A stretch of DNA of 64,000 bases. It comes from Betaproteobacteria bacterium. GTDB lineage: Bacteria > Bdellovibrionota_B > Oligoflexia > Silvanigrellales > Silvanigrellaceae. This document shows, piece by piece, positions 1 through 64,000 of this stretch. The stretch lies in assembly GCA_016868315.1 (NCBI GenBank), contig VGHE01000002.1:62001-126000 (forward strand), given 5' to 3'. How positions within the stretch are numbered: the first letter of the stretch is position 1; every line of letters starts with the position of its first letter. The notes under the pieces were generated by a model. It searched no databases and had not been told where the DNA came from. It saw only the letters and a program-made list of their open reading frames with translations. The position numbers and the translations under genes are program-made.

Positions 1-656
1 CCCATGGCGATTGCAAGTGTGGGGCGCAGCGCTGGAAGAATAACGTAACGGATGACCTCGCGCGTGTTGGCACCATCCATCTTCGCTGCCTCTTGCGCAG
101 ACTTTGGAAGTGCTTTGAGGCCTGCGTAGATAATAAGGAACAGGAAAGGCCACATGCGCCAAATGTCTTGAAGAACGATAGCCCAGAACGCCCAGAAGGA
201 GTCAGCCAATGGGGACATGGGTTCGTATCCAAGCGCATTGAAGATGGCACTCAGAGGCCCATCGTTGGGATCGTAGATATAGCGAAAGGTCAGACCCGAA
301 ACCACAGGCAGTACAAACATGGGCAGAATCAACAAAACTTCCACAACTCGTGGCAGTGGCTTTTGCAAATAGAGAAATAAAGCAACCGCCGCCGCAATCA
401 AAAGTTCTATAATGGTGGTGGTGATTGTGAAAAGCGCAGCCAAAGAAAGCGAGTTCCAGAAAGAGGCTTGGGAGATGAGTGCTTTAAAATGCTCAAGTCC
501 GGCAAAGTGTGCCTGAGCATCGGCGCCTGCACCAACGCTGTTGGTTAGTGAGGAAAATGCACTTTGCAGCACAGGCCAAGCAATCAATAAGGTGAGCAAT
601 GCACACCCTGGAAGAACGAAAGCCACAAGGGAGCGTTGTGAACGGGGAGAAAACAT
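1..656 (-). CDS. Sugar-type ABC transporter permease (MalF/UgpA-like), 3' end outside window
   Basis: Own reverse-strand translation: MFSPRSQRSLVAFVLPGCALLTLLIAWPVLQSAF...VEVLLILPMFVLPVVSGLTFRYIYDP...FLFLIIYAGLKALPKSAQEAAKMDGANTREVIRYVILPAL, with the EAA permease motif. ATG directly abuts the upstream stop (TAAATG). Missing from the ORF track because it runs off the window. Confidence 0.9.
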   Translation of the reverse strand, partial: MFSPRSQRSLVAFVLPGCALLTLLIAWPVLQSAFSSLTNSVGAGADAQAHFAGLEHFKALISQASFWNSLSLAALFTITTTIIELLIAAAVALFLYLQKPLPRVVEVLLILPMFVLPVVSGLTFRYIYDPNDGPLSAIFNALGYEPMSPLADSFWAFWAIVLQDIWRMWPFLFLIIYAGLKALPKSAQEAAKMDGANTREVIRYVILPALRPTLAIAM

Positions 657-1934
657 TTAGTGTGCCCCCTGCCTTTGTGTGCCACTCAGTGCGAGCTCAT
701 TCATACGCCCGAGTGCAGCTTGGATGTCCGACGCCGTTTCGGAGAGATTCTTTTGTCCTGCTATCCACCGTGTGAACGCCTTGCTCAAGTCGTCAGAGGT
801 GGAGCGGTACTGTTTGTGGCGTGGTCGGAGAAAAGCAGTGTTGAAATTCAGGTGCGTGGAGCCCAGCCATGGAAACTTTGTTGCCAAATCAGAACGGGTC
901 AGAAGGTCCGCACGTGCAGTGCTGAGGCCTTTTGGAATGAGTCCTTCGTTGACGTCTTTTGAGGTCCACCAGCGCACGAATGTTGCCGCGAGTTCTGCCT
1001 CTGCTGAGTTCTTGCGGATGCCTGCAATCCACGTTCCAGCGATTCCGTTTGCCTCGCTTCCGGGTGAAGGTGCGTAGCCCGTACGCCCTACCACAAGCGA
1101 CTTGTGTTCGTCCTCGAGGTCGAAGAAAAAACTGTTCCAAGTCATCATCTGAGCGACTCTGCCCTTGGCATAGGCCGACATGCGTTCAGTGTGATGCCAA
1201 GCCCTTGCAGCCTTTGGCGCTGTTTTTAGAAGGGCATCGTAGAGCTCGAGTGCACGCGCAACAGTAGGGGTATCGATGTGGGTCGCTCCGGGCTTATAGC
1301 CAAACCCTGCAAGCAGCCACAGCAGTTCGACCGTTGTTCCCTCAGACATTTTGGTGAACGGTGCAAACCCGTAGAGTTTCGGTGGTCGGTGAAAGAACTG
1401 AGCCAGTTCGAGCAGCTCTGTGAAATTGGTGGCAGGCTTCAGTGGGCGGTTGTACTGCTTTTGGAATTTGACCTGTTCGTTACTTTCTTCGAAGAGATCC
1501 TTGCGAAAAATATATTGATATACGTTGCCGTTAACTGGCAACCCGACCGTCACGCCTTGAAAACGAGCGGCTTCAATAGCCTTGCTCTCGAAGCCGGAGA
1601 GATCGTCCTGGGCACTGACTCTAGGCCATTGTTCAACGGGCAAAAGTGCTTCGTGGAACTGCGGGATAAAGGGTTCATCGACCGCGTAAACATCGTAGGT
1701 TCCGCCCGCTGCAAGGTCGGTCATCATTTTGGTGGCAACCGTGGAGGCTGGAATGTCGTCGAATTGAACGCGCACTGAGAACTCTTTTTCAAAGACAGGG
1801 AGAGCTGCCCTCAGAGCCGACGATTGCCGGTCTCGGAAGGTCAGAACTTTTAGCACGCGCTCTGGTTTCCGCGTGCAGGAGAGGCACACAAGGGTCAGTG
1901 CAGCCCCCAGGAAAAATTTATTTTTAAGGGACAT
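657..1934 (-). CDS. Extracellular sugar-binding lipoprotein of ABC transporter
   Basis: 425 aa, lipobox-like LVCLSC, family-1 solute-binding protein style sequence, adjacent to permease. Confidence 0.88.
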   Translation of the reverse strand: MSLKNKFFLGAALTLVCLSCTRKPERVLKVLTFRDRQSSALRAALPVFEKEFSVRVQFDDIPASTVATKMMTDLAAGGTYDVYAVDEPFIPQFHEALLPVEQWPRVSAQDDLSGFESKAIEAARFQGVTVGLPVNGNVYQYIFRKDLFEESNEQVKFQKQYNRPLKPATNFTELLELAQFFHRPPKLYGFAPFTKMSEGTTVELLWLLAGFGYKPGATHIDTPTVARALELYDALLKTAPKAARAWHHTERMSAYAKGRVAQMMTWNSFFFDLEDEHKSLVVGRTGYAPSPGSEANGIAGTWIAGIRKNSAEAELAATFVRWWTSKDVNEGLIPKGLSTARADLLTRSDLATKFPWLGSTHLNFNTAFLRPRHKQYRSTSDDLSKAFTRWIAGQKNLSETASDIQAALGRMNELALSGTQRQGAH

Positions 1935-2814
1935 CGTGACCCACCGCAGCCTTGAGCAAGTGGAACCAATCCTCGTGCTCCAGCTGAACTGTGAGTGCAG
2001 CTACAGCGGCCTTCAAACGTTCTTCCTTGCCTGTGCCAAGAACCGGAAGAATCTGCGCAGGGTGTCGCATAAGCCAAGCGTAGGCGATAGTCTCTGCATG
2101 CTCAACACGATATTTCTTGGCAAGTGTTTCAAGGCAGCTGCGAATATTACGGGAGCGGTCATCGCTGTGAGTAAACAGACGCCCACCAGCCAAAGGCGAC
2201 CATGCCATCGGCTTCATGTTCAATTCGAGGCATTGGTCGAGCTGGCCATTGTACATGGGAACTGTGTGCAGCAATGAAAACTCGATTTGGTTGGTTACAA
2301 GCGGAGCTTTGAGGCGCGACTGCAACAAACGCACTTGGTGTGTTGTGAAATTTGAAACGCCAAAGTGCAGAACCTTGCCCTGCTGCTGCAGCGCATTAAA
2401 AGTATCTGCAACTTCGTCGGGGTTCATCAATGGGTCTGGTCGATGAATCAGCAAAAGGTCTACGAAATCGGTTTTCAGATTCTTCAACGATTGCTCAACT
2501 GAACGAATAATGTGTTCACGAGACGTGTCGTAGGTTTTCAAGCCATGTTCTGGTCGCTGTGGCGAAACCAGCTTGATGCCGCATTTGGTAATGAGCTGCA
2601 TCTTGTTTCTTGGGATCTTGTGTTTCTTTACTGCGTCGCCAAACAGCTCTTCGCAACAGTAATTGCCGTAGATGTCAGCGTGGTCGAAAGTCGATATGCC
2701 GTGTTCGAGTGACATGAAGACTTTTTGGGCTACAGAATCTGTATTGGCCTCGGCAGGGATATCTGCCAGACGCCAAGCCCCGAAAATGAGGCGCGAGAAA
2801 GTTGGGTTATTCAT
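1924..2814 (-). CDS. Aldo/keto reductase (YdhF-like)
   Basis: AKR motifs: [12 protein letters not shown], ...[13 protein letters not shown]..., VLHFGVSNF; overlaps both neighbours by a few bp. Confidence 0.9.
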
Positions 2815-4022
2815 TGACGTTCTCCTGCTGCCAAAGGTGTGTTTGGAGGTGTCGTGGGAATGCGGCCTTGCAATTCAGCGAGTTTTCCGCGACGGAAGCG
2901 CGGCAGAATGTATTTTCCGACCAACCCACACTCGTCGAAGTGCGGATATCCGGAGAGAACGAAAGAGCGAATACCCATTTCAACGTAGCGGTTCAGCTTG
3001 GCAACGATTTGGTCGGGGTTGCCTACCAAAGCACAACCGCAGCCTGAACGCGCGCGCCCAACACCGGTCCATAGGAATTCTTCCGCATAGCCCTCGCTGT
3101 CAGCGAGGTCGCGCATCTCAGCCTGTTTTGCAACGCCAAAAGATTTTGAATCGAGTGCGCGCGAGCGAATCTCATTGCCTTTGTCGTCATCGAGCTTTGA
3201 AACAAGGCGCTGTGCTGCCGCACGAGCTTCAGATTCCGTCTCACGGACAATCATGTGGACTCGCAGTCCGAAGTCGACCTGACGTCCATAAGCTTCGGCG
3301 CGTCTGGTCATTTCCTGCATGTGCGAACGCAAACGGTCTTCCGTTTCGGGCCACATCAAAAACACATCGCATTCACGAGCACATAAATCGAGCGCATCCG
3401 GAGAAAGGCCACCGAAATAAAGGAGTGGACCACCGTTTTGCTGGTAGGGCTTGCAGGGTGCTGTGGGCAGGTTCAACTTGTAGAACTCGCCTTCGTAGTT
3501 GATGGATTCGCGTGTCCAACACTGACGCAGGATTTCGCACACCTCGCGCGATTTTGCGTAGCGGGCTTTGGAATCGAGCGTTTCGCCCGGAAGGTCTGAA
3601 GAGATGATGTTGACTGTGAGTCGCCCCTCGAGCATGTGGTCAAGAGTAGCGAGAGTGCGTGCCAGCATGGCCGGATGAACTTCACCGCAGCGGATGGCTG
3701 CGAGCAGGCTCATTTTCTTGAGCTGAGGTGCGAGTGCTGCGGCGAATGTGAGGGTGTCTTGTCCGACCTGGTAGCTGCTTGGGCAGAGCATGTTGTTAAA
3801 GCCCTGGCGCTCAGCTTCAAGCGCAATTTTGGATGTATTGGTCCATGAACTTTTGAGCTTGGAATCGGGCATTCCAAGGAATTCGAAGTCATCCGAGCAG
3901 ATCGGCGCGAACCAGCTCATCTCCACCACTTCAGGAGAGCGAGTGCGAGGAACAATACCAGCACTCAGAAGACCGTCAGTTGCAGCTTTCATTCGCGACG
4001 CTCCTTGCGAGAAAAAGAACAC
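2811..4022 (-). CDS. LLM-class FMNH2-dependent monooxygenase, SsuD/SmoC-like (sulfonate/sulfosugar desulfonating candidate)
   Basis: SsuD-like blocks: [83 protein letters not shown]. Start may be the internal Met at 3992. Confidence 0.87.
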
Positions 4023-4135
4023 AGCGCCCCAGCGCAGGCAATCAATGTTACCGCAGATTTTTAAGACGAGCGAGAGAGAGGCTGCTGTGCAAAATATTGT
4101 CTTTGTTAGTTGTTTTTTAAAATAAGGTAATTTCT

Positions 4136-5428
4136 TTAGATATAACTGGCGTTTCTTGCGCTGAATTCGAGTTCTTCACGCACCGTTGGGTGCGCAATCG
4201 CAATCAAAGCACGGGCCCGTTCGGCCACGCTGAGGCCAATCAGCTGTGCCACTCCGTACTCTGTCACAACAGTATCGATGTCATTTCTGCTGATTGAGAC
4301 CTTTGCCCCAGGCTTGAGTTCAAAGGAGATCTTGGAGGTCTTTTGGTCTGGGGTCATCGAGCGCAACGCAATTATACCACGCCCGCCCTCGGAGCGTTGT
4401 GCGCCTGTGTGAGTGTCAGTCGCTCCGCCAACGCCACTGAGTTCCCGGTGTCCGACCGATTCCGAACACACCTGGCCAGTGATATCGAGCTCGACGGCAC
4501 TGTTTATGGAGAACATTCTGAAGTTGCGGCAGATCCGGCTTGGGTCGTTGATGATAGATGCCGGGTAAAGCTCCAGCGCTGGGTTTTCTCCAACGAATTT
4601 GTAAAGCTCAGCAGAGCCATAGACGAAAGTTGCCACCATTTTGCGTGGCCAAAGGGTTTTGCGCGAACCATCGACAACGCCATGTTCGTAGAGTGTTTTC
4701 ATGGATTCGGTAAACAGCTCGGTGTGAATGCCCAGATTTTTTTTGTGGGTCAAACATTCTCCAACAGCGTTAGGAATACCACCGATTCCAAGCTGGAGTG
4801 TCGCTCCGTCTGGAACGAGTTCGGAGATGTATTTTGCAATCAACCGGTCTTGAACATTGGGAGCCTCTGGCTGCAGCACAGGAAGTGGGCGATCGTGGTG
4901 CAGAAAAAGCGTGACATCCTCGATCGACACGAAGGTGTCGCCGTAGACAATTGGCATGTTGGGATTGACCTCGAGAATCACATGTTTGGCCTTGCGCAGA
5001 ATCTCAGATTCATAGCAGGTGTTGATCCCAAGGCTGACAAAGCCTTTATCGTTGGGGAGGCTACAGGTTCCCCAAAACACGTCGATCTCGTGACGACGGT
5101 TGAGATTTTGAGCCCAGCGCGAAAGGTGCTGAGGAACATAGTGCACCAGATTGTGTCCCTGCGTGTTGCGGATTGCTGATGTTAGAAACATAACGTGAAA
5201 CTGAAGGTTTTCTGCGTGGCGAATATCTGTGAAGCACGTGTAGCTTTTGGTTGGGTTTGCGCAGTGGATATGTAGATTGCGATGTTTGTTTGCATGGAAA
5301 TGCAGGTTTTCAAAAAACAGCGCTGGCTCTGCTGCAGCCATTGCTGCAACAACATGACCAGAGTGGGGCAGCAGTGCAAAAGCATCAACCAAAGAACCCG
5401 ATTTCTTCAGCAACAAGTTATTACGCAT
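4136..5428 (-). CDS. Acetyl-CoA hydrolase/transferase family protein (4-hydroxybutyrate CoA-transferase-like)
   Basis: 430 aa; [25 protein letters not shown]-like block, [28 protein letters not shown]. Confidence 0.88.
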
Positions 5429-5434
5429 TTGTAT

Positions 5435-6379
5435 TTATCCCACGATAACCGGGCAGGGAGCCGCGCGCATAAATCTACTCGCCATCCTACCCATATGGAA
5501 GCGGCGTGTTCCTTCTTGGGAATGCCGGCCAAAGATCATTAAATCAATTTTGTTGTCCGTCACAAAGTTCAGGAGCTCTGATTGCGCGTGTCCGGTCAGC
5601 AAGTGCCCCAACGCGTGAAAGCCATCTTCGTTGAGAAGGCGTGCGCGATCCTGAACCGCACGTTCAAGGCGCGACTCTGCCATGTCGTAGATCATTTCGA
5701 GTTCACAATAGGTGGCGTAAGCATCGGAGGTTTCGAACCCGGAGTAGCCCGGTGCAACGCGCTCAAAGCAATGAGCAAGGTGAGCTAAGATACTACGCTG
5801 CTTATCGGCGCTGAGAATTTCGCGGAGGAGAGCCTCACTCAATTGCGCATCTGGTCGCAGCGCTGTCGCTAAACCGACGTTCTTAATTTTCAATGGCAGA
5901 TGTGTTTCGGTCACGGGAAGCACAATGACAGGAATCGGGCTTTGTTCGCAAACCCTCTGCGCTACACTTCCAAAAATCGCAGAATAGAGCCGTGCATGGT
6001 GATGACGTCCAATGACCACAGCACCGAATTTGCTTTGGTCAGCACCTACGAGAGCAAGTATCTCATTTTCCGCATTGCCCAACTTAACTTGTATATGGAA
6101 GTGTTCACCTTGTTCGCGCAGCGGATGCAAAGCTTTCTCCGCGCGTTCCTGGGTTTGGGCAAGAAGTTCGCCGCGATATCGCGTTTCGAGTTGCTCCCAT
6201 TTCTGGCCTTCCTCGAAGGGCATTGGACCGAGGAAAAGTGGTGCGTCCTCAAGAACATGAACAAAGCTCAGCGTGCTGTTGAATTGTTTGGCCAGTTCAA
6301 GCGCCGCTTTTTCAGTGCTCAGGGTTGGTTGTGACAGGTCAGTTGCGCAAAGAATCCGTTTGCCCTCGAGAATGCTCAT
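5435..6379 (-). CDS. Universal stress protein with two tandem Usp domains
   Basis: RILCATDLSQPT... and GAVVIGRHHHARLYSAIFGSVAQRVCEQSPIPVIVLP in domain 1; IDLMIFGRHSQEGTRRFHMGRMASRFMRAAPCPVIVG in domain 2. Confidence 0.88.
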   Translation of the reverse strand: MSILEGKRILCATDLSQPTLSTEKAALELAKQFNSTLSFVHVLEDAPLFLGPMPFEEGQKWEQLETRYRGELLAQTQERAEKALHPLREQGEHFHIQVKLGNAENEILALVGADQSKFGAVVIGRHHHARLYSAIFGSVAQRVCEQSPIPVIVLPVTETHLPLKIKNVGLATALRPDAQLSEALLREILSADKQRSILAHLAHCFERVAPGYSGFETSDAYATYCELEMIYDMAESRLERAVQDRARLLNEDGFHALGHLLTGHAQSELLNFVTDNKIDLMIFGRHSQEGTRRFHMGRMASRFMRAAPCPVIVG

Positions 6380-6508
6380 GGCTGCGACCCTCCGATAAGC
6401 AAATAAGAATGCTTAAAAAGTATATTGTGTGGCTTTCAGCAGAAAGGCGATTGTCGCATAAGAGCGAAAGATTGCGCGTCTTCAAGAAATTCTGAGGAGG
6501 GATCAACT

Positions 6509-7129
6509 ATGAAGTTCATTGCCTTGTTGTGTTTACTTTTATGGTTGCCGAGTCAGCAGGTCTGGGCACAGTGGGACGTTTCGCAGATACGGACGCTCGG
6601 CGAAGAATGTCTTCTTGATACAAGTATTATCGACGATTCCAAACTGACACTCAGGTTCTCGCGCTTCGCGTCTGTTCTGGAGCAGGCCGCTGCGCAACCC
6701 CGCTCTGTTGCTGCCCAATGCTCTATTGAAGTGAGTTTCACAGTTCCAGCACGCCACAAGGTTGTAACTTTAACGCACCGTGCCTTTGCTCAGGTAACAA
6801 AAAATGCAGCAAGTCGAGTGACCATGGAGGTCAACTTGAACCTAAACGAACAGGCCTTTGCCTTCTCGGGCAGGATTCCCGAAGGCTCTGCGCTCGATCA
6901 AAAAGTACTTTTGTACAAGTCGTTCAAGCCAGTCGATGATCTCGCGCGCTGCCACGAGCATGAAACGAAAATATCGGTGATACTGAGTTGGGATTTACAT
7001 GCTGAAGCTGCAGCTTCGGGCGGAAGAGCGCGTTTGAGTCTTTCGGGAGAAGAACTTTGGACCGACTCTTGGATTGAAACCAGACCCTGCGATGAATTAG
7101 CGCACGCCTCTGCACTGAACGACGCTTAG
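6509..7129 (+). CDS. Secreted protein, possibly DUF4360-like
   Basis: ATG with GAGGAGG Shine-Dalgarno; signal peptide MKFIALLCLLLWLPSQQVWAQ; CSIEVSFTVPARHKV block. Confidence 0.6.
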   Translation: MKFIALLCLLLWLPSQQVWAQWDVSQIRTLGEECLLDTSIIDDSKLTLRFSRFASVLEQAAAQPRSVAAQCSIEVSFTVPARHKVVTLTHRAFAQVTKNAASRVTMEVNLNLNEQAFAFSGRIPEGSALDQKVLLYKSFKPVDDLARCHEHETKISVILSWDLHAEAAASGGRARLSLSGEELWTDSWIETRPCDELAHASALNDA

Positions 7130-7429
7130 ATCCGCTGAAACGCCCTGCTGAGTTTTCTTTTTGAAGCAGTCAACAGGGGCACTCGATGCCGCGCCTTCAC
7201 ATAAGGTCGACTGCTGTGCGTTGTTGATGGGAAGCGATGCAGCTCTGTCGAGACAGCGCTGGCGCGCGTTCGTCGAAAATAGCTCTGAGGGTTTTGTGGC
7301 CATCGAGTTGCTCTGCGATGAGTCGACTTTGCGACAAGCTGACGCCGCGGTTGTGAGAACCGCGAAACCGACCACTAGGACGTTCTGTACTCTGACCATC
7401 TTGACTGACCCACGCATCGATTGTTGCAA
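7097..7429 (-). CDS. Small Cys-containing secreted/lipoprotein candidate
   Basis: 110 aa with hydrophobic N-terminal segment VLVVGFAVLTTAASAC; overlaps 3' end of the + gene. Confidence 0.4.
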   Translation of the reverse strand: MQQSMRGSVKMVRVQNVLVVGFAVLTTAASACRKVDSSQSNSMATKPSELFSTNARQRCLDRAASLPINNAQQSTLCEGAASSAPVDCFKKKTQQGVSADLSVVQCRGVR

Positions 7430-7602
7430 AAGGGACTGCCTTCAGCCTAGCAGAAGCTTATCGAGCGAAACAACTCGCCCCCTGAGGCAGGAAATTGTCA
7501 GCACCCCCCAACTCTCTATCCGCGGCGAATAAGGCTTGCGAAAATCTATGCATAGCTGTTAAGCCATGCCCGCATGACGCTCGTTCGGGTGAGGGGGATG
7601 CG

Positions 7603-8523
7603 ATGAATCTTTCGTTTGTGCGCAAATTTGCCTGGGCTGTTTTGTTTTACACGGTTCTCGTCATTCTTTGGGGCGCCTTTGTGCGCGCTACAGGCTCCGG
7701 TGCAGGTTGTGGCGATCACTGGCCTCTGTGCAACGGCCAAATCGTACCTCGCGCTCCAACCATCAAAACCTTAATCGAACTTTCGCATCGTCTCACGAGT
7801 GGTCTGAATCTCGCCCTCGTTTTTGCGCTTTACTACTTCGCCCGGCGAGTTTCAGACAAAGGCTCTGCCCTCCGCAGTGCCGCAGGTTGGTCGGTTTTTT
7901 TCATCATCGTGGAAGCTCTGATTGGTGCTGGACTCGTACTTTTCGAGTTGGTCGCACACAACGAAAGCTTGAAGCGTATGTTTTCCATGTCGGCGCACCT
8001 CCTTAATACGTTCCTCCTTCTCGCAGCGATCTGTTTGGTTATTCATCGGGCGCGACCGGGAATTGAGTTCGCGAAATACACACGAGCCGATCTGAAGATC
8101 TTTAAAATGCCTTTGTGGGTGGCCTTTGCTCTGTGTTCGACGGGTATGACGGGTGCAATTGCGGCACTGGGCGACACACTCTACTCCGCATTTGGAAATC
8201 TTCCCCTGGAAGCCTATGTTGATGGTGATGTTCCCCTGATTTTGCGCCTGCGCTTGATTCACCCAGTCGTTGCAATCGCGACCGCGGTGTTCCTCGGCTG
8301 GTATCAAGCGCAGCAGCTCGACCGCTTCAAAGAACCACAGCTGAATAGACTGAGTTGGTTAGTGAGTGGGCTGCTGCTTGCTGAGGTTACCCTGGGCTTC
8401 CTCAATGTGTATCTGATGGCGCCTGTCTGGATGCAGCTTGTGCATCTGGGGGTGGGGGTGAGCCTCTGGATTTTCTTCGTTGTTCAAAGTTTCCTTGTGC
8501 ATGATAACGTGTCAAAATCTTGA
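7603..8523 (+). CDS. ctaA: Heme A synthase / COX15-CtaA family
   Basis: MNLSFVRKFAWAVLFYTVLVILWGAFVRATGSGAGCGDHWPLCNG, ELSHRLTSGLN, multiple TMs; GTG/ATG region trimmed from the ORF track. Confidence 0.9.
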   Translation: MNLSFVRKFAWAVLFYTVLVILWGAFVRATGSGAGCGDHWPLCNGQIVPRAPTIKTLIELSHRLTSGLNLALVFALYYFARRVSDKGSALRSAAGWSVFFIIVEALIGAGLVLFELVAHNESLKRMFSMSAHLLNTFLLLAAICLVIHRARPGIEFAKYTRADLKIFKMPLWVAFALCSTGMTGAIAALGDTLYSAFGNLPLEAYVDGDVPLILRLRLIHPVVAIATAVFLGWYQAQQLDRFKEPQLNRLSWLVSGLLLAEVTLGFLNVYLMAPVWMQLVHLGVGVSLWIFFVVQSFLVHDNVSKS

Positions 8524-8629
8524 GTTTTTTTAACCAAGATTAAAACTTTTTTGGCGGTCTCCGAACAACATTTTCGAGTTGCGGGTCAGCGTGATTGGTT
8601 TGCCTCAATGGCAGGGGATGGGAATATCA

Positions 8630-8902
8630 ATGGTTTACAAGAATAGTCGACTCGACGAAGTCGCATTTCAAAGGCAATTCGAAGAGGCTCTCAACCTCGC
8701 GATGCATCACATCGGCGTAAACTATTCCGAAGCACTCGAGCTTGTGCTTACCCCTCTGCGCGAGCAGGGCGGGTTGAGCGTTGCCGATTACGTTCGAAGG
8801 GGTCAATTGCCCCAGGCCAAACGGGCGCTCGTTGACCTGATTGACTCCCGCAAGCGTTCCGGGGGTTCCAGCCGTGTCGTGGGTGCGCCGCGTAATTACT
8901 AA
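8630..8902 (+). CDS. Hypothetical small protein
   Basis: Intact ORF, internal Met start MVYKNSRLDEVAFQRQFEEALNLAMHH. Confidence 0.5.
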   Translation: MVYKNSRLDEVAFQRQFEEALNLAMHHIGVNYSEALELVLTPLREQGGLSVADYVRRGQLPQAKRALVDLIDSRKRSGGSSRVVGAPRNY

Positions 8903-9039
8903 TTTATTGCAACTCATTATATTCAAGCCGGAAAACTCAAAAATTTCTCAAGCCGATGCAGAGCCTTCCGATACCTCGGGAATGCTGCGCATTTCCGGGG
9001 AGGTTGCGTTTGACCCTGAACACACGAAGAAACTGCGGA

Positions 9040-9990
9040 ATGACTCGGCGAGTGCATTGGTCGATCCGATCAGCGCCGGGTGCGCAGCTCCATAATGTAT
9101 TCAGGCTTGCTGTTCTTCTCATGCTTTCCTTCAGCATCAACGCTTGGTCGGCCGAACTCGAGGTCATCAAACAGAAAAACTGCACAGTTCTGCTGAAGTC
9201 GTCTGACACTCTGAGTAAAGGACAGGTGCTTCGAGCACAGAGTTCCTCTGGCCGGTCTGTGACGTTGCGCATCATAAAAGCAGGCGGCAGTACAGCTCAG
9301 GCACGTATCACGCCTCGTGGAGGAAGTTGTACACAGATTTCGGGGCAAACATTGTCGGTCGGGTCGCGCTCCAGAGGCAAAAAGTTCAACCTCGGAGTGG
9401 TGGCCAACGTGGGGCAATTCACATTCCGGCAGCCGTTCCTGCCTTTCGACCCGGAGGTCGAACCCGGATCAGAGGAACAAAAGAAACAGGAAATTGTGGG
9501 ACTCAGTGGTCTAGCCTTCTCGGGTGGACTCGTTGCACGCTACTCATTCAACAAGTCCTTGGGACTCGAACTGGGTGCAACCTTCTTGAGCGCAAAAATT
9601 TCTGGGAAGAGCACTTTGGTGGGTGGCGATGAATATCTCGTCGAAGCTAATTTCTCAGAGGCGGTAATACATCCCGCACTCGTTTTCCCGCAATGCTTTA
9701 CATCACTGCTCTTCTGCAAAGCCGGTGGGATTGTTGGCTTCCCTGTCAAGGCAACAATTGCAACAAAAAGCACAAGCACAAGTGAATCAACCGCAGTTAA
9801 GTACAGACGCTTGGGCGGAGAAGCTGCAGTTGGAGTCAATTTGGGCAAAAACGTAACGCTTCAGGGTGGAGCCCAAATCTGTAACTCCTCGGGCAGCTAT
9901 GCATTTGCGAGCTTACCGGAGGAACAGAGGACTCAGAATTTTAAAGTTCTGACTGTGTACGTCTTTGGTGGAGTTGTTGCAGTTTTCTGA
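9040..9990 (+). CDS. Secreted protein, likely outer-membrane beta-barrel
   Basis: Signal-like LAVLLMLSFSINAWSAE; alternating residues and barrel-like C-terminal VYVFGGVVAVF. Confidence 0.6.
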   Translation: MTRRVHWSIRSAPGAQLHNVFRLAVLLMLSFSINAWSAELEVIKQKNCTVLLKSSDTLSKGQVLRAQSSSGRSVTLRIIKAGGSTAQARITPRGGSCTQISGQTLSVGSRSRGKKFNLGVVANVGQFTFRQPFLPFDPEVEPGSEEQKKQEIVGLSGLAFSGGLVARYSFNKSLGLELGATFLSAKISGKSTLVGGDEYLVEANFSEAVIHPALVFPQCFTSLLFCKAGGIVGFPVKATIATKSTSTSESTAVKYRRLGGEAAVGVNLGKNVTLQGGAQICNSSGSYAFASLPEEQRTQNFKVLTVYVFGGVVAVF

Positions 9991-10002
9991 GGAGCTGAAT
10001 TT

Positions 10003-12432
10003 ATGCTCGTCGCAGATACACACCACAACCACCGAGGTAGCTCAGGCACGTGTTTTTTATTCCCACTGTTTGGGCTTGCGAGCATTTTTCTGCTGTCCTG
10101 CAAATCGAATTCGACCACCGAGCGTGATGCTTTGGTTGCTGAAGCAAACGGCGAGAGCCGCGATTATTTTCGCAGTGTGCTGCTCGCCTCAATTAATCCA
10201 GCTCAATCTGGCGGAGTTGAACTGAGCAGACTGCTAAATGATGGGTTGCTTGCAGCGGCTCCGCCCCTGACTCAGTTCTCAACGAGCAAGAGTGTTTTCT
10301 CATCGCTGTCGTTGTCTTCGCAGCATGGAGTGGGTTCACGCACACTTGCAGGAGGCGAAACACTCCGCGCCGAAACTTTCTCTCTGCGCGGAAATCTCAA
10401 CCCAGGCATGTTCAAGCACCAAGGGCGCGCGCTTCCATTTCATTTGAGCTTGAGTGCAAATGCAGAAATCAAAGTTTTCCGAAAATTTGCGGATGCCGCT
10501 GAGGCAGCAAAGTATCCTCCCTATTCCTTTGTTGATTTGCCTTTGACAATTGAAAATGCCAAATCCATGCGTCCGGGTGATTTGGTCGTCCTCCCTCTCG
10601 ATGCTCAGGTTCTTGGTTCCGTTGATGGAAACTACATGCGTTCGGTGTTTCGATCGGGAGTTGTTCTTGATAAACTTATGGGTAAGAGTTTTGTTGGACA
10701 TCTCCAGTCCGGTTTACGTGCCAATTTCGTTGTTTCAGGCCGCTTCGAAATGCACATTCTAAAGTCAGACAACAATCTTGTGCGGATTCGCTTGTTTCAA
10801 CGCTCGGAAAATTCAATCTCCGCTGGTGCCAGCGCGAGTTCGGCTGCAGCCTTCAAGTATACGCTGATTCCTTTTGCCAAACTGCACCAGGTTGCCGAGA
10901 TAAAGAGGATTAAGAGGGTAAATTTCTACGGAGATGGAAATCTCGCACTTCCCGATCCGCTCAAACAGCTTTCGGGTAAAAACGTTCTTGCACCTGGACT
11001 TGTTCCTGGTTCAGACGACGCTAAACTCGACGCACAACTTCAACAACGCAATGATGGTTTGATTGATCTTGCCAATGCAGTTTCCCTGAGTGCAGAAGAT
11101 ATACAGCGTGCTACCGTCGACAAAATCAACTCAATCACTGACACCCTGAATAAAAAAATCATTCAGAAGGTCAATCAGCCGATCGCGGAGGTTAAAAAGT
11201 ATTCTGACCAAGAGCTTCGTTTCGATGCTCAAGTGAGCTGGAGTGAGAGTCGAAAAAATCGCCAGCAGTTTTTCGCTGATTATCAGTTTGATTTGCGCAA
11301 CATGGCTGCTCAGCAGGCCTATCTACATGCTGTCTCCGGTGCAAGCACGTTCATGACGACGCTCAAAGATCCGAGCCGTGTTTTTGCGCCAGGTCAGTCG
11401 ATTCACAATTTCATTCTTGCCGAACGTATGGCTCGTGAATTTGCACTGCAAAACAATGCCCCTGTGGTTCGAATTGTGTCTGCGAGTGCGCGGAGTGATG
11501 CAAGCGACAGCGGATTTCAAATTCGAGTTGGACAGAGTGCGAACTTTTCTCTCTCCGAGAGTTGGCAGCGGGAGGAGTACCGAATCGCAGACCAGTTCAA
11601 CTCCGATTCATCGGCGGCCACTGCGATGACGCGCTGGGTTTTCAACCAGGGCTATAAGCTCGGAGTTGTCGCCGAGCGTCAGACACGAAGTGGTGGATAC
11701 ATAACAGATGTCTCAAGCGAGCGAGGCGAACAGCCTCTGTTCTGGTTCAGCCGCGAAGTCGAAGCACGTTCAGCGAGCGGGGGGCATCTGGCTCGCTTTC
11801 TCGCTCAAGCTTACAACACGCTCGGCTCTGTGGCCGCGGATGTGAAACTTGCAGATTCTTACAGGGGTGAGGTGAGCGGTGAATTTCGAGGGCGGATTGT
11901 TCTGGGGCTGGCGCCTAAAGCTTTAGCACGTTTGTTTGACCCTCAGATTCTCAAGCCGGAAATTGTATGGCGGGCTGTTGCGCAGGTGTCCAAGAGCTTT
12001 GACAACACCTTTGGGCTGCCCTTTTTGATGTTTCCGATGGGCTTGCCATCGGGTCTGAACGGTACGGCGAGCGTCGAGAGTTGCGAGACGGTCATCCGGC
12101 AGTGGGGGAGTTTTTATTGCCACCACTTCGCCGATCGGGTGCTTCCTGCATTAGCGAAGGCACAGGCGAGCACCAACATAAGGGAAAAACTTGAATTTAT
12201 TGAGGGATTCCTGGGGCAGGGTTTCGCTGCAAGCAAGATTGGTGCGGAGCTGTTCACAAGAGTGGCACTTCAATCTCTCATAGAGGCCAACGGCCGTCTC
12301 GGAGCCGATGAACTGGCACTTTTAGTTGAAGCGCGCCAAAAAAATTCGACCTCTCCTGAGTTTAACCCGACCGTAAAGTATGGAAATTCTGGACTGATCG
12401 AGACACTGGAAAGTGTACTGCCCGCCTGGTGA
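10003..12432 (+). CDS. Large hypothetical lipoprotein (809 aa)
   Basis: Lipobox-like GLASIFLLSC; long intact ORF, 12 bp after the previous gene. Confidence 0.75.
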   Translation: MLVADTHHNHRGSSGTCFLFPLFGLASIFLLSCKSNSTTERDALVAEANGESRDYFRSVLLASINPAQSGGVELSRLLNDGLLAAAPPLTQFSTSKSVFSSLSLSSQHGVGSRTLAGGETLRAETFSLRGNLNPGMFKHQGRALPFHLSLSANAEIKVFRKFADAAEAAKYPPYSFVDLPLTIENAKSMRPGDLVVLPLDAQVLGSVDGNYMRSVFRSGVVLDKLMGKSFVGHLQSGLRANFVVSGRFEMHILKSDNNLVRIRLFQRSENSISAGASASSAAAFKYTLIPFAKLHQVAEIKRIKRVNFYGDGNLALPDPLKQLSGKNVLAPGLVPGSDDAKLDAQLQQRNDGLIDLANAVSLSAEDIQRATVDKINSITDTLNKKIIQKVNQPIAEVKKYSDQELRFDAQVSWSESRKNRQQFFADYQFDLRNMAAQQAYLHAVSGASTFMTTLKDPSRVFAPGQSIHNFILAERMAREFALQNNAPVVRIVSASARSDASDSGFQIRVGQSANFSLSESWQREEYRIADQFNSDSSAATAMTRWVFNQGYKLGVVAERQTRSGGYITDVSSERGEQPLFWFSREVEARSASGGHLARFLAQAYNTLGSVAADVKLADSYRGEVSGEFRGRIVLGLAPKALARLFDPQILKPEIVWRAVAQVSKSFDNTFGLPFLMFPMGLPSGLNGTASVESCETVIRQWGSFYCHHFADRVLPALAKAQASTNIREKLEFIEGFLGQGFAASKIGAELFTRVALQSLIEANGRLGADELALLVEARQKNSTSPEFNPTVKYGNSGLIETLESVLPAW

Positions 12433-12557
12433 AAATTTTCGAAGAAATGGGTTGGAATCTGATTTCCCCCATGCTACTTTCCGCCTCGCTCTTGGGTTGA
12501 GGCACATTTTGATTGCGTGTCTTCTTCCAAGGCTGAGGTATGTTCTAAGGAGAAGTC

Positions 12558-12887
12558 ATGGGTAAGAAGTTGTACGTTGGTAATATCCCTTATACTGCTA
12601 CTGAAGAAGCGCTGGCACAAGCGTTCTCTGAGTGCGGTCAGGTGGAGTCGGTTCGTATCGTAACCGACCGCGAAACAGGCCGGAGCAAGGGATTTGCTTT
12701 CGTTGAGATGGGTTCAGATGACCAAGCGCAAGAAGCTATTTCCAAGTGGAATGGCGCTCAATGGGGTGGTCGTTCCATGACTGTGAACGAAGCTCGTCCG
12801 CAGCCAGAGCGCGGCGAACGTCCTCGCCGTGAATTCGGCGGCGGTGATCGCGGTCCTCGCGGTTACGGTCCAAGCCCACGCCGTTAA
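12558..12887 (+). CDS. RRM-domain RNA-binding protein
   Basis: MGKKLYVGNIPYTATEEAL (RNP2) and GRSKGFAFVEM (RNP1); Arg/Gly-rich tail; SD AAGGAG. Confidence 0.95.
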   Translation: MGKKLYVGNIPYTATEEALAQAFSECGQVESVRIVTDRETGRSKGFAFVEMGSDDQAQEAISKWNGAQWGGRSMTVNEARPQPERGERPRREFGGGDRGPRGYGPSPRR

Positions 12888-12905
12888 TCGGTGACGGGGT
12901 AAACA

Positions 12906-12934
12906 GGGAAGGCTTTCGAGCCTTCCCTTTTTTT
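12906..12934 (+). terminator. Intrinsic terminator of RRM gene
   Basis: GGGAAGGCT-TTCG-AGCCTTCCC followed by TTTTTTT. Confidence 0.92.
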
Positions 12935-12978
12935 CTTGCGGCCAACCGGTGTTGCGCTCCGCTCCACCGAATCCTTTG

Positions 12979-14100
12979 TCAGTCGACACACGTACCGCTG
13001 AGTGGGGTTTTCTCACCGTCGCCAAAGGCGATTTCAGGGATTTCGGCACTCTTGTCGGAGAAGTCGATTGTGAAGGTCTCTGACTGAGAGCCAGAACCTG
13101 TCGCAGGTGTCGTTTTGCCTCGGAGCACTCCACTTTTCGGGTAACATTCCCCATTCGCAAACGAGATATTCTCGAAACTTATCTCCACTTGGCTTCCATC
13201 GCTCTGAGTGGTTAGAGTTGTGCCGCTCTGTATAGTTTTGCTCTTAGCGGTACTTCCCTCGTCGTCTGTGTATTCGACAACAATTTTAATCGGCTGACCT
13301 GGAACGGTGATCGACTTCGCCAGCTCTGTTGAATCGCCTTCGCTCGTCGAGACTCTGCTCTTCTTCTCAAGGCTCCATTCGACCGTGCGTTCGACACGCA
13401 CTGAGCCCGCCTCAATCACCACCCGTTCGAATTTTTTTGTTCGTTTGCCTGAAGAGCTGAATTCAGCAAATTTATAATTCTTGGCTTTGATCTCCCCCGT
13501 TCGAGTGACAGTGCGCCTGGACGTCCCTTCACGTGTCTCCGTGGTGCCTTCAAGAAGGCGCGGACGGAAGCGAACACCGCGATCCTGACTGCAAGAAAGC
13601 GCACCGAGTGGTGAATCAATGATGAAGCTTTGTTCTCGCTCTATAACCTTAGTGACATTCGAGCCCGATTTGCGGAACTGCTTTGAAGTTTCGATTTTAC
13701 GCACCACGCGACCACTGACTCGGGATTGATCGCCTGAACAAGAAAAAGATGAATTTAGCTGCAGTGGTAAATTGGATTGCAATAATTGTGGGGCATTTTC
13801 TGCTGAAATATCTGCAAAATCGTCGAAGGAAGTGAGGTGTAAATTGTGTTTTACGTAACTTCCCGCGGTCGGGTTGGGCGGGATCGCCCCGCTGTCGATC
13901 ACAGATTCAGCAAGCTCCTGTAATTCTGCTTCGGTTGTGTCCTGAGCTATCAAGCGTGGCGTTTTTGGGCGATTGATGATTGGATTTCCTGTCTCTGTGC
14001 CACAACCACCGATGAGAACGAAAACGAGGGCGCTCAGGCACAGCAAACCAGCTCTGGTATTTGCAATTCGCAGTATAAGTTTTCTCGATGAAGTGCTCAT
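12979..14100 (-). CDS. Hypothetical lipoprotein
   Basis: LLCLSALVFVLIGGCGTETGNP lipobox; 373 aa. Confidence 0.75.
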   Translation of the reverse strand: MSTSSRKLILRIANTRAGLLCLSALVFVLIGGCGTETGNPIINRPKTPRLIAQDTTEAELQELAESVIDSGAIPPNPTAGSYVKHNLHLTSFDDFADISAENAPQLLQSNLPLQLNSSFSCSGDQSRVSGRVVRKIETSKQFRKSGSNVTKVIEREQSFIIDSPLGALSCSQDRGVRFRPRLLEGTTETREGTSRRTVTRTGEIKAKNYKFAEFSSSGKRTKKFERVVIEAGSVRVERTVEWSLEKKSRVSTSEGDSTELAKSITVPGQPIKIVVEYTDDEGSTAKSKTIQSGTTLTTQSDGSQVEISFENISFANGECYPKSGVLRGKTTPATGSGSQSETFTIDFSDKSAEIPEIAFGDGEKTPLSGTCVD

Positions 14101-14103
14101 GCA

Positions 14104-14976
14104 TCAATCCTTGATCGACTTGGTAAATGGAAAAAATTGTATGTTGAGCTGGTAAACCTGGTCTGGGTCGCCGGATTGCTCGGCAATTTCCATGATTTTC
14201 TTTCGAAAAATGGAAATCTCATCGGCTATTCTGTCGAAGACATCTTTCGAAATGGAGACTGTTACGGAGCTGACGTTGCGCTCGGTGTGATCAAAGTTCA
14301 TCACCGATTCTCGCCCAATTTCAATAGTACGTTGATGATAACGGACAACTGCATGACTCGCGATTTCATCGCCGGTGCTAATGTATTGCTGTGTTAACAC
14401 AAAGTTCTGCGTGGCTTCGTTTTTCTGTATGAGATTCAACTCTTCGAGCAGTGCAAGACTTTTGCGTGCCTGTTCGGGTAGCACACGCGGCTCGATATGC
14501 TTCACTATCCAATGTGGATCAGGATTAAATCCGGGCATGCCCACAAGTTCGCGAATGACGGGATGGAACCACTCACTGTAATATTCCAGTTGGCTTTGCT
14601 CGAGGGTTGATGAAAGGCTTTTGGACTTAAGATCCATGAGCCTTGCAAAAAGAAATTCTCTGTCGCTGGTTAGGCGTGCATTTTGGTATCTAACAAGCGT
14701 CTCAAGGTACATGCGTTCGGTGCTTTTAATGTGCAATGCATCAATGATACGTTCGGCTCCTTTGATGCTGAGGCGTCGCTTGCCACGGATCATGAGATGC
14801 ACAACATTGGTTTTCGAGAAACCCAGATCATCTGCAAAAATAATGTACGAATAGCCCTTACAGCGCTGCTTGACCCATTGAAAAACATCTTCAAGAAAAG
14901 CCGAGTAGTCGAGGTACTGACTCGGCTTGATGTGCTGGGAAACTTCCTTAAATGTGCTTTTGTGGTCGTTTTTCAT
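14104..14976 (-). CDS. TIGR02147 family protein (DUF4423-type regulator)
   Basis: N-terminal YLDYSAFLEDVFQWVKQRCKGYSYIIFADDLGFSKTNVVHLMIRGKRRLS and downstream SVTVSISKDVFDRIADEISIFRKKIMEIAEQ typical of the family. Confidence 0.85.
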   Translation of the reverse strand: MKNDHKSTFKEVSQHIKPSQYLDYSAFLEDVFQWVKQRCKGYSYIIFADDLGFSKTNVVHLMIRGKRRLSIKGAERIIDALHIKSTERMYLETLVRYQNARLTSDREFLFARLMDLKSKSLSSTLEQSQLEYYSEWFHPVIRELVGMPGFNPDPHWIVKHIEPRVLPEQARKSLALLEELNLIQKNEATQNFVLTQQYISTGDEIASHAVVRYHQRTIEIGRESVMNFDHTERNVSSVTVSISKDVFDRIADEISIFRKKIMEIAEQSGDPDQVYQLNIQFFPFTKSIKD

Positions 14977-15199
14977 CGTGTGTGTCCGTTGTTCGAATTC
15001 CGACTCTTGAGAATCATTTCGGATAAAAATTAAGCAAACTTAAGTCTGTGAAAAAAGTAATTCGTTTAGATAGCTTATATTTTTAATGGTGCGTCGGTTC
15101 GTAAGGATTTTGCAAATGTCAGAAGGCTGCCGCTGTGCGGCTCCGGAGGCCTCGGTTAATCTGAAGCTTCATCGCGAAAACAAATGAGAGGGCTGTTTC

Positions 15200-16873
15200 A
15201 TGTGCGGGATTCTTGCTTTGCTTGATATAACCCAGGATTCACAGCGCCTACGGCGCGAAGCTCTCGCACTGGTAAAAAAGCTGCGCCACCGCGGTCCAGA
15301 TTGGAGCGGAGTCTATTCCGACGAACGCGCTATTCTGTGTCATGAGCGTCTGGCGATTGTTGATGTGATGAGCGGTGCACAACCACTGGTGAATGATAAG
15401 ACAGGTGATGTGCTTGCAGTCAATGGCGAGATTTATAACCATATCGAATTGGCGCAACAGCATTTGTCGGAAAAGCATGAGTTCCAGACCAAGTCTGACT
15501 GCGAGGTTTTGCTTTATCTTTATGAAGAACATGGATCTGATTTCTTGAATCTCATTAATGGAATCTTCGCATTCGTTCTGTACGATAAAAACAAAAACAC
15601 ATATCTGATTGCGCGCGATCACATTGGTATTGTGCCGCTCTACATGGGCTGGGATGAGCAGGGCACGCTTTATGTTTCTTCGGAAATGAAAGCGATTGTG
15701 GACGTTTGTAAAGTTATCGAGGAGTTTCCTCCCGGGCACTACTACACGGGCACTGAGAAGAAGTTTGTTAGGTACTATAAACCTGCATGGGACAGAACTG
15801 ATGTTCTCCCGTCTCAGCCTGCTTCAAATGAAATCCTCTCGGCAGCTTTTGAATCTGCAGTCCGGCGCCAGTTGATGTGTGATGTTCCCTATGGTGTTTT
15901 GATTTCGGGTGGAGTGGATTCCTCTGTTGTCTCGGCACTTGCGGCAAAAATGAGTCCGCGGCGCGTTGAAAGTGCGGGTGCTGAACCCGCATGGTGGCCA
16001 CAGCTGCACTCGTTTTCTGTTGGGCTAAAAGATTCTCCTGACCTCAAAATGGCGCGCAAAGTTGCGACTCACATTGGTTCGACTCACCATGAGATCAATT
16101 TCACTGTGCAAGAAGGAATCGATGCGATCAGTGATGTTATCTATCATCTCGAAACGTTCGACGTCACGACGATTCGTGCCGCGACACCAATGTATCTTAT
16201 GGCTCGCAAAATTAGAGCCATGGGAATAAAGATGATTCTTTCGGGCGAGGGGGCTGACGAAATCTTTGGTGGGTATCTTTATTTTCACAAGGCACCTAAC
16301 GCCCAAGAGTTCCACGAAGAGTTGTTGCGTAAACTTTCGATGCTGCACAAGTACGACTGCCTCAGGGCAAACAAAGCGATGGCAGCTTGGGGTATTGAGG
16401 CGCGTGTTCCGTTTCTCGACAAAGAGTTTCTTGATACTGCAATGAGCATTGCTCCGCAGGATAAAATGTGTGGCAATGGAAAGATTGAAAAGTTTATCCT
16501 GAGAGACGCGTTTAAATGCCTGATTCCCGATGAGATTCTGTGGCGGCAAAAGGAGCAATTCTCGGACGGTGTTGGTTACACCTGGATTGACTCACTCAAG
16601 GCTCATGCAGAAAAGGAAGTCAGCGATACTCTGTTTAAAAATGCACAGATGCGCTTTCCAGAAAAGACACCTCTGACAAAAGAAGGGTATTTATACCGTT
16701 GTATTTTTGAAACTCACTTCCGGAATCCCGCTTCGGTGAGATTGATTCCCGATGGTCCAAGTGTGGCTTGCAGCACACCCACCGCTATCAAGTGGGATAA
16801 GGCCTTTGCACAGATGGCTGATCCATCGGGTCGCGCAGTGAGGGACGTGCATCAGGCCGCAGCGCAGCCTTAA
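15200..16873 (+). CDS. asnB: Asparagine synthase (glutamine-hydrolysing)
   Basis: MCGILALLD Ntn active site, RHRGPDWSG, LISGGVDSSVVSALA PP-loop. Confidence 0.95.
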   Translation: MCGILALLDITQDSQRLRREALALVKKLRHRGPDWSGVYSDERAILCHERLAIVDVMSGAQPLVNDKTGDVLAVNGEIYNHIELAQQHLSEKHEFQTKSDCEVLLYLYEEHGSDFLNLINGIFAFVLYDKNKNTYLIARDHIGIVPLYMGWDEQGTLYVSSEMKAIVDVCKVIEEFPPGHYYTGTEKKFVRYYKPAWDRTDVLPSQPASNEILSAAFESAVRRQLMCDVPYGVLISGGVDSSVVSALAAKMSPRRVESAGAEPAWWPQLHSFSVGLKDSPDLKMARKVATHIGSTHHEINFTVQEGIDAISDVIYHLETFDVTTIRAATPMYLMARKIRAMGIKMILSGEGADEIFGGYLYFHKAPNAQEFHEELLRKLSMLHKYDCLRANKAMAAWGIEARVPFLDKEFLDTAMSIAPQDKMCGNGKIEKFILRDAFKCLIPDEILWRQKEQFSDGVGYTWIDSLKAHAEKEVSDTLFKNAQMRFPEKTPLTKEGYLYRCIFETHFRNPASVRLIPDGPSVACSTPTAIKWDKAFAQMADPSGRAVRDVHQAAAQP

Positions 16874-16966
16874 GTGTTCCAGTTATTAACGTTCTAAGAT
16901 TCATGGGAGTTTTTGCTCAGGTGGTTTTGGCTTTAGTCCGGACGGGTTTGGAACGATATATGAAAG

Positions 16967-18436
16967 GTGAAGCGGTACTGTCTGACATACCTGCCCCTTT
17001 TATTGCTTGGCTGCGGTGCCTCGAGCCAAAATTCAACAAGATGCTCGAAGGTAACTTCCATAGCTGTTTCTGGAAGCTCGGTTGAGAAGTCTTTACGCGA
17101 TGGAACGCTGCAGGCGGGCTGGGGCGGTGTACTTGATTTACTCGAAGAGGAGACAGCTCCCGGGAAGGCGAAACGGCATCGCTGCACGGTACACATGGAT
17201 TTTATTCCTGAAGAGGCAGGGACACCTGCCGACCCGAACCGTATTGCTTTCTGGACGGCTGAACATTGTTTGAAGTTCGACAAGGCACGCAGTGCAGAGC
17301 TGAATATTTTCGATCCGAGCAAAAAGGCATATGTGCGATTCCCTGTGCGGCTCGACGAGCTTGATCGGTTCATGGATGGCAAGAAGCTCTTCGAGCAACA
17401 TGTCGGCGCGCGTCTCGCGGACTTCATGGCTGCAGCAGCAAGGCCATATCGTGGTTTGATTGAGCGTGGTATTCCCTCGTGCAAATCCGATTCGCAGCAG
17501 TTTTTGAATCAGAATCCGAGTTCAGCTGTGGTTTGCAGCTCGGTGCTTGATCTCGCGCGACTCGAGGGGCGTGTTCATGAGTCGGCTACAGGTCGTGCAG
17601 ATGTGCTTGAGCTTCTCGGACGCTTGAATGCAGCGAGTCGTTTGCAGGAGAGCCAGCAGCTCGAGAGCATCATGCGGTTTGCGGCTGTTATTCCGGCACA
17701 GCAGATGTCTGATATCCAGTTTTGGCTTGGCAATTGGCGCAAAAAGGTTTCCAAGATAACTCAGTGGCGCAGTTTTGAAGGGTTTGCACCCCTGATCGAG
17801 GAAGTGCGCACGAACTGCACTGCCGCATCAAGCGTGGGGCTTTGTCATCCTGATTTGAAGGCATTTTTCTCAACTGCTCTGACGGAATACAACGATGCGA
17901 GCGCGACGGGCAGCTATCCGGATTTTCTCAAGGCTGAAGTCAATGCTCCGATGGCTGGAACAAAGCGCAATCTTCCGTGGCTACTGCATTCGCAGAAAGA
18001 TGTTCAAAAGCTTTTACCCATGACAGGAGCTGCGCTGTTGGGTACGAATTTTGCACGACCCTCGGCAAAAGGTCGTGCAACTCAGAGTGCCAGTGACACG
18101 CTGGGTACAAAGGGACCGCTGTTCTATGCGGCTGTACCGATCTCATCGCTGCGCACCATAGAGGAAGAGCAGCTGCGGTCGAATATGATTTTTAACGATA
18201 AAACCATTTTATACACCTACGACCGTGCACTCCAGCAGGGAGAATCTTTTTTGATGCAACCTGGTGATTCCGGATCCGTTGTTGCGTTGGGCAATATGCC
18301 GATTGGTGTTGTCAGCACGGTGAACAGCATCGAAACCTCAGGGGGTGCTGCACTCCTCCCGCTTCCCGAAACTTTTGAAGAGGAAGGAGAGCAGCCTATC
18401 AAGTCCACCCGGGGAAATACTCTCAGCTGCAAATGA
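16967..18436 (+). CDS. Lipoprotein with trypsin-like (S1) protease motifs and a long insertion
   Basis: LPLLLLGCG lipobox; FWTAEHC (His motif) and QPGDSGSVV (Ser motif) about 300 residues apart. Confidence 0.7.
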   Translation: MKRYCLTYLPLLLLGCGASSQNSTRCSKVTSIAVSGSSVEKSLRDGTLQAGWGGVLDLLEEETAPGKAKRHRCTVHMDFIPEEAGTPADPNRIAFWTAEHCLKFDKARSAELNIFDPSKKAYVRFPVRLDELDRFMDGKKLFEQHVGARLADFMAAAARPYRGLIERGIPSCKSDSQQFLNQNPSSAVVCSSVLDLARLEGRVHESATGRADVLELLGRLNAASRLQESQQLESIMRFAAVIPAQQMSDIQFWLGNWRKKVSKITQWRSFEGFAPLIEEVRTNCTAASSVGLCHPDLKAFFSTALTEYNDASATGSYPDFLKAEVNAPMAGTKRNLPWLLHSQKDVQKLLPMTGAALLGTNFARPSAKGRATQSASDTLGTKGPLFYAAVPISSLRTIEEEQLRSNMIFNDKTILYTYDRALQQGESFLMQPGDSGSVVALGNMPIGVVSTVNSIETSGGAALLPLPETFEEEGEQPIKSTRGNTLSCK

Positions 18437-18487
18437 CTCGAGAGTTCGTTCTGCAGCTTCAGATGCTCTGGAAATGTACTGAGCAGT

Positions 18488-19321
18488 TTATTGTTTGAGA
18501 AGCACAGTCAGATCATTGTTACCCACCACACTGTAGGTTTCGAAGTTGAGCCAGCGGAAAAGTAGAGCGGGGCCAAGTCCGAGAGTGAGACCCTGAATAG
18601 TTCGACTTTGGCTCTTGTGGGCTTCTGCAACTTTAGCTTTGACCTCGCGGAGTGGAGCGGAGGTCTCAAAAATGCGCAGGCTGCCGCTGAGGCTGGGTGG
18701 CAATTGACTCGGCAGGAATAAGGAAACAGGCCAGGGTAGGGTTGAGAGCAGAAGTTGTGCAGAGTGTCCTGTATTTTGAATTGACTTCGCTACGGCTGGA
18801 AAGAGCGTGCGGTGATCCTCTTGTTGATTCAGACCAGAGGGTTCCATTGTTAAAATCACCTCTGGACGCAGAGTGCGGATAGCTTCAGAAATGTGTTCAA
18901 TCGCTTGCGGCATGTGGTGGTAAAGTGCCGAGTCAGGAAGCATCGGGGTAATGACATTTTTTATACCAAGGAGAGTGGCGGCCGTTCTCAACTCTTGAAT
19001 GCGGCAATCGGAAATGTTTTCGTGGCCAGAACAAGCACCCATGTCTGAGTTTGGGTTGGCAGAACCGTCGGAGAGAGTCAGCAACGCGACTTCGGCTCCG
19101 GAGTCTGTGAAATGGCGGATAAGCCCAGCGTTAGTCACTTCATCGTCAGGATGGGCAAACACAACGAGAACCGTTTTAGGCGGTTCTGCAAAGCTCAATG
19201 TCTGTGTTTGCGTTTTAAAGTATTGGGGGCTCAAAATAAGCGCAACGAGGAGCAGGGAGACCGGCAAAAGGATTCCCAGCAGAATCGTTTTGGTGACTCG
19301 ACTTTTGAATGTATTCTTCAT
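18488..19321 (-). CDS. PIG-L family deacetylase
   Basis: VLVVFAHPDDEVTNAGL zinc motif; N-terminal TM. Confidence 0.92.
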   Translation of the reverse strand: MKNTFKSRVTKTILLGILLPVSLLLVALILSPQYFKTQTQTLSFAEPPKTVLVVFAHPDDEVTNAGLIRHFTDSGAEVALLTLSDGSANPNSDMGACSGHENISDCRIQELRTAATLLGIKNVITPMLPDSALYHHMPQAIEHISEAIRTLRPEVILTMEPSGLNQQEDHRTLFPAVAKSIQNTGHSAQLLLSTLPWPVSLFLPSQLPPSLSGSLRIFETSAPLREVKAKVAEAHKSQSRTIQGLTLGLGPALLFRWLNFETYSVVGNNDLTVLLKQ

Positions 19322-19351
19322 TTGATTCCCTCTGGAGCGCAGAGTTTGGTC

Positions 19352-20122
19352 ATGAATAAAGACAATACGTTTAGATTATCATGCTACTTTTTCCTTGTGT
19401 TCATGACTCTGTCATTCGGTTTTATTCTGCCTGTGTTCGTTGCGTCTTTGTTGGGTTTTTGTGTCATCATCTTTTTGACGCGCTGGGTTCTCAATGAGAG
19501 GTCTTTTCTCTATTTACAGATTCCAAGCGCAGCAGCACACGGTCGTGAGTTCTTTTTCTCATACTTTTTTGGTATCGCCATCTGCGCTTTCAGCTGTTTT
19601 CTGTTGCGAATGATAAACGCACAATACTCTTGGCGTGTTGCTGATGTTGTTGGGATTGTTGTCTGTGTTGTTCCTGTGCAGGCACTTTATGAGGAAGTGC
19701 TTTTTCGCAGTGTCTTGCAGCAGCAATTACTTTCGAGATTTCTCAAGTCGAACTTATTGAGAGCGCTACTCTTGGGTTTGATCTTTTCACTGAGTCATCT
19801 TGTAAACTACAGGTATACCGCTGGAGTGAACCTGCAGCTCACGACCCTCGTGTCGCTCTGCGCACTCGGATTTGCGGGGGGCGTATTGTTCCAGTTTCAG
19901 GGGAATCTTTCAGGCACCTGGGGCTTCCATGCCGGATGGAATACGTTTCGCTTTGGAGTTGTTCATTCCATTGCCGGAGTGGAATTGATGGAAGCTCAGA
20001 CTTTCGATCACCTCGAGGGCTCTCTCACAGGGATTCTGGTTTCACTTTTTGTGGTGTGCGCGGTGTTGCTTTGGACAAAATCCGCTCAGAGTCAGAATCC
20101 ACCTGCAAAAGCGAGTTTGTAA
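19352..20122 (+). CDS. CPBP family intramembrane metalloprotease
   Basis: YEEVLFRSVLQQQL (EExxxR), FSLSHLVNYRY, WGFHAGWNTFRFG; start at MNKDN, downstream of the ORF-track start. Confidence 0.88.
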   Translation: MNKDNTFRLSCYFFLVFMTLSFGFILPVFVASLLGFCVIIFLTRWVLNERSFLYLQIPSAAAHGREFFFSYFFGIAICAFSCFLLRMINAQYSWRVADVVGIVVCVVPVQALYEEVLFRSVLQQQLLSRFLKSNLLRALLLGLIFSLSHLVNYRYTAGVNLQLTTLVSLCALGFAGGVLFQFQGNLSGTWGFHAGWNTFRFGVVHSIAGVELMEAQTFDHLEGSLTGILVSLFVVCAVLLWTKSAQSQNPPAKASL

Positions 20123-20736
20123 CCGAGGTAGCAGTAAACCGCACCTACACTTCCAAGGCCAACCAATCCGGCAAGAAAATAAAGGCGGAGTGCATCACGT
20201 TTGACAATTAGTCCAATAGCACCCAACACCAAGCTGATTTGCAGGAAGAGAGTGCCGAAATCAAAGCGGTCTCCGGCCTCTGAAAGTTTGTCTTGCTGAG
20301 CCTCAATTTCCTGTGCTCCAACGACGATGCCCAATTTACCATCGATATCCTGCGCCCAGTTGGCTTCTCCAACTGCCTTGGAGCCACGTAGGATTTCATC
20401 TTTTTCCTTTTTGTAGCGTTGAATTTCAGTCTTTAGGTTGGCCTGGAGCGTGAGCATGGACTGAGTTTTATCGGGTGCAATGGCACCGCCTTGAATGAGC
20501 ACATCAACCAAGTCAGCCTGTCCTTTGACCAACGATTCCTTGATGCTTTTTGACTGGTACCACGCATAGGCCTTGCTCTTTTCATTGCCGAGTTGGATTT
20601 CGTCGTCGCCGAATTTGCCTCCCCCCAGCTCGTTGAGCGCGAGGATGGCCGCAAAAATCGAGAGAGCCAGGCCAAACCAAGCCTCCCAATTCACGCTGCT
20701 CGTGGTTTCAGGGGTCGGCGTTACTGCGTCGCTCAT
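20092..20736 (-). CDS. DUF4337-like membrane protein
   Basis: AWFGLALSIFAAILALNELGGGK... KAYAWYQSKSIKESL... C-terminal TM pair. Confidence 0.75.
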   Translation of the reverse strand: MSDAVTPTPETTSSVNWEAWFGLALSIFAAILALNELGGGKFGDDEIQLGNEKSKAYAWYQSKSIKESLVKGQADLVDVLIQGGAIAPDKTQSMLTLQANLKTEIQRYKKEKDEILRGSKAVGEANWAQDIDGKLGIVVGAQEIEAQQDKLSEAGDRFDFGTLFLQISLVLGAIGLIVKRDALRLYFLAGLVGLGSVGAVYCYLGYKLAFAGGF

Positions 20737-20901
20737 TTCAGTGTCCTTTTGCACATTGTTAATGCGTTAAGTTGTATTTAACTAACTGTAATTATAGGGA
20801 TTAAATTGTGAGCGTCAAGGAAGCTGTCTGCTCCGAAGGAAGGAACTGAGCTATCGTTTTCAAAATAGATGCAAACAATTTTGCTGAGTGAGTGGTGGCC
20901 T

Positions 20902-21747
20902 ATGAAATTGACGACTCGCACGCTTCTGACTTTGTCTCTGATGCTTTCAGGGCTGATGGGATGCAAACCCAAAGCGCCTGCTCCCACTGAGTCCGAAGTT
21001 GAAACCACTGGTTGTCCAACTTCAGGCGCTGGACAGGATCTGCGGCGCACTCGTGCGATGCCTGATTTTGCTCGTGTATCGATGCCAATTTTAGCGCGCA
21101 TTGTGGAACGTGCACAGGACTTTAACAGAGGTGAGCAGGGTACTGCTGCAGCCAAAACATTCGCGCAGCGCGTCACCACCATGCTGCGCAACATGGTGGC
21201 GAGCAACGTTCATCCGCTCGCCTTTTTTGCGACCATTGCAGACTATGAAACCTATGAGACACGCTTGGGTGGTTTTCCCTGGGCTGAAGTCGGCAAACGC
21301 AAATGGAAGGGCTCCGACCTTTACCGTGCTGGCTATTGTGGCAGCGCAACCTGTACCGGAGTTTTTCAGGTTTTGGTCTACGGTGATTGGTTTGGCTGGG
21401 CACAAGATCAAAACGGCAAAGGTGTGGGGATTTGGGGAATGAAGGGAGGTCCAGACTGGACCTCGACCCTGTGGTGGTGGACTAACGGAACCGATAACAA
21501 CTGTACCTGGCTTGCCTCGGGTGCGAACCCCTGCACGGCACCTGGCGTGCGTTGGAGTGTGACGCAGCACGTGCGCAACGGACGGCGTGCTTATGGCCAA
21601 CAGAAGCAATGTGGAGTGGAGTGGGATGCTATGTATTGGTCCTACATGGGCGCCATGAAGAACTCGTCCGACCCACTGGTGAAGAGCGTGACCGATGTGC
21701 GCGAGTTCGCGGAGAAGATTGGCCTATCGAGCAATTCTGCTCCCTAA
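20902..21747 (+). CDS. Hypothetical lipoprotein, possible lysozyme-like fold
   Basis: LMLSGLMGCKPK lipobox; FFATIADYETYETRLGG...CTGVFQV is weakly reminiscent of SLT/GH23 motif spacing. Confidence 0.6.
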   Translation: MKLTTRTLLTLSLMLSGLMGCKPKAPAPTESEVETTGCPTSGAGQDLRRTRAMPDFARVSMPILARIVERAQDFNRGEQGTAAAKTFAQRVTTMLRNMVASNVHPLAFFATIADYETYETRLGGFPWAEVGKRKWKGSDLYRAGYCGSATCTGVFQVLVYGDWFGWAQDQNGKGVGIWGMKGGPDWTSTLWWWTNGTDNNCTWLASGANPCTAPGVRWSVTQHVRNGRRAYGQQKQCGVEWDAMYWSYMGAMKNSSDPLVKSVTDVREFAEKIGLSSNSAP

Positions 21748-21833
21748 GACGGCATTTCTCGGAGATGTCTTTTTTTAGTGCGTGTTGGCTCGTAATCGAT
21801 CAGAGCCGAATCTAGCTAAAACAAGAACCTGTA

Positions 21834-21862
21834 AAATAAAAAAAGCCGGTAGATACCGGCTT
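21834..21862 (-). terminator. Intrinsic terminator for tRNA-Pro
   Basis: On - strand AAGCCGGT-ATCT-ACCGGCTTTTTTTATTTT. Confidence 0.8.
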
Positions 21863-21874
21863 GTAAAAAAAAGA

Positions 21875-21950
21875 TGGTCGGGGCTGTGGGATTCGAACTC
21901 ACGACCCTCTGCTCCCAAAACAGATGCGCTACCACTGCGCTAAGCCCCGA
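21875..21950 (-). tRNA. tRNA-Pro (anticodon UGG), CCA encoded
   Basis: Reverse strand TCGGGGCTTAGCGCAGTGGTAGCGCATCTGTTTTGGGAGCAGAGGGTCGTGAGTTCGAATCCCACAGCCCCGACCA; loop TTTGGGA. Confidence 0.93.
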
Positions 21951-22017
21951 CGCGCCACCGTAGTTGCCATAGTTTCAGATCAAGTGCAAGCTCCCCCTCA
22001 GAAAAAGGGGAGAGCAC

Positions 22018-24327
22018 GTGTCCATTGAGCTGACCGCACTGTTGTCGAAGGTGATTTATGCTTCCCAGGATGGCGCTTTTGTGGTGGCGGAGTTCGTGGA
22101 CTCCAAGTCGGCTAAGCGTTTTCGGGCAAGCGGGAAATCCCTGACCGTGGGGAAGTTCGACTCCCAGCAGCAATACAAGCTCTTTGGTGATTGGGCTCAG
22201 TCGCCCAAATACGGTGAAACATTCCAGGTCATCTACAGCGAACCTCTGCGTCCGCCCACACTGATGGGTGTTATTCCGTTCCTTGTGAACAACGTGAAGG
22301 GGGTTGGTGAGGTTACCGCAAAGAAGTTTCTTGAAGCCCTCGATGTGCGCACGATCGATGAACTGGTTGAGGTCTGCAAAAACCAAAAAGAGAAAGTTTA
22401 TGCATTTTTCAAGAGTAAACGAGACAAAGCGGAGCAGGTCATTTCGCTCATCACGGGCGACGAAGTTTACCGCGCAATCATGGTGTTTTTACACGAACAC
22501 AATATTCCCCCCAATTTCGCTAATCGTATTTATGAGCGCTATGGTTCCGATGCCATCCGCCTGTTGAAGGAAAACCCCTACCGCCTGATTTCGGATTTTC
22601 GAAACGTTGGATTTCTGCGCGCAGATGCCATTGCATTGAAGCTTGGAATCGACCCTCTTTCACGCTTTCGGCTTGAGGCAGCGTTCGTTTACACGCTCGA
22701 ACGCGCTCACGATGACGGCCATTGCTGTTTGCCGCGCGATGTTTTGATTGAAGGTGCGCGCGATGTTCTTGGAGCCAAACGCGATTCTCGTTTTACATTT
22801 GAACTTCTCCTCGGCGAACTTCGCGCTATTTACAAAGAAAATCGCGACAAAGGTGTTGCCAGTTTTGTTCTGCGGCTACCCGAGGGCACAGGCTTCGATG
22901 AAAAATCACTTCAGCCTCTGTTCTATCTCCCTGAGGTGTATGCCCTAGAGAATTCTACTGCTGGGCAGTGTGCAGGTCTTCTGCACAAGAGCGGGATTGG
23001 TGTCGATCCGTTCGAGGCAAAATACCACGCCGGCGAAGTTACACTGCAGGAACTCGTATCCGATATCCCTTGGCAAAAGCTTTCAGAGGAGCAATCTGCA
23101 GCGGTTGAACTGTCTATAGGCTCACGTTTTATGGTGCTCACGGGCGGGCCAGGTTGCGGGAAAACATTTGTCCTCAAGGCGATCTATCGAATCCAAAAGG
23201 CTCTTAAGCGCACCGTTGTTCTATGCGCACCAACTGGCCTAGCTGCCAAGCGCATGACCATGTCCATCGAGGCGCAAGCCTACACGCTTCATAAAACTTT
23301 GCGCATCGGGCAAAGCGAAGACGGTGCTTCCGAGGGAGGCGAGGGCGCTCTTAAAGATGTCGATGTTGTGATTGTCGATGAGGCCTCCATGTTGAGCCTC
23401 GACCTTTTTCAAACCCTGCTCGAAGCCATGGCACCGCAGACACGTTTGATTCTCGTAGGTGACGTCGATCAACTTCCCAGCGTGGGTGCCGGAAACTGCC
23501 TGAGAGATATCATTGCCTCAGGGGAAGTTCCTGTGGCTCGCCTCACCAAGATTTTTAGGCAGTCGAGCGAAAGTCCAATTCCGACAGCCGCTCGTAGCAT
23601 CATCGAGGGCTGCAAACCCGAGTTTGGGCTCACGAGCCGCACGGCGCACCTGCCCGCAAAGAACTCCCTTGTGATGCTGCCTTGCTCAATTCAAACTTTC
23701 GCGGAAATCCTTCTCCCGCTTCTCAAAGAGACCATTCCGCAGATGTATGGTCTAGATGCAGTTCGGGATGTGCAGATCCTCGTACCTATGCGCCGAGGTG
23801 ATGCTGGTCAGGAAAAGATCAATCGACTTTTACAGGCAGAATTGAACCCACCACATCCGGACAAGGAAGAAGCGCAAATCGACGAAGACCTCATTTTGCG
23901 GGTGGGCGATAAGGTCATACAAACGCGCAATAATTACGACAAAGATGTGTTCAACGGTGACCTTGGTTTCATACGCAGCATCCGCGTTGTGCAAAAGAAG
24001 AAAGAGATTGATGTTGCCTTCGACGATCGCATTGTGCGACTTGAAGATGAAGAGATTGATGACTTGAGCTTGTGCTATGCGATGACCGTGCACAAATCTC
24101 AGGGCTCAGAGTTCCCGCTGGTCATTATTCCTATGTTCAGTGCCTATTATACGATGCTCGATCGTAATCTTTTCTACACGGCGCTCACTCGTGCAAGCAA
24201 ACATGCTTTTGTGGTGGGAGAAGAGTGGGCTCTGAAAAAAGCCGTCGCAACTCAAATTGCGTTGAAGCGCTATACAGCGCTCGAACGGCTTATCGGTGAA
24301 GCGCGCGCGCATATTACAGAGAATTGA
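22018..24327 (+). CDS. recD2: RecD2-like SF1 ATP-dependent DNA helicase
   Basis: LTGGPGCGKTFVLKAI Walker A, VIVDEASMLSLDL, LVGDVDQLPSVGAG, YAMTVHKSQGSEFP; N-terminal HhH region; GTG start. Confidence 0.93.
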   Translation: MSIELTALLSKVIYASQDGAFVVAEFVDSKSAKRFRASGKSLTVGKFDSQQQYKLFGDWAQSPKYGETFQVIYSEPLRPPTLMGVIPFLVNNVKGVGEVTAKKFLEALDVRTIDELVEVCKNQKEKVYAFFKSKRDKAEQVISLITGDEVYRAIMVFLHEHNIPPNFANRIYERYGSDAIRLLKENPYRLISDFRNVGFLRADAIALKLGIDPLSRFRLEAAFVYTLERAHDDGHCCLPRDVLIEGARDVLGAKRDSRFTFELLLGELRAIYKENRDKGVASFVLRLPEGTGFDEKSLQPLFYLPEVYALENSTAGQCAGLLHKSGIGVDPFEAKYHAGEVTLQELVSDIPWQKLSEEQSAAVELSIGSRFMVLTGGPGCGKTFVLKAIYRIQKALKRTVVLCAPTGLAAKRMTMSIEAQAYTLHKTLRIGQSEDGASEGGEGALKDVDVVIVDEASMLSLDLFQTLLEAMAPQTRLILVGDVDQLPSVGAGNCLRDIIASGEVPVARLTKIFRQSSESPIPTAARSIIEGCKPEFGLTSRTAHLPAKNSLVMLPCSIQTFAEILLPLLKETIPQMYGLDAVRDVQILVPMRRGDAGQEKINRLLQAELNPPHPDKEEAQIDEDLILRVGDKVIQTRNNYDKDVFNGDLGFIRSIRVVQKKKEIDVAFDDRIVRLEDEEIDDLSLCYAMTVHKSQGSEFPLVIIPMFSAYYTMLDRNLFYTALTRASKHAFVVGEEWALKKAVATQIALKRYTALERLIGEARAHITEN

Positions 24328-25177
24328 GTAATCCCTGAGTTTTCAGAACCTCAAAAACTCTCTCAGCCCAGAGCTTTGCGCCTGCGCCGCGCGGGTGAAG
24401 CTTCATAGGATCCCCCGCTACGGCATCGCGCATCAGTTGCAGATCTGAATTGTTTTTTAAGACATCTTTTCCAACAGTGTAGCTGTCGATGAATACACAG
24501 CTGCGGCCAAGCTCAGCCCGAACGGATTCGTTGGCTGCTTTCAGATTCGAAACGAGGGTTGTTTTGTTTGCGAATTGCCCGAGCCCTTCGGTGGGCGAGA
24601 CAAAAGCGCAGCGTGCACCCGCATTTAAAATGGGTTTAATGAGCCGTGGAAGTTCCGTTTTCACAGAAGCTGGGTCGAAGAAATGGTTGTCGCCGAGTGT
24701 GATGATGTAGAGGTCAATAAACGGATGTTGCGCAATGATGTTGGCAATAGCCTCTGTGCGTTTTCCGGGTTGGGTGCTCGGTGCGCAACTTTTGTCTGCA
24801 CTGTATGCATCACAACCATAAAAGGCGTTCGCTGGAATGGGTGCAAAGCCACCGCTTATCCAGCTTCCGATGCGGCCAGAGCTTGCCGCTCCAAAGTAAC
24901 TCAGCTTTTGTTGCGATGCGTAGCGAATGAGATCTGAGAGTCTTTGTCCGTAGCCACCGGTTGACTGCGAATCTCCGAGGACAGCCACCTCACGGATGGC
25001 AAGGGCTTGCGGCGCACTCGATTGAAGCGACTGATTATCTGGGGCAATCTCGGTTTTGGGGTGATCGGTTGTGCTTCTGTATTTGCAACCCTTAGCCAAT
25101 ATCCCTGCAATGACCGCGATGACCCAGACGAGTTGTGATTTTTTGCGATTTTTCATTGGACTCAACCCCCAACGCAT
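24314..25177 (-). CDS. SGNH/GDSL hydrolase family lipoprotein
   Basis: VAVLGDSQSTGGYGQRL block I, IITLGDNHFF; N-terminal IAGILAKGCKY lipobox. Confidence 0.8.
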   Translation of the reverse strand: MRWGLSPMKNRKKSQLVWVIAVIAGILAKGCKYRSTTDHPKTEIAPDNQSLQSSAPQALAIREVAVLGDSQSTGGYGQRLSDLIRYASQQKLSYFGAASSGRIGSWISGGFAPIPANAFYGCDAYSADKSCAPSTQPGKRTEAIANIIAQHPFIDLYIITLGDNHFFDPASVKTELPRLIKPILNAGARCAFVSPTEGLGQFANKTTLVSNLKAANESVRAELGRSCVFIDSYTVGKDVLKNNSDLQLMRDAVAGDPMKLHPRGAGAKLWAERVFEVLKTQGLLNSL

Positions 25178-25339
25178 CGTGCGAATGCAAGAATCGCGCC
25201 AGGGATATCACCGCGATTTTCATGAGTCGGAACTGAGTAAGGTTTTGTCAGTGTCAAAATGTTGCACAGCAGAGATGTGACCTTGGTGAAATTCGCGCGA
25301 ATATTTGAGCATATCCATCAATGTGGAGTGACACATTTA

Positions 25340-26170
25340 ATGCCTATTTTTTACTCAAAGAGAATTGGGTCAACCGCTCGGCTGGTGTCCGCGAGTGGTT
25401 TGACTTTGCTGTTTTCCGGACCTTCGCTCTGCGCTCAGGCCTTTTCCTTCACGGCAAGCGCTCTCGGTGGATACGAAGTACTCAGCTACCGAGACGATCC
25501 CACGAAATTGAACGGCGGCGCAGTGTCAGCGGGCGATTCCTTCGAACAGGCCTCCTACAAAGGACCTCAGTTTGGTGTCAGTGGGTATGCTGGATTCGCA
25601 GACCTCGATGGATTTGAGCCCATCGCAGGAATTGAGATTCTTTCGAGCCAACTGAAGAAGTCTGCGAGCAGTGAGGGCTACACCACCACCGGGTCGTTCA
25701 ACTTTGTAAACGCCACGCTTGGTTTGGGAGCTCGTGCATGGCTGAGTAGGAGTTTCGCAGTCAACCTGACAGTCGGTTTGTCGCAGGCACTTTCGAATGA
25801 AATGAAGACAACGAAAAAGAGCGAAACCGATTCGAGTTCTTTGGGTGAGATTGATTTCAAATTCAAAAGTCACAAACGCACTGCAATTCAGTTAGGTGGA
25901 GCATTTTCTCCCGGGTTAGAGGGGTTGCTTGTCGGACTTGATTTGCGCTTGGGAAGCGGATGCTTCACATGCTCGTCTGAGAACACTCCGGAACAGCAGC
26001 GAGCTTATTTGACAAGATCTGGTTCGCTCACAGTGGCCTGGATGCTGGGTGGATCGCAGGTGAGTGAACCCAAACCCCAGTTCAACGAGAAATTGAAGAA
26101 AGTTGCGCCGCGCAAGCCAGTTCAGAAAAAGCCGAGCTTGCCGAAGTTTGAGGATGACAGCGATGAGTAA
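25340..26170 (+). CDS. Outer-membrane beta-barrel-like protein
   Basis: Signal peptide ending LCAQAFSF, amphipathic alternating strands, Lys/Pro-rich C-terminal tail. Confidence 0.65.
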   Translation: MPIFYSKRIGSTARLVSASGLTLLFSGPSLCAQAFSFTASALGGYEVLSYRDDPTKLNGGAVSAGDSFEQASYKGPQFGVSGYAGFADLDGFEPIAGIEILSSQLKKSASSEGYTTTGSFNFVNATLGLGARAWLSRSFAVNLTVGLSQALSNEMKTTKKSETDSSSLGEIDFKFKSHKRTAIQLGGAFSPGLEGLLVGLDLRLGSGCFTCSSENTPEQQRAYLTRSGSLTVAWMLGGSQVSEPKPQFNEKLKKVAPRKPVQKKPSLPKFEDDSDE

Positions 26171-27848
26171 AAAGTTTGGAATCAAAAATGGCCTTCACTC
26201 GGTGCGGATGCGTCGGCTGCTGTTGGGTTCAGCTGGAATGATTGCGGCTGCTACCGTTATCCAAAGCTGCTGCGAGATTGGTTCGGCATCAGAAGCTGAG
26301 CAGCTTGCAAGCGCGGATCTCACCTCCTGCTCGGGCAACCATGCAAAGGGTCAAATGTCGGTGGTGCTCTCGAGCAAAGTGGCGCGGTGGGATAATGACC
26401 TGCTCAAGAATACTTGGAATGGTGCGATGAAGACTTTTGTGAGCCCCAAGGTTCTTTCTCTTAAATCGGTGGAATCGGTCGATGGCGAGACCGATACCGT
26501 GCGATTTCTTCAACTCGATGGAAAATTTGGAAACGGCTTGGGTGTGGGTTCGCGAGTCTTGGGTAAGTTGTTTAAGGAAGGCGAAGTTGGCAGTGGACTT
26601 TTGGGTTCGGGTACGCTGACCAATATTCAGGAAGCACTTGAAGTTAAAGCACCGGATCCCACTCTTTCAAAGAAGTTTATTCCGAAAACCAACTTTACGG
26701 GTCTTGAAGAGTTCATGGACATTGGTCACCCGGACGGTGACCTCTCGCAATTTGCAGTGGATACCTTTGATGCAACACAACAATGGGCACCTTCCCAGAC
26801 CCGCTACACTGATGCCATCACATCTCTGAAGACAATCATTCCAGCCACAAATCCAACCAAAATTGTGCGTGTGGCGGTTCTCGATACGGGCATCGATGTG
26901 GATCATCCCGACCTCAAAGACGTGATCGACCGCAACCTGGCCTACAATGGCCTCACAGGAAAAGTAGGTCCACTGGAAGTGGATGATAAGCAGGGTCATG
27001 GAACACATGTGGCTGGTATCATTGCAGGGCAGGGCAAGGGCAAGAGCCAGGGCATGGCAGCCAACGTTCGTGGTGTTGCTGGTGAGTTTCCGAACAACAT
27101 AAGAATCGTTCCGATTAAGGTTTTGGATGACAATGGAACCGGGTCTACAGCAGCCATGAACCGCGGAATTCGCTGGGCGACCAAAAACAACGTCGATGTC
27201 ATTTCAATGAGTCTCGGCAGTGGATCCAATTATGACTGTCTCAAGGATCAGGGGCTCAAGGATCCTGTGATTCAGGAAGCCATCGATAAAGGAATTATTG
27301 TTGTTGCAGCGGCGGGCAACGAATCGTGTCCGCTTGGTGGTGAGTGTAAGGAACAAAATCCCTCTTTCGTGAATTACACTGTGTTGCCCTGCGCTGCAGA
27401 CAATGTTTTGTGTGTTGGATCCAATGATTTTGCAGAGGAACCATCTACGTTCAGTAACTACGCAAGTAATCCGACAGGCAATGCCTCCTACCGCGTTGCT
27501 CCGGATATCACCGCTCCTGGCAGCCGTATTCTCTCAACATATCCTCGCTTGGGTCGATTCACAGATTATAATGGTGTCGCAATCCTGGATGGTACGAGTA
27601 TGGCGACACCATATGTTTCCGGAATTGCCGCTCTGATGAAACTTGCGGAGACTGCGCAATATCCCGTGAATCAGGCCAAATTCAAAGAGTACCTGCAAGA
27701 GGCGGCTTACAAAGGTGGAAAATATCCAACAGAATTCGGTGTAGGTCGTGTCGACATGAAGGCTATGATCGAGAATCGCGCGAACCGCATCAGTGGCAAT
27801 GCGACACGCGTAACGGGCGCTCAGAACAAGGTTGTCTTTGATTATTGA
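26163..27848 (+). CDS. Subtilisin-like S8 serine protease
   Basis: VAVLDTGIDVDHPDL (Asp), GHGTHVAGIIAG (His), DGTSMATPYVSGIAAL (Ser). Confidence 0.97.
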   Translation: MSKKFGIKNGLHSVRMRRLLLGSAGMIAAATVIQSCCEIGSASEAEQLASADLTSCSGNHAKGQMSVVLSSKVARWDNDLLKNTWNGAMKTFVSPKVLSLKSVESVDGETDTVRFLQLDGKFGNGLGVGSRVLGKLFKEGEVGSGLLGSGTLTNIQEALEVKAPDPTLSKKFIPKTNFTGLEEFMDIGHPDGDLSQFAVDTFDATQQWAPSQTRYTDAITSLKTIIPATNPTKIVRVAVLDTGIDVDHPDLKDVIDRNLAYNGLTGKVGPLEVDDKQGHGTHVAGIIAGQGKGKSQGMAANVRGVAGEFPNNIRIVPIKVLDDNGTGSTAAMNRGIRWATKNNVDVISMSLGSGSNYDCLKDQGLKDPVIQEAIDKGIIVVAAAGNESCPLGGECKEQNPSFVNYTVLPCAADNVLCVGSNDFAEEPSTFSNYASNPTGNASYRVAPDITAPGSRILSTYPRLGRFTDYNGVAILDGTSMATPYVSGIAALMKLAETAQYPVNQAKFKEYLQEAAYKGGKYPTEFGVGRVDMKAMIENRANRISGNATRVTGAQNKVVFDY

Positions 27849-27866
27849 GATGGGAATCCTGCAGTA

Positions 27867-27908
27867 CAAAAAAGCCGCGTGAGGCACACTGCATCACGCG
27901 GCTTTTTT
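27867..27908 (+). terminator. Intrinsic terminator after subtilisin gene
   Basis: AAAAAAGCCGCGTGA...TCACGCGGCTTTTTT. Confidence 0.92.
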
Positions 27909-28140
27909 GTTGAGCGCATGTTTGAATTATTTGCGTGATGCAACTGTAACCGTTTGTGCTTGCGCAGAATTTTGCTCTGGCAATAATTCTGTTGCACTTC
28001 TCAGCACACTTCTCAAAGACCCGGGATTCGACGAAATTGCTTGGGAGATAACGCTCTAAATTTATTATTGGTAATTGCGAACGCTTATGGTGGCGTTGAT
28101 TTAATCCGATACACAGAAGGACTTTTTTTGCGAGGAAAAA

Positions 28141-28272
28141 ATGAATATTTTTAATTCCATTATACTGTCGTCGACTTTCGTTCTTATCTCCTGCGGCAGA
28201 ACAAACGAAAGTGAAACGGCTGGCTGGGGAATCAAATCTGCGGCGTATACCTCTAACACTGTGACTCTTTAA
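28141..28272 (+). CDS. Small 43-aa putative lipoprotein
   Basis: ATG after GCGAGGAAAAA; MNIFNSIILSSTFVLISCGRTNESETAGWGIKSAAYTSNTVTL*; lipobox LISC. Below the ORF-track size cutoff. Confidence 0.5.
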   Translation: MNIFNSIILSSTFVLISCGRTNESETAGWGIKSAAYTSNTVTL

Positions 28273-28347
28273 TGTGGCAGTTTGAGTCGGATTTAATCAT
28301 TAAATTCGATGCTGTAAATCGCTGTTGCGTGCGAGAAAGGTGAACTC

Positions 28348-29106
28348 ATGAACATACGTAGAATACTAAGATTCATTTTCCCGGTCATTCCGTTTATGTT
28401 TGCTGCACCTGCACACTCTGCAGAGGTTCAGTCGCAGGTAGGTTTGGCGATCTCGGAGCCGGCCTTGCCCCAATCGACTTTCCAGGGAGCTTCGGGCGAC
28501 ACAGTCTCTCTGGATGTGAAGAAGGCTTTTGGCGTCAGCACGCGCACAACGGTGTATTGGACACCCTATGAAGGGCGCTCCACCAACTACAATTTGGGTT
28601 TGAGCTTAGGATATACATCTGGCTTCGGAAAAATCACCTCCAGTGCAATCGTTGATGGTCAGAAGAGGTCAGGGGACTTTGACACGCAGTTTGAATACGC
28701 CGGATTGGGTTTCAGTAACGGTTTTCTTCTCAAATTAAACCGTAAAACCCAAATGGCCTTTGACTTGGGTCTGGATCTCCTACCATTGACAGCCTCCTAC
28801 AAAGTCGAGAGCAAGGAGGGTACTAAGAAGTATAGTTATCTCAAAGCGATCTCCTGGCATGTCCAAATTGCAAGCTACTTCTCGATGTCGCGCGAAACCG
28901 ATTTTTCGATTTCTTCGCGCTATGAAATGACAAAACTCTTCGACTCCAAAGGCGATTCAGTTCGTATGAATGTTGCACACATCAACCTTGGTTTTAGATA
29001 CAAGTTCGTTTCCGATGCCAACATGAATCCTGAAGTCCGACAAAAGCGTCGTGTACGTACGACTTCGCGTCAACGCCGGGATAGAGAAGTGGCTTATGAG
29101 AATTAA
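28348..29106 (+). CDS. Outer-membrane beta-barrel-like protein
   Basis: Signal peptide ...FMFAAPAHSAE; GLSLGYTSGFGKI, VAHINLGFRYKF strands. Confidence 0.65.
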   Translation: MNIRRILRFIFPVIPFMFAAPAHSAEVQSQVGLAISEPALPQSTFQGASGDTVSLDVKKAFGVSTRTTVYWTPYEGRSTNYNLGLSLGYTSGFGKITSSAIVDGQKRSGDFDTQFEYAGLGFSNGFLLKLNRKTQMAFDLGLDLLPLTASYKVESKEGTKKYSYLKAISWHVQIASYFSMSRETDFSISSRYEMTKLFDSKGDSVRMNVAHINLGFRYKFVSDANMNPEVRQKRRVRTTSRQRRDREVAYEN

Positions 29107-29115
29107 AAAAATTAA

Positions 29116-29153
29116 GGCTCGAGAATTTTGCCTGTCAGCAGAACTCTCGAGCC
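29116..29153 (-). terminator. Probable terminator between convergent genes
   Basis: 9-bp inverted repeat GGCTCGAGA/TCTCGAGCC; on - strand followed by TTAATTTTTTT. Confidence 0.65.
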
Positions 29154-29184
29154 CTCATTGCTTTCGAAGTCGAGCGAAAGAAAT

Positions 29185-30393
29185 TTATCCCTTCAAACGC
29201 CCACCGGTGAGCAGCTGGCGCAGAACCTGTGAGCCTTCTTTCACCATTTCTGTACTGCAGCTGAACGAGAAGCGGATGGCGTCGGCACAGGTTTGTCCGA
29301 AGGCATCGCCCGGGGAACTGCCCATTCCGAGTTCTGCGAGAGTGTTGGAGAGGTCGTCTGCATCTTTTACCCCGAGACGTGTGTAGATGCTCTGGTCGAG
29401 AGTCGCCCACACAAAGAAACTACCCTGCGGAACAAAAGGCGTGAGTCCAGGAATTCCAGTGAGAGCCTCAACCATAATATCGCGGCGGGTGGCGTACTGA
29501 TTGAGCATATGAGTGACGTAGGTTTGATCGCCCTGGAGAGCAGCCACGGCGGTCCACTGAGCCACGCTGTTTACGCCGTTGATGCTGCAACGCATGATTT
29601 TGTGCAGCCGCTCCATCAGGGTTTCATCGGTAGCGGTCAGGTAGCCAGTGCGCAAGCCACTCATGGCGTGGCTCTTCGAGAAACTGAACACAGAAATAAT
29701 GCGGTTCTGGTATTCAGGAGCAAGAGCTGCCAGCGAAACGTGTTTTTGTGGTGGGAAGATGACATCTTCATAGGCTTCGTCGGAAACAATCCACAGCCCG
29801 TGCGCCTTCGCCATGCGGATAATTTCCTGCAGGGTTGAGGTCGGCAGAACGGCTCCGGTTGGGTTGTGTGGAGTGTTCAAGAAGATAACGCGGGTTTTAG
29901 ACGTGATACGCTTTTCAATTTCTGCAGGAAGATATTGGAAGCCTGTTTCTTCGCGCAATGGAACTGCCACCGGAGTTCCGCGTGCGACTTTGACGTTCTC
30001 TACGACCTCAGTCCACATCGGGTCGGGAACAATCACTTCATCGCCAGGCTGCAGCAAGCACTGGAAAGCACAGAAAAGCGCATGCATGGCGCCGTTGGTG
30101 ACAAACACGTTTTCCACCGAGGGAAGGTGGATTCCATTTTTGTCGGCGAGTTTTTTGTGGATAGCTTTGCGCAGCTCAGGAATACCAGCATTTGGAATGT
30201 AGTGTGTTTTACCTTCATCTGCCGCTTTTTTGAGTTCTGCTGTAACATGCGGTGCGAGGCTGAAGTTTGGGTCGCCCGACTCAAACCGAAACACCTTTTT
30301 GCCATTTGCCTGAGCTTTCAAAATCCGCTCGCGGATCTGAACAATTTTGCCAAGGGACAGTGCATCCAGGAGATGAGTGCCGTGCTGCTGCAT
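29185..30393 (-). CDS. Class I/II PLP-dependent aminotransferase
   Basis: FRFESGDPNFSLAPHV, NTPHNPTGAVL, SDEAYEDVIF, FSFSKSHAMSGLRTGY. Confidence 0.93.
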   Translation of the reverse strand: MQQHGTHLLDALSLGKIVQIRERILKAQANGKKVFRFESGDPNFSLAPHVTAELKKAADEGKTHYIPNAGIPELRKAIHKKLADKNGIHLPSVENVFVTNGAMHALFCAFQCLLQPGDEVIVPDPMWTEVVENVKVARGTPVAVPLREETGFQYLPAEIEKRITSKTRVIFLNTPHNPTGAVLPTSTLQEIIRMAKAHGLWIVSDEAYEDVIFPPQKHVSLAALAPEYQNRIISVFSFSKSHAMSGLRTGYLTATDETLMERLHKIMRCSINGVNSVAQWTAVAALQGDQTYVTHMLNQYATRRDIMVEALTGIPGLTPFVPQGSFFVWATLDQSIYTRLGVKDADDLSNTLAELGMGSSPGDAFGQTCADAIRFSFSCSTEMVKEGSQVLRQLLTGGRLKG

Positions 30394-30543
30394 GGGAGGC
30401 CTCCGGTCGATGGGTGGTGGGAACGTTATGCGAGGTCTGCCCTGAAGGCTTTGGGGCTGTCAATGGGGTGACTCCCTGTTCGCATACAGCGGTCATTGTG
30501 TGCTGGAGTGGTTCGGGATGAAGCGCATCTTGAGGAGGCTCGG

Positions 30544-30876
30544 ATGTTCCCGTGGAATATTGTTTTTTCGGGTCCCGTGAGAATGGTTTTGGTCGTTGCA
30601 GCGGCCAATTGGGGTTGCACGCAAAACGCAGCAAGGATTGGAGCGCCGCAAGCTCCAGTTGCCGAACCTACAGCAAGCGCAACGGCTCCCGGCAAGAGTG
30701 AGCAAGGGCTCCGTAATGAAAGTGAGCCAGCGATTCCCTTCGATGGCGCAAGGCCCGAGGCGATCTCGGTTGCTCAACCTGCCAACAATGAAGCACTCGA
30801 GAAGGCGCCGCAGTTGGGTGATGTTTACGCTGAACTCACGGCACAGTCGCTGACCTGCGAGGAGACACAGAACTGA
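30544..30876 (+). CDS. Small lipoprotein candidate
   Basis: GAGGAGG SD; VLVVAAANWGC; 1-bp TGATG overlap with next gene. Confidence 0.55.
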   Translation: MFPWNIVFSGPVRMVLVVAAANWGCTQNAARIGAPQAPVAEPTASATAPGKSEQGLRNESEPAIPFDGARPEAISVAQPANNEALEKAPQLGDVYAELTAQSLTCEETQN

Positions 30877-31949
30877 TGTGCACAAAGCCGCTGAGTCTTG
30901 CGCTTCAAAAAGTTATTGCAGGTGTGTTTTTGGGCTTCATGCTGGGGGGATGTACTCAGAAGTCTGGAATCAAGTCGATTAGCTCTGATGATTGGTTTCG
31001 GAAGGGTGTAGATCGTTTTTATCTTGCGACCGTTCCAAGCTCGAGGCTTCATCAGGGTGCGAGCACAGTGAAGGTAGGGCAGGATCTGCTCGTTGGTGTT
31101 GGATGTTTTGGTGAGGCAAAGGAGCCTGCCACGCTGGCACCCGTGATGCAGCAGAGTTGTTCGAGCGGCAAGGGCAAGCTGCCTTTGAATGAGCGCATCC
31201 GGCTTCAAGATTTTCTAATGGCGGCGAACCCCGAGAAACCTCAACCGGGCGAGTGTGTGTTGCTGCTGGGACCTAAAGAAGTTGTTCAGCGTGTTCAAGA
31301 GCAGCCTGAAGAGTTTGTGAGTGGCCCGGCTGCTACAGCAGCTCTGAGCGCTGCAACAGCCACCAATGCCTGCGGTTTGAGCCTTGCAATTGGACAATCA
31401 TTCTATCTCCAAAAGGCGGTTGTGAAAGGCAGTGTGAAGTCCGACAAAGAGGCCATCGACTTCGCCCGTAAGCTGCTCAACTTCTTTGGAGAGAACAACC
31501 TTGTTCCTTCTCTCTATACCGGTGAACATCCGGTTTATGCCCTCAAAGCCAACGAATCTTTGCAGGGCAAGCAACCCTCAGAAGTTGCTGCAAGTGAAAA
31601 AATCGTGGTGGGGCAGGCTGTGCTTCCTTGCAGTGAATTTAAAAGTTCTATTTGGGATGTACTTGGGATTGCCGCCAAAAAGGATGGCCGCAAGGTCTTC
31701 TTCCGGGCCTTGGCCGAGGCCGACAGGCGTGCTGCGATACGTATTCGCCAGAGCCGTTTTTTTGCCGAATTCGCAATCGCGCTGCAGCGTGGCGACTTGC
31801 GCACTGCTGCTGGGATTTACAATCCGATTTTTGCATTTGAGTTCAACCGTAATGTGGACGCCAAAGCCTCACAGGGGTGGGGTGGTTTTGGTGTACAGAA
31901 ATTTTTTGATGAGATTCGTGCTATAAATAAGGAGCTTTCTGCTCTTTAA
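30876..31949 (+). CDS. Hypothetical lipoprotein
   Basis: VFLGFMLGGCTQK lipobox; 357 aa. Confidence 0.7.
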   Translation: MCTKPLSLALQKVIAGVFLGFMLGGCTQKSGIKSISSDDWFRKGVDRFYLATVPSSRLHQGASTVKVGQDLLVGVGCFGEAKEPATLAPVMQQSCSSGKGKLPLNERIRLQDFLMAANPEKPQPGECVLLLGPKEVVQRVQEQPEEFVSGPAATAALSAATATNACGLSLAIGQSFYLQKAVVKGSVKSDKEAIDFARKLLNFFGENNLVPSLYTGEHPVYALKANESLQGKQPSEVAASEKIVVGQAVLPCSEFKSSIWDVLGIAAKKDGRKVFFRALAEADRRAAIRIRQSRFFAEFAIALQRGDLRTAAGIYNPIFAFEFNRNVDAKASQGWGGFGVQKFFDEIRAINKELSAL

Positions 31950-31950
31950 T

Positions 31951-33792
31951 TTATTCAAGTTTCAATGAGAACCTGACGCTAACTCCACCGTCTAGCTGCG
32001 GCTCAAACGCAAAGCGAACTTTTTTCTCTTCGGGTGGCGGAGCCATTTCGGCGCGTCTTCGCGAGCTTCCGCTGTCGAGATTCATAAACGCATCAACGAC
32101 ACCCACTGCGTACAGAACGCCAGCACCAATAAATGCGTAGAGTGCTATGTCGGAGGTTTTTTTGATGTAGGTTTGCCGTTCGACCTCCTTCGCATCGATG
32201 TCCTGTTGAGCTGCACTACTGTCGATTTCCGCTTGTCTGTCGACCGCAAATTTCTTCTCGGCGTCGGGAATTTGTTTGAGTTTCACAAAGAGGCCGTATC
32301 CGAGTGCGCCTGCTTCCGACAGCAGAAAGAAGGTACCCTTTCCGTTGTGGTTGTTCTGAAACTGCCCCACACCAAAGGGCAGAATGGCCAGCCCGCCGCT
32401 GCCGCCGGAGCGTTTGGAGCGTCGCCTCGAGCCACCGGAAACAGAGGGTGATCCGCGTCCGTAGTCACCCCGCGGCGCATCGATATCACCCGCCTCATAA
32501 TCTTCTTCGTAGGGATTCGGTGCTCCATATCCCCCTGAGGGTGGATAAGCGGGAGGGCCGTAGGGATCGGGTGCGGGGTAGCCATACGCAGGTGGTGGAG
32601 CAGGGGCGTACTGAGGTGGTGGCTGGTAGGGTGCAGCGTAACCCGGTTGCTGGTAGGGCGAACCATAAGGTGACTGTAGTGGATATGGATATTGAGGCTG
32701 CTGATAAACGGGTGGCTGCTGATAAGCCGGGGGTGGTTGATAAGCAGGAGGCGGCTGTTGATAGGCCGGTGGTGCATAGGGTTGGTTGTAAGCCGGAGAC
32801 TGTGGCTGCTGCGCAGGCTCCTGAAAATATTGATCGGCTAGACTCTTTCGCTGCCGATTTGCTTTGGCTGTCTGCTTGTCTTGCGGAAGCTGCATGTTGA
32901 AATCGACAGCGCGTTTGGGTTTTTTGCTGGAGAGGTTGTCGGCCGATGAATTCCGCGACTGTGTTCCTTGTTTTCTGTCGCGCCCCTTTGCGGCAGCAGA
33001 AGCTTTGGATGCTTTTTCCTGGGCGCTCAGCGCTTTCTTCATGCTGACAACAATTTTGTTACTTTGCCCTGACTGCACTTTGATCTTCATTTCAATGTTT
33101 TCATAGCCCTCGGCGCTGATAGTGAGTGTGTGTTGGCCTGGGTCGAGAGAAATGGGCTGATTTGCAGACCCCACAAAAATACCATCGGCGAAAACAATTG
33201 TGCGAGGTGCATTGGAGGTCACTTCAATTCCTGTGAAGGCGGTCTTGGCTCGGGGAGCCGCTGCACTGCCACGAGCCGCAGGAGCAGGAGCAGGAGCTGA
33301 CTTTGGGGAAGCTTTGCGCGCAGCTGGCGCGGCAGGAGCTTTTGCAGCTGCATTGTTGGAGCCTGATTTGCTGGCACTTGATTTGGCTGGGGATCGCTTT
33401 GCTTTGATGTTGGCAAAAAACGGTTCTATTCCTGGGTCAAGGATGTAACGCTTGTCGAGTTTTGCTGCGGGGTTGTTGCGCGCCAATTGCTCGAGAGCTC
33501 GTTCGGATTTGGACTGATTCCCCAGCATGAATTGTGCAATTCCATACAACTCAAGTGAGTCGTTTAATTCTTTTCCCTTCACACGCGCCTTTGGATAGAG
33601 CTGTGTCTCCAGGAGTTGAGCTGCGGTGTTCAGGTCGCCCTGAACAAATGATCTGCGTGCATCAGAAAGTGCCGAAGCCACTGCTGTGGCAGACCAAGAA
33701 ATTGCGATGAGCGACAAGACAACAAACAGAAGTCCAAGGGCACGTATGACGCTCCCTTGGGCTGTGTTCTGTTTGTTGACACGGGTGCTCAT
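31951..33792 (-). CDS. PEGA-domain protein with Pro/Tyr/Gln-rich region
   Basis: PRTIVFADGIFVGSANQPISLDPGQHTLTISAEGYENIEMKIKVQSGQ (PEGA); signal/TM N-terminus; PPPAYQQPP tract. Confidence 0.85.
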   Translation of the reverse strand: MSTRVNKQNTAQGSVIRALGLLFVVLSLIAISWSATAVASALSDARRSFVQGDLNTAAQLLETQLYPKARVKGKELNDSLELYGIAQFMLGNQSKSERALEQLARNNPAAKLDKRYILDPGIEPFFANIKAKRSPAKSSASKSGSNNAAAKAPAAPAARKASPKSAPAPAPAARGSAAAPRAKTAFTGIEVTSNAPRTIVFADGIFVGSANQPISLDPGQHTLTISAEGYENIEMKIKVQSGQSNKIVVSMKKALSAQEKASKASAAAKGRDRKQGTQSRNSSADNLSSKKPKRAVDFNMQLPQDKQTAKANRQRKSLADQYFQEPAQQPQSPAYNQPYAPPAYQQPPPAYQPPPAYQQPPVYQQPQYPYPLQSPYGSPYQQPGYAAPYQPPPQYAPAPPPAYGYPAPDPYGPPAYPPSGGYGAPNPYEEDYEAGDIDAPRGDYGRGSPSVSGGSRRRSKRSGGSGGLAILPFGVGQFQNNHNGKGTFFLLSEAGALGYGLFVKLKQIPDAEKKFAVDRQAEIDSSAAQQDIDAKEVERQTYIKKTSDIALYAFIGAGVLYAVGVVDAFMNLDSGSSRRRAEMAPPPEEKKVRFAFEPQLDGGVSVRFSLKLE

Positions 33793-33796
33793 CGGG

Positions 33797-35809
33797 TCAC
33801 TGTTCCTTTACTGCATCTGGATCAAGGGCATTGAGATTGATAACTGGCAGTTCGAGAGTTTTTCCGGGTTCGATTTTGAGGCGTCGAGTGTACTCCTGAT
33901 ATTTTTTTCCATTGTGTTCTTGTTGCGGGATTTGCAGCAGCACATTGCCTGCAGGCACGCTGAACGAGCGAGAGAGGCCACTGCGTGAACTTAGGCCTTC
34001 AAACACACCATTGATGTAAATGGTCATCTCTCCGGGTTCCGTGCGCACCACAATCTTTGTGGCAGCAGCGGGAGCTGCAGTTTGGGCTATAGATGGCCTT
34101 GTTACGGGCTGCTTGTTTACTCTTGCGCTCCCTGCATTTTGGCCTTGCACAGGAGACTTGGGCGTGCGCACTTGTCGGGGTTTGCTCGGAGCCGAGGGCT
34201 TTTGAGGCTTTGGCTTATTTTGCGTATTCAACCGGGGCGATGGCTTGAATGCGGGCGTAGACACAGGCTTTGGCTTTGGCGTGGGCGCCGGAGTGGGCGC
34301 CGGAGTGGGCGCCGGAGTCTCAGGCACAGGAGGTGTTCGCAATACGGTGGCCGCAGCTGTCGGCGCAACCGGTGCTTGAGTTGCTGGAACACTGTTTACC
34401 ACTTCATTGCCGCGCTGCGCGGAAGGCAATGAAGTGGGCTGAGTTTCTCTGTTGCTCAGATAATCTTGAATACGCTGGCGCTCACGGAAAACGAACGACA
34501 AAAGCAGGGCAGTGACAGTGAGTGTCAGCAAGAAAAAAGTGAGTATCCCTTTGTTGCTGCTCCGTTCACGAGTGCGGGAGTGTGCTGCTCCCTGTGTAGC
34601 TGCATTGTTTCTTTGCGATGTATTTATCCGCGCCTTCTTTGGCGACGGTGTCTGCACTTTCTGTCTCAGGGATGCCTTGTCTACCAGAATCTCTTGCTCT
34701 GGTTGTGCGATTTCTCTTTCCCCGATTGCTGGAGGAGCCTGCTCCTCAACCTTTGCGCCGCGCTCTGCTTCGATTGGAGCCTGTACATCAGCATCGGCTA
34801 GGATTTTGGTTTCGTCTCCGAGCAAGGGTGAACGGCGAATTGTGGAAGCAAATAGCATCGGATTTTCGAAACCATCGGCAATCGCGCGGCGCGAAGGCAC
34901 AACCTCTTGAGTGCTCAAATAGCGCATCAGCTCTGCGACAATCTGCTCGGCCGACTGAGGCCTCTCTGTGGGTTCAACGCGCAGGCAGCGGCGAACCAAA
35001 ACATCGAGGTCGAGCGGAACGGACGGGCGGAGCTGGTTGAGCGGTGGAACTCTAGCCTGGGTGATTTTGAGTGCGAGATCTGTTGGGTTAGACGAGCGGA
35101 ACGGCAACTGACCTGTCAGCAGCTCGAAAAGAATAACTCCAAAAGAAAAAATATCACTGCGTGCATCAACCTTGCCGCTCTGAATTTGTTCGGGGGATGC
35201 ATACGTGAGTGAACCAATAAACTGTCCCACCTGTGTCATGGCGGAATCGAATGGGCGCGCAACTCCGAAGTCGGTCAGTTTTACTTCACCGTTGCTATGC
35301 ACAAGCACGTTGTCGGGCTTAAGATCCCGATGCACAACCGAGTGCCTGTGCGCAGCCTCGATGCCTTTGGCAATTTCGAGAGCCACCAATGCCGCAAGCA
35401 CAGGGTGCAGTGAAGGGCTTGGTTGACTTGAGTATTTTCTCTGCGCCAGTGTGAGGCTGCGCCCATCAACAAACTCACTCACGATGAAGAGTTGTCCTTG
35501 ATTATCGATGCCGAAATCGTAAATGCGCACCACGTTCGGATGATCGATGCGCGCAGCAAGTTTGGCCTCCTGTTCGAAGCGAAAGCGCAGCTCAGTCTGA
35601 TTGCTGAGATGTTCGTGGAGGATTTTCAGAGCGACAATGCGTTGCAGCCGAAGGTCATAGGCTTTGTAGACGGTGGCCATAGCCCCCGACCCCACCCGAC
35701 CTTCGATGCGGTAGCGCTCGTCTTTGTTCAACTCTTCGAGAGACAACCTCCAACTCCTTTGAGGCGTGCAAGACCCCAATAACAATCGGAAGAAATTCAG
35801 AGAACTCAA
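33797..35809 (-). CDS. Ser/Thr protein kinase with TM and PEGA-like C-terminal domain
   Basis: GRVGSGAMATVYKAYD, VVHRDLKPDNVLV, LTDFGVARPF, LTYASPEQI; TM GILTFFLLTLTVTALLL; likely true start TTG near 35746 after AAAGGAG. Confidence 0.93.
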   Translation of the reverse strand: MSSLNFFRLLLGSCTPQRSWRLSLEELNKDERYRIEGRVGSGAMATVYKAYDLRLQRIVALKILHEHLSNQTELRFRFEQEAKLAARIDHPNVVRIYDFGIDNQGQLFIVSEFVDGRSLTLAQRKYSSQPSPSLHPVLAALVALEIAKGIEAAHRHSVVHRDLKPDNVLVHSNGEVKLTDFGVARPFDSAMTQVGQFIGSLTYASPEQIQSGKVDARSDIFSFGVILFELLTGQLPFRSSNPTDLALKITQARVPPLNQLRPSVPLDLDVLVRRCLRVEPTERPQSAEQIVAELMRYLSTQEVVPSRRAIADGFENPMLFASTIRRSPLLGDETKILADADVQAPIEAERGAKVEEQAPPAIGEREIAQPEQEILVDKASLRQKVQTPSPKKARINTSQRNNAATQGAAHSRTRERSSNKGILTFFLLTLTVTALLLSFVFRERQRIQDYLSNRETQPTSLPSAQRGNEVVNSVPATQAPVAPTAAATVLRTPPVPETPAPTPAPTPAPTPKPKPVSTPAFKPSPRLNTQNKPKPQKPSAPSKPRQVRTPKSPVQGQNAGSARVNKQPVTRPSIAQTAAPAAATKIVVRTEPGEMTIYINGVFEGLSSRSGLSRSFSVPAGNVLLQIPQQEHNGKKYQEYTRRLKIEPGKTLELPVINLNALDPDAVKEQ
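34281..34316. repeat. 3 x 12-bp perfect tandem repeat (gtgggcgccgga)
   Basis: Read directly; encodes the TPAPTPAPTPAP run in the kinase linker. Confidence 0.9.
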
Positions 35810-35862
35810 GTTTCTGGCGAGCGGATCGAAAAAAGGAAAAGTTTGCCTTCCAGGGAGTGGGT

Positions 35863-36789
35863 ATGGGAGTGCGGAGCAGTCTTTTCAGGGGCTTGGGTTT
35901 TTGTATAGTTATTCTCTGTGGTTGTTGGCCACAGAACAATAAGTCCCAGGACTCCGAACTGGATGCCATCACGGCGGCCAGCAAGCGCCTTTTTGGCCAA
36001 AACGTCCGTGGCTACATGTGGGCTCTAACCACCGACAGCCCGGCAGTTTTTGCCCAGGCTCCGGTCGGCCTGAAGGTGGATTCCTCTCCCGGTGTTGTTT
36101 TCTACGACCCGTTCGCGGTGCCCAACACACTGCCAGACGCCGACGTGCCCCAGAGGGCTGCTGCGCCTGCAAATCGAAAACCAACAGGCCTCCCGGGCCT
36201 GGCTGCAGGTTCCAAAGAGGGCTCCGCCTCTTCCGTGAACCCATTTGCGGCTGAATACTTTCAATGCTGGTATTACGCTGAAACCGAAGTCTACGAGAAG
36301 CTTGAGGGCGACGCCCTCAAAAAGCTGTTTCTCAACAAAACGAAGACCAAGAGGGTCAACAACACTTTTCTTGACGTGAAGCACCTCTACAAAGATCTCG
36401 AGCGCACGGAGGCTCTCAAGCATCTCGAATCGTTTGCACTCTCTGCACTTCCCGGAACATGTTTTCTGCTCAACAGTATTGGTCCCCTGCGGGGTAAGGC
36501 AAAAGGTGCTTTGTCGAGCGCATTTTGCTCAGTCTCGCTTGCGAGTCTGGCAACCACCCGGAAGCCAAGCGGTGACGGTTGGGGGAGCGATAAGGCAAGG
36601 CAGCACATTCAAAATCAGCTGAAAGCAAAAGTGAATGAGCTCGATGAAGTGAATTGGGATGTGCTGTGGCAGCTTAAAACGAAAGTTGCCGAGTTCAACT
36701 CGGCAAGTAAACACTCAGAGACAACTCAGGTTCAGTGTCCAGCAAATGAGCAGTGGGTATCGACACTGATGGGTTCACCCAAAAACTAA
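35863..36789 (+). CDS. Hypothetical lipoprotein
   Basis: MGVRSSLFRGLGFCIVILCGC lipobox. Confidence 0.7.
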   Translation: MGVRSSLFRGLGFCIVILCGCWPQNNKSQDSELDAITAASKRLFGQNVRGYMWALTTDSPAVFAQAPVGLKVDSSPGVVFYDPFAVPNTLPDADVPQRAAAPANRKPTGLPGLAAGSKEGSASSVNPFAAEYFQCWYYAETEVYEKLEGDALKKLFLNKTKTKRVNNTFLDVKHLYKDLERTEALKHLESFALSALPGTCFLLNSIGPLRGKAKGALSSAFCSVSLASLATTRKPSGDGWGSDKARQHIQNQLKAKVNELDEVNWDVLWQLKTKVAEFNSASKHSETTQVQCPANEQWVSTLMGSPKN

Positions 36790-36793
36790 GTCA

Positions 36794-37315
36794 TCAGCCT
36801 TTGGTCGTGCCAGTTGCTGCTTCTTCGGCGCCAGCCTGCTGGACTGACTTTTTGATTTCCGCCTGGAGGTCTTTTTTCGCGTACTTTTTGATTTCTTCCA
36901 TAATGAAGTGCTTCGTCTGGTACTGTGCGTCCTTGACGATAACCTGCTTACCCGTGCGGTTCTTCAGGTTGAAAACCAGAGGTGCTTTCAGGTTTGCACT
37001 CATTTTTTTAGGGTCGGAAGGAATCGTAACGATGACCGAGATGACTGCATCGTCGGGAGACTGGAGCTTCAGAATGGAAATTTCCTCTTCCGTCACTTCC
37101 ACAGTGTAGTCAGGGCGGAAGGTGAGAGGGCTAATGACCACAAAGGCCATTGTTCCATCGTCGAGCGACTGCAACCATTTGAAGGGTGAGTCAGCATCGT
37201 GGTCAAGGAGCACATAGCGCACGAGCTCGGGAAAACCTACAAGCCCTTCGGGCAACGTGATAACGTCGGCATTATCGACTTCGATTTCGCCAAAACGAGA
37301 TGTCTGTACTTTCAA
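36794..37315 (-). CDS. fliW: Flagellar assembly factor FliW
   Basis: KVQTSRFGEIEVDNADVITLPEGLVGFPELVRYVLLDH...PFKWLQSLDDGTMAFVVISP; TTG start 3 nt after GGGAGGTCTC, internal to the ORF-track call. Confidence 0.88.
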   Translation of the reverse strand: MKVQTSRFGEIEVDNADVITLPEGLVGFPELVRYVLLDHDADSPFKWLQSLDDGTMAFVVISPLTFRPDYTVEVTEEEISILKLQSPDDAVISVIVTIPSDPKKMSANLKAPLVFNLKNRTGKQVIVKDAQYQTKHFIMEEIKKYAKKDLQAEIKKSVQQAGAEEAATGTTKG

Positions 37316-37509
37316 GAGACCTCCCAAAAGCCAATGCGTCTGCCGGGCGTTGCCAGAATGTAACATTCCTGACTCTGGCACCAAGAGCATCTGTTTTGTA
37401 CAGAAACTCATCGGAGACTGACGTTACCATCACTTGACTTGATTTTTCACTTCTCAGAATAAATGACAAAATCAAGTTTCGCAACATCCCGGTGCAGAGT
37501 TGTTTCCTG

Positions 37510-38970
37510 TCAAAGATTTGTTGGTAATTTCAGGGACCAAGCCAAAGTCATCCAGTCGACCCGGCAGGTGTCTGGGGTATTCTGCCGCCCTTTTGAGCAA
37601 GTGGTCCAGTTTTCCTGAGAAAGCGGTCTTTTTAGGTTACGAACGAGCCCCAAAGCGTATGTGCTACTTGGATTATATGAGAAAAAATAGCTCGCCCCTA
37701 CAGTCATCAGGACACCCTGAGTGCCTGGGTTGACCTCGAGGGGAAGGCGAAAGGCCGGTAAAGCGCCGGCGGGCGAGCGATAATAAGTAGCACCGTAGTG
37801 CCCTGTGAGCACACCTTCGTTTTGTAAAATCTGAATATCTCCCCCCAGGGCTCCGCTCCAGGCGGGAGTTGAATTTGCACCGAGGGTGTTTGAAACACGT
37901 TCGAATCTGAGGGTTGCTGCGCTTTCTGGAGATTGCCACCGCATCTGCGACTGAAGAGAAAAGAGTCGCCACTTGCTCTCAGATGAGCTTTTGCTCTCCT
38001 CTGTTGCGTCTGGTCGGTTGCCTGTGAGCTGTCGCAATTTACCTTGCTGATCCGTGTACCATTCCAGACCCGAGGCAATTGAAATTTCGAGTCCCGGCAA
38101 TTTCCAGTTGAGTTTAAGTCGAGGACGTGTGCGTTGGATTTCAATACGTTCTGCACCATTGCGGGGCTCGTCCTGCAGTGATGACCACCCATGTTCGAGC
38201 TCGAAAGCGGACTGCAGGGCGTCGGGTGTAAGCTTTTGTTCGAGCGGATGAATGGCAACAGAAATGCCCGAAAATAATGAACGGGTGTTGCTCTCGATGA
38301 GAAGTGAGCTCTCTGCAGGGAGTCCAGCGCTCAAAGACACACTGCGCATTTTTCCATATGTGAGCCATGCAGATTCAAGACGAGGGAGCTCTGAAGCTGC
38401 TCGGTACTGAAGGGGTGCGAAGCGTTTAAACTCCTGCGACAGCAACCAGGATGACTGCACTTGCCAATTTTCCGAGAACTGAAAAAGTGTGTTGAGATGA
38501 GCTGTTAATCCTGCAAAAGTTTTGTCCGTGGCTGCGCTTCCGGCTTGCCCGGTCAGGCGCATTGCAGCGGCCCAGTCGGGACGTGCAAGCCGCTCGAAGT
38601 AATCACGTCGCAGTTGGTTGAGTTGTGAGCTTCGTTCGGTCAGAAAAGTTTGCTTTGATGCTTCGCGAGTCAGTGCAAGAATGTCCTGAAGTTCTCTGTC
38701 GCGCCGCGTTTCGAGGGGAAATGCGTGTGCGTGGGCGAAAGGGAGAGTCAGCAAAACAGACACGGGGAAAAAAATTCCCACAACCCCTCGTCGGGATTTC
38801 AGGTGTGTTGTCCGATGCCACACAGACAGGGCGGAGGACACCACCGTGGCAGAGCAAAAATCCTCAGAGCAACTCACTGAAGAAAGTCTAGAGCTGACGC
38901 GTGCGCTCACAGAATTGAACGAGTGGAGTGCAGAGCGCAAAAGAGTATTGGATGAGTACCAAGGATACAT
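37510..38970 (-). CDS. Hypothetical exported protein, likely beta-barrel; true start downstream of ORF start
   Basis: Signal peptide VVGIFFPVSVLLTLPFAHAHAFP internal to the ORF; many amphipathic strands. Confidence 0.6.
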   Translation of the reverse strand: MYPWYSSNTLLRSALHSFNSVSARVSSRLSSVSCSEDFCSATVVSSALSVWHRTTHLKSRRGVVGIFFPVSVLLTLPFAHAHAFPLETRRDRELQDILALTREASKQTFLTERSSQLNQLRRDYFERLARPDWAAAMRLTGQAGSAATDKTFAGLTAHLNTLFQFSENWQVQSSWLLSQEFKRFAPLQYRAASELPRLESAWLTYGKMRSVSLSAGLPAESSLLIESNTRSLFSGISVAIHPLEQKLTPDALQSAFELEHGWSSLQDEPRNGAERIEIQRTRPRLKLNWKLPGLEISIASGLEWYTDQQGKLRQLTGNRPDATEESKSSSESKWRLFSLQSQMRWQSPESAATLRFERVSNTLGANSTPAWSGALGGDIQILQNEGVLTGHYGATYYRSPAGALPAFRLPLEVNPGTQGVLMTVGASYFFSYNPSSTYALGLVRNLKRPLSQENWTTCSKGRQNTPDTCRVDWMTLAWSLKLPTNL

Positions 38971-39208
38971 TCAACACGCCCTCTCCACAGGCAAAATGAC
39001 TGCGCGGCGCAGCGCAGAATCTGGGAAAAAGTACCTGAGTGATCGCATGATAGCCACGATTTCCCTCGATTGCAGTATGTTCAAGCGCAGCATTCTGATG
39101 ATGGCACACCGAGAGCGGCAAATACGCCAGCGTCTTTCCGAAATTGCCCAGGTAGAGACTCCAGCCTCGCCCGCTTCAGATCTTTCCGACGAAGAGAAGA
39201 GCGCCTGA
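38846..39208 (+). CDS. Hypothetical helical/coiled-coil protein
   Basis: GTG start after GGAGG; 120 aa, charged helices. Confidence 0.6.
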   Translation: MAEQKSSEQLTEESLELTRALTELNEWSAERKRVLDEYQGYIQHALSTGKMTARRSAESGKKYLSDRMIATISLDCSMFKRSILMMAHRERQIRQRLSEIAQVETPASPASDLSDEEKSA

Positions 39209-39209
39209 A

Positions 39210-40139
39210 CTAGGAGTTCAGAGTTTCGCTGCGGTGCGCCTCACTGGCTGCGGTGCTTGCCGCAAGTATGTCTTTCAAGATGACACGGGGCACGCCCAGG
39301 CCACGCAATGCTGATGAAACCACGTTGGCAATCGACTCTTTGAGTGCAAGCACCTTGTGTCCGTCGCGTTCAACATACACAGGCTGGTGTGCATCGATAA
39401 GCACGATAGCGTCCGAGCCGAGTTCCATCTTCAGGTAGTCGACGCTGGGTTGAACGTTCTCGATATAGAATTGAAAACGGCTCAGCAGTGACGCCTCGTC
39501 GTCGTCAGCTCGGCCGCGATGCTTTGCACGCTGGATCATTTCTTGCCGAGAAATGCTCAGATGAAGAACCTTTATGACAGGTATATTGAGGCGGCGGAGA
39601 AACTCGAGCAGGTGTTTTGCAGCTGCAACCGTGCGAGGGTAGCCATCAAGAATGAAGGGGCGAGAGCGGAGACCAGGTGCATGTTCGATATGTGCGGCAA
39701 TGAAATTTTGCGTCCAGCGGTTCGGGACAAGCAAGCCATTCATGGTGCAGAATTCAAGCCACTCAAGCTGGCTGGTGAAATTTTCCATCCCGCTGCGGCC
39801 AAAGTACTTTTCGAGCTGAGGAAGGTAATTGCGTACCTTTCGAGAGAGATCATCCGTGGTGTCGACGCACTGGAAGATGTTTGAGTCGGCACTAATTTGA
39901 TAGCGCTCTGCTAAAAGCTTTGCGTAACCTGCGTCGGACTTTGCATTCTGGAATGCATTGCGCAGTATTTCTCCCATCGAGAGATGATCTGTAGGCGCAA
40001 TAGACATCACCCTGCAGAGTGCCGCTGCAACTTCGCCTTTACCGCAGCTCGAGGGACCAGTCAGGATAACTACTCCGGGGTGGCGCATTGAGATTTTGTC
40101 GACTCGGATACAGGAACTCAGTTCGTTCGAGGTGATCAT
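39210..40139 (-). CDS. Adenylate kinase-like nucleoside monophosphate kinase
   Basis: VVILTGPSSCGKGEVAAAL P-loop, HLSMGEILRNAF, FILDGYPRTVAAAKHLLEF. Confidence 0.85.
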   Translation of the reverse strand: MITSNELSSCIRVDKISMRHPGVVILTGPSSCGKGEVAAALCRVMSIAPTDHLSMGEILRNAFQNAKSDAGYAKLLAERYQISADSNIFQCVDTTDDLSRKVRNYLPQLEKYFGRSGMENFTSQLEWLEFCTMNGLLVPNRWTQNFIAAHIEHAPGLRSRPFILDGYPRTVAAAKHLLEFLRRLNIPVIKVLHLSISRQEMIQRAKHRGRADDDEASLLSRFQFYIENVQPSVDYLKMELGSDAIVLIDAHQPVYVERDGHKVLALKESIANVVSSALRGLGVPRVILKDILAASTAASEAHRSETLNS

Positions 40140-40197
40140 CCTTGATGCACGCCTTTCAGTGAGTTGAAGGTTTTAGTTGAGATGCCTTCAATCAGTG

Positions 40198-41139
40198 TCA
40201 TTTGAGAAAATCGATTCCGGAGTTTTTGACCTTTTCGATGGCCGATGCAACGGTGCGGATATCGCCTTCCTCGAGAACGGTGAGTGGAGGTCTCAAGACG
40301 TTGTGCATGACGCCCATGGAATGCAGTGCCCACTTCAATGGGATTGGGTTGGGAGCACAGAAAAGTTGAGCGTTGATAGGGTAAGAGTCCAAGTGCAAGC
40401 GTGTAAGGCTCGACAGGTCACCTTTTTGCGCAGCCTTCCACATATTTAGCATTGCGCCAGGAATAATGTGGGTCGTTACGCTAATTACGCCGCTTGCTCC
40501 GCAGAGCAAAGCCGGTGCAAAGGTGGGGTCATCACCGCTTAGAATACTCACGCGCTCGGCGAGCTGAGCCTCCCGCAGGGCAAGGCTCATTTCAATTATG
40601 ACACGCACATCACCAGCGGCCTCCTTGATGGCAACCACGTTCGTGCAGGACTGAGCAATATTTACGAGTGTTTTGGGCTGCAGTATGCAGCCTGTGCGGC
40701 CTGGGACGTTGTATAGGCATACGGGCGTGTTTGGTACAGCACGTGCAACGGCCACGAAGTGCTCGGTGAGGCCGGTTTGGGTTGGTTTGTTGTAGTAGGG
40801 GGTGACCACCATGACACCCGCGGGAGTCTGGTTGTGTGCTTTGAAGTTGGCAAAGTGGCGCGAGGTTTCTATGGTTTCGGCTGTTGAATTCGAGCCCGTA
40901 CCCACATAAATCCTGAACGTGTTTGATTGGAATTCGAGTGCTGTGGATACCAAAAGTTCTTTTTCAGCCAGGTTCAGAGTTGGACTTTCGCCGGTTGTGC
41001 CGCACACAACCACGCCATGCAGGCCGCTGTCTTTCTGTAGTTTGAGAAGTTTCTTGAGGTCGGCTACGTCTACCGAAAGGTCTGGGTTGAAGGGAGTTGC
41101 CAGTGCGGTGAGAACCCCTGTAAATGGTTTGCTGGTCAT
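40198..41139 (-). CDS. dapA: 4-hydroxy-tetrahydrodipicolinate synthase
   Basis: VVCGTTGESPTL, YNVPGRTG, VVAIKEAAGD. Confidence 0.95.
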   Translation of the reverse strand: MTSKPFTGVLTALATPFNPDLSVDVADLKKLLKLQKDSGLHGVVVCGTTGESPTLNLAEKELLVSTALEFQSNTFRIYVGTGSNSTAETIETSRHFANFKAHNQTPAGVMVVTPYYNKPTQTGLTEHFVAVARAVPNTPVCLYNVPGRTGCILQPKTLVNIAQSCTNVVAIKEAAGDVRVIIEMSLALREAQLAERVSILSGDDPTFAPALLCGASGVISVTTHIIPGAMLNMWKAAQKGDLSSLTRLHLDSYPINAQLFCAPNPIPLKWALHSMGVMHNVLRPPLTVLEEGDIRTVASAIEKVKNSGIDFLK

Positions 41140-41163
41140 AACTTTCCTTTCGGGTGACGTGGA

Positions 41164-41838
41164 ATGGCTTCATTCTTGTTTAGTGCAAATGATTTGAAAA
41201 TGCATCCGTTCTTCGCTCGAGATACATTTGAAAACTTCGAGCAGCAGGTTAGGCCGCTCATCCTTTCGTTTTTGAAGCGCACTGGAGCAGAGAGCCCCGA
41301 ACTAGAGCAGCTTCTGCTGAATATTCGTGCAAACATGCGAGAGACATTGCCAGCACACCTCACAACTTCGTCAGTTGTCCTGAGCCCCGATCGGAGCGAG
41401 CTTCTTTTTCTATTCCACAAGAAGATCAAAGAGTGGGTCTATCCTGGAGGTCATGCAGATGGTGATTGGCATCTGCTGCGCTCTGCACTGAGGGAATGCT
41501 TCGAGGAAACAGGACTCCCTGCGGTTGAAGTTATTCCTCCGCACCTGTGCGCAGAGCAAGCCTCGGCTGCGTCGTGTCCTCACCTCTTTCAGAGGTTTGA
41601 GATTAAGGCGACAGCGCTTGAGCCTGCACACGTCCATTACGATGCGGTGTTTGTCTTTCAAGCGGATACGCGCCAAGTCGATTTTGAGCCACAGGAAAGC
41701 AGCGGTTCGCGGTGGATGACTATCGCCTCATTGAAGGCGCATGCGCTGCGTCCCGAAGGTCAGATAGTTGATGGTTTTGATTCGCTCACAGCTCGAGTCT
41801 GCCTGTCGGCAATGCAAAGCGCCCTCGGGTCGGTTTGA
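41164..41838 (+). CDS. NUDIX hydrolase
   Basis: GGHADGDWHLLRSALRECFEETGL Nudix box. Confidence 0.92.
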   Translation: MASFLFSANDLKMHPFFARDTFENFEQQVRPLILSFLKRTGAESPELEQLLLNIRANMRETLPAHLTTSSVVLSPDRSELLFLFHKKIKEWVYPGGHADGDWHLLRSALRECFEETGLPAVEVIPPHLCAEQASAASCPHLFQRFEIKATALEPAHVHYDAVFVFQADTRQVDFEPQESSGSRWMTIASLKAHALRPEGQIVDGFDSLTARVCLSAMQSALGSV

Positions 41839-41851
41839 CCTCGAGGGCGCT
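41818..41851. other. Strong hairpin spanning the NUDIX stop codon
   Basis: AGCGCCCTCG-GGTC-GGTTT-GACC-T-CGAGGGCGCT: 10 bp perfect plus 4 bp inner stem, no U-tract. Confidence 0.8.
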
Positions 41852-41896
41852 CATGATGTTGACCTGTAACAGTGGCTGGTTTAGCGTCTGAGTGCT

Positions 41897-41973
41897 GGGC
41901 CTGTAGCTAAATGGTTACGGCAGCGTGCTCATAACACGACGATTTGGGGGTTCAAGTCCCTCCAGGCCCACCA
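41897..41973 (+). tRNA. tRNA with CAT anticodon (Met or Ile2), CCA encoded
   Basis: GGGCCTGTAGCTAAATGGTTACGGCAGCGTGCTCATAACACGACGATTTGGGGGTTCAAGTCCCTCCAGGCCCACCA; loop CTCATAA. Confidence 0.85.
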
Positions 41974-41981
41974 ATCCATCC

Positions 41982-43157
41982 TTACTTCGCCACAGGCGCC
42001 TTGTCTTTCGCACTTGCTGAGTTGTCGTTGGTTGTGCGCACAGCGCCGGGGAATGATTGCGTCAGAACGTCAATCAGAACTGCCGGGTTGTTTGGAGTCA
42101 CAATGCGACGGCCGCTAGCGATATAGGTCGGTGTCTTGTCGGCGCCGGACGCTTTCAGGTTGTTCACAACTGAAGTCAGCTCATCCATACCATCGCCACT
42201 TGTCATGCACTTCTCGAATGCCTTGGCGTCGAGGCCTGCCTCTGTGGCAGTCTTGATGGCTTGTTTCTGCACTTCATCCACACCTGCGCTCTTCTGGAGA
42301 AGGTAGTAGGGGGTGTTGTATGCACGTTCAGAGTACTTCCAGAAAGCATCGTTGCTTTGGCGTTTTGCGCAGTACGCGCCCGCAGCGAGTTGAGCCATCG
42401 GAGTTTTTACGTCTTCGGTGGTAATCACCTGCGTGTAGCGGATTGTGTCGCGGTGTTTGTCGAGGAAGTTTTCTAGGTCGCTCTTGAAGTAGCGGCAAGA
42501 TGCGCAGAAGAAGTCGCCCACAGCAACCAGAGTTTCCTTTGCATTTGCATCGCCACGAGTTGGGAACTTGGCGAAGTCCATTGCCACGCGTGGGCCGCAA
42601 GGGCTAGGCAGCATGAGCTGGTAGGCTTTCTTGTCACGCAGAGAAGCTATGGTCTTGCGAATACCATCTTGGTTGCGCTGAGTTTCAAGGTGAATGCGCA
42701 GATTTTTTTGGAGTGTTTCAAATGTCATGTTCGGAGGAAAGCTCTTCTTCTGAGACTCATAAAAGCTGCGCACATCCTGGTCGGTGACTTTCTTGTCGGA
42801 CAGGAGATCTGCCAATTCTGGAATCTTCGAAGGATTAACCATGCCGCCTTTTTCTTTTGCGAGAGCAAAACGAGCCGCATATGCTTCGAGAAGTTCACGT
42901 GCACGGAGATAATTCTGCGAGGTCAATTCGTAGAGCTCTGCTCTGACATTTTCAGGAAGCTCAGCGCCAACAACCGTTTGGTTGCCAACTGCAATCACCG
43001 AGCCTTCGAAGCTTGCGTGCAGGTTTGCATCGCATCCAGCAGGTGCTTCGGCTTTTGTGACGCCGATGCCTCCGGACAATGGACCACGCGCAAGACCAAA
43101 ACCAATTAGACCACCGATGACGATTCCACCGAACCCAAGCAATGCATTCTTGTTCAT
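41982..43157 (-). CDS. DsbA-like thioredoxin-fold protein with SurA/peptidyl-prolyl-type N-terminal helical region
   Basis: VGDFFCASCRYFKSDLENFL active site; N-terminal TM; helical VTDQDVRSFYESQKKSF region. Confidence 0.8.
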   Translation of the reverse strand: MNKNALLGFGGIVIGGLIGFGLARGPLSGGIGVTKAEAPAGCDANLHASFEGSVIAVGNQTVVGAELPENVRAELYELTSQNYLRARELLEAYAARFALAKEKGGMVNPSKIPELADLLSDKKVTDQDVRSFYESQKKSFPPNMTFETLQKNLRIHLETQRNQDGIRKTIASLRDKKAYQLMLPSPCGPRVAMDFAKFPTRGDANAKETLVAVGDFFCASCRYFKSDLENFLDKHRDTIRYTQVITTEDVKTPMAQLAAGAYCAKRQSNDAFWKYSERAYNTPYYLLQKSAGVDEVQKQAIKTATEAGLDAKAFEKCMTSGDGMDELTSVVNNLKASGADKTPTYIASGRRIVTPNNPAVLIDVLTQSFPGAVRTTNDNSASAKDKAPVAK

Positions 43158-43273
43158 GTCTTTACCTCACACTTTAGGCCAATCTTTCGTCTGCAATTAT
43201 GCACGTTTTTTGTAATGGTGTGGAGATGCGGAAGGGCAAACTGAGGAAATGAGTCAAAAACTCGTCGAGAAAT

Positions 43274-43303
43274 GAAAAAAGAGGGTCACTTGGAACCCTC
43301 TTT
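43274..43303 (-). terminator. Intrinsic terminator after sigma-54-type AAA+ gene
   Basis: - strand AAAGAGGGTTCCAAGTGACCCTCTTTTTTC. Confidence 0.85.
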
Positions 43304-43327
43304 CGTCACTCTTAACAGCAACCCAGC

Positions 43328-44713
43328 TCAATCTAGGTCGGAGTAGTTTTCTTTGCCCGGATGACCAATGTACTCGATGGAGTCGAATTCAGGCGACTCA
43401 CTTCCCAAGCCGTCGAAGATAGTGAAGGCCGGGTTACGCTTCACGCGTCCTGGTTCAACCTTGACGTTGCTCGAGGCAGCGCGCTTCTTGAGCTTCTCAA
43501 CGAGCGTTGTGCGGTTCATCGAAAGCAGCTGAGCAGCGCGGTTCTTGTTGTGGTTCGTGCGGCGCAGTGCTTCTGCAATCAAACGGTTTTCGAACTCTTC
43601 CACGACCCGGTAGAAGTCGATACCGCTGCCAAGGTCGATATCCTTCTTAATAAACTGTTCGATTTCGGTGTTCTCATCGTATTGTGAGGACATTCCCGAA
43701 CCAAAGTTGCCCGGATTATTGTACATCGGGTTGTAAGCGGAAGGATTCCGGTTCTGTCCCATGTAGTTCATGGTTGGAGTCACTGGAATGTTCTGCTGTG
43801 CAGGTACCCGGTAGTTGTTAGGCGCATGCTGCATCATGTTCTGGTTCATCGGGCGTTGCTGAGCGGGCTGGGCATTGCCTTGATGCTGTGGTTTCTGCAT
43901 CTGGGGCATTTGCATCCGCTCGAAGAACGTGTCGATGTTGTCGGTCACGAGGTTACGCAGGCGCGGCGGAAGGTCGTTCACTTCGATGCTGCCGGAGTTC
44001 TTAAGAACTACGATGCGGTCGATGAGATTTTCCAATTCGCGCAGGTTGTGCGGCCATGTGTGTTGCAACAAGGCGCTCATAGCGTCGGGAGCTACGCCAT
44101 AAATGGACTTGCCTTTAGCCTGGTTGAACTTCTGAATGTAGTGCTCGACCAGCGGTGCGATATCCTCGCGGCGCTCACGCAGCGGCGGAATATAAACAGC
44201 ACAACCTGCCAGTCTATAGTACAGGTCTTCGCGGAAGCTTCTCTCGCGGACAGCGAGGTCGATGTTCACGCTTGTCGAGCAAATGATGCGCACATTCGAT
44301 GTGCGTGTCGATTGTGAACCGACAGGAGAGTAGGTTCCCTCTGTCAGAACGCGCATCAACGCCATTTGTAGACGAGCCGAGAGCTTCGACACTTCCTCGA
44401 TGAACAGCGTGCCGCCATCGGCGATCGCGAGGCGACCTTCACGCGCCTGGTTTGCACCAGGGAACGCGCCCTTCTCGTGACCGAAAAGTTCTGCCTCGAG
44501 GAGGTCATCCGCGATAGTACCGCATTTCACGGGGACAAAAGGCCCCGCTGCACGCGATGACTTCTCATGAATGGCACGCGCCACTATTTCTTTGCCTGTC
44601 CCGGCTTCACCGGTAATCAGGACTGGCGCCTCCGCTTCTGCCACCTTCATGATTAGGTGTTGCACATGGCGAATGACAGTGCTTGAGCCCAATAGTGCGG
44701 ACACTACGCTCAC
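43328..44713 (-). CDS. Sigma-54-interacting-type AAA+ regulator with Fis HTH, no N-terminal receiver
   Basis: [101 protein letters not shown]. Confidence 0.93.
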
Positions 44714-44896
44714 GAGAATCTCCTCATCCCCGCTCCCTGCGGACTTAAAGGTTCCAGAACCACGAGCAACCGCAATTCATCCTTGAACTACAGACCACCC
44801 GAATCTTTTTATATTTTTTGGATTGCTCGGTCAGTATGACAGGAGGCGAGACGGATGACAAGCACGATCAGGTCGCCGCCCCAGAGGTTTTTGTTT

Positions 44897-47755
44897 TTAG
44901 AAAAAAATCACTTCGCCTTTTGATAAATCCTGTTCTTCATTGTTTTGCGAACTTCTGGGGGGAGCCACCCGTGTTGACGCGGGGTTGTTGCTGCTGATGG
45001 AACCACTTTGCCCTGCTGTCAGAGTCGTGACGGTCGTGCTCGGTTCGGCTCTTGCCGGCGACACAGTGGAGGCTGCGCTCAGTGTTGTGAGGGTAGGTTC
45101 CCTGCAGCCGACCCGAGTGAGCAGTTCCTCAACGTTGATCTTGATGCGCTCAAGTGGCTGCATTGCATTTTCGATCTGTTGCTTGGTGATGTCCTGGAAC
45201 TGAAGGCTCAGTACGATTTGGTCGATGCTCTTGGCTACGCTCTCTGAGCTCGTGACCGCATTGGCAATGAGTTTAGTGAAGACCTCTGTGCTGTCTTCAG
45301 CAATCTGTACAAGCTCACTGACGGCTTGGTCGACGTGCGACTTCTTCTCGGAGTTCTTTTTAATACTGTCGAGGAGGTTCTTGCTCATGTCGCGGATGCT
45401 TGAGTTCACCTTACCGACAATCTTAATAATGCTGTTCGAGGCTACGCTCGTGCGATCCGAGAGCTTTCGAACCTCCTCGGCGACAACGGAGAACCCACGG
45501 CCATGTTCGCCTGCCCGGGCAGCTTCGATGGCGGCATTCAGGGCAAGAAGGTTGGTCTGGTCGCTGATATACTGAATCTCGTCGCTGATTTTGTTGATTT
45601 CCGTTGTGCTAACGAGAATCTGTTCGATAGAGCGCGACGAAACGGCATTGAGCTGTGAATTTTCTTCAAGCATTGAGATCATCTCACGCAGCAAGCCTAG
45701 ACTCTTGTGAATCACTTCACTCAGGCTTGTGCTCGAGGGTGAACTCCGGCCACCGGTGAACTGCGCTGAAATCTGGTGCGATTCAACCAGGTGCTCTTGA
45801 GCTTTTTCGTAGATATAGCGCACTTTGTCGCCAATCTCGATGGCACTTGATTCTGTTTGCTTTGTCACTTTAAAAAGCTGGTGCGAAATTTCTGGGATGA
45901 GTGCCACCATCTCCTGAAGGAGGCGTTGCTGCTCAGAAACGCTCTGTTCGTGAACGTTCACTTCACCCTGAATCCGTGCCAGGCGTCCGGACAGCTCCTG
46001 AAAGCGTGTGCTCGCAGATTGCGCCCGGCTTTCGAGTGAGCGGTTGAGATTGTCGAATTCTTTTTTCTGCTGCTGCAAGCGGCGTGACAGATTGTCGGCC
46101 TCGAGTTTCCAGAATTCAACGGACTTGTTGAGGGTCTGAATCTTGGTTTCGTACTCTTGCTGGTTTGCCTGGAAGGTGTGTTTCTGGTTCTGCTCTTCCT
46201 GGGTACGCTGATGCACCTGTGTCGTAACGGTGGCTTTTGCAGCAATGCGAGCGGCACTTGCCTCCGCTTGGAGCTGCACAATTTGCTGTTGGAACTGTCC
46301 AATCTGTTGTTGGAGTGTTGCAGCGTTCTGCGCGGCTAATTCACACTTCTGATTCAAGAGGCTACGCTCTTCTTCCCAGTTTCTGCGTGCCAACTCGGAC
46401 TTCTCGCTCCACTGGGTTTTCTCTTCTTCCCATGTGCGACGTGTCTGTTCGATACGCTCGGTAAAGGAACTCTTTTCATCGTCCCAGGTGCGGCGTGCAT
46501 TATCGAAATCCTGGCTCAATTGCTCATAGTCGCGCCGTGCAAAGTCGGCTGCCTGCTGAACATCGCGAGCGGCTGACTCGCGGCTGCGCTCGACTTCTCG
46601 AGTATAGACCTCGCGAAGTCTTTCCACGTCTGTTTTGGTCTGCTCGCGCAGCCGATCCAATTCGCGTTGTGCTGCATCACGAGAAAATTCCGCCTCTCGC
46701 AGCGCAGCCTCAAATGCGATTTGCGCATCGTTGAGCAATCCAGCTTTCATTTCCTCTGCTTCGCGACGGCCGCGCTGGTAGGCATCCTGGAGCTCTTTCT
46801 TCTGACTTGATTTGAGAGCCTCGAGTTCACGTTCAGCCTGTGCCTTGAGTGATGAGTTCTCAGTCTGTAGTTGTATTAAAGTTCTATTGGTTTCTTCTTT
46901 GCCACGTTCAATTTCAGCCTGTGCGCGTGCTCGGGCGAGCTCGATGGCTGAATCCGCCTCTTTACGTGCCTGTTCGAGGGATTGGACAGCCAGAAGAACA
47001 CGCTCTTCTGCCGAGTTCTTCATGGTTTCTAATTCTTCAGCGTGGCTCTTGTTGAGTGTGTCGAGTTGTTCTTGCAGTGGAAGGCAGGCCTGTTGGATGG
47101 CTTGGTCGCGCAGGTCGCGGGTCTCCTGCAATTCGGCAAGCGCAGCATCACGGATCTGATGCGCAAGTCTAAGGTCGTCTTCACACTGAAGGCGGATTTC
47201 CGAGATTTCGCGCTCTGCCGACTCACGCGCTTCCTTGATTTGGTTTTGGGCACTTTCGCGAATTTCGTGAAGGTGAAGTGCTGCAACCGTGCCCTTGGAG
47301 TTGGCCTGTGCCAAATCAGATTCGAGCTTCTGGTTTTCACTCTTCGATGAGATGAGGTCTCTTTCAAGGCGATCCAATTCAGAACGGAGTCGCTCTTGCT
47401 CTTCTTTGTAGCGCGCAAGCTCATTGTCTGCTGGGGCATTGGCGGTCCGTAAGTCTCTGAGCTCATTTTCAAGCTCAGCCATGCGGCGCTTGTAGCGCGT
47501 CTCGATTTCCGAAACGACTTCCGCACGCAGTGATGCAGCAGCACTTTCGGCGAGGCGGTCGAGCTCAACCGTCGCACTTTGTGCGATTTGGTTGCATCTT
47601 TTCCAGAACCAAGCAGCAAGCAGCGACAGAGCTGTTACGTTGACGGCGAGTGCAAGGCGATAGTCTGAAAAAATGAATGTTCCCACCACCACAAAAACAA
47701 AGAGGGCGGCAAGAACCAAAATTACAGACAGAGGACGGATGCGCAATTCTTCCAT
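44897..47755 (-). CDS. MCP-like signalling protein: two TMs, very long coiled coil, C-terminal MCP signalling domain
   Basis: Start [14 protein letters not shown] (internal to the ORF track); [40 protein letters not shown] hairpin tip. Confidence 0.9.
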
Positions 47756-47985
47756 GACAATGTCCTTTGCAGCACCTACAAACGCCGGCGCGTTCCAATT
47801 TGACCGCTTTTGTATCGTCCCAGTTTTTTCGCCATCCGACGGTGCATTCTGGCACCACGTCAAGAGCCTGACGAACGAGCTGCTGCAAATTTGGCCGCGT
47901 CAGGAAGGTGATAAGGGAACATTCTCGAGATTCGGGGCTCGTGGCATGATAAGGTTATATAATCACTCTGGGTCATGGGAGTTTT

Positions 47986-49002
47986 GTGGGACAGAGGATA
48001 AACAGTTGGTTTAAAAATTTTAGTGAGACAATCCAGCAAAAGCTTGATTTGTCTCAAGCAACGTTTCCTCCATTTTCAACTATCCTCAAATGGTTTTCGA
48101 TTATTGCGGGAACCATTTTCGCGTCGGCTGCAGCGAACTATGCTCTCATTAGATACGTTCTCTTTGTAGAGATTAAATCGACGAATCCTGCGCGTTCCGA
48201 GACAGGTGCTGTCGTTCTTGTGAAGGCAACCGACTCGCTTAAGCCAGACGACTTCAAAGCCGTTTGGAAACGCAATTTATTCAACTCTGAGCAGAAAGAA
48301 GAAGTCGTAAAAGACGCAAATTTGCAAGCGGTGTGTACTGCTTCCAAATCAGATCTTCCGTTGCGATTCACTGGTGTTATTTATGGTGGCACCAAAGAAA
48401 CAAGCCTGGTGCTTTTGGAGTCGGCAGCGACCAAGCAGGCTGATACTTTTGTCTTGAATGACTACGTGCCGGGTGATGCGAAGATTGTCGATATTCAGCG
48501 AGACAAGGTCTTGTTCCTGCGTGGTGGAACGGGTTGCCCTGAGTTCCTCGAACTACAACAGCCTGAGGTTGTTAAGCGCCGTGTTCCAAATCAGGCTCGT
48601 TCTCGATCGGCTGCGCCTCAGGCTTCGGGCGGCACAGGTGCATATGAGTTTGTTGAATCAGGATTTGCACGCAGCAAGGATGGCAATATCGTTGCCGACC
48701 GCCGCTGGGTCGATAAAGCTTTGGGCACCGATATGGCCAAGACACTGCAAGATGCAAAGGCTAGCCCGAACCTTGTGAACGGAGAAGTGAAGGGTTTCGT
48801 GCTCACCCGTATTCGGCCTGATAGCGTCTATGAAAAAATGGGATTTCAAGATGGCGATGTGGTGGAGCAAATCAATGGCATTGATTTGAATGATGCAGCA
48901 CGAGCTATACAAACGCTAAACTCGCTACGCAATGAGGCTGGTATTGAATTGATGCTGAAGCGCAACGGTGTTGCCGTGCCTCTCAAGATTCAGGTGAAAT
49001 GA
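47986..49002 (+). CDS. gspC: T2SS protein GspC (first copy)
   Basis: TM IIAGTIFASAAANYAL, HR-like LFNSEQKEE... , PDZ GFVLTRIRPDSVYEKMGFQDGDVVEQINGIDL; GTG start. Confidence 0.85.
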   Translation: MGQRINSWFKNFSETIQQKLDLSQATFPPFSTILKWFSIIAGTIFASAAANYALIRYVLFVEIKSTNPARSETGAVVLVKATDSLKPDDFKAVWKRNLFNSEQKEEVVKDANLQAVCTASKSDLPLRFTGVIYGGTKETSLVLLESAATKQADTFVLNDYVPGDAKIVDIQRDKVLFLRGGTGCPEFLELQQPEVVKRRVPNQARSRSAAPQASGGTGAYEFVESGFARSKDGNIVADRRWVDKALGTDMAKTLQDAKASPNLVNGEVKGFVLTRIRPDSVYEKMGFQDGDVVEQINGIDLNDAARAIQTLNSLRNEAGIELMLKRNGVAVPLKIQVK

Positions 49003-50199
49003 ATGAGTGGTCGTTGGTACGAACCAAAGCAGAAGAGAAGCCTAAAGCAGGTCATACGCGAACTTGCACAGACTCTGCGTCTGCGTTTGTCGGGTGGGCG
49101 CAGAGCTGGTTCTGCTGCACGCCGCCTCTCTCAGTCGAAGTCCTTTACGCAACTGAAAACCAAACTGTTCAATTGGACTTTGGCTTTCGGGCAATGGTTT
49201 CAGGTCACGCTTTTGCCTGTCCTACGGCGCTTCAACTGGAAGATGATCCAGGGGCTTCTTGCCGTTCTGGTGGTCTCATTTTTTCTTGCCAATTCAATAA
49301 GTACCTTTGCAGCCAATGGAATCTTGTCGCTGACTCGAACCGACACTGCAAAGACAAAAAAGAAAGCCACTCGGGCAGGATCTGATGATTCTTCCGAGCA
49401 ACCCCGGATGCTCGGCGGTGTGGCTTTGGGGAGTCCTCAGCTGGCGAATACCGGTTCGTTTAAGAAAGATATCCTTGGACGCAATCTTTTTAATGCTGAT
49501 GGTAAGCTGGCACCCGAGCTTAATAAAGATGAAGCGAAGACCGTGCGCAAGGATCTGAGCATTGACTTTGAAAAGGAGCCTTGCACGAGTGGCGAGATTC
49601 CAGTGTCCATCAACGGGACGATTTTCACTGGTGATCCCAATAAGAGTTTTGTTATTCTAAAAGACCCAAAAATCGCCGACGCAGATATCTATAAGCCCGG
49701 TGATGCCATCATAGACCATGAAGACTATGAAGTTTACAAAGTTGAGCGTGGTCGTCTCGAGCTGCGCAAAGGTAACACTAAAGTTTGTGTTGCAATCAGT
49801 GGCTACGGTAACCGCGACACAGCATCCCTGGGTGGTGAGTCATCGCCAGGTTCCACCAAGCCAGCAGGTGAGTCGAAAGAGTTTGAGTTTGACGCTGCAT
49901 TCATTTCCCAAGAGATTGGTCCAGGATTCGCCACGATATTAAACTGTGCGAAGTTGATTCCGGACATTGACTCCGCCGGCAAGATGCAGGGCTTTAAGAT
50001 GATATCAATTGCCACAAGCTGTCTGTTTGATCGTATCCAGATTCAGAACGGAGATGTTGTGACAGAAGTTAATGGTGTAAGCCTCAAGGATCCAGGACAA
50101 GGGTTTAAGCTCTATCAGTCGCTCCAGGAAGAGCGCACAACAACTATAAATATTGTTCGAAATGGTGAACCAATTACTCGAATCGTGCGGGTGAAATGA
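49003..50199 (+). CDS. T2SS GspC-like protein (second tandem copy)
   Basis: TM GLLAVLVVSFFLANSI, RNLFNADGKLAPE, PDZ-like FDRIQIQNGDVVTEVNGVSLKDPGQGF. Confidence 0.85.
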   Translation: MSGRWYEPKQKRSLKQVIRELAQTLRLRLSGGRRAGSAARRLSQSKSFTQLKTKLFNWTLAFGQWFQVTLLPVLRRFNWKMIQGLLAVLVVSFFLANSISTFAANGILSLTRTDTAKTKKKATRAGSDDSSEQPRMLGGVALGSPQLANTGSFKKDILGRNLFNADGKLAPELNKDEAKTVRKDLSIDFEKEPCTSGEIPVSINGTIFTGDPNKSFVILKDPKIADADIYKPGDAIIDHEDYEVYKVERGRLELRKGNTKVCVAISGYGNRDTASLGGESSPGSTKPAGESKEFEFDAAFISQEIGPGFATILNCAKLIPDIDSAGKMQGFKMISIATSCLFDRIQIQNGDVVTEVNGVSLKDPGQGFKLYQSLQEERTTTINIVRNGEPITRIVRVK

Positions 50200-52664
50200 T
50201 CATGAAAAATGGGAATCGTGCTGCAGGAATAATGAAAAGGGCGACTCCGGTTGCAGTTGCGTTGTTTGCAGTTGCTGGGGGATCAGACATCATTCCCATA
50301 AATCCGATCCATGCCCAGGCACAAGATGCTCCGCCTCCTCCGCCGCCTCCTCCTCCACCACCAGAGGACAATCCTCCGCCGGTTGACGATTTCCCGCCGA
50401 GTGATGGTGGTGGTGATTTTGACTCGGGTGGTGGCAGCTCTTCAGGGAGCAGCAAGCCCAAAACACCTTCTGCACCCAAGGCAAGCATTCCTGCGAAAAA
50501 GGTGCCCCGTGGTCAGGAATTGGTGAGTATTGACTTCCCCGAACCCACGCCGATCAAGGATATCATCAAGGCTGTTTCGCAGTGGACAGGCAAAAACTTT
50601 ATTCTTGGCCAGGGTGTTTCTTCGGGAGCCAAGGTTGCGATCATTTCGCCACAACAGGTCACCAAAGAAGAAGCATACCAAGCTTTCTTGAGTGCGTTGA
50701 ACGTTGCTGGTTACACAACGGTTGACACCGGAAAGGCAATCAAAATTGTCCCGACCCGGCAGGCGACAGCATCCAACATTAAGACTTTCTATGGTGCCAG
50801 CTGGGCGCCTATGACCGATGAAATCATCACGCAAATCATTCCCCTGAGCTACATTGATGCGCAGACGGTTTCAAATCAGTTGCGAACCATTTTGCGCGAA
50901 TCGAACCCGGTCCCCTTCCAGACCACCAACTCGTTGATTGTTTCCGACACGGGGCACAAGATTCGCCGCTTGCTTGAAATCATTCGCCTGCTCGACGTGA
51001 AGGGCAATCAGCCACAAGTAGCTATTCTTCCGATCAAGAACACCGATGCAAACGACATCGGTAAGAAGGTTCAGGACGTCTTTGGTTCGCGCGGGGGCGG
51101 TGGCGCTCTGTATCTTCAGAAAGTCATTGTGGATGAGCGCACGAATAGCCTTATTCTGATTGGCCCACCACGCGGTCTCGATGATGTTGCTCGCCTGGTA
51201 GCTCGCCTCGATCGGCCACTTGACGATGCTGGAACGCAGGCTCAGATTCACGTGCGTCCACTCGACTACGCGGATGCCGAAAAGCTCGCAGGAACCTTGC
51301 AGGCACTCGCGCAGGGCACGGCATCGTTGCGCAATCGCCGCGGAGCGACCAACAACAACGCACCTGCGGTTCCTGCGGCTGGTGGCAGTGCCACTGCCGA
51401 CCTGGGTGGTGTTAAAATCACCTCCGACAAAGCCACCAACTCACTCATCATTCAAGGCTCTAAAGCAACGTTTAATGAGGTTGACGCAATTATCCGTCAG
51501 CTCGATAAGCGTCGCGACCAAGTGTATGTTGAGACCGACATCATTGACGTGAACCTTGGCAACCAGATGTCACTCTCGACTTCGTTCCTCGCCGGTGCAA
51601 CTGCAGCAAACGGAAAGATCAACACACCGCTGGGCTGGAAGCCAGGTGGAATGGCACCGTTCGCGATCACAAACCCGAACGCAAGTACCAGCGAACAAAC
51701 GGATTTGCTCAGCAAGGCCATTCCTTCTCAAGCCCTCTTGGGTGTTCTGAGTAGCAAAAAGGTCAAGATTGGTGGAATCGAATTGTCGCCTGGTGCGTTT
51801 ATTTTCGCTCTAAAGCAGGACAGCAATTCGAACGTGTTGCAAACGCCGAGTTTGCTTGTGGCAGACAACGAGGAATCGACCTTCGAGGCCACAGAACGTG
51901 AGAACATTCTCATCAATCAGGAAGATCCTACGACCAAGGTGCGTACCCAGAAAATCGAAACTCTCGATGCAACCCTCGGTGTAAAGATCAAGCCACAAAT
52001 TTCTAAAGCTGACTTTGTGAGCATGGAAGTTCAAATCAAAGCCGAAAGCTTTGGTCGCCGCAACTCAGAGAACCGTCCAGAGCAAACCAACAAGCGCTCT
52101 TTCAATACCAAGGTGACAGTCCAGAACCAACAGACCATTGTGGTCAGCGGTTTGCAGCGTGACCTTGAAATCGACGGCAAAGACAAGGTTCCTTTGCTCG
52201 GCGACATTCCAATCATTGGTTGGTTGTTTAGAAACTCGTCGACAACAAAGGCCAAGACCACTTTGATGATCTTCCTGACCCCTCATGTTGTTCGTTCATC
52301 GGACGATCTTGAGAAGATTTATTACAAAAAGGTTGAAGCACGTAACGAGTTTCTTGAAGCATTTTATGGAAGTAATTATAGGAAAAAGGATGTCTTCAAG
52401 CGTCTGCGCACGCTTGATGAAGGTCGGGTTCCTAAGAAGCCTTCAGATGCGTCAAGCTCTGATGCTGGTGCGAGCACCGGCACCGATGTGAAGAGCGCTG
52501 CTCCTGCGGCGGCAACGGAGAAAGTTGAGGAAAATAAACCATTGCCGAGTAACGACAGTAACCCAATTATTGTTCCTGGTGCAGCCGGCGGAGGCGGAGG
52601 CGGAGGCGGTGGCGACTCAGCACCATCTGCACCACCACCACCACCAGCTCCTGCCGGAGAGTGA
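50196..52664 (+). CDS. gspD: T2SS secretin GspD
   Basis: N0/N1 repeats, secretin domain SDFVSMEVQIKAES..., VPLLGDIPIIGWLFRN; Pro-rich N-terminus and Gly/Pro C-terminus. Confidence 0.96.
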   Translation: MIMKNGNRAAGIMKRATPVAVALFAVAGGSDIIPINPIHAQAQDAPPPPPPPPPPPEDNPPPVDDFPPSDGGGDFDSGGGSSSGSSKPKTPSAPKASIPAKKVPRGQELVSIDFPEPTPIKDIIKAVSQWTGKNFILGQGVSSGAKVAIISPQQVTKEEAYQAFLSALNVAGYTTVDTGKAIKIVPTRQATASNIKTFYGASWAPMTDEIITQIIPLSYIDAQTVSNQLRTILRESNPVPFQTTNSLIVSDTGHKIRRLLEIIRLLDVKGNQPQVAILPIKNTDANDIGKKVQDVFGSRGGGGALYLQKVIVDERTNSLILIGPPRGLDDVARLVARLDRPLDDAGTQAQIHVRPLDYADAEKLAGTLQALAQGTASLRNRRGATNNNAPAVPAAGGSATADLGGVKITSDKATNSLIIQGSKATFNEVDAIIRQLDKRRDQVYVETDIIDVNLGNQMSLSTSFLAGATAANGKINTPLGWKPGGMAPFAITNPNASTSEQTDLLSKAIPSQALLGVLSSKKVKIGGIELSPGAFIFALKQDSNSNVLQTPSLLVADNEESTFEATERENILINQEDPTTKVRTQKIETLDATLGVKIKPQISKADFVSMEVQIKAESFGRRNSENRPEQTNKRSFNTKVTVQNQQTIVVSGLQRDLEIDGKDKVPLLGDIPIIGWLFRNSSTTKAKTTLMIFLTPHVVRSSDDLEKIYYKKVEARNEFLEAFYGSNYRKKDVFKRLRTLDEGRVPKKPSDASSSDAGASTGTDVKSAAPAAATEKVEENKPLPSNDSNPIIVPGAAGGGGGGGGGDSAPSAPPPPPAPAGE
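52587..52613. repeat. GGA/GGC-rich low-complexity repeat encoding poly-Gly
   Basis: ggcggaggcggaggcggaggcggtggc read directly at GspD C-terminus. Confidence 0.85.
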
Positions 52665-52673
52665 GGTCGAGTT

Positions 52674-54491
52674 ATGGAGAAGGCGCAAACTGCAGATCCG
52701 ATTTTTTCGGTTCTCAACAAAGCGAAAGTGAATAACACTTCGGGCGAGGCGGGACCAGGCCAAGTCACACAGTCTATGCCACAGCGCTTCGGTCAGAGGA
52801 CTCTGGGTGAGATTCTCGTTGAGCGGAAGAAGATCACCGAAGAACAGTTGCGCGAGGCTCTCAGGATTCAGGCACAGCGTGGCGGAACACAAAAGGTGGG
52901 TGCCATTCTGATTGAATCGGAGTTGGTCGACCAATCGGACATTCTCCAAGGTCTGGCCATTCAGCTCGAACTACCTTATCTAGACCAATTGCCCATCAAC
53001 GAAATCGATGCGGAATTGGTTCGAGATCTCAGCATTAGTTTCTGTTCGCAGAACCTAATTGTGCCCATTTCTCGTGACGCCACCGGTGTAACGGTTGCTG
53101 TGCACGACCCTCTAAATATTTCTGCAGTCGACGATCTACGTCTTATTCTTGGGAGCAACATCTTTCGCGTGGTGTGCCCAAAGGCAACCATCGAATCAGC
53201 TATCAACAGTGTGTTCGAGCGTCAGGATATGTCGCGGGAGTCCACGCAGGGTTTGGCCTCAGACGACGGCGACGATCTCGCAGGTCTAGAGGAAGCAACC
53301 GACCTTCTGCACGACACCGAGGATGCCCCTGTTCGACGCGAGGTGAGTACCATTATTCGCCGTGCAATCAGTGAGAAGGCATCTGATATTCACATTGAGC
53401 CGTTTGAAGATCGGGTCTCGGTGCGATTCCGTATCGACGGTGCGTTGCGTGAAGTGCGCGTTATCCCGAAAAAGTATCAAGCCAATATTTCCACACGCAT
53501 CAAGATTCTCGGTAAGCTGAACATTGCCGAGAGCCGAATTCCGCAAGACGGTCGAATTTCCCTTCGCGTGGGTGGCCGTGACTGTGACGTTCGTGTGAGC
53601 TCGCTGCCAACTAAATTCGGCGAGCGCATCGTGATGCGTATCCTCGATAAGAGCTCCGGTGTGCGTGAACTCGCTGGGAGTTTGCCCGATAAGGTCTTCA
53701 AGCCTTTTGAACACCTCATTCACTCGAAGCACGGTATTGTTCTTGTTACGGGGCCAACGGGCTCCGGTAAAACATCGACCTTGGCTTCGTCGTTGATGCA
53801 TATCAACAAGCCAGATATTAATATCATTACTGTTGAAGACCCCGTCGAAGTTGCTCTGCCCGGTGTAGGGCAGGTCGAGGTGAACGAGAAGGCCGGTCTG
53901 ACCTTTGCTGCAGGTCTGCGTTCGATTCTGCGCCAGGACCCAGACGTGGTTCTGATTGGTGAGATTCGCGACTCCGAAACGGCGCAGATTGCTGTGCAAG
54001 CGGCCATGACGGGTCACCTTGTGCTGAGCACTCTGCACACAAACGACACAGCCTCGAGTGTGACTCGTTTGGCTGACCTTGGGGTTGAGCCCTTCCAAAT
54101 TACGACAACGGTACTTGGAGTGCTGGCTGTGCGTCTGATGAGGAAGGTCTGCTTTACATGCCGTGAACTGGCGACCCATACGCCCGAGGAGCTCGCATTG
54201 CTCAACATTGCTCCCGAGCGTGCAGTGGGCAAAAAGCTGTATCGTGCCCGTGTAAACGGATGTTCTTCGTGCAAGAATCTCGGCTACTCTGGCCGTGCCG
54301 GTATCTATGAACTTTTGGTCTTTGATGAGTCCATCCGTCAGCAGATTGTGAAGAGCGTTGATGGTGCAGCTTTGCGTAAGATTGCCATGAGTCGTGGTAT
54401 GATGACCCTACGCGACTCGGCAGCCGAGCGGTTTCTGAATGGTGAAACGACTCTGGATGAGGCGTTGAACAAGACTCAGGTCGATGAATAG
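52674..54491 (+). CDS. gspE: T2SS ATPase GspE
   Basis: GPTGSGKTSTLASSL, GEIRDSETAQIAVQAAMTGHLVLSTLHTN, CFTC...CSSC zinc motif. Confidence 0.97.
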   Translation: MEKAQTADPIFSVLNKAKVNNTSGEAGPGQVTQSMPQRFGQRTLGEILVERKKITEEQLREALRIQAQRGGTQKVGAILIESELVDQSDILQGLAIQLELPYLDQLPINEIDAELVRDLSISFCSQNLIVPISRDATGVTVAVHDPLNISAVDDLRLILGSNIFRVVCPKATIESAINSVFERQDMSRESTQGLASDDGDDLAGLEEATDLLHDTEDAPVRREVSTIIRRAISEKASDIHIEPFEDRVSVRFRIDGALREVRVIPKKYQANISTRIKILGKLNIAESRIPQDGRISLRVGGRDCDVRVSSLPTKFGERIVMRILDKSSGVRELAGSLPDKVFKPFEHLIHSKHGIVLVTGPTGSGKTSTLASSLMHINKPDINIITVEDPVEVALPGVGQVEVNEKAGLTFAAGLRSILRQDPDVVLIGEIRDSETAQIAVQAAMTGHLVLSTLHTNDTASSVTRLADLGVEPFQITTTVLGVLAVRLMRKVCFTCRELATHTPEELALLNIAPERAVGKKLYRARVNGCSSCKNLGYSGRAGIYELLVFDESIRQQIVKSVDGAALRKIAMSRGMMTLRDSAAERFLNGETTLDEALNKTQVDE

Positions 54492-54528
54492 TTTTTTCAC
54501 AGCCTGATTTAATTTTGAGGAAAGAACG

Positions 54529-55761
54529 ATGCCGGTTTTTGTCTATACTGGACAGAACGCGCAGACAGGTAAAAAAATAAAGGCGACTGTCGACGCTGAT
54601 TCGCTGAAAGATGCGAAACTCAAATTGCGTCGCCAGAATATTCTTGTCATCGACATAAAAACACAGGCTGTCGGCTCAAGCTCGGTGGGTGGCGGGCAAA
54701 GTTTACTGGAACGCCTCAACGAGAAGAAAGTCACTCCCGAAGAACTGGCAATTGCGACCAAACAGTTTGCCATTCTAACCAGAGCTGCGGTCGATGTTTC
54801 TGAGGCACTGCGCTCTATTTCTGAGCAGGTTGAAAGTCCAAAGCTGCGCGTGGTTTATTCAAAAATTCGAGAGTCGGTTTCGGAGGGACGTTCCCTCTCC
54901 GATGCGCACAAAGAGTTTCCCGATATTTTTCCCAACGTCTATGTGAACATGTTGGCGGCGGCTGAGAAGGCAGGAGCGCTTCCTGTGGTGCTGCGCCGCT
55001 TGGCGGAATTCACAGCCTGGCAGATTGGCATCAAGCGTAAGGTTGTCGGTGCGCTCATTATGCCTGCTATTATGATAGTCGTTGCGATTGGCGTGACGCT
55101 TTATTTGTTTGTGAATGTTTTGCCGAAAATTACCAAAGCGTTCTCGACACTCAATGTTGACCTTCCTTGGTATTCCATAATGCTCAACAACATTTCAGCC
55201 TGGCTTCAGGATAGATGGTGGCTTGTTGTTATTGCGATGGTGTTGGCCGTGTTTGCATTTTTCCGTTGGAAAGCCACTCCAAAGGGTCGGCGGCAGTTCG
55301 ATAAATTCACATACACGATGCCTGTCTTTGGTCCGCTGGTACAGCGGGTTGCGGTGTCCCTATTTTCAAAGACCCTTTCAACGGTCTTAAGCTCTGGCGT
55401 GCGTATTGTTGAGGGTCTGCAACTGACCCGCAATGTTGTAGACAACGCAGTGCTCGAGGATGCCATCGACGAATCCATTAAGCGTGTTCAGGATGGTGAG
55501 AAGCTGGCTGCTGCAATTGAGAAGACCAACCGTTTTCCCGTCATGGTTGTGCATATGTTGCGCACAGGCGAGAAGACCGGGCGTCTGGAAGAGATGCTTG
55601 CGAATATTGCGGAAGCATATGATGATGAAGTCGATTACAAGATTGAGGCGACAACCAAGCTCATCAATCCATTGATGATGGTGATGATTGCGGGCATTGT
55701 AATGCTGATGGTGATGTCCGTCCTTGGTCCTATGATGCAGGCGATGAACAGTTTGAGATGA
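54529..55761 (+). CDS. gspF: T2SS inner-membrane protein GspF
   Basis: MPVFVYTGQNAQTGKKIKATVDADS; GEKTGRLEEMLANIAEAYDDEVD. Confidence 0.97.
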   Translation: MPVFVYTGQNAQTGKKIKATVDADSLKDAKLKLRRQNILVIDIKTQAVGSSSVGGGQSLLERLNEKKVTPEELAIATKQFAILTRAAVDVSEALRSISEQVESPKLRVVYSKIRESVSEGRSLSDAHKEFPDIFPNVYVNMLAAAEKAGALPVVLRRLAEFTAWQIGIKRKVVGALIMPAIMIVVAIGVTLYLFVNVLPKITKAFSTLNVDLPWYSIMLNNISAWLQDRWWLVVIAMVLAVFAFFRWKATPKGRRQFDKFTYTMPVFGPLVQRVAVSLFSKTLSTVLSSGVRIVEGLQLTRNVVDNAVLEDAIDESIKRVQDGEKLAAAIEKTNRFPVMVVHMLRTGEKTGRLEEMLANIAEAYDDEVDYKIEATTKLINPLMMVMIAGIVMLMVMSVLGPMMQAMNSLR

Positions 55762-55786
55762 TGAACTTAGAAGTGAGGGATCTGTC

Positions 55787-56308
55787 ATGATGAATAAGTT
55801 TGGTTCGCGGTTTTTGGGTCAGTTTCGTGTTGCAAGTGGTCGCTCGGCGTCGCAGGCTGGTTTTACTCTTCTTGAGATCGTCATTGTTCTCGGCATTTTG
55901 GGAACACTGATGGCAGTGCTTGTGGGAGGTATTGGTTCCGGTGGTGCGAAGGCGAAAATCAAAGAGACCGGTGTCAAGGCCGCCAACATTCAAGCCAAGC
56001 TGCTGCAGTATCAATCTGATGTGGGTAGTTTTCCCTCGACTGCAGATGGCTTGCAGTCACTCATGACCAACCCAGGTTCCAGTGCCAAGTGGGGCGGTCC
56101 TTATTTCACAGCTGAAGATGACATCAAAGATGCTTGGAATAATCCGTTTGAGTACGAGCTTACTGCCAAAGGTAACAAGCTTGTTTCGGCTGGAGCTGAT
56201 GGCCAATCGGGAACCGAAGATGACGTCGCTTTCCTGAATGGCCGTGAAGTGGAAGCTGCGGCTGCACCAGCTGCAGGTGCCGGCGAAGGTGGGCAGTCGA
56301 ACCAGTAA
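55787..56308 (+). CDS. gspG: Major pseudopilin GspG
   Basis: AGFTLLEIVIVLGILGTLMAVL; GGPYF...DAWNNPFEYE. Confidence 0.96.
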   Translation: MMNKFGSRFLGQFRVASGRSASQAGFTLLEIVIVLGILGTLMAVLVGGIGSGGAKAKIKETGVKAANIQAKLLQYQSDVGSFPSTADGLQSLMTNPGSSAKWGGPYFTAEDDIKDAWNNPFEYELTAKGNKLVSAGADGQSGTEDDVAFLNGREVEAAAAPAAGAGEGGQSNQ

Positions 56309-56349
56309 TCGTTGTGAAGGCTTGATGCCCGCTTGAGGAGAAGAAGGTC

Positions 56350-57141
56350 GTGAAGTTTCGTTCAGGTATGAACAAATCGCGGCGGTGCTCTCGTCAAGCG
56401 GGCTTTACTTTGCTTGAAATCATTCTTGTGCTCGGAATTTTTGGATCCGTGGCTGCGGTCATCCTGCCAAATATTGGCCTCACCATCGGTTCACGCATGT
56501 CTATGGCTCTGCGTGAACTCTCTGGTACTCTCCGCGCGACCTACGACAACGCTGTGCTGAGCGGTCGTATCAATCGTTTGGTTCTCAACCTCAAAACCAG
56601 CGAGTATTGGGTTGAGGCTGCGCCTCCTGGTTTCAATGGCCGTCCGTCGGCACAAAGCATCGATCGTTCCGCCTCAGAACAGCGGCTGGAAGACAGCCGT
56701 GCGCGCTTGTTGGAGGAACTTGAACGTGCGGCCTCGGAAGTGCGTAAGGCAGGGGGTGGCAATTCAGAGCGGAGCTATTCCGTTCGTTCGATTTTGGTGG
56801 CACAGCGAGGTAGTCTCAAAGAAGCGAAATGGACTGAAATAGAAGATGCGATTCTGACACGACGCAGACTGCCAACTGGTTTATTATTCTGGAGTGTCGC
56901 CACCGAAGGGATGCAGCGCGCCGCCAGCTTTACTGAACTTCGGGATGGTGAAACGGCTTTCATTTATTTTTTCCCTTGGGGAGAGGCCATCCGTGCGCAG
57001 ATTCAACTTGCCTCGCAGCTTCCGGAGGGGGGTGGACTGGATGAGAGAAGTCCCAAAAACACTCTGGCTTTGGATTCTTTGTCGGGCCGGAGCAGTATCC
57101 TTGAAGGACTACAAGAAGCCGAATTTATCCGCGAGCGCTAA
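56350..57141 (+). CDS. gspH: Pseudopilin GspH
   Basis: AGFTLLEIILVLGIFGSVAAVILP, operon position. Confidence 0.85.
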   Translation: MKFRSGMNKSRRCSRQAGFTLLEIILVLGIFGSVAAVILPNIGLTIGSRMSMALRELSGTLRATYDNAVLSGRINRLVLNLKTSEYWVEAAPPGFNGRPSAQSIDRSASEQRLEDSRARLLEELERAASEVRKAGGGNSERSYSVRSILVAQRGSLKEAKWTEIEDAILTRRRLPTGLLFWSVATEGMQRAASFTELRDGETAFIYFFPWGEAIRAQIQLASQLPEGGGLDERSPKNTLALDSLSGRSSILEGLQEAEFIRER

Positions 57142-57700
57142 AACTCTGCGCCATTCGGCCGGCTTCACTCTGCTTGAATCACTTCTTGCTATTGGAATTC
57201 TGGTGACTGTGTTTTCGCAGATCGTTGGCGTACAGGCGAGTGCACTTTCTGTGGCGCGCAACAATAAGGCCAATATTCAAGCAACTTGGGCATTGCGTTC
57301 GCTCGCATCGCAAATCGAATACATCGTCGATGTGCGCGGAGTGAAGGCTCTGCCGACCAATTCATCTCAACCCCCGTCGCTGAAGCTCAACGGGGACGAT
57401 AAGGAAAGCATTAGCTTCCAATATACGAACAAACAGGCTTTGATCAGTGCCTCGAAGTTCCTTCAGGTCTCCATGAATCTTGGGATGAATGTTGCAGGGG
57501 GAGGGGCCGAGGAGGGAGGCAACGAGCAGTTTAAACAATTCGGTGAATTGCTCGATTCACAGCTTCCCAAAGATATTTATCGGAGCATAAAATTGTCCGC
57601 GCTTTGGAAAGACGGTGAAAGCCAGCGTTCCACGGAATTGGGCTTGTTGCTGATTGACCGCAAAGCTGTGCATATTGGAATCCCGGGGCTGACCCAATGA
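57041..57700 (+). CDS. gspI: Pseudopilin GspI (start uncertain; overlaps gspH)
   Basis: AGFTLLESLLAIGILVTVFSQIVGVQASAL; ATGA overlap with gspJ. Confidence 0.82.
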   Translation: MREVPKTLWLWILCRAGAVSLKDYKKPNLSASAKTLRHSAGFTLLESLLAIGILVTVFSQIVGVQASALSVARNNKANIQATWALRSLASQIEYIVDVRGVKALPTNSSQPPSLKLNGDDKESISFQYTNKQALISASKFLQVSMNLGMNVAGGGAEEGGNEQFKQFGELLDSQLPKDIYRSIKLSALWKDGESQRSTELGLLLIDRKAVHIGIPGLTQ

Positions 57701-58527
57701 GTAAGCAACAGAGAGATGCTCAACAGATGCAACGGGATAAACAATCGGGCTTCACGCTTATCGAAATCATTATTGCAATTGGCATTCTTGCCTCGTTGTC
57801 TCTGTATGCCGTAAACGCCCTGACCAATCAGCTCGACACGCGCAATAAACTGCAACGTTCGAATGAAGCAATTCATGCAGCACATGCTGCCATGATGCGC
57901 CTCACCGACGACCTCAGGCATGCATATTTGCTGAGTGGCAACGAAGAGCAAGTCGCGCGTTCGAACAGTGACGTGATCGGCCGTCCACTTTTTGTGTTCA
58001 ACAGTAGCCCGCGTCTTCTGCTGATGACCCAGGCACATCAATCACTCATGGCTAATCGTGCAGAATCGAATTTGGCATATGCACAGTACCTCGTGTGTCC
58101 TGATCTTTCGGCGCCATCGGAAGTCTGTCGGCAAAGTGAGTCTTCGGCTTCGGTCAAACAGCTTGTCCGGATTGTTGACCCTTCGGTGAAAAAGGTCTCA
58201 GACGATGCCGTGATCACGGGAACGACACAGGTGCTTGTTAACGACCTCAAAGAGCTAAAATTCACCGCCTGGAATGGTCAAGATTTCGTTCCGGAGTGGA
58301 ACACAGAGCGCAGTGACTATGGCAAGCGGCTCCCAAAAATGGTGAAAGTCGAATTGTCAGTCTTCATGCCCGAAGATGATCTTGTAAAGCAGGCACGGCA
58401 GGAGAACTCTTCGAGCGTGGCCACTGAAAGACCATCCATGGCGCTCAGCACAATTGTTTATCTGATGTACAGTGCAGGACAGCCGGATCTGAAAGAGGCG
58501 AAGGCTGAGCCAGGGTGGGTGCAATGA
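57697..58527 (+). CDS. gspJ: Pseudopilin GspJ
   Basis: SGFTLIEIIIAIGILASLSLYAVNAL; DDLRHAYLLSGNE. Confidence 0.87.
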   Translation: MSKQQRDAQQMQRDKQSGFTLIEIIIAIGILASLSLYAVNALTNQLDTRNKLQRSNEAIHAAHAAMMRLTDDLRHAYLLSGNEEQVARSNSDVIGRPLFVFNSSPRLLLMTQAHQSLMANRAESNLAYAQYLVCPDLSAPSEVCRQSESSASVKQLVRIVDPSVKKVSDDAVITGTTQVLVNDLKELKFTAWNGQDFVPEWNTERSDYGKRLPKMVKVELSVFMPEDDLVKQARQENSSSVATERPSMALSTIVYLMYSAGQPDLKEAKAEPGWVQ

Positions 58528-59882
58528 AAATTGGACCAAAAATACCCCTGTTAAAGCAATTCTTCAAACGCACTTTTAGCCGTCGGGGACGTCAAGAGTC
58601 GCAGCGCGGTATGGCGCTTATTTTTGTTTTGTCACTTGTGGGAGTCATTATGGCTGTCATGGGTGAAGTCTTTTTTCAGGCACAGATCACGGTGCGCAGT
58701 TCGAATGGAGAGCAAGATCGTATGCGTGCCGAGGCCGCTGCGTTGACCGGCGCGCAGTTTGCACTGTTTCTCATTGCACTTGAGGCACAGGTCAACGACG
58801 TGGGCGAAAATAAAAACCTTCCTCCTGCGTTGTCGTCTCAACTTGCAGCGATTCCGGCCATGGTGAAGAGTCAGCTGGGTGGGAAGAATCTCTCAGAGCT
58901 GCTCAATGGATTTCCAATTGGTTCGCAGGGTCTGGAGAGCATCAAGGATCTCTCTAAAATCAACCTCAGCGCGAGCCTCGACGAAGGGCTTTTGGAAGCT
59001 CTACAGAACATTCAGGGATACTTCGTGTTGGACGTCTCCAATGAGAGTGCCAAGCTTAACTTGAATTTGTTTACTTATCAGCCCTCGTCAGATGTTGCTT
59101 TTGAGGCTTTGTTGCGGATTTTCTCGATGCCGCGTGAGGCTCGCTGGCTTGAAGAAAAGGGCTACTCACCCAAACGACTTGCTGCAAACGTTAAAGACTA
59201 TATCGATCGCGATAAAATTGATTCCGCTGATACAGGAGATGAAGTTGGTCAATACGGCGACGGTCCAGGGCGTGTTCCAGGGCGTCCGAAAAATGCTGCG
59301 CTTGAATCGCTAGAAGAGTTGCGCAAGATTCCGGGCTTTAACGACGATGAGATCTTTCGTGTGTTTTCGCCTTATTTCACCATTTGGCCTCTGTCTCCAA
59401 AAGATAGTAAATTGCTCGACTTTAATGTTGCTAAAGTTGAGCTGATTTCAGCTCTAGTGACGCCACCAGGCAAAGACATTGAAGACACAATTGTCGACCG
59501 CATTGAAGACAAACGCGCTGAGGGTGCTGTTGTGAGTAAGCCGCAGGAACTCGACGATTTGATTTCATCTCCTGAACGGATGACGCGCGAGATCCGTTCG
59601 CGTTTGTTCTTCTGGAAGAGCCAAATCTATCGCGTCAATGTGCGGGGGATTTCAGGCAACGTGGAACGAACGTATCAAATGATTCTCGAGAAGAATGCTG
59701 CTGCAGTTGATAACCTCCGCAAGGATAAGAAGCCGAGTGCGCCTGCCGCTTCACCGGCTGCTGCAGCGACTCCTGCCGATCCATCTGCCGCCCCCCCAAC
59801 AGACCCCAGCGGGGCACCCTCCGCGCCCATTATGGATTCCCAAAAATCGCCTCTCAGGATAGTCTATCAGCGTTTTCTGTGA
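58524..59882 (+). CDS. gspK: Minor pseudopilin GspK
   Basis: QRGMALIFVLSLVGVIMAVMGE; KDYIDRDKIDS, LRKIPGFNDDEI; Ala/Pro-rich C-terminal tail. Confidence 0.9.
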   Translation: MKIGPKIPLLKQFFKRTFSRRGRQESQRGMALIFVLSLVGVIMAVMGEVFFQAQITVRSSNGEQDRMRAEAAALTGAQFALFLIALEAQVNDVGENKNLPPALSSQLAAIPAMVKSQLGGKNLSELLNGFPIGSQGLESIKDLSKINLSASLDEGLLEALQNIQGYFVLDVSNESAKLNLNLFTYQPSSDVAFEALLRIFSMPREARWLEEKGYSPKRLAANVKDYIDRDKIDSADTGDEVGQYGDGPGRVPGRPKNAALESLEELRKIPGFNDDEIFRVFSPYFTIWPLSPKDSKLLDFNVAKVELISALVTPPGKDIEDTIVDRIEDKRAEGAVVSKPQELDDLISSPERMTREIRSRLFFWKSQIYRVNVRGISGNVERTYQMILEKNAAAVDNLRKDKKPSAPAASPAAAATPADPSAAPPTDPSGAPSAPIMDSQKSPLRIVYQRFL

Positions 59883-59891
59883 GGTGTTTTC

Positions 59892-61103
59892 GTGTTTCTC
59901 AGGCTTGTTCTTGCCATCTTAGTCTTTGTTGCCATCACCACGCTTGTGCACATGTACATTTTTCAGCGCCTGGTTGCTCCATTTTTACAACCGACCGAAC
60001 AGATTGTCGGTATGTCAGCTGTCGGTGCCCTGTGGTTGATGACTATCGTTGGTTTTCCTTTGGCTCGCGCTGTGCCGCGCTCGCTGCGCAGTCTACTTGA
60101 AGTTGTCATGTTCACCTGGATGGGCTTTGCCTATTTGTTGATGCTCGTGTGCGTGCTGACGTTGCCCGTCAGTGCTGTGCTTCATTTTTCAGGCCGCTCT
60201 GAATCAGTTCTGGCTGTGTTTGTTTTGGGAATTGCCTCAGTGTTGGCCTGGCGTTCCATTCACAAAGTGGTGCGTCCGGAGAAGCTCAAGTATCAAGTGA
60301 TACCCGTAGACAAGCAACTACCTCAGGCGATTGAAAATTTAACAGCAGTCGTGCTTTCGGACGTTCATGTCGCAGGTCTTGTGGGCGGTGGGCGTATGCG
60401 GCGCCTAGCACAGACGGTCAATTCACTGAAACCTGATTTGATTTTTGTGACCGGTGACCTCGTGGATGGAAGTGTGCGGCAGTTGGGACGAGCTGTTATG
60501 CCTCTGGCTCACATGAAGGCTACCTACGGTGTTTTTTACGTGACCGGTAACCATGAGTTTTATAGCAATCCGAAGCAGTGGCGCGAATTCTGTGCCCAGA
60601 AGTTGGGCTGGCGGGTGCTGTCTAACGACTCGCAGCAGGTTCAAGTCGGCGAGCATTTTATAAACATCATGGGCATTGAAGATCGATCTTGGCTGCGGTT
60701 GGCCAATGGTAAAATCCGCGAAGACAATCGTCTCGCTCAAGCTGTCGCGCGTGTCCCTGACTCTGCGCGAGCAAGTGCTTTGAATGTTCTGTTGGCTCAT
60801 CAACCCAAAGATACCCGCAGCACATGCCAATATCCTTGGATTGATGTACAAGTTTCAGGTCACACTCATGGTGGCCAGTTCTGGCCTCTGCATTTTTTTG
60901 TTTACCGGGATCAAACCTACAATACTGGGCTTTACACAATTCATGGGACACGCACGAAGCTCTACGTCACCGAAGGCACCGGCTTTTGGGGGCCGCCCAT
61001 GCGGCTGGGTACCAATTGCGAGATCAGCATATTGCGTTTCGTGAGTGCGATGTCGCAAAATTCGATTCCACCGCTGCCCGAGGAGTCTAGCCCACCTCTG
61101 TAA
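59892..61103 (+). CDS. Membrane metallophosphoesterase (YkuE-like)
   Basis: VVLSDVHVAG, LIFVTGDLVDG, FYVTGNHEFY, VSGHTHGGQFWP. Confidence 0.93.
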   Translation: MFLRLVLAILVFVAITTLVHMYIFQRLVAPFLQPTEQIVGMSAVGALWLMTIVGFPLARAVPRSLRSLLEVVMFTWMGFAYLLMLVCVLTLPVSAVLHFSGRSESVLAVFVLGIASVLAWRSIHKVVRPEKLKYQVIPVDKQLPQAIENLTAVVLSDVHVAGLVGGGRMRRLAQTVNSLKPDLIFVTGDLVDGSVRQLGRAVMPLAHMKATYGVFYVTGNHEFYSNPKQWREFCAQKLGWRVLSNDSQQVQVGEHFINIMGIEDRSWLRLANGKIREDNRLAQAVARVPDSARASALNVLLAHQPKDTRSTCQYPWIDVQVSGHTHGGQFWPLHFFVYRDQTYNTGLYTIHGTRTKLYVTEGTGFWGPPMRLGTNCEISILRFVSAMSQNSIPPLPEESSPPL

Positions 61104-61112
61104 AACTTGAGC

Positions 61113-61823
61113 TTATTTCGGCTTCTGAGCGGTGTAGAGATACACGATGCTGCCGCCGAGCGTTTTATATTGTGCCTTGACGTATCCCGTCTCAAAAAGT
61201 TCAGCCACGAACTGCGCGCCCGCTGGAAAAGATTCGACGGTCTCGGTGTAGTACCTGTAAGCAGGCATGAATCCCGAGATTCGCCCCCCAACAAAGGGCA
61301 GCAGTTTTGAGTAGAATTTGTATGCAGCGCCCACCGGTTTGAGTTCTGGTCGACCACTTTCCAGCACCACAAGCGAGCCGCCAGGTTTGAGCACGCGCAA
61401 CATTTCTCTCAAACCCTCTTGGAATGGATTAACATTGCGGATGCCCCAAGAAATGGTGATCACGTCGAAGGTGTTGTCGGGAAAAGGTAGATTTCTTGCA
61501 TCCCCGCTTTTCACGTCGACTGCGGACGCGTGCAACGAGGCTTTTTTGTCGAGTTTTTCCCGCGCCACTTGGAGCATCCCTTCCGAAGGATCGACTCCCG
61601 TGATGTGCAGGTCGCCACGAACTTTGAGAATGCCTAGAATGACATCGCCTGTTCCTGTAGCCACATCCAGCAACTTTCCGCGTGAAGGTGCCAGTCGCGC
61701 GGCTGTGCGGCAGAGGCTGCTGCGCCACAGACGGTGCAGACCCAGGGTCATGGCGTCGTTCGCGAGGTCATACGCGGGTGCGATTAAATTGAATCCAGCA
61801 ACAACGTTATAGTTCTTTTGCAC
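61113..61823 (-). CDS. Demethylmenaquinone/ubiquinone methyltransferase family
   Basis: FNLIAPAYDLANDAMTLGLHRLWR, LLDVATGTGDVILGIL, VITISWGIRNVNPFQEGLREMLRVLKPGG. Confidence 0.93.
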   Translation of the reverse strand: MQKNYNVVAGFNLIAPAYDLANDAMTLGLHRLWRSSLCRTAARLAPSRGKLLDVATGTGDVILGILKVRGDLHITGVDPSEGMLQVAREKLDKKASLHASAVDVKSGDARNLPFPDNTFDVITISWGIRNVNPFQEGLREMLRVLKPGGSLVVLESGRPELKPVGAAYKFYSKLLPFVGGRISGFMPAYRYYTETVESFPAGAQFVAELFETGYVKAQYKTLGGSIVYLYTAQKPK

Positions 61824-61962
61824 GGTCGATGTCTCCCGAAAAAGGGTCTGCCCTCAAGCCTACAATCTTCCGAACAGGCTTCAAGCGGGCGCGGGGTCGC
61901 AACTCCCCTCCGGGGCGTCTTGACAGACTCAGACCGAGCAGATAGGGAACCCTCTGCCTCGT

Positions 61963-62039
61963 GCGCTCGTAGCTCAGCTGGTTAGAGTATCGCCTTGACA
62001 TGGCGGGGGTCCCCTGTTCGAATCAGGGCGGGCGCACCA
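61963..62039 (+). tRNA. tRNA-Val (anticodon GAC), CCA encoded
   Basis: GCGCTCGTAGCTCAGCTGGTTAGAGTATCGCCTTGACATGGCGGGGGTCCCCTGTTCGAATCAGGGCGGGCGCACCA. Confidence 0.95.
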
Positions 62040-62092
62040 TTCATCTCCCCGAATTTTCTGCAGATTAACCATTTTTAGTCATGAAAAGTTAA

Positions 62093-62125
62093 AAACCTCC
62101 GATAGCGGCCATATTCGGGAGGTTT
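62093..62125 (+). promoter_or_regulatory. Inverted repeat that could sequester the Shine-Dalgarno of the downstream gene
   Basis: AAACCTCC-17 nt-GGAGGTTT immediately before GTC-ATG; second arm contains the GGGAGG SD. Confidence 0.55.
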
Positions 62126-62128
62126 GTC

Positions 62129-64000
62129 ATGTTGCACAAGGCAAACGCGAAATTATTGATTGCGGTTCTTGCCGGGCACTCACTTGTACTCGCGAGCCTC
62201 CTCGCCTCATGTTCAAAGCCCGTAAACAGCAAAGACGTTGTGATCACAAGCACCGTGAACAAGCTTCAGGCGAAAAGCGGCGATTCTAACCCGCCAACGG
62301 CCAGCCCGACTCCCTCACCCACACCTGTCATTCCTCTCGACGACAAAACGGTCATGCTTATGCTCCGTGAGAACTGCCATGCGTGCCACGGGATGGGTAA
62401 AGATAAGAGCAGTTTTTGGCAGACTCCTGCCGAATTTGAGCATCCCAACGCAGCGGAGTTGGCTCTCCTCAAGGCTCAGGCTGTTGCAGAGAACAAACCA
62501 GAGCCGACCGTGGAGTCATTTGAAAAGCTGCTCGAGTCTCAACCCAACATTGATAAAATAATCACACGCATGGAAACCGACCAGTTCTCTGTTGAAGTGT
62601 TCCAGACCATCGAAAACAAAATCCTCGTCGATGATGGAAAAATCATGGAGTCGGCCGCAAACCCGAAACCGATGCGCCCCAGCATGGACGACGGCACGCG
62701 CGTGCGCTTCGTTGCGTTGATGGATCAGTTGTTGGCGCCAGCGCCAGCAGCGTCTCCCACGGCCGCAGCATCGCCGACACCGACGGCAACTGCGACAGCA
62801 GCAGCGAAGGTAACTCCCTTAACACTGACTGAAGCCAAATCCTGGTGTGTTGGATGTCACTCTCCTGGTGGGAGTGCCGCGGCTGTTTGGAGCAAGGCCA
62901 ATGGCACCGAGCAAGACTGGCGTGCGTTTGCAGCATCAGCGAAGGACTCAGTACAGGCTAAGCGAATGCCTACAGCAAAGTTGAGTGCACCCGATCGCGA
63001 CAAGTGGCTGCGGATGTTGGTTTTCTTCCAACGCCGTATGCCGAGCGTTGTGATGGAGGCTCGTGGTAAATATCACGGCAACAAGGTCGAACTGGGTGTT
63101 CCCGTTGATGTGAATTACAAGTGCAACACTCTCCGCACGGGGCGCGAGTATCTTAATGAGCTCACGCTCAATGCACTTAACAGGCCGCCCACCTCAGCAG
63201 AGCTAGCTTTGGTTCCCGACGATTCGAAACCCGTGACCCGTGAAGTGCGCCGCCTCTTGGTTGATAGACTCAACAGCCAATGGCGTGAGGAGTTTGTATC
63301 GAACGGCATTCGGAAGTTTGCAGAAAAAGTAAGTTCTGCAGACAAGTCGAAAACTTCAGCGCTCCTGAGCGATCAGGGTTTAAAAAACGATATCGCGGGT
63401 GAATTCTACCAGCAAATTCGTGCTCACGTTGCATCGGGTAAATCGTATAAAGAAGCGCTAACATCGGATAAAGTGTTCGCAACCAAGCGCACGGGTCCTT
63501 TTTATGGAGCGGCCTGCACGACTGCGACGGCTTCCTTAGCTGACGGTCAATATGTTGAGTGCGACATGAAGGCCAATAGTGCGCCGCGCTCAAGCTTTTT
63601 CACGACTCTCGGTTTTCTCTTTTCAAAGTCTTCCTCGGTATTTCAGGAAAACAACAACTACGGCCGCGTGGCTGCTATGAACGAAGTCATTCGCGGTGAG
63701 CCACTCAAAGCCAACACCGCCGGAGAGAAGGGCGAGACAATCAATCCGCTGCCTTCGTGTCTCAAGTCCAAAGACTGGCGCGTGATGCTGCAGGGTGACA
63801 CCCTCGCGCCGAGAGGCACAATGACCGTGCCTGCAAGCGGAAACTTCTGCCAAGGTTGTCACATCCGTCGCAACCTGGCCGCAGGATCCATTGTCTTCCG
63901 TCCGTTTGGGCCTGTGGGTGAAATACTAAACTACAAAGGCATTGACGACCTGCGTGCATTCGCAAACACTTCACCCGGGGAATTGAAAGAGCATGAGTCA
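62129..64000 (+). CDS. Multi-CXXCH (c-type cytochrome-like) lipoprotein, partial, runs off window
   Basis: Own translation, 624 open codons: LASLLASCSKP lipobox; CHACHG, CVGCH, CQGCH motifs. Absent from the ORF track because no stop is in the window. Confidence 0.9.
   Translation, partial: MLHKANAKLLIAVLAGHSLVLASLLASCSKPVNSKDVVITSTVNKLQAKSGDSNPPTASPTPSPTPVIPLDDKTVMLMLRENCHACHGMGKDKSSFWQTPAEFEHPNAAELALLKAQAVAENKPEPTVESFEKLLESQPNIDKIITRMETDQFSVEVFQTIENKILVDDGKIMESAANPKPMRPSMDDGTRVRFVALMDQLLAPAPAASPTAAASPTPTATATAAAKVTPLTLTEAKSWCVGCHSPGGSAAAVWSKANGTEQDWRAFAASAKDSVQAKRMPTAKLSAPDRDKWLRMLVFFQRRMPSVVMEARGKYHGNKVELGVPVDVNYKCNTLRTGREYLNELTLNALNRPPTSAELALVPDDSKPVTREVRRLLVDRLNSQWREEFVSNGIRKFAEKVSSADKSKTSALLSDQGLKNDIAGEFYQQIRAHVASGKSYKEALTSDKVFATKRTGPFYGAACTTATASLADGQYVECDMKANSAPRSSFFTTLGFLFSKSSSVFQENNNYGRVAAMNEVIRGEPLKANTAGEKGETINPLPSCLKSKDWRVMLQGDTLAPRGTMTVPASGNFCQGCHIRRNLAAGSIVFRPFGPVGEILNYKGIDDLRAFANTSPGELKEHES

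Follow-up and report, generated by a model that had tools for sequence, protein, structure and literature searches.

A predicted sulfo-SMO operon with a non-YihQ GH31 glycosidase in Silvanigrella-like bacteria

We describe a six-gene bacterial operon which, with a probability that we put at about 0.86, serves the sulfo-SMO pathway for sulfoquinovosyl glycosides such as sulfoquinovose (SQ)-glycerol. The window analysed is the 64,000-nucleotide stretch 62001-126000 of contig VGHE01000002.1 (C2) of genome G000; coordinates with the prefix C2 are contig positions. The genes are arranged in the order smoC-smoB-SBP-permease-permease-GH31, all overlapping or abutting (Table 1), and this composition matches the set SmoB, SmoC, SmoFGH and SmoI published for Agrobacterium (PMC13219744, PMC13372026), which supports the sulfo-SMO reading; genomes with both SmoB and SmoC have been taken as sulfo-SMO positive (PMC13372026). 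Several features count against it, namely the lack of a PF01613 or PF00175 reductase in the genome, an aldo/keto reductase (AKR) nearer to YdhF, a GH31 without the sulfonate-binding residues, only a distant likeness to SmoF, and an SMO tree with an unresolved base.

In the proposed pathway the glycoside would be imported by the binding protein and the two MalFG-type permeases, energised by a MalK/UgpC-type ATPase encoded elsewhere, and SQ would be released from it by the cytoplasmic GH31. The SmoC ortholog would then cleave the C-S bond with O2 and with FMNH2 from an unlinked reductase, giving sulfite and 6-oxo-glucose, the latter of which would be converted into glucose by the AKR.

Structure and gene content of the operon

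Table 1. Genes of the predicted sulfo-SMO operon; positions are those of the window unless prefixed with C2.
Feature	Position	Strand	Remarks
smoC ortholog, FMNH2-dependent sulfoquinovose monooxygenase (predicted)	2811..3992	-	393 aa; best PDB matches 7oh2/7olf; Bac_luciferase 182 bits
smoB-type AKR, proposed to convert 6-oxo-glucose into glucose	1924..2814	-	PF00248 (Aldo_ket_red) 190 bits
Sugar-type ABC solute-binding protein (SBP), proposed SmoF-like role	657..1934	-	SBP_bac_8/SBP_bac_1 69 bits; N-terminal export signal
MalF/UgpA-like ABC permease (permease 1), proposed SmoG/H-like role, 5' part	1..656	-	BPD_transp_1 46 bits
Permease 1, remainder	runs past window position 1 to C2:61769	-	295 aa when read through the window edge
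Permease 2, MalG-like	C2:60934-61767		beyond the window
GH31 glycosidase	C2:58845-60932		beyond the window; 695 aa, no evident signal peptide

The original prediction described four tightly coupled minus-strand genes at window positions 1-4022, and both the coordinates and the Pfam matches bear this out: the AKR and monooxygenase genes overlap at the stop in ATGA, those of the SBP and the AKR overlap by 11 bp, and the first permease begins at 656 after TAAATG. For the monooxygenase the ATG at 3992, which is preceded by AAGGAG, is a likelier start than the GTG at 4022 of the mechanical open reading frame. The second permease that the prediction proposed to look for beyond position 1 was found there; a convergent gene comes after the GH31 gene at the far end. 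Neither a regulator gene nor SsuABC-type genes were seen in the operon. Directly upstream, also on the minus strand, are an acetyl-CoA hydrolase/transferase-family gene and a universal stress protein gene (4136-5428 and 5435-6379), a pair found in the same order in two relatives, G001 and G002. Assembly contamination was considered and rejected, since the operon is single copy, lies on a 470-kb contig and has the same flanking genes in these two relatives.

The monooxygenase, judged by its sequence, is a SmoC ortholog and not SsuD. When compared with the PDB by phmmer it scores 510 bits with 7oh2 and 501 with 7olf, followed by 203 for 7jv3 and 196 for SsuD; the two best structures, named 'alkanesulfonate monooxygenase' and 'methanesulfonate sulfonatase' in the PDB, we take to be the Agrobacterium and Rhizobium sulfoquinovose monooxygenases. 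Among the matches listed from the plasmid collection, the SMO group shows 49-61% identity, after which identity drops to 37% for a protein annotated SsuD. In the tree the monooxygenase falls among SMOs, whose basal order is unresolved, and the branch leading to SsuD is very long. A set of six SMO proteins (both PDB SMOs and four plasmid homologs, from two Rhizobiaceae, Ruegeria and Novosphingobium) shares 55 invariant residues that differ in SsuD and in one distant LLM protein; the monooxygenase keeps 42 of them, and it also keeps every Arg, His, Trp and Tyr of the SsuD active site that SMOs have in common. Could the gene nevertheless serve SsuD-like alkanesulfonate scavenging and stand beside a sugar operon by accident? 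The top NCBIfam model is indeed SsuD, though at 243 bits against a cut-off of 518; with the SmoC structures 2.6-fold above SsuD in score, and with a sugar-type importer and a GH31 rather than SsuABC-type genes in the same conserved operon, we regard this explanation as highly improbable and reject an alkanesulfonate function. The earlier preference for a sulfosugar over alkanesulfonates, and the expected grouping with SmoC, are thus upheld.

The AKR carries the catalytic motifs DHADIYG, TKCGI and IHRPDP. The caveat that it looks YdhF-like was well placed: among solved structures the YdhF type is closest (284-289 bits), followed by 7bby, presumably SmoB, with 234 bits. It is 49% identical to YdhF and 43-44% identical to the SMO-adjacent AKRs of Rhizobium, Ruegeria and Flavobacteriaceae, and the SMO-linked AKRs compared fall in the same YdhF/SmoB group. 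The sequence thus fits a SmoB role rather than proving it.

For the protein called a binding lipoprotein in the original prediction, the assignment as a sugar-type SBP stands by its Pfam families; the lipoprotein label is softer, as the lipobox is non-canonical (CLS-C20), yet Cys20 is invariant in four orthologs. Its PDB matches are weak, including SmoF 7nbz at 31.5 bits (E 7e-7), so by sequence comparison it is only distantly related to SmoF.

Unlinked partners and known systems

A flavin reductase is absent from the operon, so that the NADH:FMN reductase looked for nearby did not turn up in linkage with it, and the genome lacks both PF01613 (the SmoA/HpaC family) and PF00175 (the Fre type) under searches in which the controls were detected. 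One unlinked PF03358 FMN_red protein of the SsuE family, at C8:90560 and adjoining a nitroreductase, is a candidate FMNH2 donor. A linked reductase is likewise absent from several SMO clusters, among them that of N. aromaticivorans, and hence is not required for sulfo-SMO (PMC9594981). The ATPase to be looked for beyond position 1 does exist, about 8 kb past the operon, as a UgpC/MalK-type protein that passes the NCBIfam UgpC model (467 bits, cut-off 432), and it may energise the importer. A MalK-like ATPase on contig C3 is a less likely partner because it adjoins a PotD-like binding protein. Sulfite might be exported by a TauE-family exporter encoded at C1:7200.

Compared with the Agrobacterium smo locus (SmoA-SmoI), the operon has counterparts of SmoC, SmoB, the ABC binding protein and the two permeases as well as a GH31, but it has no linked SmoA flavin reductase, no linked SmoE ATPase and no regulator gene that we saw; its GH31 falls outside the YihQ/SmoI group and its host is Oligoflexia-like. 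The Novosphingobium sulfo-ASMO system also combines an SMO, an AKR and a GH31 with no linked flavin reductase (PMC9594981), whereas its GH31 is YihQ-type, an ABC importer is absent and its SMO is only 51% identical. The SMO clusters of Ruegeria TM1040 and Rhizobium SL42 share the smoC-smoB adjacency, with SmoC 59-60% identical; unlike the present operon, they have a TRAP transporter, a linked flavin reductase and, in the place of the GH31, a Gfo/Idh-family neighbour that is a GH188-type candidate.

The GH31 glycosidase and its counterparts in other phyla

A GH31 sulfoquinovosidase was to be looked for beyond position 1, and a GH31 is directly there, although not of the YihQ type. Known GH31 sulfoquinovosidases form one monophyletic YihQ group (PMC13219744), and GH188 is an alternative family (PMC10755693). 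In the tree, YihQ and the Novosphingobium GH31 split off at 100/100 with the operon GH31 outside. Nor does the alignment keep the YihQ positions R301, W304 and Y508, which we take to be the sulfonate-binding Arg/Trp/Tyr triad; the YihQ identity was rejected on these two grounds. NCBIfam gives 376 bits with the YicI model and 195 with YihQ, both below cut-off, and YicI, at 27% identity, is the closest characterised GH31 overall. As in the YicI alpha-xylosidase clade, the catalytic nucleophile and acid/base Asp are conserved (KTD437FGEE, WAGD502). The clade differs in gene context and in the -1 subsite motif DC[FY]W, in place of which the operon GH31 has an inserted Arg, reading LDARAWMRAQTRTDF instead of FDCFWMKAFQWCDF. 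Across the operon GH31s the loop is LDARAWMRA[QT]TRTDF against FDC-FWMKAFQWCDF in YicI, with one inserted residue and two Arg (LDARCWMDPNTRTDF in the G005 version); from YicI and alpha-glucosidases, this loop presumably borders the -1 subsite on its C5/C6 side. AlphaFold models of the GH31 (three sequences, pLDDT 45) and the binding protein (four sequences, pLDDT 46) are too poor for use, so our statements on the pocket derive from alignment.

Similar GH31s were found elsewhere. A plasmid of Deinococcus peraridilitoris encodes one with the motif LDGRAWLEVDTRC; beside it are sugar ABC genes and genes for a PfkB kinase, an aldolase of the LacD type and a FucI-like protein, the last with a single NCBIfam match, the sulfoquinovose isomerase SftI, at 139 bits against a cut-off of 700. 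Among 397 Actinomycetota genomes searched through homology to GH31, three have a DGRAW-motif GH31 whose neighbours include a kinase resembling YihV and a FucI-like protein, and one of the three also has a LacD-like aldolase. SqvD isomerases belong to PF02952 (PMC9594981), a model whose cut-off is reached by one of these FucI-like proteins and narrowly missed by one from a cluster of G235. Fisher's test of the inserted-Arg GH31 against sulfo-pathway context gives 3e-7 (9/9 against 0/17), which overstates the case, as five of the nine are the related operons that began the enquiry, with G005 split over contigs, and the negatives were hand-chosen; a fairer count takes the two lineages to which GH31 homology alone led, with 4/4 genomes. 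None of the examined loci with a YicI-type DC[FY]W GH31 has a sulfo-EMP-like set, and one has a YihS-like neighbour. In the tree a single branch, whose support is weak (69/36), sets the RAW sequences apart from the others; a single origin of the inserted-Arg GH31s is possible on this basis.

Other arrangements were also observed. In two Actinomycetota loci (L097 of G235 and L098 of G149), a GH31 with a DPDW motif accompanies a YihT homolog (50-54% identity), a YihV-like kinase and a FucI-like isomerase, together with ABC permeases in the former; this GH31, too, is non-YihQ and stands in a sulfo-EMP-like cluster. On a Haloarcula halophila plasmid (L051 8557-12084), a YicI-related GH31 (LDPFWMRANKSTDL) adjoins a UgpC-type ATPase, sugar permeases and a putative sulfate exporter. 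On an Emticicia oligotrophica plasmid (L022 6489-12417), an SMO homolog (55%) precedes genes for a sodium/solute symporter and a GH95 glycoside hydrolase, the latter unusual company for an SMO.

The higher YicI score and the missing YihQ triad would also suit an operon whose core handles free SQ by sulfo-SMO while the GH31, as an ordinary enzyme of the alpha-xylosidase or alpha-glucosidase-like sort, acts on some other glycoside. We consider this rather unlikely: the GH31 is the only one in the genome (E below 1e-15), and its gene closes the operon, immediately next to that of permease 2; it has lost the YicI motif (DC-FW to DARAW, QW to TR), and similarly inserted GH31s stand in sulfo-EMP-like clusters of two other phyla. 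A GH31 pocket and a binding protein that differ from the SQ prototypes, together with related SMO genes that adjoin other glycosidases such as the GH95 of Emticicia, could instead point to the same chemistry on another 6-sulfo sugar, be it sulfofucose, sulforhamnose or a sulfonated glycan fragment. Such a substrate seems improbable, given that SmoC retains most residues common to SMO homologs and that in the SMO clusters of Rhizobium and Ruegeria the same core comes with AKRs of the YdhF/SmoB type. In the preferred reading, that of sulfoquinovosyl glycosides, the non-YihQ GH31 is probably a sulfoquinovosidase. We further lean, by a slight balance, towards placing it in an undescribed non-YihQ type of sulfoquinovosidase, marked by the D-[AG]-R-[AC]-W insertion and the following pocket-loop Arg, which would be used with sulfo-SMO in Oligoflexia and with sulfo-EMP-like pathways in Deinococcus and Actinomycetota.

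Conservation, host range and meaning

All six genes occur in the same order in three other genomes, two of the same genus (G001/L004 and G002/L005) and a third from a different family of the class (G029/L006), with protein identities of 62-89%; this arrangement, including the two further genes, is therefore not due to chance. The surrounding gene block is common to G000, G001 and G002 and is not found in G029. At E below 1e-90, an SMO was detected in 6 of the 58 genomes of the phylum searched, showing the core to be patchy. G005 has a smoC fragment at the end of one contig and permease-permease-GH31-ATPase (MalK-type) on another, and in G018 a MalK-type ATPase comes after smoC-smoB. In G049 (L029 2176-3543), smoC-smoB is followed by an open frame that, by our reading of its sequence, resembles a GPH-type sugar symporter; from this frame, SQ uptake systems seem to have been swapped within the class.

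Reviews name alpha/beta-proteobacteria as sulfo-SMO hosts (PMC9594981, PMC12890257), and the range was later widened to Actinomycetota and Spirochaetota (PMC13372026), in view of which the host was fairly called atypical. In the open-access literature, the scope of our search, we found no paper that treats sulfoquinovose and Silvanigrella jointly; the operon is of a known kind, and the open literature consulted on the pathway does not name its host group. Among named relatives, the nearest that has the operon is a metagenome-assembled genome labelled uncultured Silvanigrella sp. (SmoC 89% identical), the same genome as G001 by its match coordinates, and Silvanigrella belongs to Bdellovibrionota, Oligoflexia in the NCBI taxonomy. 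Isolate names suggest a lake origin for the relatives.

Few organosulfur compounds are as abundant as sulfoquinovose, the sulfur sugar of plants and algae. To find its degraders, surveys depend on glycosidases of the YihQ-type GH31 or GH188 kind and on the host groups already known, a range to which an intact sulfo-SMO operon in Silvanigrella-like bacteria adds. If the GH31 is indeed a second solution of its family to the same bond, it would explain clusters that seem to lack a glycosidase, and such clusters would escape yihQ-based surveys such as that of PMC13219744.
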